A DNA stretch of 40,188 nucleotides from positions 15,657-55,844 of the IMG/VR virus record IMGVR_UViG_3300001450_000045, one strand, 5' to 3'. Shown one piece after another: positions 1-40,188 of this stretch. The translations under genes were made by a program, and so were the position numbers. The notes beneath the pieces are model-generated. The model did no database searches and was not told where the DNA came from. It worked only from the letters and a program-made list of their open reading frames with translations. Source of the DNA: a virus. How positions within the stretch are numbered: the stretch's first letter is position 1; the number at the start of each line of letters is the position of its first letter.

Positions 1-2
1 GT

Positions 3-2690
3 AATAATGTTGAGAATTCATTAGCAATATTGCAAACTTTAAAAAATGAAAAAGAAAACTTTTGGAACATAGAAGCTTTTGGTAAAAGTATTACAGAATA
101 TGGAACATATCCTCAAATGCAATTAAACGCTACTACTTCTATTAGTAATGATTTTGGATATAAAGTATTTAGTTTTCATGATTTTAGTTTATTAAGAAGT
201 CATAATAGTTTAGCTTCTGCTACACATATTGATGTTCAATATAAAACTAGAAACTTTGCTTGGCAAGGCCCTAAAATAGAGCAAGAAAAAAAGATGGTTA
301 CTGTGTTAGATACAACTACTACTCCAAACAAACTTGAGGAAAAGTGGGGGTGGGACACAGAATTTAATTGTTACCCACAAGATATTAAATCTTGTATTTT
401 AATAGGTAATATATATAACAGTGTTTTTAATACAATGCAACCAAGAGTATTAAATCAAAAAGCTAAAACATATTTACCAGGAGATTCAATATTTGAAGGA
501 GAAGCTTTAGGATTTGGAGGTAAATTGTTTAATGAGTTTGGAGAAAGTTCTATACTATTTGCATTAAAAGATAATCACGAAATACCTGTAAGTTTAGCTC
601 GTAATAGACCTTATACGACTGCAGGATGGACTGGTAGTAATAGTTTTCCTAATGCAGGTCAGTATGGAGTAATTGGAACAGGAGAACCTTTATTAACAAA
701 TCCATTGCCGTGGGCCGGAACTGGAGGTAATTCAAAAAGTCAAGATCTTATTATAAATCTTAAAGCGTTTAAAACAGATGTGTATAAATCTATAGACAGT
801 CAAGATTTAATATGGACAGGATTTGAAGTATTAGGAGACGATTTAGATTATTTTAAACTAGGGCATAGTAGCGCACATTTTAAAACAGATTCTTTAACAA
901 CAGTTAACGGAGAAGTGCATGAAGGTATATTTGGAGGAGATACATATATTTGTAGATATGGAGTTAGCACTGCTTTAAAACCTAGTAATCCAGACGTTGA
1001 TTCAAATCCAGAAAGAGCTGTTTATTATCATATTGTTGAAAGCACAGATAATGTAAATTTTAGACACACACAAGATTCTAATAGTTCGTATTTTCCAGGT
1101 ACTCCTGCTTCAAAAATATTAGAATATGTAGGAGTTAAAGATTTTACTAGCAAAGAAAATTCTAGATATAATGATAATTATTCAGAGCTTAATAATATAA
1201 GAACTGCATTTCCATTACCTTTAAAGCAAGTACTGCAAGATGATTTTCCTACACGAACAGTAAGAAGTACAAAAGCAGATGCTACTAGTTTAATAGATAA
1301 TTATAGAATATTTTTAGCAAACCAATTTAAAGACTTACCTAAAAACAGAGGAGATTTATGGAAGTTGTCTTCATTTAATAATCTTCTTTATTTTCACATG
1401 CAAGAAAGTTTATTTGCTGCGCAAGGTAAACAAACAATGTCTATGAAAGATGGTAGTGACGCTTTTGTAGGAAGCGGAGATATATTTGCACAAGAGCCAA
1501 ATGAAATAATTCAAACAAAAGGAGGATATGGGGGTACTAGTTCTCAATGGGCAGCTATAACTACAAGACATGGATATTTCTTTGTAGATGCTAAGTCAAG
1601 AAAAGTATTTTTAATGGGAGAAAACCTGCAAGAAATAAGTGCAATTGGTATGGAATCTTGGTTTAAAGAAAACCTTCCGTTTGTTTTAGAGTTGTATGGA
1701 TTTATAAATATTTATGACAATCCTATATTTGGATTTGGATTTACATCTATATGGGACCCTAAAAATAGAAGAATTATTCTTACTAAAAGAGAATACACAC
1801 CTACACCACAATTTATTTTAAATAGCTCAGACATTAGTTTTGATCCTGTTGGAAATTTATTTAAAATTACTTCTACTGGAGCTAGGATAGAATGGTCAAA
1901 TCGACAGTATTTTGATCCAGGAGGATGGACTATATCATATTCACCGGAAGCAAATACTTGGACTAGTTTCCATGATTATATACCACATATATATTTTAAT
2001 ACTTCTACAGATTTTTACTCTTTAACAGATCAGTACGAAAGACCTGTAAACTCTTCATTGACTAATACAACGTTTGGTAATGCTGGTATATGGAAACATA
2101 ACTCAGAAACAAATAGAGGTATACTATATCAAGATGGAGGAACAGGACTTGCTGCTACTTTATATGTAAATTTTGAAGTAGAGTTTATACATAATGAAAA
2201 TAAAAGTATAGACACATTAACTTCTAATATAAGTTATGTAGCAGAAACATTTAATCAGGCTAATGTTAATATATTAGAACATGGATTTACTGACTTCTTT
2301 TTATACAATACATTACAAGCATCAGGAACTACTGAAATAGAATATTTAATAAATACTAGAAGAGTTGGCAATAGCTGGACTATTAATCAGTTTAGAGATA
2401 TGGCAGCATTAACTACTAATACTACTCCTTATTATATGTCTCCTAACATTAATATACTAGGAGGAACTAATACAGGTACTGAAACAACTTCTTCTACAAA
2501 TAGTATGTTTGATGTAGCAGGTATGGTAGAAACTCCAAATGGAGCATACTTAAATATGGCTAAAACATGGGATAAACAAAGAAAATTTATGGACAAGTGG
2601 TTAGGAATACGTCTAATATATGACAATAAACAAAATAATTTACTAAATTTGTACTCTACATCTGTAGGGGCACGGAAAGTACACAGATAA
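3..2690 (+). CDS. Tail muzzle / stabilisation-like protein, 5'-truncated by window edge
   Basis: The frame is open to the left edge with no stop, so the true start lies outside the window; the first in-frame start-like codon is a TTG at 30. About 890 residues are visible, with no hydrophobic segment and many aromatic, Gly- and Asn-rich beta-type stretches. The middle (around 1500-1680) has a pattern of Gly-Tyr-Phe-Phe-Val-Asp followed by Lys-Val-Phe-Leu-Met-Gly and Ile-Ser, which resembles blades of the propeller-type P22 gp10 stabilisation proteins. In crAss-like phages a muzzle protein of this type closes the tail and is encoded just before the cargo and RNA polymerase genes, which is the order seen here. 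The stop at 2690 is followed one base later by the next ATG. The role is inferred from position and pattern; another tail-tip protein is possible. Confidence 0.6.
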   Translation, partial: NNVENSLAILQTLKNEKENFWNIEAFGKSITEYGTYPQMQLNATTSISNDFGYKVFSFHDFSLLRSHNSLASATHIDVQYKTRNFAWQGPKIEQEKKMVTVLDTTTTPNKLEEKWGWDTEFNCYPQDIKSCILIGNIYNSVFNTMQPRVLNQKAKTYLPGDSIFEGEALGFGGKLFNEFGESSILFALKDNHEIPVSLARNRPYTTAGWTGSNSFPNAGQYGVIGTGEPLLTNPLPWAGTGGNSKSQDLIINLKAFKTDVYKSIDSQDLIWTGFEVLGDDLDYFKLGHSSAHFKTDSLTTVNGEVHEGIFGGDTYICRYGVSTALKPSNPDVDSNPERAVYYHIVESTDNVNFRHTQDSNSSYFPGTPASKILEYVGVKDFTSKENSRYNDNYSELNNIRTAFPLPLKQVLQDDFPTRTVRSTKADATSLIDNYRIFLANQFKDLPKNRGDLWKLSSFNNLLYFHMQESLFAAQGKQTMSMKDGSDAFVGSGDIFAQEPNEIIQTKGGYGGTSSQWAAITTRHGYFFVDAKSRKVFLMGENLQEISAIGMESWFKENLPFVLELYGFINIYDNPIFGFGFTSIWDPKNRRIILTKREYTPTPQFILNSSDISFDPVGNLFKITSTGARIEWSNRQYFDPGGWTISYSPEANTWTSFHDYIPHIYFNTSTDFYSLTDQYERPVNSSLTNTTFGNAGIWKHNSETNRGILYQDGGTGLAATLYVNFEVEFIHNENKSIDTLTSNISYVAETFNQANVNILEHGFTDFFLYNTLQASGTTEIEYLINTRRVGNSWTINQFRDMAALTTNTTPYYMSPNINILGGTNTGTETTSSTNSMFDVAGMVETPNGAYLNMAKTWDKQRKFMDKWLGIRLIYDNKQNNLLNLYSTSVGARKVHR

Positions 2691-2691
2691 T

Positions 2692-3768
2692 ATGGCATTA
2701 AAAAAACTTAAAAAAAGAAAAGATAGAAAACTTTATAAACCTGGAGGAATGTATTCTAGTAATACTATACCTGCTGCACTTTCTACGACTAATATTGTAC
2801 AAGAAGAAAGTGATCCACAAGTTCTAAGAGCCCAAGAAGAAAAATTAACACGAGATACTACACTTTTACAAGAACAGGCATCAAAAGTTTCTGATCAAAT
2901 AGAACAAGATAAACAATTTGATGATCAAAAAATTGAAGCTGCTGGAGCAAATGCAACAGCCGGGTTAGACGCAGGAGTAAGTGGTCTTACACAAATAGCA
3001 GACAAATTTATAAAACCTGAAAACAGAAGCAAAACTTCTAATCCTTTTGCATCCGCAGTAAGTGCAGGTAGAATTACTAAAGCTAGTAACTTAGCAGCAA
3101 AAGCTACTACGTTTAATGCATCAACAGGTGTAAATGCTATAACTAATGCTAAAGCAGCTAGCAAAGCAGCAAGCCTAGCACAGAAAGCAGGAGGATCAGT
3201 AATGTCTTCTGCTGAAACTGGTAAAACAATAGTAACTAATGCTGCAGGAAACATAGTTAAACAAGGGAGTTCTATAGGAGCAGGTTTAAAAAGCTTTGCT
3301 ACATCAGGAGCGGGCATTGGAACTATAGCAAGTCTGGCAGGAGCAGGAGTTAGTAAATTAGCTGACGATGGAGACGCTACTACAATGAAATTTGGTGAAG
3401 GAGCAGGCGCTACTTTATCAGGAATTGGAACAGGAATTGGAGCTGCAGCTACTACCGCAATGCTAGCAGGATCTACATTAGGTCCAGTAGGAACTCTTGT
3501 TGGTGGTACCCTTGGAGCTATATATGGTTTGGGTAAAGGTCTTGTACAAAGAGGTAAAGCTAGAAGAGAAAAAAGACAAATAGAAAATAAAAGAAAACGA
3601 GAAATAAATAAGTTTAATACTGAACAAAAATCAACTCTTTTAACTTCACAAGCAGGTGTTAGAGCTGCTCAATTAAAAAGTAAAACTTTTTCCGGATATG
3701 ATTTAGGGAGAAATACAACCGCAATGCTTGGAGGATTAAGAATGGGAATTCCAAGATACGGTAACTAA
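2692..3768 (+). CDS. Gly/Ala-rich hydrophobic internal virion (cargo) protein
   Basis: 358 aa. The N-terminus is strongly basic (several Lys/Arg in the first 16 residues) and carries a PGGM motif similar to the DGGM motifs of the next protein. Residues about 45-80 are charged and helical. Residues about 90-220 are Ala/Ser/Lys-rich and repetitive. Residues about 205-285 are a Gly/Ala-rich hydrophobic stretch with glycine-zipper spacing, like membrane-active phage internal proteins. A very basic helix follows (about 288-310). The ATG lies one base after the preceding stop, consistent with co-translation. Podoviruses commonly encode small membrane-inserting ejection proteins at this place, so a role in genome delivery is likely but inferred. 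I recognise no named family. Confidence 0.6.
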   Translation: MALKKLKKRKDRKLYKPGGMYSSNTIPAALSTTNIVQEESDPQVLRAQEEKLTRDTTLLQEQASKVSDQIEQDKQFDDQKIEAAGANATAGLDAGVSGLTQIADKFIKPENRSKTSNPFASAVSAGRITKASNLAAKATTFNASTGVNAITNAKAASKAASLAQKAGGSVMSSAETGKTIVTNAAGNIVKQGSSIGAGLKSFATSGAGIGTIASLAGAGVSKLADDGDATTMKFGEGAGATLSGIGTGIGAAATTAMLAGSTLGPVGTLVGGTLGAIYGLGKGLVQRGKARREKRQIENKRKREINKFNTEQKSTLLTSQAGVRAAQLKSKTFSGYDLGRNTTAMLGGLRMGIPRYGN

Positions 3769-3780
3769 AAATATAAAAGA

Positions 3781-6700
3781 ATGAAAAATAACATATTAAA
3801 AAAATTAACAGGTAAGTATAAAATAAATCAAACTATGGGATCTCTTGATCCTTATTTATCGGTAGGCTCAAGTTTAAACTCAAACAATACTCCAGCGTTA
3901 ACTACTAAAATGAGTGTTCCTTTATTAGAAGGAACAAAAGGACAATACGCTATTCCTAGTGGAGCCGGTTTAAGACTTGTAAATCAAAATAGATTTAGTA
4001 AAAATGAAGACTATGCAGCAGGAGGATTAGAAGCTTACTTAAATAAAAATATAAATAATTCAGACGCTTCTTTTGAATCTACAATAGGAGCAGGTATTGG
4101 AGGTGGGTCTATAAATGGACAACCAAATACTGGTGTTTATGGAAATGCTGATTTATCTTTATACCAAAATAGTTTTGATAAAAAAACACAGTTTGGTATA
4201 AAAGGTTCTTATGGAACTGAAAATGCTCCAAACGCAGGAGGATACCTTGGAGTAACAGCAAAAAGAAATGGCCTTACAAAACGAGGATTATTTAGAGGTT
4301 TAGGAATAGAAGGTAATATGGGTTATAATTTTAAAACTAAAATGCCTACTGCAGGATTAAATTTTAATCTTCAAGATGGAGGAACTAGACAATATGAAGA
4401 TGGTGGAATGGACCTTAGTCTTAAAAAAACAAACTCTTATAATTGTGGTCCTGGAGTTACTCAATGTGGAGATACAGAATCTCCTTTAACATTACAAAGT
4501 GATTTAGGATTTAATTATAATACAGGAACTGGAACTACAAGTGCAGAATTAGGTGCTGGGTTACAAGCTTCCCTTGGCCGTGGAGACACTAGATCTGGAG
4601 CACCTATTATTGCTGGAGGACTAAGAGGAAATGCTGGCATACAAGGCTTAACAGGAGCTAATCCTACATTTGGTACAAATTTAGATGCTTATGGTCAGGT
4701 AGGATTTAAAAGAAAAAATTTAAATGGTGCTCATGATTGGTCTAGAGGCAGAGCAGGGTTTGAAGCAGGAGCATATGGTAACTATGATGTAATGAATAAA
4801 AATTTAAAAGATGTAGGATTGTATGGAAGTTACGGGGCTTTAAGAGGTAATGTAGGATATGATATGCAAAATAAAGGAATTAAAGCAGGTATTGGACTTA
4901 ATTTTGAAGACGGAGGAATGAGAGAGTATAATGATGGAGGATACTTTAATAAAGCAGCGTCTTTTGGACTTAAAGCACTTAAAGCAATACCTAGAGTAGC
5001 AGGAGCTTTAGGTAGAGGAGCTAAATCTTTAACTCTTCCAAGTATGCTGTTAGGATCAGGAGACCTAGGTCAAGGTTCTACTGTTACTGATGAAAACGGA
5101 ATAAATAGATTTACAGGAGAACAAACTAATAATATGTTTAATAGTTTAGAAGATGGAGGAATGCGAAAAATGTATAATGAAGGAGGAGTTAATTTACCGG
5201 GTGGAACTATGGAACCTATACCAGGAAGTGATGCTGTAGTATTTAAAGGAGCAACTCATGATCAAGGTGGTATTGGTGTAGATGAACAAACAGAAGTTGA
5301 GGGAGGAGGATTTGCTCCTGACGGAACTCCTTTAGAAGGAGAAACTATGGATAAAGTAGTAATGAGTAAAGGAGGCCCAAAAGACTATTTCTTTTCTGAT
5401 CATTTAAAGAAAGGTGGAATGTCATACGCACAACAACATAAAAATATATTACAAAATGGAGGAGGACAAGAACAAATTAATATGCTAGCAAAAATGCAAG
5501 AAAAAGCTGCTAATAGAGATCCTAAGCAAGTAGCTAAACTAGGGGGTGTTATGAAATATGAGCAAGGAGGAATATTAGGAGAAACTTTTGATGAATATGT
5601 AGAAAGAATGCAAGCTGAAAGAAGAGATAATCAAATTGTAGGTGAAGACCAATTTAATAAAAATATGGAAAGACTTCAAAGAAGAGAAGATAGAAGACCT
5701 CCTATAGTAGAACAAAAAAGAAGAAAGCTAAGAAACTTACAATTGTTTGTAGATCAAGGAAGAGAACTTACTCCAGAACAACAAGAAGAGTATAATATAT
5801 TATCTAACGATAGAAATCTTAATGACGGACCTTTGGCTATAAAGACTGTAGAAATGCAGCAGATACCTAATGAAATGCCTGAACCGGAACTAGCGCAGAG
5901 TACTGATATTAATGAAGGAATACCTAAATTTATTTCTGCAGGACCAGGAAGAATGGATTACATAAAAAATCCTGATTACTTTGAGCCTTCTGAACCTTCA
6001 GCTTTAAATGATGCAGGTGTTGTAGGTATGTCACAAGAAGAAGTAGATTTAGCTAAAGGTATTGATAATACTTATGACGCTTATTTAGCTAGAACACAAA
6101 TGTCAGGAGAAATTCCAGAAGGAGGAATATTATCTGAGAAAAAATACAACAGACAACAAAGAAAAATTGCAAGAAAAATAAATAGACAATTAAATCCTGG
6201 CATGCCTTTAGAGGCTAAGATAGGAGCAGCCGCACAATTTTTACCAGCTATTGGAGCAATGCTTACAAAACAAAAAGATCTAGAAGAGTTTAAATATAAT
6301 TCTGGATTTGAAAACCCAATTATAGCAGAAAGAGTTAAAGGTCAAGTATATGATGCACCTAATCAAAATGAAGCAAGAGCTAGATTAGCTAGTGCTTATA
6401 CAGGACAACAAAGATTTTTAGACACGTCTGGAGCAGGTGCAGCTGGACTATCTAATAGACAAGCTTTATTTGCTAAAAAATTAGCAGCTGAAGGAACATT
6501 AGGAGCACAAGAATCTAAAGATCAAATAACAGCTGAAAACTTAACTAAGAAAAGTAAAGAGCAAGCAGATGCTAGAAACGCACAAAATGCATTAGCAGCT
6601 TCTACAACAAACGCTCAAATGGCTCAAAGAGAAGCAGACAGATTTGCAGCTGTTGAAAATGCTAATACAAATTTAAGAAATGCACAGCAAAATGAAAAAG

Positions 6701-6930
6701 TTACAAATAGAATGAATATTTTAAATAATTTCTCTCAAGGTATAGCAGGGGTAATGGGAGATTCTATGCAATATAAAGCAGATGAAAGAGTAGCAAAAGC
6801 ACAAGGTTTATATGGTATATATGAAAGAGATAGACTTAAATCATTGTATTCAGGAAAAATAAATCCAGCAACTGGAAACGCCTACACAGATCAAGACATT
6901 GCTCTTATGGCATCAGGACTAAAATCATAA
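3781..6930 (+). CDS. Large virion cargo protein with two beta-barrel-like modules and DGG motifs
   Basis: 1049 aa. Residues about 78-201 and 240-379 are two diverged copies of one module. Both show alternating hydrophobic/polar strands rich in Gly, Tyr and Asn, and both end in GN(M/V)GY, about ten residues, then GLNF and a DGG. This looks like an outer-membrane beta-barrel pattern. Short DGGM/NDGG/EGG/KGG motifs recur from 199 to about 575. Around 481-510 lies a Gly-rich block (GATHDQGG, then a VEGGG turn) of a kind I associate with Bacteroidota phage structural proteins. Residues about 600-730 are charged and helical; the C-terminal third is Ala/Gln/Asn-rich helix. The ATG follows a TAACTAAAAA leader. 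Its place between muzzle and polymerase genes suggests an ejected or internal virion protein. Function is unknown. Confidence 0.65.
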   Translation: MKNNILKKLTGKYKINQTMGSLDPYLSVGSSLNSNNTPALTTKMSVPLLEGTKGQYAIPSGAGLRLVNQNRFSKNEDYAAGGLEAYLNKNINNSDASFESTIGAGIGGGSINGQPNTGVYGNADLSLYQNSFDKKTQFGIKGSYGTENAPNAGGYLGVTAKRNGLTKRGLFRGLGIEGNMGYNFKTKMPTAGLNFNLQDGGTRQYEDGGMDLSLKKTNSYNCGPGVTQCGDTESPLTLQSDLGFNYNTGTGTTSAELGAGLQASLGRGDTRSGAPIIAGGLRGNAGIQGLTGANPTFGTNLDAYGQVGFKRKNLNGAHDWSRGRAGFEAGAYGNYDVMNKNLKDVGLYGSYGALRGNVGYDMQNKGIKAGIGLNFEDGGMREYNDGGYFNKAASFGLKALKAIPRVAGALGRGAKSLTLPSMLLGSGDLGQGSTVTDENGINRFTGEQTNNMFNSLEDGGMRKMYNEGGVNLPGGTMEPIPGSDAVVFKGATHDQGGIGVDEQTEVEGGGFAPDGTPLEGETMDKVVMSKGGPKDYFFSDHLKKGGMSYAQQHKNILQNGGGQEQINMLAKMQEKAANRDPKQVAKLGGVMKYEQGGILGETFDEYVERMQAERRDNQIVGEDQFNKNMERLQRREDRRPPIVEQKRRKLRNLQLFVDQGRELTPEQQEEYNILSNDRNLNDGPLAIKTVEMQQIPNEMPEPELAQSTDINEGIPKFISAGPGRMDYIKNPDYFEPSEPSALNDAGVVGMSQEEVDLAKGIDNTYDAYLARTQMSGEIPEGGILSEKKYNRQQRKIARKINRQLNPGMPLEAKIGAAAQFLPAIGAMLTKQKDLEEFKYNSGFENPIIAERVKGQVYDAPNQNEARARLASAYTGQQRFLDTSGAGAAGLSNRQALFAKKLAAEGTLGAQESKDQITAENLTKKSKEQADARNAQNALAASTTNAQMAQREADRFAAVENANTNLRNAQQNEKVTNRMNILNNFSQGIAGVMGDSMQYKADERVAKAQGLYGIYERDRLKSLYSGKINPATGNAYTDQDIALMASGLKS
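4012..4917 (+). repeat. Tandem protein-level duplication, two beta-barrel-like modules
   Basis: Within the 1049-aa protein, residues about 78-201 (nt 4012-4383) and 240-379 (nt 4498-4917) align as two copies. Each ends with Gly-Asn-hydrophobic-Gly-Tyr, then GLNF, then (E/Q)DGG. The DNA copies have diverged, so the duplication is visible only in the protein. Confidence 0.55.
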
Positions 6931-6933
6931 ATT

Positions 6934-9456
6934 ATGGCAAAATACGAACTACCACAATACCAATCAATGTACAAAGACACTGGGTCAGTACAAGTTAACC
7001 AGTTAAAAAGGCAAGAGTACATGGCTAACATGCAAGCAGATAATGCATTGTCTACGTCTATTATGAATATGGAAGCTTTAGAAGAAGATAATGAAACATT
7101 ATATACTTTGGCTGATAAATATAATGCTGGTATTGATGAAAGAGCTCAAAGAACAGATTATGAAAATTTAGGCATGACTATACATAGAGATGCTATGGGG
7201 TTTGTTAAAGATTATACTCCTATCAAAAGGAGTAAAGATCTATACACTGCGTATGAAACTATGTTAAATGAAAAAGTATCTAAAGGAGATATAACAGATT
7301 CTATAAAACAAAGAAAAATAGCACAATCTAAATCTAGATATAAAGGTATTCAGTATACTCCTTCAGGAACTGTAGACCAAGACTCTTATTTTTCTGGGGC
7401 AGGTGTTGCTAACTATGTAGATGTAAATGATGAGTTTGCTAAAGCAATGAAAGATGTTGTAGCAAGACAAACAAAAATAGAAGGATATGAACTTCGTGAC
7501 GGTAATTTTGAAATAGTTTTAGATAGCTATGGAAAACTAAAACCAGGTGAAGATGCAGGAGCTCCTGTATGGCTAATTAAAAAAGGAGACCAAATACTAG
7601 GAGAAGTAGACTCTGATTTAGTTTATAACGTAACTGGGGCAGTGTTAAAAAGAGACGATGTATCCTCTTATCTTAGACAAGAAGCAGATCTTAGTACTTA
7701 TATGTTTACTGAAGAAGAATCACAAGAAAAACTAAATGAAGCTTTATCTATAATAGATAGTAGAATAGATGATACAATATCTGATGAAGACTTAACAGAC
7801 GATAAAAAAGCAGAAAGAATAGAAGAATTTGAAGAATATAAAGAAAAAATTATAGAAAATTCTGATAAAAATGGAGCGCAAAGTACTCTACTTAGTATAA
7901 CTCATGATGATTTAAATAAACAATATTTACAAGACGCACAAAATAAATATGTTTATAGTAATCAAGCTAGATCAGAAGATATTACAGTACTAGATGAAGA
8001 CGGTATTGGAAGTTTAACGCCAAATGATAGTCAAGTAATTATACAAGGAGAAGTTAGTGGGGCTTTAACTGCAGATGTATTAGGAGGTAAAACATTAAAA
8101 GATAAAAGAGCTTTTCAAAACGAGTCTCAAAATTTACTAGATTCTAGAAATACAAAATTTGGAGAAGATTTTACTTCTGATATGTTAAATGTTAATACAG
8201 ATGAAGATGTAGAAGCAATGGCTTTAAAGTATAATCTTGTAGCACAAGATATAAAAAGTGAATCCAAATTAGTTAAAAGAAATCAAGACAATGTAGATTT
8301 AATGGAACTTCAAATAGAAGATGCTATTCTTAATGCAACAGGAGGTAAAACTAAAGAAGTTTATGATCAAGAGCTTAGTAATAAATATGCAACAGATTCA
8401 GATTCTTATGGAGGAGGATTTCAAGTTACAGGAGAAATGTTACTTAAAGCACTACAATCTCCAACTTTTGAAACAGAAGATGAAGAAGGAGGTAAAAGAA
8501 CAGGTCCTCAATTACCAGCTGATGCAACAGTTAAAGACGCAATGGATTGGATGAGAGATAATAACGCTTTTGCTTCTAGTCCAAATAATAAGCTTTTACA
8601 AGGACATGCATTTCAAACAGAATTATTAAGAGTATTAGGAGAACAAAATCTTGATCCAAATGACATAGAAAACTCTGGAATAGTTCCTTTAGGTTATCCA
8701 AATGCTGCTGTAAATAAGCTAGGTAGAAAAGAAATATATGCTGGTTTAGCAATGAACTATTTAAAGTTTGCTAGTAATTATGATAAAGAAGTAAGTAGAT
8801 TTGAAAAAGGAATAGAAAAACATTTAAATACTCAACAAATTAAATTTGATGACACTATAGCTACAAGTTTTGGTGATAACACTAAAGATACTAGAAAAGA
8901 AATAAGAGATACTATAAAAGAAGGTATTCCAGGAGCTTTTGCAACGTACAGTGATGTTAGTAATGAACCTCAACCATGGGATAAAGTAATGGAAGAAACT
9001 TATGGTGATAAAGAATTTAAAATAATTCCAGAACAGTCAGGATTATCTAATATATCTATGGTAGATGGTACTCCTCTTATGGTTATAGCTGTAAAAAGTG
9101 AAGGTAAAATTAAAACTTTTCATATTAAAGCAAGTCAATTTAATATGCCTTCAGTAGACACTTATACAAATTCAACAGGATATAGAGTAAGATCACTTTA
9201 TGCTAGAGGACAGTGGGCAAATGTAGATGAATGGGAGCCTAAGTTATTTAGACATGAAGTACAAGTAGATGAAAATGATCCAACAAAAGGAACACAAGAA
9301 GTTAATGGTGTAGTGTTTAAGTATAAGAGTGACCCAGATTACCCTATACATGTAAGACAAGCAGATGGTAGTTATAAACCTATGTCAGAAAAAGTAGGCT
9401 TAGAATACATTGAAAAGTATGTAAAAGAAAACGGAACAGAAGATTATATTTACTAA
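6934..9456 (+). CDS. Acidic virion cargo protein
   Basis: 840 aa, acidic and mostly helical, with no signal peptide or membrane segment. The N-terminus has a YKD-x(2)-SVQVNQLKRQ-type pattern followed by a Met/Asn/Ala helix, which I associate with cargo proteins of crAss-like phages found between the tail and RNA polymerase genes. Residues about 255-310 are strongly Glu/Asp-rich and probably coiled coil. The C-terminal third has more beta and aromatic content (about 700-830) and may be a separate folded domain. The start is three bases after the previous stop (TAA-ATT-ATG), and the stop codon overlaps the next ATG as TAATG. The likely role is packaging and ejection with the RNA polymerase; no enzymatic motif was seen. 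Confidence 0.6.
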   Translation: MAKYELPQYQSMYKDTGSVQVNQLKRQEYMANMQADNALSTSIMNMEALEEDNETLYTLADKYNAGIDERAQRTDYENLGMTIHRDAMGFVKDYTPIKRSKDLYTAYETMLNEKVSKGDITDSIKQRKIAQSKSRYKGIQYTPSGTVDQDSYFSGAGVANYVDVNDEFAKAMKDVVARQTKIEGYELRDGNFEIVLDSYGKLKPGEDAGAPVWLIKKGDQILGEVDSDLVYNVTGAVLKRDDVSSYLRQEADLSTYMFTEEESQEKLNEALSIIDSRIDDTISDEDLTDDKKAERIEEFEEYKEKIIENSDKNGAQSTLLSITHDDLNKQYLQDAQNKYVYSNQARSEDITVLDEDGIGSLTPNDSQVIIQGEVSGALTADVLGGKTLKDKRAFQNESQNLLDSRNTKFGEDFTSDMLNVNTDEDVEAMALKYNLVAQDIKSESKLVKRNQDNVDLMELQIEDAILNATGGKTKEVYDQELSNKYATDSDSYGGGFQVTGEMLLKALQSPTFETEDEEGGKRTGPQLPADATVKDAMDWMRDNNAFASSPNNKLLQGHAFQTELLRVLGEQNLDPNDIENSGIVPLGYPNAAVNKLGRKEIYAGLAMNYLKFASNYDKEVSRFEKGIEKHLNTQQIKFDDTIATSFGDNTKDTRKEIRDTIKEGIPGAFATYSDVSNEPQPWDKVMEETYGDKEFKIIPEQSGLSNISMVDGTPLMVIAVKSEGKIKTFHIKASQFNMPSVDTYTNSTGYRVRSLYARGQWANVDEWEPKLFRHEVQVDENDPTKGTQEVNGVVFKYKSDPDYPIHVRQADGSYKPMSEKVGLEYIEKYVKENGTEDYIY

Positions 9457-12400
9457 TGGGAATACCTATAACAATAAGCAGTCAAACTAATTTACCTGAT
9501 GTTACGCCTAAAACGCCTAGCAAAGGTATGCCAATAGTATATAATCCAGAGATAGATAAAAAATCTTTAGATAGAATTTCTAGAATAGATCCGTTTGATA
9601 CTATAAACTTTACAAATATTTACACTGATGATTTAAGTAAATATAAAAAATATGACGTACCTACTACTAGGCATTTTAATTGGGACGATGAAAGAGCTAA
9701 GAATCAAGGCACAGGAGAAAAATGGCTTAACGGTATAAGTAAAGCATTAGTTACAACTGTAGGAGCTGTTGCAGAAAACACATTAGGAGTAGTAGCAGGG
9801 ATTGGAGAATTATTTTTAGGTTCAGGATATTACTATGATAATTTTATAGGGCAAAGTGTAGATAAGGCTAACGATTGGATGCGTGAAGCTATGCCTAATT
9901 ACAGAACTCAAGCAGAAATAGATATGACTACAGGTCAAAAACTAGGAACTGCTAACTTTTGGGCAGATACTGTAGCAAATGGTGCTGGGTATAGTTTAGG
10001 ATCTATTGCTACTATGTTTTTAACAGGAGGTACAGGAGCAATAATGAGAGGAACAAATCTTATATCTAAAGCAGCTAAATCTAAAAGTATATATAACGTT
10101 TCTAAAGCTATTACAAACGGTACTAAACTAGCAGATAAAGCTTTTAAAACAAACAGAGGTCAGGCAATACTTAAATCTGCTAATATGTTAGAAATGGGAT
10201 TATACATGTCTTTAGCAGAAGCGTCTGTAGAAGCAAGAGAAGCTCAAAAACAAGCATATGAAGGACTAGTAAATCTAGAACTTGAAAAAAGAGGATTAGA
10301 AAAAGAGTTTGAATTAGGAAACAAAGTTCTTGAAAACATATTAAATGCTTCGTACTCTGCAGGTAATGCAGATTTTTTAATGCAGTTACCAGTATTAACT
10401 GGTACTAACTTACTTATGTTTGGTAAACAACTAGCAGGATTTAAAACAGCATCTAAAATAAATAGAGACGTAGCTTTAGATGCCGCTACTAAATCTGTTA
10501 TAGACAAAACAGCTGGTAGAGGATTATTTAGAACAGGGTTATCAAGATTTAAGCCTACTGCTGAAGGAGCTCTTACTGAAGCTTTTCAAGAGGGATGGCA
10601 ATTTGCATCTAAAGTAGGAGCAATAGACTATCACACAGATAAATATTTTAATGGAGGATCTGCAGATATGAGTCAATCTATGTTAAAAGGCCTTAATGAA
10701 ACGTTTGGAACACAAGAAGGATTAGAGTCTATGTTAGTTGGAGCCATAGTAGGGGGAGGTATTTCTGGTGTTACTAGCGCAGTGCAAAAGCCTTACGCAC
10801 AAAGAAAAAAGAATGCTAAATATTTAACTGATTTATTAAATGGTGGATATTTAAGAAATGCTGCTAATAAAGGAATGACATCAAAGATGATGACAGCTGC
10901 TTTAACGCAAATGGAACAAAGTAAACAAGAAGGAAATATAAAAGCATTTAAAGACGCTCAAAATAAACTTATTATGTACAATGCATTTGAAGCTATTCAA
11001 AATGGAGGCTTTGATGTATTTATGGAAAAACTAAATGATGCTGCATCTTTATCTGATGTAGAATTTGCTAAATCGTTTGGCTACAATACTGAAGAATCTA
11101 TTAAAGATCAAACAGGTAAAACAAAAGAAGAAATAGTTGAAAACTTAAGAGAAAAATATAAGTCTTTTAAAGAAACATATGATTCTATAAATAAAGCATT
11201 CCCTTCTCAAGATCCAAAAACGGGTCTTCCTAGAATGAGAATGACAGAGGCAGAAAGAAAAGCTGAAGAAACTGTTTATCAAAGAAGAGAAGGGCTAAGA
11301 GCTCAGCTTATATTAGGGATGTATGGGATTAAAGATAGAAATAGCAGATTAAAAAGCATACACGATAAAATGCAGGGAATACTAGACGGTTCAGTTAATT
11401 TGAACAACGGAAGTATTATGAAAGATATTTTAGCACTTCCTGAGTTTGGTGGAACTAAAGCAGAAGACTATACTGCTAAAGAAGAGCAAGCTAACGTTAA
11501 AAAAAGACTTGAAGAAGTATTAGGATTACTTATAAAAAATAATGTAGACCCTTTAAAAATACAAGAATTTAGTAAAGAAGCTGGAGATTATTTAGACTTA
11601 TTAGCAGAAAATCAAGTTGCAGTTGAAGCGCATATTAAACTTAGCTCTAATGAGTACAGTCAAGAACTGTTTGAAGAAGAAAGAGTAAAAAGAGAAGAAC
11701 AGGCAAAACAAGCAGCAAAAGATCTTAAAAATAAAAAAGAAATTAGAGATGCTAAAACAGAAAAAGACATTAAAGAAAATGTAGAAGATGCAAAAGATGA
11801 AGTAAAAGTTGATGCTGATATAAAAGAAAAAGAACTTAAAGCGCAAGAACAACAAGAAAAGAAAAAGTATTTAGATTATTACGAAGGTCTTCCTATTGAG
11901 CAACAAATACTAAATCTTAAAGCAATAGATCAAACTACTCTTACAGACTCAGAGCTTGAAGGTTTAAAAAAAGCAATTGAAGAATTAGAATATGAAGTAA
12001 ATAATAAAGAACAAATTGAAAAAGAAAAACAAGTTGAGAAAGAAGACGAACCAGTAGGAGACTTAGCTGATATTCAAGTAGAAGAAGAATCTGCTCCACC
12101 TAAAAGGCAGATCAAAACAAAATCAGATCCTGCACAACTAAGCCTTGAAGACATGCTTCCAATGGAAGAAACAGAAGATGCCCCAGTCTTAAGCATTAGT
12201 TTAAAAGAAAATCCTACTTTATGGGTAACTAATAAAAAGAAAGTGGGAGTAGATGGTAACGGAATTCCTAATTTACAAGAGGGAGATACACTTGATGGAA
12301 AACCTATTGTTATTAATCAAAGTGTATTACTTGGAGATGCTGTTGGGAGAGAAATAACTTTTGAAATTATAGAAAATGATTTCTTTACACAAAATCACAA

Positions 12401-14003
12401 AGGAAAACCTACTGAAGCTGAACAAACTCCTATATATATAAGACTTGATGGTGAGCTTATAGGGACATTACCTGCAGGCCTTGGTGCAGAAAGAGTAGCA
12501 ATACTAGAAAAATTAAAAGCTGGTGAAAAAGTAACTACAAAAATATCAGAAATTATAGCTAATAACTATAACAATGCTGTACTATCAGAAGCAACAGACA
12601 CAAGTTATTTTTATAATATAGAAGAAGAGATTGGAGGAGGCAGTAGAAATAATGTATTACTAGCATTTACATCTGGAGTTCCTGGAGAAACAGATATAGT
12701 ACAATGGCAGGTTAGTGATGTAAGTCCTGATAAAAATCAAAAAGATTTACCTAAAATAAAAGCTTCAGTACAAACAGAACAAACTAGTGGTCGAATAGAT
12801 CAGATAGCAGTAGTAGCAAGGCCGGAAAATGTGCCTGGAGGTAAGCCTAGGATTGTATTAACTAGTACTGCTAATTTATCTGAAGCTGCTAAAAAGAAAG
12901 TTGTTGAAGCTATACAAAATAAAAATTACGGGTTAGCTGCACAAATAGTAGCAGCAAGTGTGCAACCACAAAATGCAGATAAAAACCCAAGTTTTTTAAC
13001 GTTTGACACTTTTAGAGGAGGAGAACAATATTTAGTGTATTACAGCCCAAGATTAGAAAAGCTAATAAGAATTACTGAAAGTGAAATGATTAAAGCTTTA
13101 AATACTCAAAAGGCTTCTTATAATATTGTTGAACTAGTAGAAGATAGTACTGGTTCAACATTTATTTCTAGAGGAAAAAGAAATACAGAAAGCGATAAGT
13201 TTAATCTTAAAGAAGATTTTGAAAGTTTTTTAAATAATAAAAAATATCATGTAGATAAAGGTTTTGCTAACACTACAGAACAATATGTTAGTCCTGTTAC
13301 AGGATTAACTTATAATGATTACCAAGAATATTTATTTTCTAGTACAGAAACCGGTAATAGGGTACAGGGAGAAGGACATTACTCTATATTGAGTGTAGAT
13401 ACTACAAGAATAAATGAAAGTTTATTTAATAATCCTAGGGTGACATTTGAAAGGGGAAATTTATTTGGTAAAACTGCACAAGAGGTTATTGAAGAGTCTA
13501 AACTAGAACCATCTACAGAAGCTCCAGCAGCTAAAAAAACTCAATATTCTTCTAAATTAAAAGAAATATTTGACAGAAGAAAACTTGCTACTAAAACCGA
13601 TTTAAAAAATTCTCAACTTATAAAAGATATAAGAGTTGATAAAACTCAATCAAAGGATATTAAACCAAATAAAGCTGATAAGAATTTAGCAAGTATAATG
13701 CTTTATGGTAAAACTTATAATGAATTACTAGATCAAGGTTTACCAGAAGAAGCATTAGAATCTGAAACATTGGCTTATAGAATTTTAAATGATTTACAAT
13801 TTAATATAAATGATTTACTTTTTTATAAAGAAATAGTACAAATAGATCCATCAATTGCTGCTACTTTAACTAAAAATGAAAACTCTGTTAAAGAATATTT
13901 TGAAAGTGATATATTTGAGCAGGCAGAACAACAAATGAGTAAAGAAGCTCCAGTAGTTCCTCAAAATTTTAAAGATAAATTTAATAAAAAGAATTGTAAA
14001 TAA
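9456..14003 (+). CDS. Giant virion cargo protein with hydrophobic and coiled-coil regions
   Basis: 1515 aa. After a polar N-terminus there are Gly/Ala-rich hydrophobic helices at about 98-125 and 170-200, and another near 425-442, so the first 450 residues could insert in a membrane. Residues about 730-815 are a long Lys/Glu/Ala coiled coil, followed by an acidic linker to about 905. The C-terminal part (about 910-1330) is beta-rich with several small domains, followed by a helical tail. It starts at the TAATG overlap with the upstream gene and ends in another TAATG overlap with the RNA polymerase gene, so the two are probably translationally coupled. By position it is likely a partner or co-ejected protein of the virion RNA polymerase. 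I saw no catalytic motif. Confidence 0.6.
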   Translation: MGIPITISSQTNLPDVTPKTPSKGMPIVYNPEIDKKSLDRISRIDPFDTINFTNIYTDDLSKYKKYDVPTTRHFNWDDERAKNQGTGEKWLNGISKALVTTVGAVAENTLGVVAGIGELFLGSGYYYDNFIGQSVDKANDWMREAMPNYRTQAEIDMTTGQKLGTANFWADTVANGAGYSLGSIATMFLTGGTGAIMRGTNLISKAAKSKSIYNVSKAITNGTKLADKAFKTNRGQAILKSANMLEMGLYMSLAEASVEAREAQKQAYEGLVNLELEKRGLEKEFELGNKVLENILNASYSAGNADFLMQLPVLTGTNLLMFGKQLAGFKTASKINRDVALDAATKSVIDKTAGRGLFRTGLSRFKPTAEGALTEAFQEGWQFASKVGAIDYHTDKYFNGGSADMSQSMLKGLNETFGTQEGLESMLVGAIVGGGISGVTSAVQKPYAQRKKNAKYLTDLLNGGYLRNAANKGMTSKMMTAALTQMEQSKQEGNIKAFKDAQNKLIMYNAFEAIQNGGFDVFMEKLNDAASLSDVEFAKSFGYNTEESIKDQTGKTKEEIVENLREKYKSFKETYDSINKAFPSQDPKTGLPRMRMTEAERKAEETVYQRREGLRAQLILGMYGIKDRNSRLKSIHDKMQGILDGSVNLNNGSIMKDILALPEFGGTKAEDYTAKEEQANVKKRLEEVLGLLIKNNVDPLKIQEFSKEAGDYLDLLAENQVAVEAHIKLSSNEYSQELFEEERVKREEQAKQAAKDLKNKKEIRDAKTEKDIKENVEDAKDEVKVDADIKEKELKAQEQQEKKKYLDYYEGLPIEQQILNLKAIDQTTLTDSELEGLKKAIEELEYEVNNKEQIEKEKQVEKEDEPVGDLADIQVEEESAPPKRQIKTKSDPAQLSLEDMLPMEETEDAPVLSISLKENPTLWVTNKKKVGVDGNGIPNLQEGDTLDGKPIVINQSVLLGDAVGREITFEIIENDFFTQNHKGKPTEAEQTPIYIRLDGELIGTLPAGLGAERVAILEKLKAGEKVTTKISEIIANNYNNAVLSEATDTSYFYNIEEEIGGGSRNNVLLAFTSGVPGETDIVQWQVSDVSPDKNQKDLPKIKASVQTEQTSGRIDQIAVVARPENVPGGKPRIVLTSTANLSEAAKKKVVEAIQNKNYGLAAQIVAASVQPQNADKNPSFLTFDTFRGGEQYLVYYSPRLEKLIRITESEMIKALNTQKASYNIVELVEDSTGSTFISRGKRNTESDKFNLKEDFESFLNNKKYHVDKGFANTTEQYVSPVTGLTYNDYQEYLFSSTETGNRVQGEGHYSILSVDTTRINESLFNNPRVTFERGNLFGKTAQEVIEESKLEPSTEAPAAKKTQYSSKLKEIFDRRKLATKTDLKNSQLIKDIRVDKTQSKDIKPNKADKNLASIMLYGKTYNELLDQGLPEEALESETLAYRILNDLQFNINDLLFYKEIVQIDPSIAATLTKNENSVKEYFESDIFEQAEQQMSKEAPVVPQNFKDKFNKKNCK

Positions 14004-17000
14004 TGAGTTGTAGAATAGAAAACGGTAGAGCTGTATTGCCTAATGGTAAAGACTCTAAACTTTTAAAAGATTTAAGAGATGCTGTAGGGTCTAATGCAGA
14101 AGCAGAAACTATATACGAAAGTATATATGGGGAAGAGTTTAAAAAATTTTATGGATTTAATTTTGAAAAACAAGATATAAATCAAATAGAACAATATTTT
14201 AATAATTTAGATGAAAACAATGAGCCTAGACTTTTTCAAGGTATAGGTATATATGAGTTTTTAAATAATAAATCAGAAAGTTTTCCTGTAGCTTTATCTA
14301 ATAAACAAAAAAATAAAGTACTTGATTTAAATAGATCTGAAAAAGAAAACATGCAGATACAATCTGCTTTGTTAAACACTTTACTAGGATTTGCAAATGA
14401 TATACAAATTAAAGTAGGGTATAAAATGGGAGGTAATCTAGTTAGTGCCTTAAAAGATAAAACTTTACAAGCAGCATTTAATAATAGTATTACTATAGAA
14501 AAAGCAAAAGAATTGTATGACACTCTAACATCTGGTGAAAATGGATATGATAATTTTGTAAAAAAGATAGAAGAAGGAAATATAGAGCTAGGACAAAACT
14601 GGGATGTATTTATAAATGCTTACGACCAGTGGGACAGTAAATATGATGCATTAGGAAACATACAAACAGTAGGAGTATTTGATTTATTAAGAGACAGTTT
14701 GTCTACACAAGACATGAAACTATTAGATAAAAGCTCTCTTATAGAAGAAATAGATGAAGAGTTTATACGAATCTATAATATGTCTAGAATACAAGAAGAC
14801 CCTAAAACTAAATTATCCGAAAGAGCTAAAGCGCTTTTAACAAATATTAAAGTAGGGACTAATATATTAGGGTATCCAGAAACTTTACCTTTAGCTAGAG
14901 TAGTATCTATTCTAACAGAAGCAGCAGTTAGTCAACCAACCTTTGATGCTATGGTATCAAAATTAGATTACTATTCAGAGTACAAACCTGAAGTACAAGC
15001 AATTACAGAAAGACTAGTAGGATTAAATCCGGGACAAAAAGCTGCTATGTTTGCAGCATTTAAAAATACATATAAAAGATTTTTATTATTTAAAAAAGAA
15101 AATCAATCAGATGGTACAACTAAAAATTTAATTATTAATTCTAATCAAAGCAGTGTTACAAAAAGATCACGAAAAGATTTTATAAATAATTCTGTAGAAT
15201 ATATAACAGTAAACCCAAGATCTCCTTATAGAGAGGTTAACGGAAAACTTGAAGTTAAACCGGAAAAGTTAGAGCGTATACAAAACGCATGGAAAGTAGT
15301 AAAAACAGCACAAAGTAATAGAGATCTAGCAGAGTGGAGTGAAGCGCAAATAGATGCGCTAGGAACATATTTGTGGGAACTAGGAATGAACTACGGACCT
15401 ACATTAGAATCTACAAGAGAAAATTTAAAAAGGTATTATGCAATAGGTAATGAGCAAGGTGTTACTAAAGGGTATCTTTTTTCTGAGTTTGCATTTAGTC
15501 CTAATGAAAATTTTGAAAAACTTTTATTAATACTAGAAAATACTCCGGGCACAAATTTTCATAATAAAGAAGGTAGTACTATTGAAAAAATTGCTCAGTT
15601 GTCTATTTTATTTGACAGTCAACCTTTTGGTACATTTATTAGTGGTACAAATAAATCATATTACCCTGTTAATCAGCCAACATCTGTAGATGAACTAATA
15701 GAATTAATTAACGATCCGCAACAAACAGAAGAAAGAAAACGTTATTTTTCTGAGTTAGAAAAAGATCCGTTGTTTGTACCCCAGCCTGGTCCTGACACTA
15801 CATACAACTCAATACTACTAGAAGCATTAAAAACTGTTAAAGGAAGAAAAGCATTTAGAAACTATACTTTAGATTCATATAAAACAGGAAACACTGTTGT
15901 AGATTATGAAGGACAAAATAACAAAGCATCTTTAATAGAAAGAATGATAGGGTTTATAAATAAAGATAGTGATTTTGCTTATTCTGCTTTACACATACAG
16001 GCGGACCGTCCAAACTTAGGATTTATACAAGTACCTAAAGTAAATAGTTTAAAAAAGTTTGGTATTACACTAAACAGAAAGCAAATAATAGAAGGGCTTA
16101 TTATACAAGACCTTGCTAGAATAGATCAAGCAAACAGGGAAATACAAAATGCTAGAGTAACAAACAACACATCTAAATTAATGGAAGGGTATCATTATAA
16201 AAAAGGTAGTAGTCCTTATGCCGGAGATGGTTCTGTATTTACAATGACACAAATTTATGGATTAGAAGACATAAAAACAACTGAAGGAACTAACATGTCT
16301 AAACTATTAGGAACTTTTTTAAATAAAACAGACAAAACAGATGTAAGAACATTTAATAAATTGTTAGATCAACAAGTAATTTACGTTGAAAATATGTTAA
16401 AGGAGTTTGAAAACGAAATGCAACGAACTTTACCAAATCTTGACATTAGATTACCTGTAGATGTTGATGCATCTTTAAGCAGTAACAATTTACAAATAGA
16501 TTTTATAAAAGATTTTATATTCCAAGAGTTTGTAGGAAGAGCAGAAGTAACTAAATTTTTAAGAAGTGGGTATTCTTTTGCAAAAGATGAGGCAGATTTT
16601 TACAAGCGTAGTGGATTATTAAATACGCCTGGAAGTAAATTAGCTATACAAGGCTTTGATCAAAATGATACACAGTATGGTATGATGCCTGAGTATAATG
16701 CATTAGTAATAAAAGACTTTAATTATACAGATACACAAAAGTCAGATGCTGTTGTAGAAAGTTTAATAAATAATGGACTAAGAAAAGAAATAGCTGAACT
16801 ATATAGAACTACTAATAAATCAGATGCGCAATCTTTTATTAGCTTAGAAATGTACCGAGGAATTATGCAAGGTATGGGTAAATGGAACAATCTAGATGAG
16901 CAGGCATATAAAGAATATTTAGCTGGAGGGGACTACAATAGACCTACCGTACCTTTAAAGCCATATCATGAACAAACAAATGTAAAAAATGGTGTTAGTA

Positions 17001-19351
17001 CTATGCATATGGATAAGAATTCATATATGGTAGTAACTCCACAGCTTGCAAGAGACTTTAGCTATTTGCAAACAATGATTGATGCATTTAAGAAAGGTAT
17101 ACACGTAGTCCACACAGAGAGCGCTACAAAAGGAGCAAGAGTTAATGTACAAGATTTTCAAGGAACAGGAGTATTAGATCTTTCTACTCCAATGGTTATG
17201 GACTCTAGTAAATTAAGATTTCCGCAAATGATTCCTACAGAAGAAAAAGGAAAAGTTGTGTTTAATAGACAAATTAGAAAAAACCTTATTACTAATGTAC
17301 TTCCTAATGAAATGTATATCTATGAAGGACAACAGATTCCAGGAGCTATGCTTCAGGAAATGTTTGGGATGGCTATTAGTGAAAACATAGAAGAAGATAC
17401 TAGCAGAGTATTAAGAGAGTTAGGAATAAGTCAAGTTGCTAAAATTAAAGATAAAGAAACTATTGAGCACAAAAATGCTAAACTAAATCATTTAAAATTG
17501 CTTAGAGGTAGAATAGAACAGGAAATTAAAGATAAAGAGTTACCTCAAAACTATTTAGACGGTTTAGATATTATACCTAATGGACCATTTGACTACAAAT
17601 TTAGGATACCACTAAGTTTTCCAAATTTTACATCTAAATTTGAAACAATGGTTGCAGGTATATTTCGTAAAGAAATTTATAATCAAAAGTTAAAAGGTAT
17701 AGAAGCAGTACAAATAGCAGAACTAGGAGGTCATAACATTAGTGGAGAACTACAAATGTATAATGGTAGTAATGGAGGGGCAGAAGTAAGAATAAAAGCT
17801 AGTACTCTTGGATTTACAGCAGAAGAAATAGAAGGTAAAATTGCTGAAGACGATCCTAGACTAGAGTTTATAGGGTATCGTATACCACAACAAGGTAAGA
17901 GCTCTGCAATGGTATTTAAAGTTGTTGACTTTTTACCTGAAAATTATTCTAAAGCTATTATGGTTCCGGGGGCCCTAACTATACAACAAGGTAGTGATTT
18001 TGATATAGATAAACTACACCTTATATTTAAAGAAACAGGCAAACTTACTGCCAAACAAGAAAGAAATAATATTATATACGAAGTATTTAAAAGTATATTA
18101 CTAGATAAAAAACATTTACAAGAAGTTATGACTCCAGTAGCAAATGCTACACTAGACCGGTTAGCAATATCTAGTAAAAAAATAAATTATAATAATCCTT
18201 TGTCAGAACTACAGATGGAAAGTAGAAACAAAGTAGGGATTGCAGGTAGAGGATTATGGTCAAACATGCTTGCAGGTAGAAACGTAGCAGAAACATTAAA
18301 AGTTTTAAATATAAATTCTGACTTTGCCCCTACAATTAATGGGCAAAAAATGTCTAGAATTACTACTGTAGACTTAGAAGGTAACTATACTGATGCAAAC
18401 ATTTCTGAATACTTGTCTGCAGCTGTAGACGCTGCAAAATCACCTATACAATTAGATATAAATGATAATGTTTATACAATACCTGTAGCAGGACTAATGC
18501 TAATGACTGGTATACCAATTACAACAGTAGTAGAATTTTTAACACAGCCTGCTATTGTAAAACTAATTGAAACTGCAACTATAAAAAGTATTCCAGAAAA
18601 TAAATTGTTAGATTCTATAGATATGAAAGATGGAAAGATAGCTAATATGACTTTTGATTCTTTAGCATCAAAAAGTATTCCTAATGATAGACTTTTAATA
18701 AATTTTGCAAAATTTTATATGGCAGGTAAGCAATTACAAAGAGTAAATAAAATAATTACACCTGGAAATTTAGACAATCTTAACGAAATCTCAGCTATAA
18801 ATAATCATTTAGATACCGAAGCTTTTTATTTAGGTAATCAAAGTTTAATCAAAGGAGCAAAAGATTATATAGTACATCAACAAGGAACATCTAGTCCTCA
18901 GAATCATACAGGTATTGCATATAGAGGAGTTCTTGATACTATACTAAATAACATGAGTAGTTTAGGATTTATACAAAATAGCGCTGCATTTAAGCAAGGT
19001 AAAGAAGATATTAAAAACATTTTACAATTAGATATTCTTAGTGCGGGTCAACATAAATTTATAGATAGAGCACTAAACTTATCTATTATGACTCAAGCTC
19101 ACAGTCCTTTATCTGATATACTTTCTAGATCAGTAATAGAAAACTTATATACAAAAGAAAGTTCTAGAAATATAGTACTTAGGTTAAGAGAAATTGGATT
19201 ACAATATCCTGAATTAAATAATAATCCATTTTATAGACTGTTAAAAGAAGATTCTAGTAATAAAGAAACAGGTATAACACGAATAGTATTAGATACTGGA
19301 ACAGATTTATCTACAGCTGATAAAATGAGCTTAGCAATGGATTGTTTATGA
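14003..19351 (+). CDS. Virion DNA-dependent RNA polymerase, crAss-like type
   Basis: 1782 aa. The key motif is QGSDFDIDKL, with Asp1332, Asp1334 and Asp1336, matching the DxDxD magnesium-binding triad of the crAss-like virion RNA polymerases (studied in Cellulophaga phage phi14:2, gp66) and of the YonO-like two-barrel family. A proline-glycine turn and hydrophobic strands precede it, as expected for a double-psi barrel. In studied relatives the enzyme is packaged, ejected with the DNA, and transcribes early phage genes. The gene starts by TAATG overlap with the preceding cargo gene. It ends with TGA inside an ATGA overlap with the next ORF, which looks like the missing C-terminal part. The phi14:2 protein is longer (about 2180 aa), supporting a split chain here. 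Confidence 0.85.
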   Translation: MSCRIENGRAVLPNGKDSKLLKDLRDAVGSNAEAETIYESIYGEEFKKFYGFNFEKQDINQIEQYFNNLDENNEPRLFQGIGIYEFLNNKSESFPVALSNKQKNKVLDLNRSEKENMQIQSALLNTLLGFANDIQIKVGYKMGGNLVSALKDKTLQAAFNNSITIEKAKELYDTLTSGENGYDNFVKKIEEGNIELGQNWDVFINAYDQWDSKYDALGNIQTVGVFDLLRDSLSTQDMKLLDKSSLIEEIDEEFIRIYNMSRIQEDPKTKLSERAKALLTNIKVGTNILGYPETLPLARVVSILTEAAVSQPTFDAMVSKLDYYSEYKPEVQAITERLVGLNPGQKAAMFAAFKNTYKRFLLFKKENQSDGTTKNLIINSNQSSVTKRSRKDFINNSVEYITVNPRSPYREVNGKLEVKPEKLERIQNAWKVVKTAQSNRDLAEWSEAQIDALGTYLWELGMNYGPTLESTRENLKRYYAIGNEQGVTKGYLFSEFAFSPNENFEKLLLILENTPGTNFHNKEGSTIEKIAQLSILFDSQPFGTFISGTNKSYYPVNQPTSVDELIELINDPQQTEERKRYFSELEKDPLFVPQPGPDTTYNSILLEALKTVKGRKAFRNYTLDSYKTGNTVVDYEGQNNKASLIERMIGFINKDSDFAYSALHIQADRPNLGFIQVPKVNSLKKFGITLNRKQIIEGLIIQDLARIDQANREIQNARVTNNTSKLMEGYHYKKGSSPYAGDGSVFTMTQIYGLEDIKTTEGTNMSKLLGTFLNKTDKTDVRTFNKLLDQQVIYVENMLKEFENEMQRTLPNLDIRLPVDVDASLSSNNLQIDFIKDFIFQEFVGRAEVTKFLRSGYSFAKDEADFYKRSGLLNTPGSKLAIQGFDQNDTQYGMMPEYNALVIKDFNYTDTQKSDAVVESLINNGLRKEIAELYRTTNKSDAQSFISLEMYRGIMQGMGKWNNLDEQAYKEYLAGGDYNRPTVPLKPYHEQTNVKNGVSTMHMDKNSYMVVTPQLARDFSYLQTMIDAFKKGIHVVHTESATKGARVNVQDFQGTGVLDLSTPMVMDSSKLRFPQMIPTEEKGKVVFNRQIRKNLITNVLPNEMYIYEGQQIPGAMLQEMFGMAISENIEEDTSRVLRELGISQVAKIKDKETIEHKNAKLNHLKLLRGRIEQEIKDKELPQNYLDGLDIIPNGPFDYKFRIPLSFPNFTSKFETMVAGIFRKEIYNQKLKGIEAVQIAELGGHNISGELQMYNGSNGGAEVRIKASTLGFTAEEIEGKIAEDDPRLEFIGYRIPQQGKSSAMVFKVVDFLPENYSKAIMVPGALTIQQGSDFDIDKLHLIFKETGKLTAKQERNNIIYEVFKSILLDKKHLQEVMTPVANATLDRLAISSKKINYNNPLSELQMESRNKVGIAGRGLWSNMLAGRNVAETLKVLNINSDFAPTINGQKMSRITTVDLEGNYTDANISEYLSAAVDAAKSPIQLDINDNVYTIPVAGLMLMTGIPITTVVEFLTQPAIVKLIETATIKSIPENKLLDSIDMKDGKIANMTFDSLASKSIPNDRLLINFAKFYMAGKQLQRVNKIITPGNLDNLNEISAINNHLDTEAFYLGNQSLIKGAKDYIVHQQGTSSPQNHTGIAYRGVLDTILNNMSSLGFIQNSAAFKQGKEDIKNILQLDILSAGQHKFIDRALNLSIMTQAHSPLSDILSRSVIENLYTKESSRNIVLRLREIGLQYPELNNNPFYRLLKEDSSNKETGITRIVLDTGTDLSTADKMSLAMDCL

Positions 19352-19977
19352 TGCTAACTAGCCCAGTAGATAAAATACGTAATTTTGGAACAGTTTTAGT
19401 AGCAAATCAATTTTTAACAAATGGATTTTCTCCTACATATGGTAGTTATATAGACCTAATACCTTCAGAAGTATTTACAACAGATATACTAAATCCAGGA
19501 GTAGGATCACCTGTAGAGTTTTTTGAGCAAGAAATTCAACAACTAGATACTTCTAATTACTTAAGTTTTGGTAACTTTACACACGAGTTTATAAGAAATT
19601 ATGGTAATAGAAGGATTAATGGAAAGCCTTTATTACCCACAATAAAAGTAGGAGCACGTGCTATTGTTGATGGTGAAATCAGTTTTACTCCAGAAGACCC
19701 TAAAGTATTTAATGAGGATAAAGGGTACTTGCAATACTTTAGAACAAAAGAAGGTACAATGTATGTATTTACAGGAGATGCTACATACCAACAATTATCT
19801 CCTTTAGGAGTTCCTAATAAAATACTTGAGATAGGAACAACAAATTTAGAAAAGAAAAGCGTCTTTAGTTTTAATTTAAATGCTGTAAATACAGAAAGAA
19901 TGCCAAACGATTTTTATTTTACACAAACAAACAAAGAAATAAAAGAAGAAGACGATACAATAAACAAAAAATGTTAA
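19348..19977 (+). CDS. Probable detached C-terminal part of the virion RNA polymerase
   Basis: 210 aa from the ATG at 19348, which overlaps the polymerase stop as ATGA; a TTG at 19342 is an alternative in-frame start. The beginning (SPVDKIRNFGTVLVANQFLTNGF, then a GSYIDLIP stretch) reads like the helical segment that continues a larger chain rather than a fresh N-terminus. I recall similar segments in the C-terminal region of intact crAss-like polymerases. Coupled reinitiation would give a two-chain enzyme. A -1 frameshift at the junction would give one chain, but the site (TTG-TTT-ATG) is not a good slippery heptamer. A sequencing or assembly error is also possible. The end is Lys/Asp/Glu-rich. 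The stop is three bases before the next ATG. Confidence 0.6.
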   Translation: MMLTSPVDKIRNFGTVLVANQFLTNGFSPTYGSYIDLIPSEVFTTDILNPGVGSPVEFFEQEIQQLDTSNYLSFGNFTHEFIRNYGNRRINGKPLLPTIKVGARAIVDGEISFTPEDPKVFNEDKGYLQYFRTKEGTMYVFTGDATYQQLSPLGVPNKILEIGTTNLEKKSVFSFNLNAVNTERMPNDFYFTQTNKEIKEEDDTINKKC

Positions 19978-19980
19978 ACT

Positions 19981-22900
19981 ATGGCATGTAAATATTATTT
20001 AAACGGAGTAGAAAGTAAACTATACACGGATTTATTTGGGTATATGGATACTGTTGCTCCAGACAATAAGAATGTAAACAAAGTACATAAAATATTAAGA
20101 GATCACAGTATAGCTACTAAGAAATTTAAAAATACAATTTATGTACAACAAAATAATTTTAGATCTGCACTTAGAGACATTAAAAGAATAAATAATAAGT
20201 ATCCAGGATTAATTTCTACAGAGTATGTAAAAATGACTCCACAAACAATTTATTCTCCAGCCGCAGAATTACATGTACTAACTATAAATGAAGATCTTTT
20301 AAAAAGAATACCTGCTGAAGGAACAAACAATGCAGATATTACAAGTGATAATAAAACAGATGTTGATCAATACTTGAGATTTGCAGCCCCTGCAGCTGAA
20401 AGAGATGATGCTTTTTTAGATGACTTAGCTAGAAGAGAAAATACTAGTAACAGTAAATTTTCTAACTTAGAAGAGGAAGAACTTAAAAATGCATATAGAG
20501 TAGCAGGAGAGTTACAAGAATCTTTTGCTAAAGCAGGAATAAATGTTAACGTTGTATTTGATGCAAGTATAGATAATATAGGGCAAGTACAAATAGAAGC
20601 TGATGAAGTTGCTTTTGAAGATGACGGAACTCCCGTTCAGACCGGAACACCAACTATAAGAATTAATCCAGAAAAAGTTAAAAAAGATACAACATATCAT
20701 GAGTTTGGACATATATACATAGATTTATTAGGTGTAAGTGATCCGGTTGTTGCTCAAGCTATAGCAGAACTAAGAGACACAGAATTGTATAACCAAGTAG
20801 AGCAAGCGTATCCTGAATTACAAGGAGAGATGCTAGACAAAGAAGTGTTAGCTACCGCAATAGGCCTAGAAGGAGCTAAAATTGTTAGAAAAAATCCTAA
20901 CAAGCTACAAAGATTATTTAATAAATTGTTTAGAGCTATAGGTAAATTATTTGGAGTTAGTCCTAATACAGCTGCAGTGCTTGCAGAAGAAATGTTCGCA
21001 GGAAAATTAAGATCTGAAGGTATGATTAATCGCTTAAGTCCCTATGTACAAGCCAGCAAAGAAGAAGTAAAATTAAAAGAATTAGTTGATAATGCAAGAG
21101 TTAGAATAACGCAGGAAATATATGAAATAAATAAATTACCTGAAGATCAAGTTAGTGATGATCAGTTAACTACCTTAAGAAGATTAGAAAACAGTCTACA
21201 AAGAGTAACAAAAGTAGAAGATTTATTTGATCTTGTAGATGCAATGGGGGATGCGTTAAACAGAACAGAGGTAGCATATGCTAATATTATGGCTATACCG
21301 GAAAATGAAAGAGGTACGTCAGAAAATTTAAGAAAAATGTGGGAGCTAAAAAAACAGCTAGATAGTTTAGAAATGCTTCAAAGTGTAAAGTCTTTATTAA
21401 TTACTAAAAAAAGAAATGCTTTTAAAAAAGATACAAGTTTTATGAATGAAATGGAATCTTTTGAAGCGTTTACTACTTTAGAAGATAAAGTAAATGCAAT
21501 TTTAACTCAAGCAGAATCTTTAGATCAGGATTTTAAAGAAGATGTTATTCCTATGCTAGCACAATCTATGATAGGACTATCAAATAAAGATTTACCAGCA
21601 GACATACAAAAACTTATAGATAATGCAAAGAAGTTTACTAGATCTAAAGGTTTAGACGAGTCAGATCTTGCTTATATTGAGTTAAAAGGAAGATATAATA
21701 AAGGAGAGCTTACAGACCAAGAGTTTAAACTTAAAAAATCAAAACTGTATATTGAGCAATTAAAACAAAAACAACTTAAAAACTATAAAGATCTTGTCTC
21801 TGAACTAACAACTGCGCACAAAGATAAGAGTGGGTATTCTTATTATTTTGATCCTATAATATATTCTAGTGACAGAGGTATACAGTTACTAGTTAAAACT
21901 GTAACGCAAGCAAATTTAGAGTCGAATGATATGACTCTAGATTTAAAATCTAAATTAGCTCCTATGTATGAAAGATTTGCTGCTGGTCAAAATGAATCAA
22001 ATGTAGAAGAATTAAATGATCCTGTACTAGAAGAAATAACTATAGGAGGAATGAAAAGATTAGCACTAGTTAATCCAATTGATTCTGAAAGATACTACAA
22101 AGAACTTACAGAAGAAAAAAATAGGTTAGGGAAAAAACACGGGATACCAAGAAAACAAGATTATACTAATTCTGAAGGAGATGTTAACTATGCAAGTTTT
22201 AATAGAGATTTAGACAGCTGGGGAAATAGCGAGTCTAAAGGAGGTAGATACAGAAAAGAACTATCTAAATGGACAGATAAAAATTTAGAAGCTATTCCAG
22301 GTTACAAACAAGAGCTTGCTAAGTTAGACAAAGAAATTAAAATACAAGCTGATATTATTAATGCTTTAAAAAATGAGGGTGTAGGAAAATCAGAAGCTTT
22401 ATCAAATGCACGTATTAGAAAAAATGAACTAGAAAAATTTAGAAATAGAAATTATATAAACGAAAAGCCTGCTGGAGACTTTCTTAGACCTAAAGCTTCT
22501 GTGTATGCTAATGAAAAGTATACTAAAATACAAAATGATCCTAGATTAAAAGAGTATTATGATTTTATCATACAAGAGTTTCAAGCGGCGCAAAGAATGA
22601 TTGGCCTTAAGCAGATGGAAAAAAACGGATGGGACAAATACTCATATTTAATGCCAACTTATAGAAAAGAAGACATTGATAGGCTAAAAGAAAAAGGTGT
22701 TTATAATACAATACAAGACACATTAAAAGATGGGTTTACTATACAAGAAACTAATCATGATTACTATACCTACAATGAAAATAACAGAGATATAGAAAAG
22801 AAGATTCCAATCTATGCAGTTAACAAGGTTCCATCTGGAGAAGTTTCTAGAGATGTTGCTAGTAGTTTATATAGATTTAGACACATGGCGCATAACTTTA

Positions 22901-24429
22901 AATCTAAAAGTGAAATTGTTGGGCAGGTTATGTTTTTCCAAGACCTTTTAAAGAATAGAAAAACTTTAGAAACTAATTCTGCAGGAATACAGCTAATACA
23001 AAAAGCTGCAAAACAAATGGGTATAGACATGCCTAAGTTAAAAGAGGGTGAAAGTAACAACTATAAACATGTGCAAGAGTGGCTTGATTCTGTAATGTTT
23101 GGACAAAGTAATTTACAACAAGATTTTACAATATTTGGTAAAACATTTTCTGCAAATGAAGCAGTAGGTACAATAAATTCATTTACTGCAATAAGTACTT
23201 TATCATTTAACTTACTACAAGGGGCTAATCAGTCTATTTTAGATAATTTAATGATGTTACAAGAATCTATTGCAGGACAATTTATGGATAAAGGAGATCT
23301 TGCATGGGCTAAAGGAGAATACTGGAGCTCAGGGATGGCTGTTACAGACATAGGTAGATTTGACCCAAAAAGTAAAATAGGTAAAGCAGTAGAATTTTTT
23401 GATGCTTTAACAGAATTTACAGATTCTGAAGGTAATCAAATTGTTGGGGGTAAATCTAGAAAGCTTGCAAAAAGTGGTAATCTATTATTTTTACAACAAG
23501 CTGCTGAACATGAATTATCTGCTACAAGAATGTTAGCGCTAATGAAAAACTTAGAAGGTAAACTAGAAGACAGCGACGGTAATGTTATTATGAATGAAGA
23601 TGGCAAACCAGCTAATTTATATGACATGCTTATAGTAGATGATAACGGTAAAATGTCTGTAGATCCTAGAGTAGCTAATTTTAGCAGGCTAGATTTTATA
23701 ATGAAACTACAAGGATTAAGTAGAAGAACTAATCAGATAAAAAGTAAAATGCATACCAACATGTTACAAAGACGTTGGTGGGGTAAATTATTTATGCTTT
23801 TCCGTAACTGGATGCCTCCAGGGATCAGACGAAGATACGGACATGGAGGAAACTCTACTATACATGTGGATGAAGAGTTAGGGGCAGTTACACAAGGTAT
23901 GTACATATCTTTTTGGAATCTTATAACAGAGAGTATATCAGACAAATCTTTTGCTTATGGTAGAATGACTGAAATGGAACAACAAAATGTTAAAAGAACT
24001 GCAGTAGAATTATCATCCTTAATGGGAGCTATGCTGCTAGTAGGGTTCTTAGCGGATCTTGATGATGAAGACGAAACCTGGTTAAGTAATTTTGCATTGT
24101 ATCAAGCTAAAAGATATGAAACAGAGATTATGCAATGGACGCCGCTAGTAGGAACTAAAGAGGCATTTAGAATATTACAGTCTCCTACTGCAACAGCTAG
24201 ACCAATACTAAAAGGCGGTGAGTTATTAGGGCAATTATTAAGTGAAGGTGCTTACGCTATAGGATTAGGAGATAAAAAAGAAGTTTTTTACCAAAGAAAA
24301 AGTGGTAAATATCAAAAAGGAGATCGTAAAATAAGAAAAGATTTTGAAGATTTATTCCCTATATTTAGAGGTTTACAAAAATCAAGGAATCCACAAGACG
24401 CATATAAGTGGTTTACTACATTAGATTAA
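19981..24429 (+). CDS. Giant virion protein with zincin metalloprotease domain
   Basis: 1482 aa. A zincin-type protease domain lies at about residues 170-330: HEFGH at 240-244 gives two zinc-ligand histidines and the general base Glu241, and the Glu in KEVLA (residue 288) is a good third ligand. Predicted metalloproteases of this type are described in the giant proteins near the RNA polymerase of crAss-like phages. The middle (about 350-950) is charged, helical and coiled-coil-rich. From about 1060 to 1390 hydrophobic stretches and a basic WWGKLFMLFRNW segment (near 1265) appear, with a likely membrane helix near 1345-1360. The ATG is three bases after the previous stop. The gene ends the plus-strand block just before the terminator. 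Protein processing or host-envelope action is inferred. Confidence 0.7.
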   Translation: MACKYYLNGVESKLYTDLFGYMDTVAPDNKNVNKVHKILRDHSIATKKFKNTIYVQQNNFRSALRDIKRINNKYPGLISTEYVKMTPQTIYSPAAELHVLTINEDLLKRIPAEGTNNADITSDNKTDVDQYLRFAAPAAERDDAFLDDLARRENTSNSKFSNLEEEELKNAYRVAGELQESFAKAGINVNVVFDASIDNIGQVQIEADEVAFEDDGTPVQTGTPTIRINPEKVKKDTTYHEFGHIYIDLLGVSDPVVAQAIAELRDTELYNQVEQAYPELQGEMLDKEVLATAIGLEGAKIVRKNPNKLQRLFNKLFRAIGKLFGVSPNTAAVLAEEMFAGKLRSEGMINRLSPYVQASKEEVKLKELVDNARVRITQEIYEINKLPEDQVSDDQLTTLRRLENSLQRVTKVEDLFDLVDAMGDALNRTEVAYANIMAIPENERGTSENLRKMWELKKQLDSLEMLQSVKSLLITKKRNAFKKDTSFMNEMESFEAFTTLEDKVNAILTQAESLDQDFKEDVIPMLAQSMIGLSNKDLPADIQKLIDNAKKFTRSKGLDESDLAYIELKGRYNKGELTDQEFKLKKSKLYIEQLKQKQLKNYKDLVSELTTAHKDKSGYSYYFDPIIYSSDRGIQLLVKTVTQANLESNDMTLDLKSKLAPMYERFAAGQNESNVEELNDPVLEEITIGGMKRLALVNPIDSERYYKELTEEKNRLGKKHGIPRKQDYTNSEGDVNYASFNRDLDSWGNSESKGGRYRKELSKWTDKNLEAIPGYKQELAKLDKEIKIQADIINALKNEGVGKSEALSNARIRKNELEKFRNRNYINEKPAGDFLRPKASVYANEKYTKIQNDPRLKEYYDFIIQEFQAAQRMIGLKQMEKNGWDKYSYLMPTYRKEDIDRLKEKGVYNTIQDTLKDGFTIQETNHDYYTYNENNRDIEKKIPIYAVNKVPSGEVSRDVASSLYRFRHMAHNFKSKSEIVGQVMFFQDLLKNRKTLETNSAGIQLIQKAAKQMGIDMPKLKEGESNNYKHVQEWLDSVMFGQSNLQQDFTIFGKTFSANEAVGTINSFTAISTLSFNLLQGANQSILDNLMMLQESIAGQFMDKGDLAWAKGEYWSSGMAVTDIGRFDPKSKIGKAVEFFDALTEFTDSEGNQIVGGKSRKLAKSGNLLFLQQAAEHELSATRMLALMKNLEGKLEDSDGNVIMNEDGKPANLYDMLIVDDNGKMSVDPRVANFSRLDFIMKLQGLSRRTNQIKSKMHTNMLQRRWWGKLFMLFRNWMPPGIRRRYGHGGNSTIHVDEELGAVTQGMYISFWNLITESISDKSFAYGRMTEMEQQNVKRTAVELSSLMGAMLLVGFLADLDDEDETWLSNFALYQAKRYETEIMQWTPLVGTKEAFRILQSPTATARPILKGGELLGQLLSEGAYAIGLGDKKEVFYQRKSGKYQKGDRKIRKDFEDLFPIFRGLQKSRNPQDAYKWFTTLD

Positions 24430-24438
24430 GGGGGCTGT

Positions 24439-24464
24439 AAAAAAGGGGCATTGCCCCCTCTTTT
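24439..24464. terminator. Bidirectional intrinsic terminator between convergent gene blocks
   Basis: The sequence has a run of six A, then GGGGC (24445-24449), loop ATT, GCCCC (24453-24457), then CTCTTTT. A A-run and T-run on opposite sides make it usable on both strands. It fills the 37-base gap between the plus-strand stop at 24429 and the minus-strand stop at 24467. An alternative longer pairing, AGGGGGC at 24429-24435 with GCCCCCT at 24453-24459, is also possible. Confidence 0.8.
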
Positions 24465-24466
24465 AG

Positions 24467-24943
24467 TTATTGCATACTCATTTTTAACAACAATAGATAA
24501 CCTATAAGATCATCAACTGTATCTTCAGTTTGATCATTTATACCTTTGTTTTTTATACGCATAATTTTATCATCAATACGTGCACACAAAGCCTCTGTTG
24601 CGTCAAGCCTGCTAAATATCTTAACAGGAGCTAACGCCGTGTTACCATAGGCTTTGTTTTTACTTTTTAATAATTCTACAATTTCACTAGTTACTTTGTC
24701 TAGATTATTTGCAAAATCATCAGAGTTCGTATCTGTTCTTACCCAAGAAGGTATTGTACACTGCACTAACGGCTCTACATTATCAGCCTCAGCATAAAAA
24801 CAAAGATCTAACGTGCCTTCAGAGCACAGTTTAAGTTCTGTTTTTAAAATTTCTACAACTACATACCTACCACCTATAACTCCTCGATGATGTCTTGGGT
24901 CATGCTTCATTAACACTACAATGTCATTTATATTTATCTTCAT
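24467..24943 (-). CDS. Nmad1 (DUF1599)-domain protein
   Basis: 158 aa. Residues about 85-155 match the Nmad1/DUF1599 pattern: KNKAYGN, then KIFSR, ARIDDKIMRI, and EDTVDDLIGYL. This small all-alpha domain is linked to nucleotide modification and is common in phages; its exact reaction is not settled, and its acidic residues recall MazG-type nucleotide hydrolases. The first 60 residues form a separate beta-type region (NDIVVLM, RYVVVEIL, LCFYAEADNVEPL) that resembles a small SH3/KOW-like barrel, an unusual addition to the core domain. The start overlaps the upstream stop as ATGA. It is the last gene of the minus-strand block, ending at the bidirectional terminator. Confidence 0.7.
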   Translation of the reverse strand: MKININDIVVLMKHDPRHHRGVIGGRYVVVEILKTELKLCSEGTLDLCFYAEADNVEPLVQCTIPSWVRTDTNSDDFANNLDKVTSEIVELLKSKNKAYGNTALAPVKIFSRLDATEALCARIDDKIMRIKNKGINDQTEDTVDDLIGYLLLLKMSMQ

Positions 24944-25716
24944 AATAATTTTTTTAGTTCATAAATTTTAGGATTATATGTTTCTTTTTTAATATCTAAA
25001 ATGCTTAGTAATTCTGATCCTTCTGGTAGTACAGCTCCCAACTTTTCTTCTAGCAAGTCTTTACGTTTACTGCTTTTAAATATTATTTGTCCTATTTCGT
25101 CTTGTATATCAGCATCATGAAAATCTAAAATATCTATTTTATATTCTCGTGACATCTTAGAATACTTCCCCGCTATAAATGCTCTGTAATCTTTTGCATA
25201 ACCTTTAGGTATATCAAATATAAACATTACAAGATGTGGATTTGGATCATATCTTCTCTTAAACATTTTAAACGTAGAAAGTAATTTTTCAAACTTAATA
25301 AATCTTAAATCTGAAGACCATCTAAAAAGTAAAGCAATACATCTAGTATCTTCATCTGTTCCTATAAAACAATTTATAAATAGTTTATTCCAAAAATAAA
25401 GTTTTTTAGTTCCAGGAAGCATAGGCATAAGAAATGTAGAAGCTTTAGTTCTTTTAGCCATAGATATATGATATTCTACTTTGTTAGATATAGAGAGAAT
25501 CTCGTTAGGAATCCTCTCTATAATATTAACTTTGTATTTTAATTTTCTAACTAATACGGTTAAACCTAAATCAATAAGAATATCTTCAGGGCCTTTCAAT
25601 GCAATTATGTGTTTTTTATCATTATACACAGGTTTTAAGCATAAAGTATTACCTGTAATTTTAAATGTTAATGCATTTACAGGAGTATATACTAATTCAT
25701 CGCATTGTGTTACCAT
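24940..25716 (-). CDS. Conserved-looking protein of unknown function
   Basis: 258 aa, basic, with no membrane segment, Cys cluster or recognisable catalytic motif. The N-terminal 85 residues look beta-rich. The central part contains LMPMLPG, CFIGTDEDTRCIALLFRW and a VMFIFDIPKGY segment, suggesting an alpha/beta core with a buried strand ending in Asp. The C-terminus is helical and charged. Its position in a chain with a 5'-3' exonuclease upstream (7-base overlap) and an Nmad1 protein downstream (4-base overlap) suggests a role in DNA metabolism or modification. I do not recognise the family and give no function. Confidence 0.6.
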   Translation of the reverse strand: MVTQCDELVYTPVNALTFKITGNTLCLKPVYNDKKHIIALKGPEDILIDLGLTVLVRKLKYKVNIIERIPNEILSISNKVEYHISMAKRTKASTFLMPMLPGTKKLYFWNKLFINCFIGTDEDTRCIALLFRWSSDLRFIKFEKLLSTFKMFKRRYDPNPHLVMFIFDIPKGYAKDYRAFIAGKYSKMSREYKIDILDFHDADIQDEIGQIIFKSSKRKDLLEEKLGAVLPEGSELLSILDIKKETYNPKIYELKKLL

Positions 25717-26462
25717 AATTCTTCTTGATTTAAAAGTTCAACTTTATGTACTTCAAGCTCTGGCAATTCTATACCGGTTTCTCTTAGTACATCTTTTTTA
25801 GTTTTTAGTATGTAAATAAGTTTAAAGGTTTCTGTAAATCTATGAATTCCTTCAGAATTTCCAAACTTTTCTATATATTTATTTAATACAAATGTAGGCA
25901 TTTCTACAGGTAGCATGTTTTCTAACCATGTATCTGCAGTTTTAGGACCTACTTTAGGTATACCAGTAATACCATCTGTAGAGTCTCCCATTAGTACTTG
26001 TTTCCATAAGAAACGTAGGGATTCATTTTCATCTACAGTAGCAAATTCTGCTTTACCATAATTATAATTAGATACTTTATTTTGATACAACACGTCTTTA
26101 TCTGGACTGCATATTACAGTCTTTAAAGGGTCATGATATACAGAAACTAAGTCATCTGCTTCTAATTCAGGAATGTATGTAAAATTCCATTTTTGTTTTA
26201 AATATTCTTTAATTGCTGGAAATATAATTGGTTTATTACCTCGTTTTCTGTTGTATTTATATGGTTTTGTAGTTGCTATGTTATATCTAAAGCATTTACC
26301 TTGTGTTAGAAAACCTGCGTAATGTGTACATCCTGTTATATTTAGCATTTGAGTAATTCTCATGTCTATGCCATCTAAAGCTTCTTCTAGTGTAGGTTTA
26401 CTCATCTCATAGTATATAAGACTATCACCATCTATTAAAGCTATTTTTTCATCTCTATTCAT
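25710..26462 (-). CDS. 5'-3' exonuclease / flap endonuclease (FEN family)
   Basis: 250 aa, the size of a phage FEN-type exonuclease. Metal-binding acidic motifs appear in the family order: IDGD with Asp11 and Asp13, ELEADD with Glu101, Asp103 and Asp104, SPDKD with Asp121 and Asp123, and GDSTDG with Asp160 and Asp163. The last is followed by IPKVGPKTA, the helix-hairpin-helix (H3TH) that grips the DNA backbone. A basic patch at about 66-77 (Tyr-Lys-Tyr-Asn-Arg-Lys-Arg) fits the helical arch. Such enzymes remove RNA primers and 5' flaps and can degrade host DNA. The start follows the structured RNA element by about 20 bases, so this gene and the two after it may be controlled through that leader. 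Confidence 0.9.
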   Translation of the reverse strand: MNRDEKIALIDGDSLIYYEMSKPTLEEALDGIDMRITQMLNITGCTHYAGFLTQGKCFRYNIATTKPYKYNRKRGNKPIIFPAIKEYLKQKWNFTYIPELEADDLVSVYHDPLKTVICSPDKDVLYQNKVSNYNYGKAEFATVDENESLRFLWKQVLMGDSTDGITGIPKVGPKTADTWLENMLPVEMPTFVLNKYIEKFGNSEGIHRFTETFKLIYILKTKKDVLRETGIELPELEVHKVELLNQEELW

Positions 26463-26483
26463 ATTTTAAAATTTAGGGTTATT

Positions 26484-26585
26484 GATATAAAGGGGGTAGA
26501 TATAAAATCTAATTAAAAACAGGAAGCTCTTATACTCCCGGTTAAAGTTGGTTGGCAAAACGCCGTTCGTCTACCCCCTCATATC
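26484..26585 (-). ncRNA. Cloverleaf-like structured RNA element 1
   Basis: Between the rIIB-like stop and the exonuclease start, a perfect 10-bp stem pairs AGGGGGTAGA (26570-26579) with TCTACCCCCT (26491-26500). After a small internal loop, a further 5 bp pair GATAT (26581-26585) with ATATC (26484-26488). Inside on the minus strand are three hairpins: GGC/GCC with loop GTTTT (26554-26564); AACCGGGAG/CTTCCTGTT with one mismatch and loop TATAAGAG (26518-26543); and AGAT/ATCT (26498-26510), which competes with the closing stem. A G-T pair in arm 2 favours the minus strand. There is no canonical T-loop, so it is not an ordinary tRNA. GC content is far above its surroundings. Confidence 0.5.
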
Positions 26586-26603
26586 TTACCAATTAAACAC
26601 TAG

Positions 26604-27770
26604 CTACAGAGCGTTCATCTCTGCAACTTCCTTGTCACATTCAGCTTTACGTTCAGACTTTTCTTGCACTGCTTTTAAGCGCATGTCATCCCATTCAGCG
26701 TCTGTCATAGCTGCATAGCTAGAGCTGTGGTAAATAGATCCATTCACACCTGATAAAGATGAATGAACAAAATATTGCTTACATCTTATAGCTCCGTCTG
26801 AGTCATCTGGCACTGCGCCAATATGCATAGGATCTACAAAAATATTGTGAATTTCTCCACTGTAGCAATTAATGTACATTAGACCACCAATATGAAGACC
26901 TTTAACACATGAACGTCTATCATCCACGTTAATTTGGTCCCATGATTCTAGTCTATGAGTACACCCAACTTTAATAAAATGTCCTGGATTAGCAAAGCCA
27001 TTAGGCCCCTCACAAAAGAAAGCATCTCCACTTGTTCCCATCATAGCGGGTTGAAATAGCCTATCTTCTACAAATTCTGGTAATCCACCACCTTCTATCT
27101 CACCGGTATCAATGTTAAACGTTCTTTTATAACGATCAACTTCTTCTCCAGTTTCTGCGTCATACTTATGAAGCACTTCTGTAGAGACTTTGTAACCATT
27201 TAGTAATCCCTCATGGGTGATTTTCATTTGGTACATTTCTGCTCTTTTAGAAGCTGCTTCATCAGTAAGACCCTGCTCTATAAGATCTTCTTTCATTTTA
27301 GGGTGAGTATATTTCATATTCACAAAATTAAAGAATCTCTCACAAAAATTGTTCCCGTGACCTTGCTTCATTTTTCTCCACAAGATTGGGTTACGCAACC
27401 ATCTAGTCCACATTTTAATTAAAGGCATAAAGTCTAGATCTTTATCTAAAGAGTCAAATATTCTATCCACTAAAGCTTGAGGCATAGGTATACTAGATAC
27501 TACGCTGTTATGCTTAAGGAAGAATTCTCCTGTAGCCTTGTTAACATGAATGTACTCACATTGTGTTTCAATGGTTTTAGTATAGTCTACAACACATAGG
27601 GGAGCAAACTCCTCCATAACTTCATTGTATTCTTCTACTGTATTTACACCTTGAGCCTTATGGCTAAGCTGTTGCATTCTATCGTATAAGTTTTTCTCAT
27701 ACTCAACTGTGAATGGGGTATCCCCATAAGATCCACAGATTTTGTCGTCTATTACATTTATTGTAATCAT
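26604..27770 (-). CDS. rIIB: rIIB-like protein
   Basis: 388 aa. The C-terminal part has the pattern seen in rIIB-like phage proteins: CVKGLHIGG (288-296), then IHNIFVDPMHIGAVP (about 307-321) and a Cys-Lys-Gln-Tyr-Phe-Val strand (330-335). The middle region resembles the usual helical SIPxPQALVDRIFD and DLDFMPLI segment. T4 rIIB works with rIIA in lysis timing and in resisting exclusion by resident lambda; the molecular activity is unknown. An rIIA-like gene sits two genes upstream, which strongly supports the call. It is longer than T4 rIIB (about 312 aa) and ends in a charged tail. The start lies 11 bases after a TTAACCAATTAAA leader motif. The stop is TAG. A structured RNA element follows within 20 bases. 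Confidence 0.65.
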   Translation of the reverse strand: MITINVIDDKICGSYGDTPFTVEYEKNLYDRMQQLSHKAQGVNTVEEYNEVMEEFAPLCVVDYTKTIETQCEYIHVNKATGEFFLKHNSVVSSIPMPQALVDRIFDSLDKDLDFMPLIKMWTRWLRNPILWRKMKQGHGNNFCERFFNFVNMKYTHPKMKEDLIEQGLTDEAASKRAEMYQMKITHEGLLNGYKVSTEVLHKYDAETGEEVDRYKRTFNIDTGEIEGGGLPEFVEDRLFQPAMMGTSGDAFFCEGPNGFANPGHFIKVGCTHRLESWDQINVDDRRSCVKGLHIGGLMYINCYSGEIHNIFVDPMHIGAVPDDSDGAIRCKQYFVHSSLSGVNGSIYHSSSYAAMTDAEWDDMRLKAVQEKSERKAECDKEVAEMNAL

Positions 27771-27781
27771 AGTTTAAAAAA

Positions 27782-27794
27782 TTTAATTGGTTAA
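27782..27794 (-). promoter_or_regulatory. TTAACCAATTAAA leader motif before the rIIB-like gene
   Basis: On the minus strand this motif overlaps the stop of the lyase gene and lies 11 bases before the rIIB-like ATG. Near-identical motifs precede the rIIA-like gene and the 116-aa and SSB-like genes. It may be a translation-enhancing leader or a promoter element. Confidence 0.35.
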
Positions 27795-28654
27795 AAAATA
27801 TACCGTATTGTATTCCACGGTATTGTTGCTTCATGTAATTTTCTGAATTGTTTAATGTATTCAGATTTCATTCCTAGTTTGTATCTTATATTTTCTCCCC
27901 CATATTGAGAACGTTTAACTTCTTGCTTGTCTAGAACCCACAGATCTACTTCTGTCTCTGGATGTCTGTCTAAGTTTACAAGATGTTTCTTAAAATTATG
28001 AGTTAAAAATATACATTCTGATAAAACTTGGTCTTTGTAACTAACATAATCATTCATCATATCAAATATATACTTGTAGTCTTCTAACCACCCGTCATAT
28101 ACTATAATAGGACTATAATTTACATGCACATCATATCCTGCATCTATAAACGCATCAATAGCTTTTATTCTATCGATGATTTTACTTGTTGCTGGTTCGT
28201 GTAAATCTGATTTATGTTGAGGCATTAGACTAAATCTAATACGTATTTTTCCTTCAGGATCAAACTTGCATAGGTTAGGGTTTACATATTTAGTTGCAAA
28301 ACTACCCATAGCTACAGGATGATCACGAAAAAATTCAAAAATCCTTTGCCACTCATGATGCTTAGCATGCAACGCAAAATCCTCGTTGCAGCTAATATCA
28401 TAAGTTGTAAAAGTTTTGTGAGTCTGATTAGGTTTGTCTACAGGTGTAAAATACGCATGATTATTAACTTCAGTCAATATATCACCGGTATTTGTAGCTA
28501 CAGACAAACCTTTATCTTTATGGCGTTTCATATAACAGTATGAACAATTATACAAACAACCATAACCAAAACTAGGAGAAATAAAATCAGTAGATCTTCC
28601 AGAAGCCCTTATTTTAAAGGTTTTCCTTATATCTTTAGTTATTAACTTTCCCAT
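27791..28654 (-). CDS. Spore photoproduct lyase-like radical SAM enzyme
   Basis: 287 aa. CLYNCSYCY gives Cys33, Cys37, Cys40 (CX3CX2C), the iron-sulphur ligands of radical SAM enzymes in the spacing of spore photoproduct lyase (SPL), followed by Tyr41 as in SPL. Cys89 in YDISCNED aligns with the H-atom donor Cys141 of Bacillus subtilis SPL (EAACTSD). Further matches are FATKY, KIRIRFSL, DAGYDVHVNYSPIIVYDGW (SPL: GYPLGFIVAPIYIHEGW), FLTHNF and a C-terminal RYKLG. It lacks the N-terminal part of the 342-aa Bacillus enzyme. SPL reverses a thymine photoproduct, so direct DNA photolesion repair is likely; another substrate is possible. It overlaps the rIIA-like gene by 13 bases and precedes rIIB-like, so the three are probably co-expressed. 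Confidence 0.8.
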   Translation of the reverse strand: MGKLITKDIRKTFKIRASGRSTDFISPSFGYGCLYNCSYCYMKRHKDKGLSVATNTGDILTEVNNHAYFTPVDKPNQTHKTFTTYDISCNEDFALHAKHHEWQRIFEFFRDHPVAMGSFATKYVNPNLCKFDPEGKIRIRFSLMPQHKSDLHEPATSKIIDRIKAIDAFIDAGYDVHVNYSPIIVYDGWLEDYKYIFDMMNDYVSYKDQVLSECIFLTHNFKKHLVNLDRHPETEVDLWVLDKQEVKRSQYGGENIRYKLGMKSEYIKQFRKLHEATIPWNTIRYIF

Positions 28655-31395
28655 GTTTCTCGACTTTTAGCTCGTAAATAAATTCTAACTTCTTTCTCAA
28701 GTTCAGGAGACATATTACAATCTCTTTCTTCAAGGCAAGATAGTTGATCTAACATTGGTTTAATTTCCTCTGCAAATTCTACTAGATTGTCATATTTTGC
28801 CAAAAGTTCTAGATCTGCAGCCCTGGCATCAGTAATGTCAGATAAAACAAATAATTGTTTAGACTTAGCTTTAATAGCATCTGCATCATCAGATTGATTA
28901 CAAAATTTTTGAAATTCAAATAATTTATCCATGTGATTTGTAATAGCTGGAGATACATTATGTACATGTCTCCTATCAAATTCACTGTAATTTTCATTTC
29001 TCATGTCTTGTAATTTACAATAATCTTTTTGTAAATCCTCATGTATACATCCTAAACCTTGCATAAATTTAAAGTCATTTATCTTTTCTAGTTTATAAGC
29101 TGTGTAATAGTTTATTAGTGTCTTATCCATAATATATTCATTTTTCTCGTTTGTTTGTAAAAATAGCTCGTCAATGTGTTTAACATTTGGGTTTTTAGTA
29201 ATAAACTTAACTCTGCTTTCACTAACACGTATAAGCTGAGGATGAGACCATCCTTGTACAGGTTTAGCCCACTGTTCATACTCGTCAGATCCGTATTTTG
29301 TATAACTAACAGGAGGACAATCAAACCAAAACATTGGACTGTTATACCCTGTTCCATTATCGTCCCAATGACTCCAAGAACTGTTAGGATAAACATCTTT
29401 ATGTTTAGGCTGAGTTGCTTTAAGTAGTTTAGCCGCTAGTTTCATTTTACCCTCATCTTCTTTAGTACAATAATAAGTACGATATTTACTATTCATAAGA
29501 TCAATAGTTTTAGGTTCTATTTTATCTAAAGTAAAATAATCATCTTTTTTTGTATCATGTCTAAAAGTGTAAGCAACTATTCTCTTTTCTATGTCTCTAC
29601 GCTCTGCAGCACTTAGATTAGAAAATTTAGATTTCTCTGCCTCTTCTTCTTCTTCCTCTTTACGTCCTTGTAACCAGTCTTCAGGAACTTCTACATCATC
29701 GTAAGATTTATACCATTCAGATTTTTCAATAAGAGCAAGTATAGCGGTACGTTTAGCTGTAACTCTATTCTTTTCTTTCATTACTTTTTGAACAGCATCT
29801 ATATTACCCTCACATTTTTGTAAAAGATTATCAAACTTATCTTCTAAATCTTCAAGAGTATAAGTAGTAACTTTATGGGGATACCCCAGCCCAGACTCTT
29901 TATCTTCCATAAGATATAAATCTTTATACTTAGACCACTTTTCTTCTCTAGAATAAAAATGCTTAGCATTAAAACCTTGCCAATCTTTAATTATTTCACG
30001 TTTTATACCATCACCATGTCTATCTTCATAAGGCTTCATAAGCGTTAAACCTTCAAATAATTTAAGAGCCGGTCCATATTTAATTCTAGGGTCAGGACCA
30101 AACTTAGGTTTCATATCATCAGTATTAATAATACGAGCTAGCTTATTAAGAATCCTATTTTCACTACTGTTACCAGTAATAATAGATCTACAAGCATCTA
30201 CCCATTTAAGAAAATCTGTTTCTTTCAACTCTTGTTCTATAATATCACTAGCTTCTTGAGCTGCTGCCATTATTACACTTTTAATGTATTTTTTAGTTGC
30301 TTCGTTCCATATAACTTTCTCACGAGATGGAGTAACATCTACGCCCTCTTGTAATATAGTTTCTGTGCCATCTGGATTAGCTACAACTTGACGCGCAGGA
30401 CATTTAAAAGCAATAGAACCATACATTTGTTCCATTTCTAACTCACGAAAATCAATATAGCCGTAGTTAATACCGGTTGATGATCCTTTGTCTTTAACAA
30501 GAACAATATGAGGCTTATTAAAATAATAAGAATCAGAAACTATAAGATTTTCAGAATTATAAATAACTTCTGCTTTAAAAGGAATATTTCTTTCTTCGTT
30601 ATACTCATCTTTAATTTTAAAATTAACGTTATCAAAATACATTAGCTGCTCTTCAATAGCTTCTTCAAACTTATTTCTGTTATGTTTTTTTACACCAAAC
30701 GATACAGTAGTTTGATTTACTTGATCAGAATGCTCATAATATACTTTAGTACCATCACTAAAAGTTATGAATTTATTCTGCATACCTGTTTTTACATTAA
30801 AAGCTGGTATAATAAAATCAGTCTTGTAGTTATAACAGTTACATTTAAATCTCATACCATTATATATAGTCTCTATAGTATAGAAATCTACACCGGTTGA
30901 TAGCGCAGCTTTTGCACCAAGACCAAACGCACCAAAGTTCTCACTGGTATTTCTTTTCGTAGAATAACCCAGCTCTAATATACCTTCTAAACGTCTTGCT
31001 CCTATACCTACACCATAGTCAGTTACTGCAAATGTGTCACAATACCCAACACCTTCATTTTGTGTATATAATAAATCTACATGGTTTTTACCATGTTGTA
31101 ATGAAGACAACTGATAGTAACTAGAATCAAAATTACTATCTTCATACTGATCACCGTGGCGCTCAATATAGTAGTCTTCAACTTTCTTCTTACCACTTAC
31201 TATTTCTAGTGCCATTTCTTTCTCACGCTGAGAGTCACATGCATTGGTAACAAGTTCTCTAATTGTAGATTGAATTGGCATAGAATACTGTGTAGATTGA
31301 AGAATGTCAAATACCATCTTTTCTGCGCCTTTATTGATGCGCTTAGCAATACCGGCATCACCCGACATTGGCTTGTCAATTGTTTTAATACTCAT
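28642..31395 (-). CDS. rIIA: rIIA-like GHKL ATPase
   Basis: 917 aa. The N-terminal domain has the GHKL (Hsp90/MutL/gyrase B) ATP-binding motifs: an N box IRELVTNACDS with Glu46 and Asn50, a G1 box DYGVGIG (125-131), and a G2 box FGAFGLGAKAAL (153-164). T4 rIIA has the same domain, and the nearby rIIB-like gene supports the name. A second alpha/beta region (about 200-360) fits the GHKL transducer domain. The rest is long, charged and helical with a run of Glu near 585-592. It is longer than T4 rIIA (725 aa). T4 rII proteins affect lysis timing and resistance to lambda Rex exclusion; an anti-defence role here is inferred. The ATG follows an AAACCAATTAAA leader by 10 bases. Confidence 0.8.
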   Translation of the reverse strand: MSIKTIDKPMSGDAGIAKRINKGAEKMVFDILQSTQYSMPIQSTIRELVTNACDSQREKEMALEIVSGKKKVEDYYIERHGDQYEDSNFDSSYYQLSSLQHGKNHVDLLYTQNEGVGYCDTFAVTDYGVGIGARRLEGILELGYSTKRNTSENFGAFGLGAKAALSTGVDFYTIETIYNGMRFKCNCYNYKTDFIIPAFNVKTGMQNKFITFSDGTKVYYEHSDQVNQTTVSFGVKKHNRNKFEEAIEEQLMYFDNVNFKIKDEYNEERNIPFKAEVIYNSENLIVSDSYYFNKPHIVLVKDKGSSTGINYGYIDFRELEMEQMYGSIAFKCPARQVVANPDGTETILQEGVDVTPSREKVIWNEATKKYIKSVIMAAAQEASDIIEQELKETDFLKWVDACRSIITGNSSENRILNKLARIINTDDMKPKFGPDPRIKYGPALKLFEGLTLMKPYEDRHGDGIKREIIKDWQGFNAKHFYSREEKWSKYKDLYLMEDKESGLGYPHKVTTYTLEDLEDKFDNLLQKCEGNIDAVQKVMKEKNRVTAKRTAILALIEKSEWYKSYDDVEVPEDWLQGRKEEEEEEAEKSKFSNLSAAERRDIEKRIVAYTFRHDTKKDDYFTLDKIEPKTIDLMNSKYRTYYCTKEDEGKMKLAAKLLKATQPKHKDVYPNSSWSHWDDNGTGYNSPMFWFDCPPVSYTKYGSDEYEQWAKPVQGWSHPQLIRVSESRVKFITKNPNVKHIDELFLQTNEKNEYIMDKTLINYYTAYKLEKINDFKFMQGLGCIHEDLQKDYCKLQDMRNENYSEFDRRHVHNVSPAITNHMDKLFEFQKFCNQSDDADAIKAKSKQLFVLSDITDARAADLELLAKYDNLVEFAEEIKPMLDQLSCLEERDCNMSPELEKEVRIYLRAKSRETWES

Positions 31396-31405
31396 AAAAT
31401 TTGTG

Positions 31406-31417
31406 TTTAATTGGTTT
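31406..31417 (-). promoter_or_regulatory. AAACCAATTAAA leader motif before the rIIA-like gene
   Basis: Minus-strand motif 10 bases before the rIIA-like ATG, in the 30-base gap after the zinc-ribbon gene. It matches the motif before the rIIB-like and 116-aa genes in sequence and, approximately, in spacing. It may be a leader or promoter element. Confidence 0.35.
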
Positions 31418-31425
31418 ATACTTTA

Positions 31426-31686
31426 TTATCTTTCGTCTCTCTCTGCTTCTGCCCTATCTTCTGCTTTAGCATCAAGCATTTGATTTTTGTACTCATAGTC
31501 TTCAATAGACTCTTCAAAGAATTCGTCACATGCCTCACATACAAATCCCTCTAAAGGTTCTGCATGATCTAAGCATTTGCTATCTTGACATATGCCATTT
31601 ACTATTGGTGCATCACAACAATAGCTAGTACCGTCATCATTATCTGTGTAACTTTCCCCACAGCAGGGACTTACCATGTATCCCAT
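31426..31686 (-). CDS. Small zinc-ribbon protein
   Basis: 86 aa with nine cysteines in the first 55 residues: a CC pair (8-9), another CC pair (23-24), CX4C (33-38) and CX2C (50-53). The spacing suggests two small zinc ribbons. The C-terminal 30 residues are acidic and helical. Zinc ribbons of this size often bind nucleic acid or protein partners, but nothing narrows the function. It is the first gene after the terminator at 31708-31731, so it may head the transcription unit with rIIA-like, lyase and rIIB-like genes; the leader is very short (about 20 bases). Confidence 0.65.
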   Translation of the reverse strand: MGYMVSPCCGESYTDNDDGTSYCCDAPIVNGICQDSKCLDHAEPLEGFVCEACDEFFEESIEDYEYKNQMLDAKAEDRAEAERDER

Positions 31687-31707
31687 AATTTAAAATGTTT
31701 AGTTAAT

Positions 31708-31731
31708 AAAAAAGAGCCCGTTAGGGCCCTT
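31708..31731 (-). terminator. Rho-independent terminator after the endonuclease gene
   Basis: On the minus strand AAGGGCCC pairs with GGGCTCTT (8 bp, one G-T pair), with the loop TAAC, followed by a run of six T. It starts two bases past the endonuclease stop. It should end, at least partly, the replication transcript coming from the right. Confidence 0.8.
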
Positions 31732-31732
31732 G

Positions 31733-32167
31733 TTATAATTGTTTGATTAGCTCTACGACTTCATCTACCTGCTTCTTGTTTCGAGGCATAAATAAAACAT
31801 AGTGATGATCATTATCTTTAAGGTGTTTTTTAAATAATTTCCATCTTAAAGGAAAAGACTCATTTGCATAGCCTTTTGTTTCTACAATCCATTTACCTTT
31901 AGGATCTACAAAGTCAGGAGTGTAAGTAATTGGTCTAATCTTACTTCCTTTATTGTAAAGCTTTTTGGCTGTTCCCTCATAACATGCTTGAGGATACACT
32001 AATGCATCAAAGATTGTGAACGTAGTTTCTTCGTATTCAACTTCTACTTCAGCCTTTTTAAGTTCTTTATAACAATAAAGTTCTAAATTAGATTGAAAGT
32101 TTTTGCCATCATACTCACTTTTCTTTGCGTTCTTTACTTTAGATCTATTTCTTCGTTTCCAAGCCAT
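31733..32167 (-). CDS. T7 endonuclease I-like nuclease (Holliday junction resolvase)
   Basis: 144 aa, similar in size to T7 endonuclease I (149 aa). The PD-(D/E)XK signature is clear and correctly spaced: SNLE with Glu29, TYTPDF with Asp85, and IVETKGY with Glu96 and Lys98, matching Glu20, Asp55, Glu65 and Lys67 of the T7 enzyme. The insert between Glu29 and Asp85 is longer than in T7. The N-terminus is strongly basic. The enzyme would cut branched DNA such as Holliday junctions before packaging and may help degrade host DNA. It overlaps the metallophosphoesterase gene by 23 bases and is followed at once by a terminator. The cloverleaf elements elsewhere in the window would be branched if extruded as DNA, but any link is speculative. 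Confidence 0.85.
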   Translation of the reverse strand: MAWKRRNRSKVKNAKKSEYDGKNFQSNLELYCYKELKKAEVEVEYEETTFTIFDALVYPQACYEGTAKKLYNKGSKIRPITYTPDFVDPKGKWIVETKGYANESFPLRWKLFKKHLKDNDHHYVLFMPRNKKQVDEVVELIKQL

Positions 32168-33314
32168 AACTCATAATATTTGTTTGAAGATACCCTTCCA
32201 ATCCTCTATTCTTATTCCAAATAAATGCTTGTCCACATCTTAATGTACCAACATACCCTTGAGTTTTATGCCAAGCGTCGTTACCACATATAGATGGTAT
32301 AAATCTAACTTTAGTTCCCATGTATTCATTAAGCATTTCTTTATGCTTATGTCCACAATGAACTTCTCTAACCGTACACCTGCTCCACATTTCCGGCTGT
32401 TCTGTAGCTATTAATAATGGTAATTCTTGAGGTTTTTCTTTGTCTCCGTGTGTAAACATAATCATATTAGTCCCATATTCGTAATACTTACGAGTATTTA
32501 AACCATTATCTATAGTTACATTTTTATTATTATGATACATAGCATCTAAAACTTCTCCCACATAAAACATGCGCTCAAAATCATGATTACCTTGTATAAC
32601 AATAACATCTACCGGAGCAAACTGTGCTAAATAATCTATAGCTTTCATAACTAAATGCCAATAACCTCTAAAAGACTGTCTCCACATCATGTGATCTTGC
32701 TGAGGCGTGCCCTTAGTTGTAGCTCTAGAAAATCCTTCTGAATTAAGACCATCATTACCTACAGGTAATAAGAAGCGTTCTATTTCAACACCATCTGCTT
32801 TTCTATGCAGATCTACTATAGCTTGCATATAATGTTTCTCTATAGTTCCCGGCTCATCATCTGTTATCTTACCAAAATGTATGTCTGGTAAAGATATTTC
32901 ATATAATACTGGGTCTTTTGGCTTAGTATATTTAATTTTTTTAACTACGTGAGATTGAGATTTAATATAATCTAATAAATCATCTTTAACCTGTGGCTGT
33001 TCATGCCATTGATTATGTGTTACTACACTGTATCTCTGCTCACCATTAAAGTTTTGCCAAAATTTTACAGACTTTACGTCTGCCATAGTTAATCCATTAT
33101 CTAATAAATGTTTTGTAAAAGCTTGACTTTCAGTAAGCTCATGTCCATTATCATTGTTCATACGTTCTTGTACCCACTCTTCAGAAGCTACAAGTTTTTT
33201 ACAATCTCTAATAATAGCAATGTCTGTCTCCCATTTATCAGCTAACCACTGCGCTCCTTTTTTTAACCATCCTTTCTGTTTTCTGAGTTTTTCAATAATC
33301 TCTTCTCTTTGCAT
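32145..33314 (-). CDS. Calcineurin-like metallophosphoesterase
   Basis: 389 aa. From residue 138 the motifs of the metallophosphoesterase fold follow in order: DIH (144-146), GND (186-188), GNHD (242-245), THGD (288-291) and GHKH (321-324), which together bind two metal ions. The first 130 residues form a separate helical region whose start (KLRKQKGWLKKGAQWLADKW) looks like a small helix-turn-helix. Phage proteins of this layout sit in replication operons and are often called phosphoesterases or DNA-repair exonucleases. The substrate cannot be told from sequence; DNA, cyclic nucleotides or phosphoproteins are all possible. It overlaps its neighbours by 23 bases on each side, which argues for coupled translation with primase and endonuclease I. 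Confidence 0.85.
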   Translation of the reverse strand: MQREEIIEKLRKQKGWLKKGAQWLADKWETDIAIIRDCKKLVASEEWVQERMNNDNGHELTESQAFTKHLLDNGLTMADVKSVKFWQNFNGEQRYSVVTHNQWHEQPQVKDDLLDYIKSQSHVVKKIKYTKPKDPVLYEISLPDIHFGKITDDEPGTIEKHYMQAIVDLHRKADGVEIERFLLPVGNDGLNSEGFSRATTKGTPQQDHMMWRQSFRGYWHLVMKAIDYLAQFAPVDVIVIQGNHDFERMFYVGEVLDAMYHNNKNVTIDNGLNTRKYYEYGTNMIMFTHGDKEKPQELPLLIATEQPEMWSRCTVREVHCGHKHKEMLNEYMGTKVRFIPSICGNDAWHKTQGYVGTLRCGQAFIWNKNRGLEGYLQTNIMSYGLETKK

Positions 33315-34302
33315 TTAATATATTTTTAAGTTCGTTAAAACTGCATACATGTTTCACTAAATCTGATGGATCTTTAGATTTATAGCTGTCTGGTATACAG
33401 ATATTATTAAAACCATATAAATCACAAATTTTCTTAGCCATTGTCTGGCCTGGATTTGTTACTTTGTCGAAATCATTGTCGTATAAAATGTCTATTGTAG
33501 TAAATCTATCTTTTAAATCTTTTACTAGTTTTTCTGAAGGTATTTGCATCTCGCTCTGTAGTGCAATTGCATGATAACCTGCTGCATGCAAACACATAAC
33601 ATCTTTAAGAGATGATGTAATGATAAGTCTCTCACCTTTATACGGGAGTTGGTTATAGCCTTGGACATCTGTTTTTTTTGTATTGCTTAACCACTTATTT
33701 GTTTCTTCATAAGGAGAATAAATTTTATATCGATTCTTAAATCTAAAAGCATAAGTAATTGATTTACAAGTAAATCTAGTACTATTTACCCAAAAATGAC
33801 TTATAGGTTCGACCCCAAACATAGTTAATATTTTTTTACTAACCAAATATTGAGACCAAAACTTTGCATCATCTCTAATCCATTGCCGACGTTTTTTTCT
33901 AATAATAACTTCAGACTTAATATAAGAAGGTACTTTGTTTTGCCTATATGCCATAAGACCCATAGTAAACTTTATACTATCTTTTTTAGAACTAAGGTTA
34001 AGATTAAAATCAGTGTCGATAATGTTTAGAGCAGAATAAAAATCACAGTTATATTTAAATTTTACATAGTTAAAGCAATCAAAAGTATGTTCGCTAGAAC
34101 CAAAATCTTTATATAGTAATTTACTATTGTAAGGTATAATAGAAACTGTAGGTGAATTATCTTGTCGAAGATCACTCTTAAATTTCTTACCAAGTATTTT
34201 AAAATTAGGGCAGTAATACCTAAAAATGTCATACTCAGTAATTTTACTAAGTATGACATCGGTATGTAGGTGATCGTTGCTGTCTCTACGATCAATAGCC
34301 AT
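33292..34302 (-). CDS. DNA primase, Toprim type, with altered Toprim motif
   Basis: 336 aa from the ATG at 34302, which overlaps the upstream stop as TAATG; an in-frame ATG at 34350 would add 16 unlikely residues encoded within the SSB-like tail. Residues about 40-80 (FKSDLRQDNSPTVSI, then YKDFG and FDCFNYV) match the zinc-domain region of DnaG-type phage primases, but the zinc-binding cysteines are absent. The Toprim domain (about 225-320) has LIITSSLKDVMCL, where the usual Glu-Gly is Ser-Ser, then AIALQSE and an ILYDNDFD metal-binding loop (275-279). I recall the same Toprim change in other Bacteroidota phage primases. It makes RNA primers and would work with the DnaB-type helicase about 2 kb upstream. 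Confidence 0.8.
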   Translation of the reverse strand: MAIDRRDSNDHLHTDVILSKITEYDIFRYYCPNFKILGKKFKSDLRQDNSPTVSIIPYNSKLLYKDFGSSEHTFDCFNYVKFKYNCDFYSALNIIDTDFNLNLSSKKDSIKFTMGLMAYRQNKVPSYIKSEVIIRKKRRQWIRDDAKFWSQYLVSKKILTMFGVEPISHFWVNSTRFTCKSITYAFRFKNRYKIYSPYEETNKWLSNTKKTDVQGYNQLPYKGERLIITSSLKDVMCLHAAGYHAIALQSEMQIPSEKLVKDLKDRFTTIDILYDNDFDKVTNPGQTMAKKICDLYGFNNICIPDSYKSKDPSDLVKHVCSFNELKNILNAKRRDY

Positions 34303-35081
34303 TAGAATGGAGCGTCTGCTGGATATTGTGGATCTGCAGGCACTGTCCAATCTTCACTCTCTTCAATAGTGTCTGGTGTAACTAGACTAGCTGTTGATAC
34401 ATGCTTACCCCATTTAAGGTCTGCATTAAAGTCGTGATTTTTAAACTGAGAATATTCATCATTAAGAGCTTTAACAAACAAGTCATCTCTTTGAGGTTTA
34501 ACTCTCCCAAAATATCCAGTATAGATGCCTTGATATTTATCATCTTTAACACCTACTAGTACTCTAAGTTGATTATTTTTAAGAGCTTCAGCAAGATTTT
34601 TAATTTCTGTTACATTACCTTGTGCAATATCTGCCATTGTATCGTAGTATACAGATCCTCCTGCAGCAACATTAGCCCAAGCTTTAGTAAACTCAATCAA
34701 TTCTCTCTCGCCATCATAAGCTTTTCTTTGACCTTCTGCTTTCCACCAGTCATAAGTTGGTGCATCAGTTGACCATGTAGATTGACCTACATTATTTAGC
34801 CATAGAAATTTACCGGTTTGAGATTCTTTATGAGTATTTTTTAGAAATAAATCTAATTTAAACTTACCATCTTCATTTGATAGCCATAACGTTACTTTAT
34901 TCCAAGCTTGATCATTACTAGTTCCTGAATATGCAGGTTCTGTTTTTACATTTATATCCATTGCATGTAATTCTGCCATTGTAGGGTTAACCGCTACAAC
35001 ATTTACATTTGTTAAACCGGAGTAGAATTCTCTTCCTCCCCCAGATACTTCTTCTGTACTTGCATTACTTTGTATTGCCAT
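34302..35081 (-). CDS. Probable single-stranded DNA-binding protein
   Basis: 259 aa. It begins with a Ser/Glu-rich segment and then EFYSGLTNVNVVAVNPT, a pattern I associate with SSB-like proteins conserved in Bacteroidota phages. The body is beta-rich with many aromatic residues (WLSN, FLWLNN, YDWWKA), as expected of an OB-type fold that stacks on bases. The C-terminal 25 residues are acidic and end in DAPF, very like the acidic tip of bacterial SSBs (ending in PF) that recruits partner proteins. Its place between a Sak4-like recombinase and the primase fits this role. The ATG lies 13 bases after a TAACCAATAAA leader. I have not confirmed the OB fold. Confidence 0.65.
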   Translation of the reverse strand: MAIQSNASTEEVSGGGREFYSGLTNVNVVAVNPTMAELHAMDINVKTEPAYSGTSNDQAWNKVTLWLSNEDGKFKLDLFLKNTHKESQTGKFLWLNNVGQSTWSTDAPTYDWWKAEGQRKAYDGERELIEFTKAWANVAAGGSVYYDTMADIAQGNVTEIKNLAEALKNNQLRVLVGVKDDKYQGIYTGYFGRVKPQRDDLFVKALNDEYSQFKNHDFNADLKWGKHVSTASLVTPDTIEESEDWTVPADPQYPADAPF

Positions 35082-35094
35082 AATTAATTATTTA

Positions 35095-35105
35095 TTTATT
35101 GGTTA
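35095..35105 (-). promoter_or_regulatory. TAACCAATAAA leader motif before the SSB-like gene
   Basis: Minus-strand motif 13 bases before the SSB-like ATG, a one-base variant of the motif before the rIIA-like, rIIB-like and 116-aa genes. Confidence 0.3.
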
Positions 35106-35456
35106 TTAAAATTGTGTTAATTCTCCTTTGTGATCTAATCCTTCTTCTATTCTTGTTGCATTGTCAAAACTTTCTTGCGTCTCTACAGGAATACTAGTTT
35201 GATTAGGATTTACTTGTTCTACTGTGTCGTCTACAAACGTAAAAGATAATTTTCTAATTTTCTTAGCTTTTTTACCTTTTAGAGATGGGTGCATAAACAT
35301 TTGCTTAACTTCCCAAGCTTCTAAATTATATTTAGCCTGAATTGCAGATCTGTCTATACCATTCTCTAGATCGTTTATAATCATAGTAGTAGTAATTTGT
35401 GCTGGTGTTTCTTGTTTTACAACCGTAGCATTAGTTGGTTCATTTGCATCAATCAT
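35106..35456 (-). CDS. Small protein of unknown function in the recombination cluster
   Basis: 116 aa. The central part (about 24-75) is helical with a helix-turn-helix-like layout (II-x-DLENGIDRSAIQAKYNLEAWEVKQMF) followed by a basic KGKKAKKIRKL patch. The flanks are Thr/Gln/Glu-rich and probably disordered. This suggests a small nucleic-acid-binding or adaptor protein, but no family is recognised. It lies between the Sak4-like ATPase (upstream) and the SSB-like gene (downstream), each about 20 bases away, so it may help in single-strand annealing or recombination. The start is preceded by two overlapping copies of the AACYAATTAAA leader. Confidence 0.6.
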   Translation of the reverse strand: MIDANEPTNATVVKQETPAQITTTMIINDLENGIDRSAIQAKYNLEAWEVKQMFMHPSLKGKKAKKIRKLSFTFVDDTVEQVNPNQTSIPVETQESFDNATRIEEGLDHKGELTQF

Positions 35457-35458
35457 GT

Positions 35459-35480
35459 TTTAATTGGTTTAATTAGTTAA
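35459..35480 (-). promoter_or_regulatory. Doubled AACYAATTAAA leader motif
   Basis: On the minus strand TTAACTAATTAAA (35468-35480) and AAACCAATTAAA (35459-35470) overlap by three bases. The distal copy is 11 bases before the ATG at 35456, the same spacing as at the rIIB-like gene; the proximal one is 2 bases away. Confidence 0.35.
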
Positions 35481-36244
35481 TCTATAAATATTTTTGACCA
35501 TTCTAAAGGCATGGTCTTGCCCTTTAAGTGCGCACATCTAGTACCAGCAGCTATATCATCTAAAGAATCAAAAGAAATCATAGTATCTGTTCCTTCTCTA
35601 TAAATGTAACCAATAGCATCTGAGTTAGTGCAGGTAATTTGCTTAATTTTACCGGTTAGATCAAGATCCTTTACAGCAACCTCTTTACCTTTCTTTTCAA
35701 GCATCTTATCTTTTAGGTGTCCAACTAGGATTACGTGATCCGCAAGTTTATTCAGTTTGTCTATCCATTCTTTGTAGGCCATTCTTAAGTATAAGTAGCC
35801 GGCGCCATTTGGCAGTGATAGAACTGATGCTCCAGGATTATTTTTCTCAAAGTTTTTACCCATAGGAGTTCTCATATAAATTTGTTTAGCATAACTTTCA
35901 CACCATTCTTCTAGCTTAGATATAGTATCTACAGCTATATATTTATAAGGTCTCCCTTCTTTCATAATTGCTGCTCCAATAGCTTGTAGTTCTTTTAAGT
36001 TGTTTGCTTTTACTTTTAAAGCATCAATCATATCTGAACCATCTTCTAGGTCAAGGATTAAACAATTATCTAGTTGTGATAATACAGTAGTTTTACCTAT
36101 CTTAGGTGCACCATATATTATCATATTCTTAGGCGATTTACGGCTAGCCTTTACCTTCTTTTTTGGTAATTCCATAATATTTTCTTTTTGTGTGTGTGCC
36201 TTCTCAAGCATTTTTTCTACGTTATATTTACTTTGTGGTCCCAT
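35477..36244 (-). CDS. Sak4-like RecA-fold ATPase (single-strand annealing/recombination)
   Basis: 255 aa. Walker A is GAPKIGKTT (45-53), preceded by a basic segment, with LILDLEDGSD after it and a Walker B-type IAVDT near residue 110-116. A hydrophobic strand ending in VGHLKDK (about 180) resembles motif 3 or the sensor of the RecA-fold AAA_24/Sak4 group. Sak4-like phage proteins anneal or exchange single strands with the help of the phage SSB, and an SSB-like gene lies two genes downstream. The start at 36244 gives 23 extra residues; an ATG at 36175 (MELPKKKVK) is an alternative that leaves the whole ATPase domain intact. The stop lies about 20 bases before the next gene. Confidence 0.75.
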   Translation of the reverse strand: MGPQSKYNVEKMLEKAHTQKENIMELPKKKVKASRKSPKNMIIYGAPKIGKTTVLSQLDNCLILDLEDGSDMIDALKVKANNLKELQAIGAAIMKEGRPYKYIAVDTISKLEEWCESYAKQIYMRTPMGKNFEKNNPGASVLSLPNGAGYLYLRMAYKEWIDKLNKLADHVILVGHLKDKMLEKKGKEVAVKDLDLTGKIKQITCTNSDAIGYIYREGTDTMISFDSLDDIAAGTRCAHLKGKTMPLEWSKIFID

Positions 36245-36248
36245 AATA

Positions 36249-36407
36249 TTATTTAGTTTTTAATTTGCTCCTTAAAGTGTCTCTTTTAGATTGTAATTTT
36301 GAAAGTTCCTCTTCATTATTTTTGAATCTTTTCATTCTTTTGTCTGTGTAGTTTATCTCGTTTAAGATCGCTACCCTGGCTTTGTTTTTCCCGTTTCTTT
36401 TGCTCAT
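36249..36407 (-). CDS. Small basic protein, 52 aa
   Basis: An ATG ORF beginning MSKRNGKNKARVAILNE and ending SKLKTK. It is highly basic with a Lys/Arg/Glu helical middle, so it may bind nucleic acid. It lies in the 238-base gap between the helicase and the Sak4-like ATPase, overlaps the 56-aa ORF by 92 bases in another frame, and stops four bases before the ATPase start. The tight fit argues that it is real, but such a short ORF needs comparative support. Confidence 0.45.
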   Translation of the reverse strand: MSKRNGKNKARVAILNEINYTDKRMKRFKNNEEELSKLQSKRDTLRSKLKTK

Positions 36408-36486
36408 AAATTTCTATGTTTTTTAATAATTTTTTATCTGTATTTTCTTTTTCAAATAAGTTATATAAATATTTACTCCACATCAT
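36316..36486 (-). CDS. Small basic protein, 56 aa
   Basis: The ORF starts at an ATG overlapping the helicase stop as ATGA (a second ATG follows at once) and begins MMWSKYLYNLFEKEN. It becomes very Lys/Gln/Arg-rich and ends KNEKIQK. The ATGA coupling to the DnaB-type helicase gene is the best support. Its 3' half is shared with the 52-aa ORF in a different frame, so either or both may be expressed. Confidence 0.45.
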   Translation of the reverse strand: MMWSKYLYNLFEKENTDKKLLKNIEIYEQKKREKQSQGSDLKRDKLHRQKNEKIQK

Positions 36487-37427
36487 AATCTTTCTTTAAT
36501 TGTAAATGTTGACATTTCTGCTTCGTAAGGTATCATACCTAGTAAACCATCACGATTTTTTTCTATATGTACAGCTAGTAATCCTATTGGATCTTCATCA
36601 CAGTATTTAGCTGTAATACCATACAAATCATGAGGACGTTGAAGCATCATAACTACATGTGCATCTTGACCTATACTATCGCCACCAAACAAATCTGTTA
36701 GTAGTGGTTGATACTGAGCTTTAGCTCTATGCTCTGACTCGATGTTCCGGTTAAGTTGAGACAATAGTATATTAATACAACCTAATTGAGATTGCATCCA
36801 CATACATCCTTTACTGACATCATTTAGTTTTTGTAATTCCATATCTCTATTGCTTAATATCAAGCGAGAATGGTCAAATACATTTACTACTATTGAGTCT
36901 GGACGTTTGTTAGCTACTTCTACATTAGCTTCTTTAATAAATTCTATATCTCTTGGAACGTTGTTAAAATATACAGGATAGTTCCCGTATTTTAAAACTT
37001 CTTTCTTAAAATCTTGATAAGCATCATTTTCTAGTCTTTTATCTACTGATAATAATTCTCCTACTTGTTTATTTACACCTTTTGAACCTGCACGCAGTAT
37101 CTGTTGATACCCGGGCATTTCGAAAGACCAATATAAAACTAATAAGTTTTTACCAAAATTTTTATCTAGTAAATCAAAAATAAGTTGATTACTAAATGCT
37201 GATTTACCTACGCCTGGACGACCTGCAATTACATACATTTTACCAGGTTGTAAACCACCTAATAAATTTTTATTTAGTCTGTTCCATTTGGTAGGATAAA
37301 CTTTACGCTTACCATTCATTCCATCTGCTACTTGATGTAGAGATGCGCTGATTGCTTTTCTAATACTTTTAAACCCTCTGTCTTTAAAGGGATCTAGTGA
37401 TTCTATTGGTGTCTTTTTCTGTGTCAT
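36483..37427 (-). CDS. DnaB-type replicative helicase
   Basis: 314 aa. Residues 48-68 match the start of the DnaB C-terminal ATPase domain (TKWNRLNKNLLGGLQPGKMYVIAG), with Walker A GRPGVGKS at 69-76. Later elements are LYWSFEM (motif H1a region), a Walker B-type strand ending IVVNVFDHS, QLNR (H3 type) and a DLFGGDSIGQDAHVV stretch, followed by IEKNRDG as in DnaB motif H4. The N-terminal primase-binding domain of bacterial DnaB is missing, as in several phage helicases, so a separate protein may supply that contact; the overlapping 183-aa gene is a candidate. It unwinds DNA ahead of the fork. It overlaps the upstream gene by 44 bases and the downstream small ORF by 4. Confidence 0.85.
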   Translation of the reverse strand: MTQKKTPIESLDPFKDRGFKSIRKAISASLHQVADGMNGKRKVYPTKWNRLNKNLLGGLQPGKMYVIAGRPGVGKSAFSNQLIFDLLDKNFGKNLLVLYWSFEMPGYQQILRAGSKGVNKQVGELLSVDKRLENDAYQDFKKEVLKYGNYPVYFNNVPRDIEFIKEANVEVANKRPDSIVVNVFDHSRLILSNRDMELQKLNDVSKGCMWMQSQLGCINILLSQLNRNIESEHRAKAQYQPLLTDLFGGDSIGQDAHVVMMLQRPHDLYGITAKYCDEDPIGLLAVHIEKNRDGLLGMIPYEAEMSTFTIKERL

Positions 37428-37935
37428 TTTCGTCTAAGTTTTCATACTTTTCCCAAGTATGGTTATTAATCCATGTTTCTAAGTTTTGCATATAAGCCAA
37501 GTTAAATCTGTTAATTGTAAGCTCTTTATCTAAACATTTCATTATATGCAGATGTTTATACAATTTAGTTCCTACAATCTTTTGATACCGGCTTTTAGCT
37601 TTTTCATTACTTTTACTATCTGGATCCTTAGAGTGTAATACACGCACACCTCTATCTTTAGACATTACTTTCATAGGATATGTACCTACAAGCTCAGCAA
37701 ACATCTGATCAAAATTTGATGAAAACAAGTCTATGAATTCTTGTCTTATAAAATGTTGATCAGGTGCTTCGCCTAGCTTAATATATCCATCTTCTTGTAA
37801 CTTTTCTAAATTTGGTTTAAGATTAAGATTGTTTAAATATGTATAACTTTCCTTATGTATTATATAAAGATATAGAAAATCGTCTGCAGACATTCCTGTC
37901 TGTTCTAACACTTCAAAATCTATATCAACATTCAT
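37384..37935 (-). CDS. Unknown protein, candidate helicase loader
   Basis: 183 aa, helical and charged, with no Walker or zinc motif. The N-terminal half (ADDFLYLYIIHKES, LNLKPNLEKLQEDGYIKLGE) looks like a winged-helix domain. The second half is basic, with KEKAKSRYQKIV-type helices and a Trp-containing LETWINNHTWEKYE segment before an acidic then basic tail. It overlaps the DnaB-type helicase start by 44 bases, and the helicase lacks its usual N-terminal domain, so a loader or primase-bridging role is plausible by analogy with small DNA-binding loaders. That is inference only. A Bacteroidota-type promoter may lie 53 bases upstream. Confidence 0.6.
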   Translation of the reverse strand: MNVDIDFEVLEQTGMSADDFLYLYIIHKESYTYLNNLNLKPNLEKLQEDGYIKLGEAPDQHFIRQEFIDLFSSNFDQMFAELVGTYPMKVMSKDRGVRVLHSKDPDSKSNEKAKSRYQKIVGTKLYKHLHIMKCLDKELTINRFNLAYMQNLETWINNHTWEKYENLDENDTEKDTNRITRSL

Positions 37936-37987
37936 ATGGCAGTAAAGGTTATAAAAAGTTCTGTTATACTTATTTGTAAATCTAAAG

Positions 37988-38019
37988 CAAATATAATAAA
38001 TTCTGTTATTATGTACAAA
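37988..38019 (-). promoter_or_regulatory. Candidate Bacteroidota sigma-type promoter
   Basis: On the minus strand TTTG (38016-38019) is followed after 20 bases by TATATTTG (37988-37995), matching the TTG / TAnnTTTG pattern of primary Bacteroidota promoters with near-ideal spacing. It lies in the 96-base gap between the SF2 helicase stop and the 183-aa gene, where nothing else is coded. It would let host polymerase transcribe the loader-helicase-recombination operon. In AT-rich DNA such matches can occur by chance. Confidence 0.45.
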
Positions 38020-38031
38020 TATTTTAAATAC

Positions 38032-39192
38032 TTATTTCCACACAACATTCTTTAATGTTTTTGTAGCACTTTTAAGCCACTTTTCTTCCTGAGAATCAGC
38101 AACATACAAGATTATAATTTGTCCTATTTTATTTTCTTGAAACCGCACAAGACGTCCTACACGCTGTATCATAGATAATCCTTTGCTTGTAATACCACAA
38201 ATTATACCCATATTTGCATTAGGAACATCAAAACCTTGGTTAAGAGCTTTTGTAGAGCAAAGCACATTTATATCTCCTGTTTTAAATAATTCAAGAGCTA
38301 TATTTCTTTGTTTTTTAGTTTTTTTAGAGTGATAAGCCATTGCATAAGGAGCTATAGAATCACACAATTGATCTGTAAAGTCATTAGCACCACCAAATAC
38401 AAGTATTTTCTTATCTACATTCTTATAATAAATACTCTTAAACTTTTTTATCTTGTTTTCTGCATAGTCTATAATACCTTTACGATCTCTGATAGCTTTC
38501 CAAAATAATACTGCAGCTCTCTTTTCAGGTCCACTTGCAGTTTTACTTTTTAATATTCTACTTGCTTCGTTAAAAGCATCAAACTGTCCCAATTGATATT
38601 TATTATAAACAAAAGAGTTATTTACTTTTTTATAGTCTTCTCTTTCTTGCTTAGTGAGCTTAACCGGTATACAAGTAATTTTGTAAGGGCTTACAAATCC
38701 TAATTTTACACATCTATCTAGTGTAATTTTATAAGCTGTTGGTGCCATCTTACTTAATAATTCTTTATATTCAAGTTCTTCGGGTAAAGTTGCAGTCATA
38801 CATAGTAGCTGTTTAGCACTGTTATTTTCAAAGAATTTACGGTATTCTGGAGACAAACCTAAATGTATCTCGTCACATACTACTATAGTATAGCTTTGGC
38901 TTTCTAATTTATATGCACTTTGATAGCAAATAACTTCTACATTTTCCATAGACACATCCCATTTCTCAAATTCTTCTACAAATTGATCTTGTAGTTGTAC
39001 AGTAGGAACAAGCAATAAAGCGTTACCCCCATCTTTAAGTGCATGTTTTATTGCTAACACACCACATCTGGATTTACCAAAACCTGTACCTGCAATTATA
39101 GAACCAATAAAGTTTTGTTTTGCCCATGCATTTAAAGCAGCTTTTTGTTCTTTATCTCTTACTGCATTTATTTTACTCATAGTGCTTTCCAT
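38032..39192 (-). CDS. SF2 DNA/RNA helicase
   Basis: 386 aa. Motifs are in order: a Q-like start (DKEQKAALNAW), motif I AGTGFGKS (34-41), motif Ia LLVPTVQLQDQF (60-71), motif II DEIH (107-110), motif III TATLP (133-137), a second RecA domain from about 260 with ILVFGGAN and CSTKALNQGFDVP (312-324), and motif VI QRVGRLVR (343-350). It resembles the UvsW/RAD25-type branch-migrating helicases of phages, which remodel forks and R-loops and process Holliday junctions with a resolvase such as the endonuclease I encoded here. The start at 39192 overlaps the winged-helix gene by 16 bases; the ATG at 39180 forms an ATGA overlap with that gene's stop and may be the real start. Confidence 0.85.
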   Translation of the reverse strand: MESTMSKINAVRDKEQKAALNAWAKQNFIGSIIAGTGFGKSRCGVLAIKHALKDGGNALLLVPTVQLQDQFVEEFEKWDVSMENVEVICYQSAYKLESQSYTIVVCDEIHLGLSPEYRKFFENNSAKQLLCMTATLPEELEYKELLSKMAPTAYKITLDRCVKLGFVSPYKITCIPVKLTKQEREDYKKVNNSFVYNKYQLGQFDAFNEASRILKSKTASGPEKRAAVLFWKAIRDRKGIIDYAENKIKKFKSIYYKNVDKKILVFGGANDFTDQLCDSIAPYAMAYHSKKTKKQRNIALELFKTGDINVLCSTKALNQGFDVPNANMGIICGITSKGLSMIQRVGRLVRFQENKIGQIIILYVADSQEEKWLKSATKTLKNVVWK

Positions 39193-39437
39193 AACGTAAC
39201 TGTTCTATTAGTTTCTTGATCTTTATATGTACCATTTGTAGTAACCATCCCTAGATTTACTAGTTCAGTTATTCTACCAGTTACACGATTAATGTCCCAT
39301 CCTAAATGCTTAGCAATCATACGATTAGTACACATACCTTTACTTATTAGTACTTGATACACTGTCTTTCGTTTTGATCCCAAGGTATTTGAGATTTTCT
39401 TTAGAGACTCTACTTGAGTCTGTCTTATTTTTTTCAT
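39177..39437 (-). CDS. Small winged-helix DNA-binding protein
   Basis: 86 aa. Residues 37-60 (TNRMIAKHLGWDINRVTGRITELV) form a helix-turn-helix with the recognition helix around 48-58, and 62-84 (NLGMVTTNGTYKD, then TVTLW) give the beta wing. This is a complete MarR/Rep-type winged helix with an extra N-terminal helix. Roles could be transcription control of the early operon or assistance at a replication fork. It overlaps the SF2 helicase start downstream and shares 98 bases with the end of the 131-aa ORF in another frame. A shorter start at Met35 would break the domain, so the long overlap is probably real. Confidence 0.7.
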   Translation of the reverse strand: MKKIRQTQVESLKKISNTLGSKRKTVYQVLISKGMCTNRMIAKHLGWDINRVTGRITELVNLGMVTTNGTYKDQETNRTVTLWKAL

Positions 39438-39735
39438 TTGGTTTTATGTTTTTATACTTATTAGTTTGTAAATATTTAGTGTAACCAGTATTAGACTTAT
39501 GATTTAATTTATATTTAGACATATCATTAAAATATAAAGGATTAAATCCAATCCCATTAAATAAAGGTTCTTTTTCTATTTCTCTTTCAAATTTTTGTTG
39601 ATACCTATTGTTATGTTCTATTTTACCACTGTATTTAAAATAAGAATCAAAGGGTATTGTATTTTGATTATATAAATCTTCTAAATATTTCTTTTGTTTA
39701 TAATCTGCTATAAAAGCTTCTGTATCTTTATTCAT
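39340..39735 (-). CDS. Hypothetical Lys/Asn/Tyr-rich protein
   Basis: 131 aa. It opens with an acidic-basic helix (MNKDTEAFIADYKQKKYLEDLYNQ) and is otherwise rich in Lys, Asn, Tyr and Phe, with an FNGIGFNPLYFNDMSKY stretch; the tail is polar and probably disordered. No family is recognised. Support for its being real: the ATG overlaps the preceding small ORF by 8 bases, and about 300 bases would otherwise be empty in a very compact region. Against it: 98 bases at its end are shared with the winged-helix gene, and its composition is what random AT-rich sequence would give. Confidence 0.45.
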   Translation of the reverse strand: MNKDTEAFIADYKQKKYLEDLYNQNTIPFDSYFKYSGKIEHNNRYQQKFEREIEKEPLFNGIGFNPLYFNDMSKYKLNHKSNTGYTKYLQTNKYKNIKPNEKNKTDSSRVSKENLKYLGIKTKDSVSSTNK

Positions 39736-39832
39736 ATATTATTTCTTTTAATTTAGACACTAATTCATAAGAGGATATACTACCGTCCTCAAACATTTCT
39801 ATATACATCTTTATATTCTCTATTTTATTCAT
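39728..39832 (-). CDS. Small ORF, 34 aa
   Basis: An ATG ORF beginning MNKIENIKMYIEMFEDGSIS and ending LKEIIYE, a plausible two-helix protein. It follows an AAACTAAAATAATAAATT leader like those before other genes of this strand, and its stop overlaps the next ATG by 8 bases. It lies directly after the two cloverleaf-like RNA elements. Confidence 0.4.
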   Translation of the reverse strand: MNKIENIKMYIEMFEDGSISSYELVSKLKEIIYE

Positions 39833-39854
39833 AATTTATTATTTTAGTTTACGC

Positions 39855-39931
39855 AGGGACAGACAAGAGTATTAACCTGGTTGTAGATTAGTCCCTACTT
39901 TGTGTAGTTATAATCTTTTATGCCTGTCCCT
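39855..39931 (-). ncRNA. Cloverleaf-like structured RNA element 2
   Basis: A perfect 8-bp stem (AGGGACAG at 39855-39862 with CTGTCCCT at 39924-39931) encloses hairpins ATAA/TTAT with a 4-base loop (39910-39921), CTAC/GTAG with a 5-base loop (39895-39907) and AAC/GTT (39874-39882). A competing hairpin pairs GTAG (39883-39886) with CTAC (39895-39898). The 77-base length resembles a tRNA but no T-loop or anticodon arm fits on either strand. The strand is assumed from neighbouring genes. Confidence 0.45.
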
Positions 39932-39950
39932 TTGTAATTACATGTGTAAA

Positions 39951-40024
39951 TATGAGTGAGGTAAACATTTAATATTAAACTGGATGTCTCTTAGGCACCC
40001 CTTTAGATTAGGACCTCACTCATA
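39951..40024 (-). ncRNA. Cloverleaf-like structured RNA element 3
   Basis: A perfect 12-bp stem (TATGAGTGAGGT at 39951-39962 with its complement at 40013-40024) encloses three minus-strand hairpins: CCT/AGG with loop AATCTAA (40000-40012), GGTG/CATC with loop CCTAAGAGA (39983-39999), and GTTTA/TAAAT with loop ATAT (39967-39980). The arm 2 loop shares TAAGAG with arm 2 of element 1, and CTAATCTA is shared with element 2. It starts right after the stop of the right-edge ORF and lies 19 bases from element 2. Confidence 0.5.
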
Positions 40025-40025
40025 C

Positions 40026-40184
40026 TTATTTTTCCCAGCAATTACTCACTGTTACTTCTGCTTTTAGTAAGCCATTTGTTACTATTTCTAATGCAGCTTG
40101 TTCCATTAACTCTTTCATTTTCGTTGACCACCATTCTATATATTCATTTTTACATATAGTGTCAATTTGATCATGTACAGTCAT
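40026..40184 (-). CDS. Small ORF at right edge, possibly truncated
   Basis: 52 aa from the ATG at 40184, beginning MTVHDQIDTICKNEYIEWW and ending VSNCWEK. The frame stays open to the window edge, so the gene may start further right. It is helical with a Trp pair and no recognised motif. Codon use resembles neighbours. The structured RNA element 3 follows its stop by one base. Confidence 0.5.
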   Translation of the reverse strand: MTVHDQIDTICKNEYIEWWSTKMKELMEQAALEIVTNGLLKAEVTVSNCWEK

Positions 40185-40188
40185 TACT

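Follow-up and report, generated by a model that had tools for sequence, protein, structure and literature searches.

Phage T7 carries RNase III processing signals between its early genes, and a related case is sib of phage lambda, where control is exerted from a 3' hairpin. In phage T4, gp43 and gp32 act on their own messages via mRNA operators that cover the regulated start site or lie next to it. Crassvirales rank with the most abundant of known phages, and the organization of their replication-gene expression is, to our knowledge, poorly known. The cis RNAs manA and wcaG of marine metagenomes and cyanophages lie in what may be the 5' UTRs of genes for metabolism and photosynthesis, and the L17 downstream element is a bacterial structure tied to one ribosomal protein gene; all three are in Rfam (PMC2864571). 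For crAss-like phages, the passages of published papers retrieved by keyword deal with tRNAs, introns or inteins, or hold nothing on noncoding RNA (PMC7886860; PMC10136315).

The DNA analyzed here, referred to as the window, comprises 40,188 bases at the right-hand end of an uncultured virus record of 55,844 bases, so that its right edge is the contig end. The source virus is crAss-like as judged from its genes. The large RNA-polymerase protein of Crassvirales, crAss001 among them, is matched by the ORF at 14003-19351, which is followed on the minus strand by RIIA/RIIB-like genes and by genes for a DnaB-type helicase and a DNA helicase. A GC-rich hairpin followed by a U-run (24435-24468, minus reading) resembles an intrinsic terminator and lies where the structural module on the plus strand and the replication module on the minus strand converge. 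The features at the right-hand end are the following.

40026..40184, minus strand: C-terminal 52 amino acids of a family-A DNA polymerase (polA), the gene being cut by the contig end
39947..40028, minus strand: A-type element; stem P1 of 16 bp (5' arm 40028-40013, 3' arm 39962-39947)
39855..39931, minus strand: B-type element; stem P1 of 11 bp (5' arm 39931-39921, 3' arm 39865-39855)
39728..39832, minus strand: small putative ORF of 34 amino acids; start 22 nt past the B element
39340..39735, minus strand: 131-aa protein carrying a YFKYSG motif; in relatives, it recurs as a downstream neighbour of elements of types A, B and D

The polA fragment has the same C terminus as full-length relatives, and the relative L077 matches DNA_pol_A. 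The 131-aa protein gave no family match. Together with relatives in L007, L029, L256 and L281, it forms a family of small proteins (YFKYSG..E, with an NDMSKYKL-like motif further along the protein) that is often encoded 3' of RNA elements and, for the members tested, gave no Pfam or PHROG match.

An earlier note on this DNA had described two blocks, one of 77 bases (39855-39931) and one of 74 (39951-40024), separated by 19 bases and closed by perfect stems of 8 and 12 bp; the blocks are present, as are the stems on the plus reading. On the minus strand, which is that of the flanking genes, the closing stems are longer (11 bp for 39855-39931, 16 bp for 39947-40028), and the folds beat dinucleotide shuffles with z scores of -4.9 and -4.0, respectively, none of 200 shuffles being as stable. 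GC-rich closing stems of at least 10 bp occur twice in the 965 noncoding bases of the window, compared with about 0.02 per kb in shuffles. The blocks are two element types, B (39855-39931) and A (39947-40028), and tandem duplicates of one element are ruled out by their different cores. The gap has small ORFs on one side, as had been noted, but its other side is the 3' end of polA, and three short hairpins per block were not recovered: the first block holds one branched hairpin and the second one supported hairpin (P3). Among the segments described as shared, only UUAAUA is conserved in both types, whereas the CTAATCTA match is mostly coincidence, since it lies inside the variable hairpin of block 1 and in the conserved joining strand of block 2. 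Overall, the earlier observation is partly confirmed and its interpretation partly supported. A small peptide encoded through A and B (ATG in ..UUAAAUG..) was rejected as a candidate; the frame is open in some relatives and meets an immediate stop in L004.

Relatives were collected by a protein search with a neighbouring small winged-helix protein, which yielded 25 contigs, and most of the contigs that include the polA junction show similar structures there, with different stem sequences. A first B consensus, drawn without any RNA pattern, read stem - CAUAAA - hairpin - GUUAAUACnnUUG - stem, and an exact search of IMG/VR with the B pattern returned 90 stretches, most of which are genuine because the stem pairs around the pattern. 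Pattern and protein searches located relatives of the elements in numerous contigs of uncultured phages, many marine ones included. Alignment A1 of type B comprises 42 sequences; the invariance of the pattern letters is partly by construction, since the sequences were found by exact pattern, and the stem outside CA/UG was not in that pattern. Seven of the nine closing-stem pairs have changed on both sides, with 99.2% of cells paired, and the whole structure is 91.7% paired, compared with 45-55% when the partner is slid, all of these being counts that do not represent independent events because sequences within one clade are related. The upper hairpin P2 is only 69% paired because two hairpin lengths are misaligned. 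Up to four pair types occur at one position, which would be hard to explain otherwise than by kept pairing. In type D, all eight pairs of the closing stem P1 are doubly substituted; in type A, the arms of P1 could not be aligned and compensation between members is visible on inspection, while P3 on its own shows weak covariation. The pattern search for type E returned mostly chance matches and about four real members. Homologous gaps that keep the sequence and lose the pairing had been proposed as counterevidence, and the opposite was found, i.e., the closing-stem sequence changes and the pairing stays. That these are selected, structured phage RNAs and not canonical tRNAs is therefore strongly supported by covariation across relatives.

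The closing stems are also polar. G.U pairs outnumber U.G pairs 99:3 in type B, 48:10 in A, 19:3 in D and 7:0 in E, and 76-84% of the 5' arm is purine. Since the opposite strand turns every G.U into an A.C mismatch, the folding strand is most likely the RNA of the gene strand.

At least four types are present in total, D and E having been found beyond A and B. In the B element of the window (model match 58.6 bits, E 5.9e-13), P1 encloses CAUAAA, a long-form branched hairpin P2 and then GUUAAUACUCUUG, and a short outer UAC/GUA helix lengthens the fold to 39850-39939. In the A element (model match G000:55607-55688, E 3.6e-12), the 5' arm of P1 overlaps the polA stop TAA, the stop codon being the first three P1 bases, and the interior consists of CUAAUCUAA, the hairpin P3 (GGGUG..UAAGAG..CAUCC) and UUUAAUAUUAAAUGUUU. 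Type A in general is composed of P1, CUAAUCUAA, a UAAGAG-loop hairpin and UUAAUAUUAAAUGUUU; fuller members have an additional, GGC..GCC-like P2 hairpin that is missing from the A element of the window. Type D is characterized by P1, an invariant GUAAU/AUUAC helix and an AUAAC-UCAGCR-GUUAU hairpin. Type E is represented in the window by a third element.

26604..27770, minus strand: RIIB-like gene, upstream of the E element
26491..26579, minus strand: E-type element; three-way fold (z -3.4) between the RIIB-like and 5'-3' exonuclease-like genes
25710..26462, minus strand: 5'-3' exonuclease-like gene (phrog_107), downstream of the E element

The E element comprises P1 (AGGGGGUAGA/UCUACCCCCU), P2 (GGC-GUUUU-GCC) and P3 (GGGAGU-AUAAGA-GCUUCC), and with its outer stem GAUAUGA/UUUAUAUC it spans about 26485-26584. 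Its hairpin loop resembles that of type A. By eye, B and D have a GUUA(A)UAC-UUUG-like 3' strand in common, and A and E a UAAGAG hairpin; on this comparison, the element types may be distant relatives. Further closed structures were seen in relatives, e.g., an unclassified third structure between A and B behind polA (L205:4187-4270, minus strand, z -2.3) and a structure at the polA-end junction of L003 (2641-2714) that is closed by a different stem and has only AUUAAAUGUUUU in common with type A. A structure with a 15-bp stem, TAACTATGAGTAGGG/CCTACTCATAGTTA, lies 3' of a 91-aa ORF (L297:7839-7935, G005:27839-27935), recurs with small changes in L004 at 13-109 and is possibly a further type.

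The position of the elements is narrowly defined. Among 104 elements with a gene on both sides, 95 lie between two genes of their own strand, at a median distance of 8-22 nt to the upstream stop and of 17-23 nt (B, D and E) or 86 nt (A, which is often followed by B) to the next start. In the window, the A stem opens with the polA stop codon, and the next ATG comes 22 nt after B. The neighbours include DNA polymerase A, primase, exonuclease VIII, Holliday-junction resolvase, 5'-3' exonuclease and RIIB, as well as a 216-aa protein that by eye resembles replication initiators; going by these annotations, the elements sit in replication/recombination modules. Spore-photoproduct-lyase-like radical-SAM genes directly 3' of a B element were observed in L028, L033 and L070. 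Model searches found exactly one B element in each of 21 records (genome-wide; leaving out G014, where a weak match in coding sequence is a chance hit), one A element in each of 12 (leaving out G002, where the A model matched an E element) and one D element in each of 12 (opposite-strand echoes aside), these being copy counts per record, and records may be fragments with an extra copy in the unsequenced part. The types occur in different combinations, namely A+B+E in the source phage, A+B+D in G005 and G034, B+D in G003 and G023, and B+E in G002. A and B stand in tandem in several phages, including the source phage, and far apart in G036.

Orthologous junctions hold different types across phages. 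The junction between polA and the YFKYSG protein carries A, B or D, that between a 227-aa protein and primase carries B or E, and the arrangements behind polA comprise A+B, D+B, D, B, an unclassified structure, and A plus an unclassified structure plus B. At the rIIB-exonuclease junction, E is found in the source phage, L364 and L366 and D in L298 and L406; the flanks and the outer stem GATATGAGGGG...CCCCTTTATATC are nearly identical, whereas the D and E cores are unrelated. Because types interchange at the same junction, this pattern suggests that junctions require an element rather than a particular core. For the same reason, the small RNA family postulated in the earlier note has to be qualified: it is half right, as the elements belong to at least four types with at most one copy each per record, and these trade places at junctions. 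Core swapping is thus the main argument that these sequences offer for a generic cis-acting role over specific trans-acting RNAs, and it is also the main puzzle, each core being so conserved.

The comparisons show that the gene-strand RNA between replication-module genes can fold into a closed domain, in which a long purine/pyrimidine-polar stem, free in sequence and kept by compensation, holds a core of type A, B, D or E, and which fills the gap from just after the stop to about 20 nt short of the following start. The best explanation, tentatively favoured with just under even confidence, is that the elements are cis-acting intercistronic punctuation RNAs of crAss-like phages and of others from similar samples. 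Such an element would punctuate the polycistronic message as a processing site or nuclease barrier and also as an insulator, comparable to the RNase III signals between T7 early genes, so that the upstream cistron would be separated and the downstream cistron left with a clean, short, AU-rich leader. A role in processing or protection would account for where the elements lie, for the need for a structure and for the acceptance of different cores, and a function as 3'-end stabilisers, which had been proposed for the two blocks, may be part of this wider role. Processing or protection alone leaves the conserved unpaired strands unexplained, which suggests that each core binds something; the core strands CAUAAA/GUUAAUAC of type B, the conservation of which is partly set by the search pattern, appear much more conserved than a simple RNase III site would require, and this hints at a specific ligand. 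The cores could be read by host RNase III, by a different nuclease or by a protein of the phage. Against punctuation stand the finding that no type occurs more than once in a record, while general marks might be reused, and the tandem of A and B, which exceeds what one mark requires; selection against direct repeats could be a reason for the single copies. A bolder and rather doubtful version would be a new, modular class of phage RNA, in which one structural socket, the covarying closing stem at fixed junctions of replication genes, takes several different conserved cores, one copy per genome, each recruiting a different factor to partition the replication message.

The closest rival to punctuation is a regulator-binding role, i.e., protein-binding operators at which a phage replication or regulatory protein sits on the core and either represses the translation of an adjacent gene or couples it, in the manner of T4 gp43 and gp32. 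The replication and recombination genes that make up most of the neighbours, the strongly conserved unpaired strands of the cores, and the overlap of the A 5' arm with the polA stop, through which a terminating ribosome could open the A stem, are all in its favour, but one binding protein would hardly tolerate unrelated cores at one junction, and no element in the window covers a start codon, so we regard operators as unlikely. Small RNAs acting in trans, cut out of the replication operon or transcribed inside it, with one gene per type and the neighbours as mere hosts, would agree with the single copy of each type per record, the many unrelated genes adjoining B, the wide separation of A and B in G036, the discrete, closed folds and the U-run after some A members. 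They are nevertheless quite unlikely in view of the swapping of types at one junction within a preserved outer stem, the tight fit between stop and next start, and the three window elements, none of which is followed by a U-run. The lack of a U-run after the window elements was also the ground on which generic or intrinsic terminators were rejected. A function of the DNA itself, with the hairpin formed by DNA and the elements serving as recombination linkers between gene modules, mobile cassettes or parts of a replication origin, would fit the cassette-like exchange of cores, the retention of an element by polA while the downstream gene varies, and the combination of single copy and replication region. 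It is improbable since the G.U-rich, strand-polar compensation and the orientation along the gene strand point to RNA and the position is independent of the strand-skew switch; an origin located by GC skew was itself discarded, as the skew tracks gene direction and B lies away from the switch.

A riboswitch or attenuator for a metabolite, e.g., a nucleotide, would explain a compact fold with conserved unpaired strands upstream of genes, and cis-regulatory RNAs of marine phages exist (manA and wcaG; PMC2864571). We consider it very unlikely, because no expression platform is visible in the window elements, which lack a U-run and leave the start codon outside their fold, and the downstream genes are mixed, one type preceding unrelated genes. 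Degenerate tRNAs or the tRNA mimics suggested in the earlier note are hardly credible. The size near 75 nt and the tandem spacing do recall tRNAs, but ARAGORN found 0 tRNA genes in the window, T-, D- and anticodon arms are absent from the alignments, there is no conserved 3' CCA-like tail, and the length of the element varies with the hairpin (about 52-79 nt in B). Rfam 15 gave no match at the gathering score for the window and ten loci, tRNA families included, and permissive scans gave chance-level matches only; a tRNA or known RNA family was thus ruled out by the ARAGORN and Rfam scans. Punctuation remains the preferred reading.

The elements were also sought beyond the uncultured contigs. 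The exact short-form B pattern, which variants would escape, retrieved no GTDB genome, and BLAST with two B members gave no named phage beyond three chance matches. A model search of nine phage records (phi14:2, Fpv3, crAss001 and six others, including five crAssphage genomes) found none, which is a weak negative, as the search had no positive control; the same models match strongly in most relatives. The open literature searched with broad terms, not exhaustively, contained no earlier description of the elements, and A, B, D and E appear to be undescribed as RNA families. Conserved RNA elements at replication-gene junctions are direct targets for transcript mapping, and the natural core swaps at one junction represent ready-made experiments on the requirements of intercistronic RNA. 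If a dedicated factor reads the cores, this would be a new phage RNA-protein system.

With respect to described systems, manA and wcaG are likewise structured, cis-located RNAs of marine phages found by comparative genomics (PMC2864571), whereas the elements reported here are located between replication genes and match nothing in Rfam. The L17 downstream element is similar in being a structured RNA directly after a gene (PMC2864571); unlike it, the present elements follow many genes and swap types. The T4 gp43 and gp32 operators have in common with them the attachment of structured RNA to phage DNA-polymerase or SSB genes, but the elements come after the stop codon, and about 20 nt separate their ends from the next start. 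The T7-type RNase III signals share the location between cistrons of a phage operon (here same-strand genes, close to stop and start) as well as the long stem, asymmetric internal loop and upper hairpin. The elements differ from these signals in their highly conserved unpaired strands, their interchangeable cores and the occurrence of each type once per record. By analogy, the working mode would be a familiar one, namely, that of an intercistronic structured RNA in a phage operon, while the exchange of cores within one stem is unusual.
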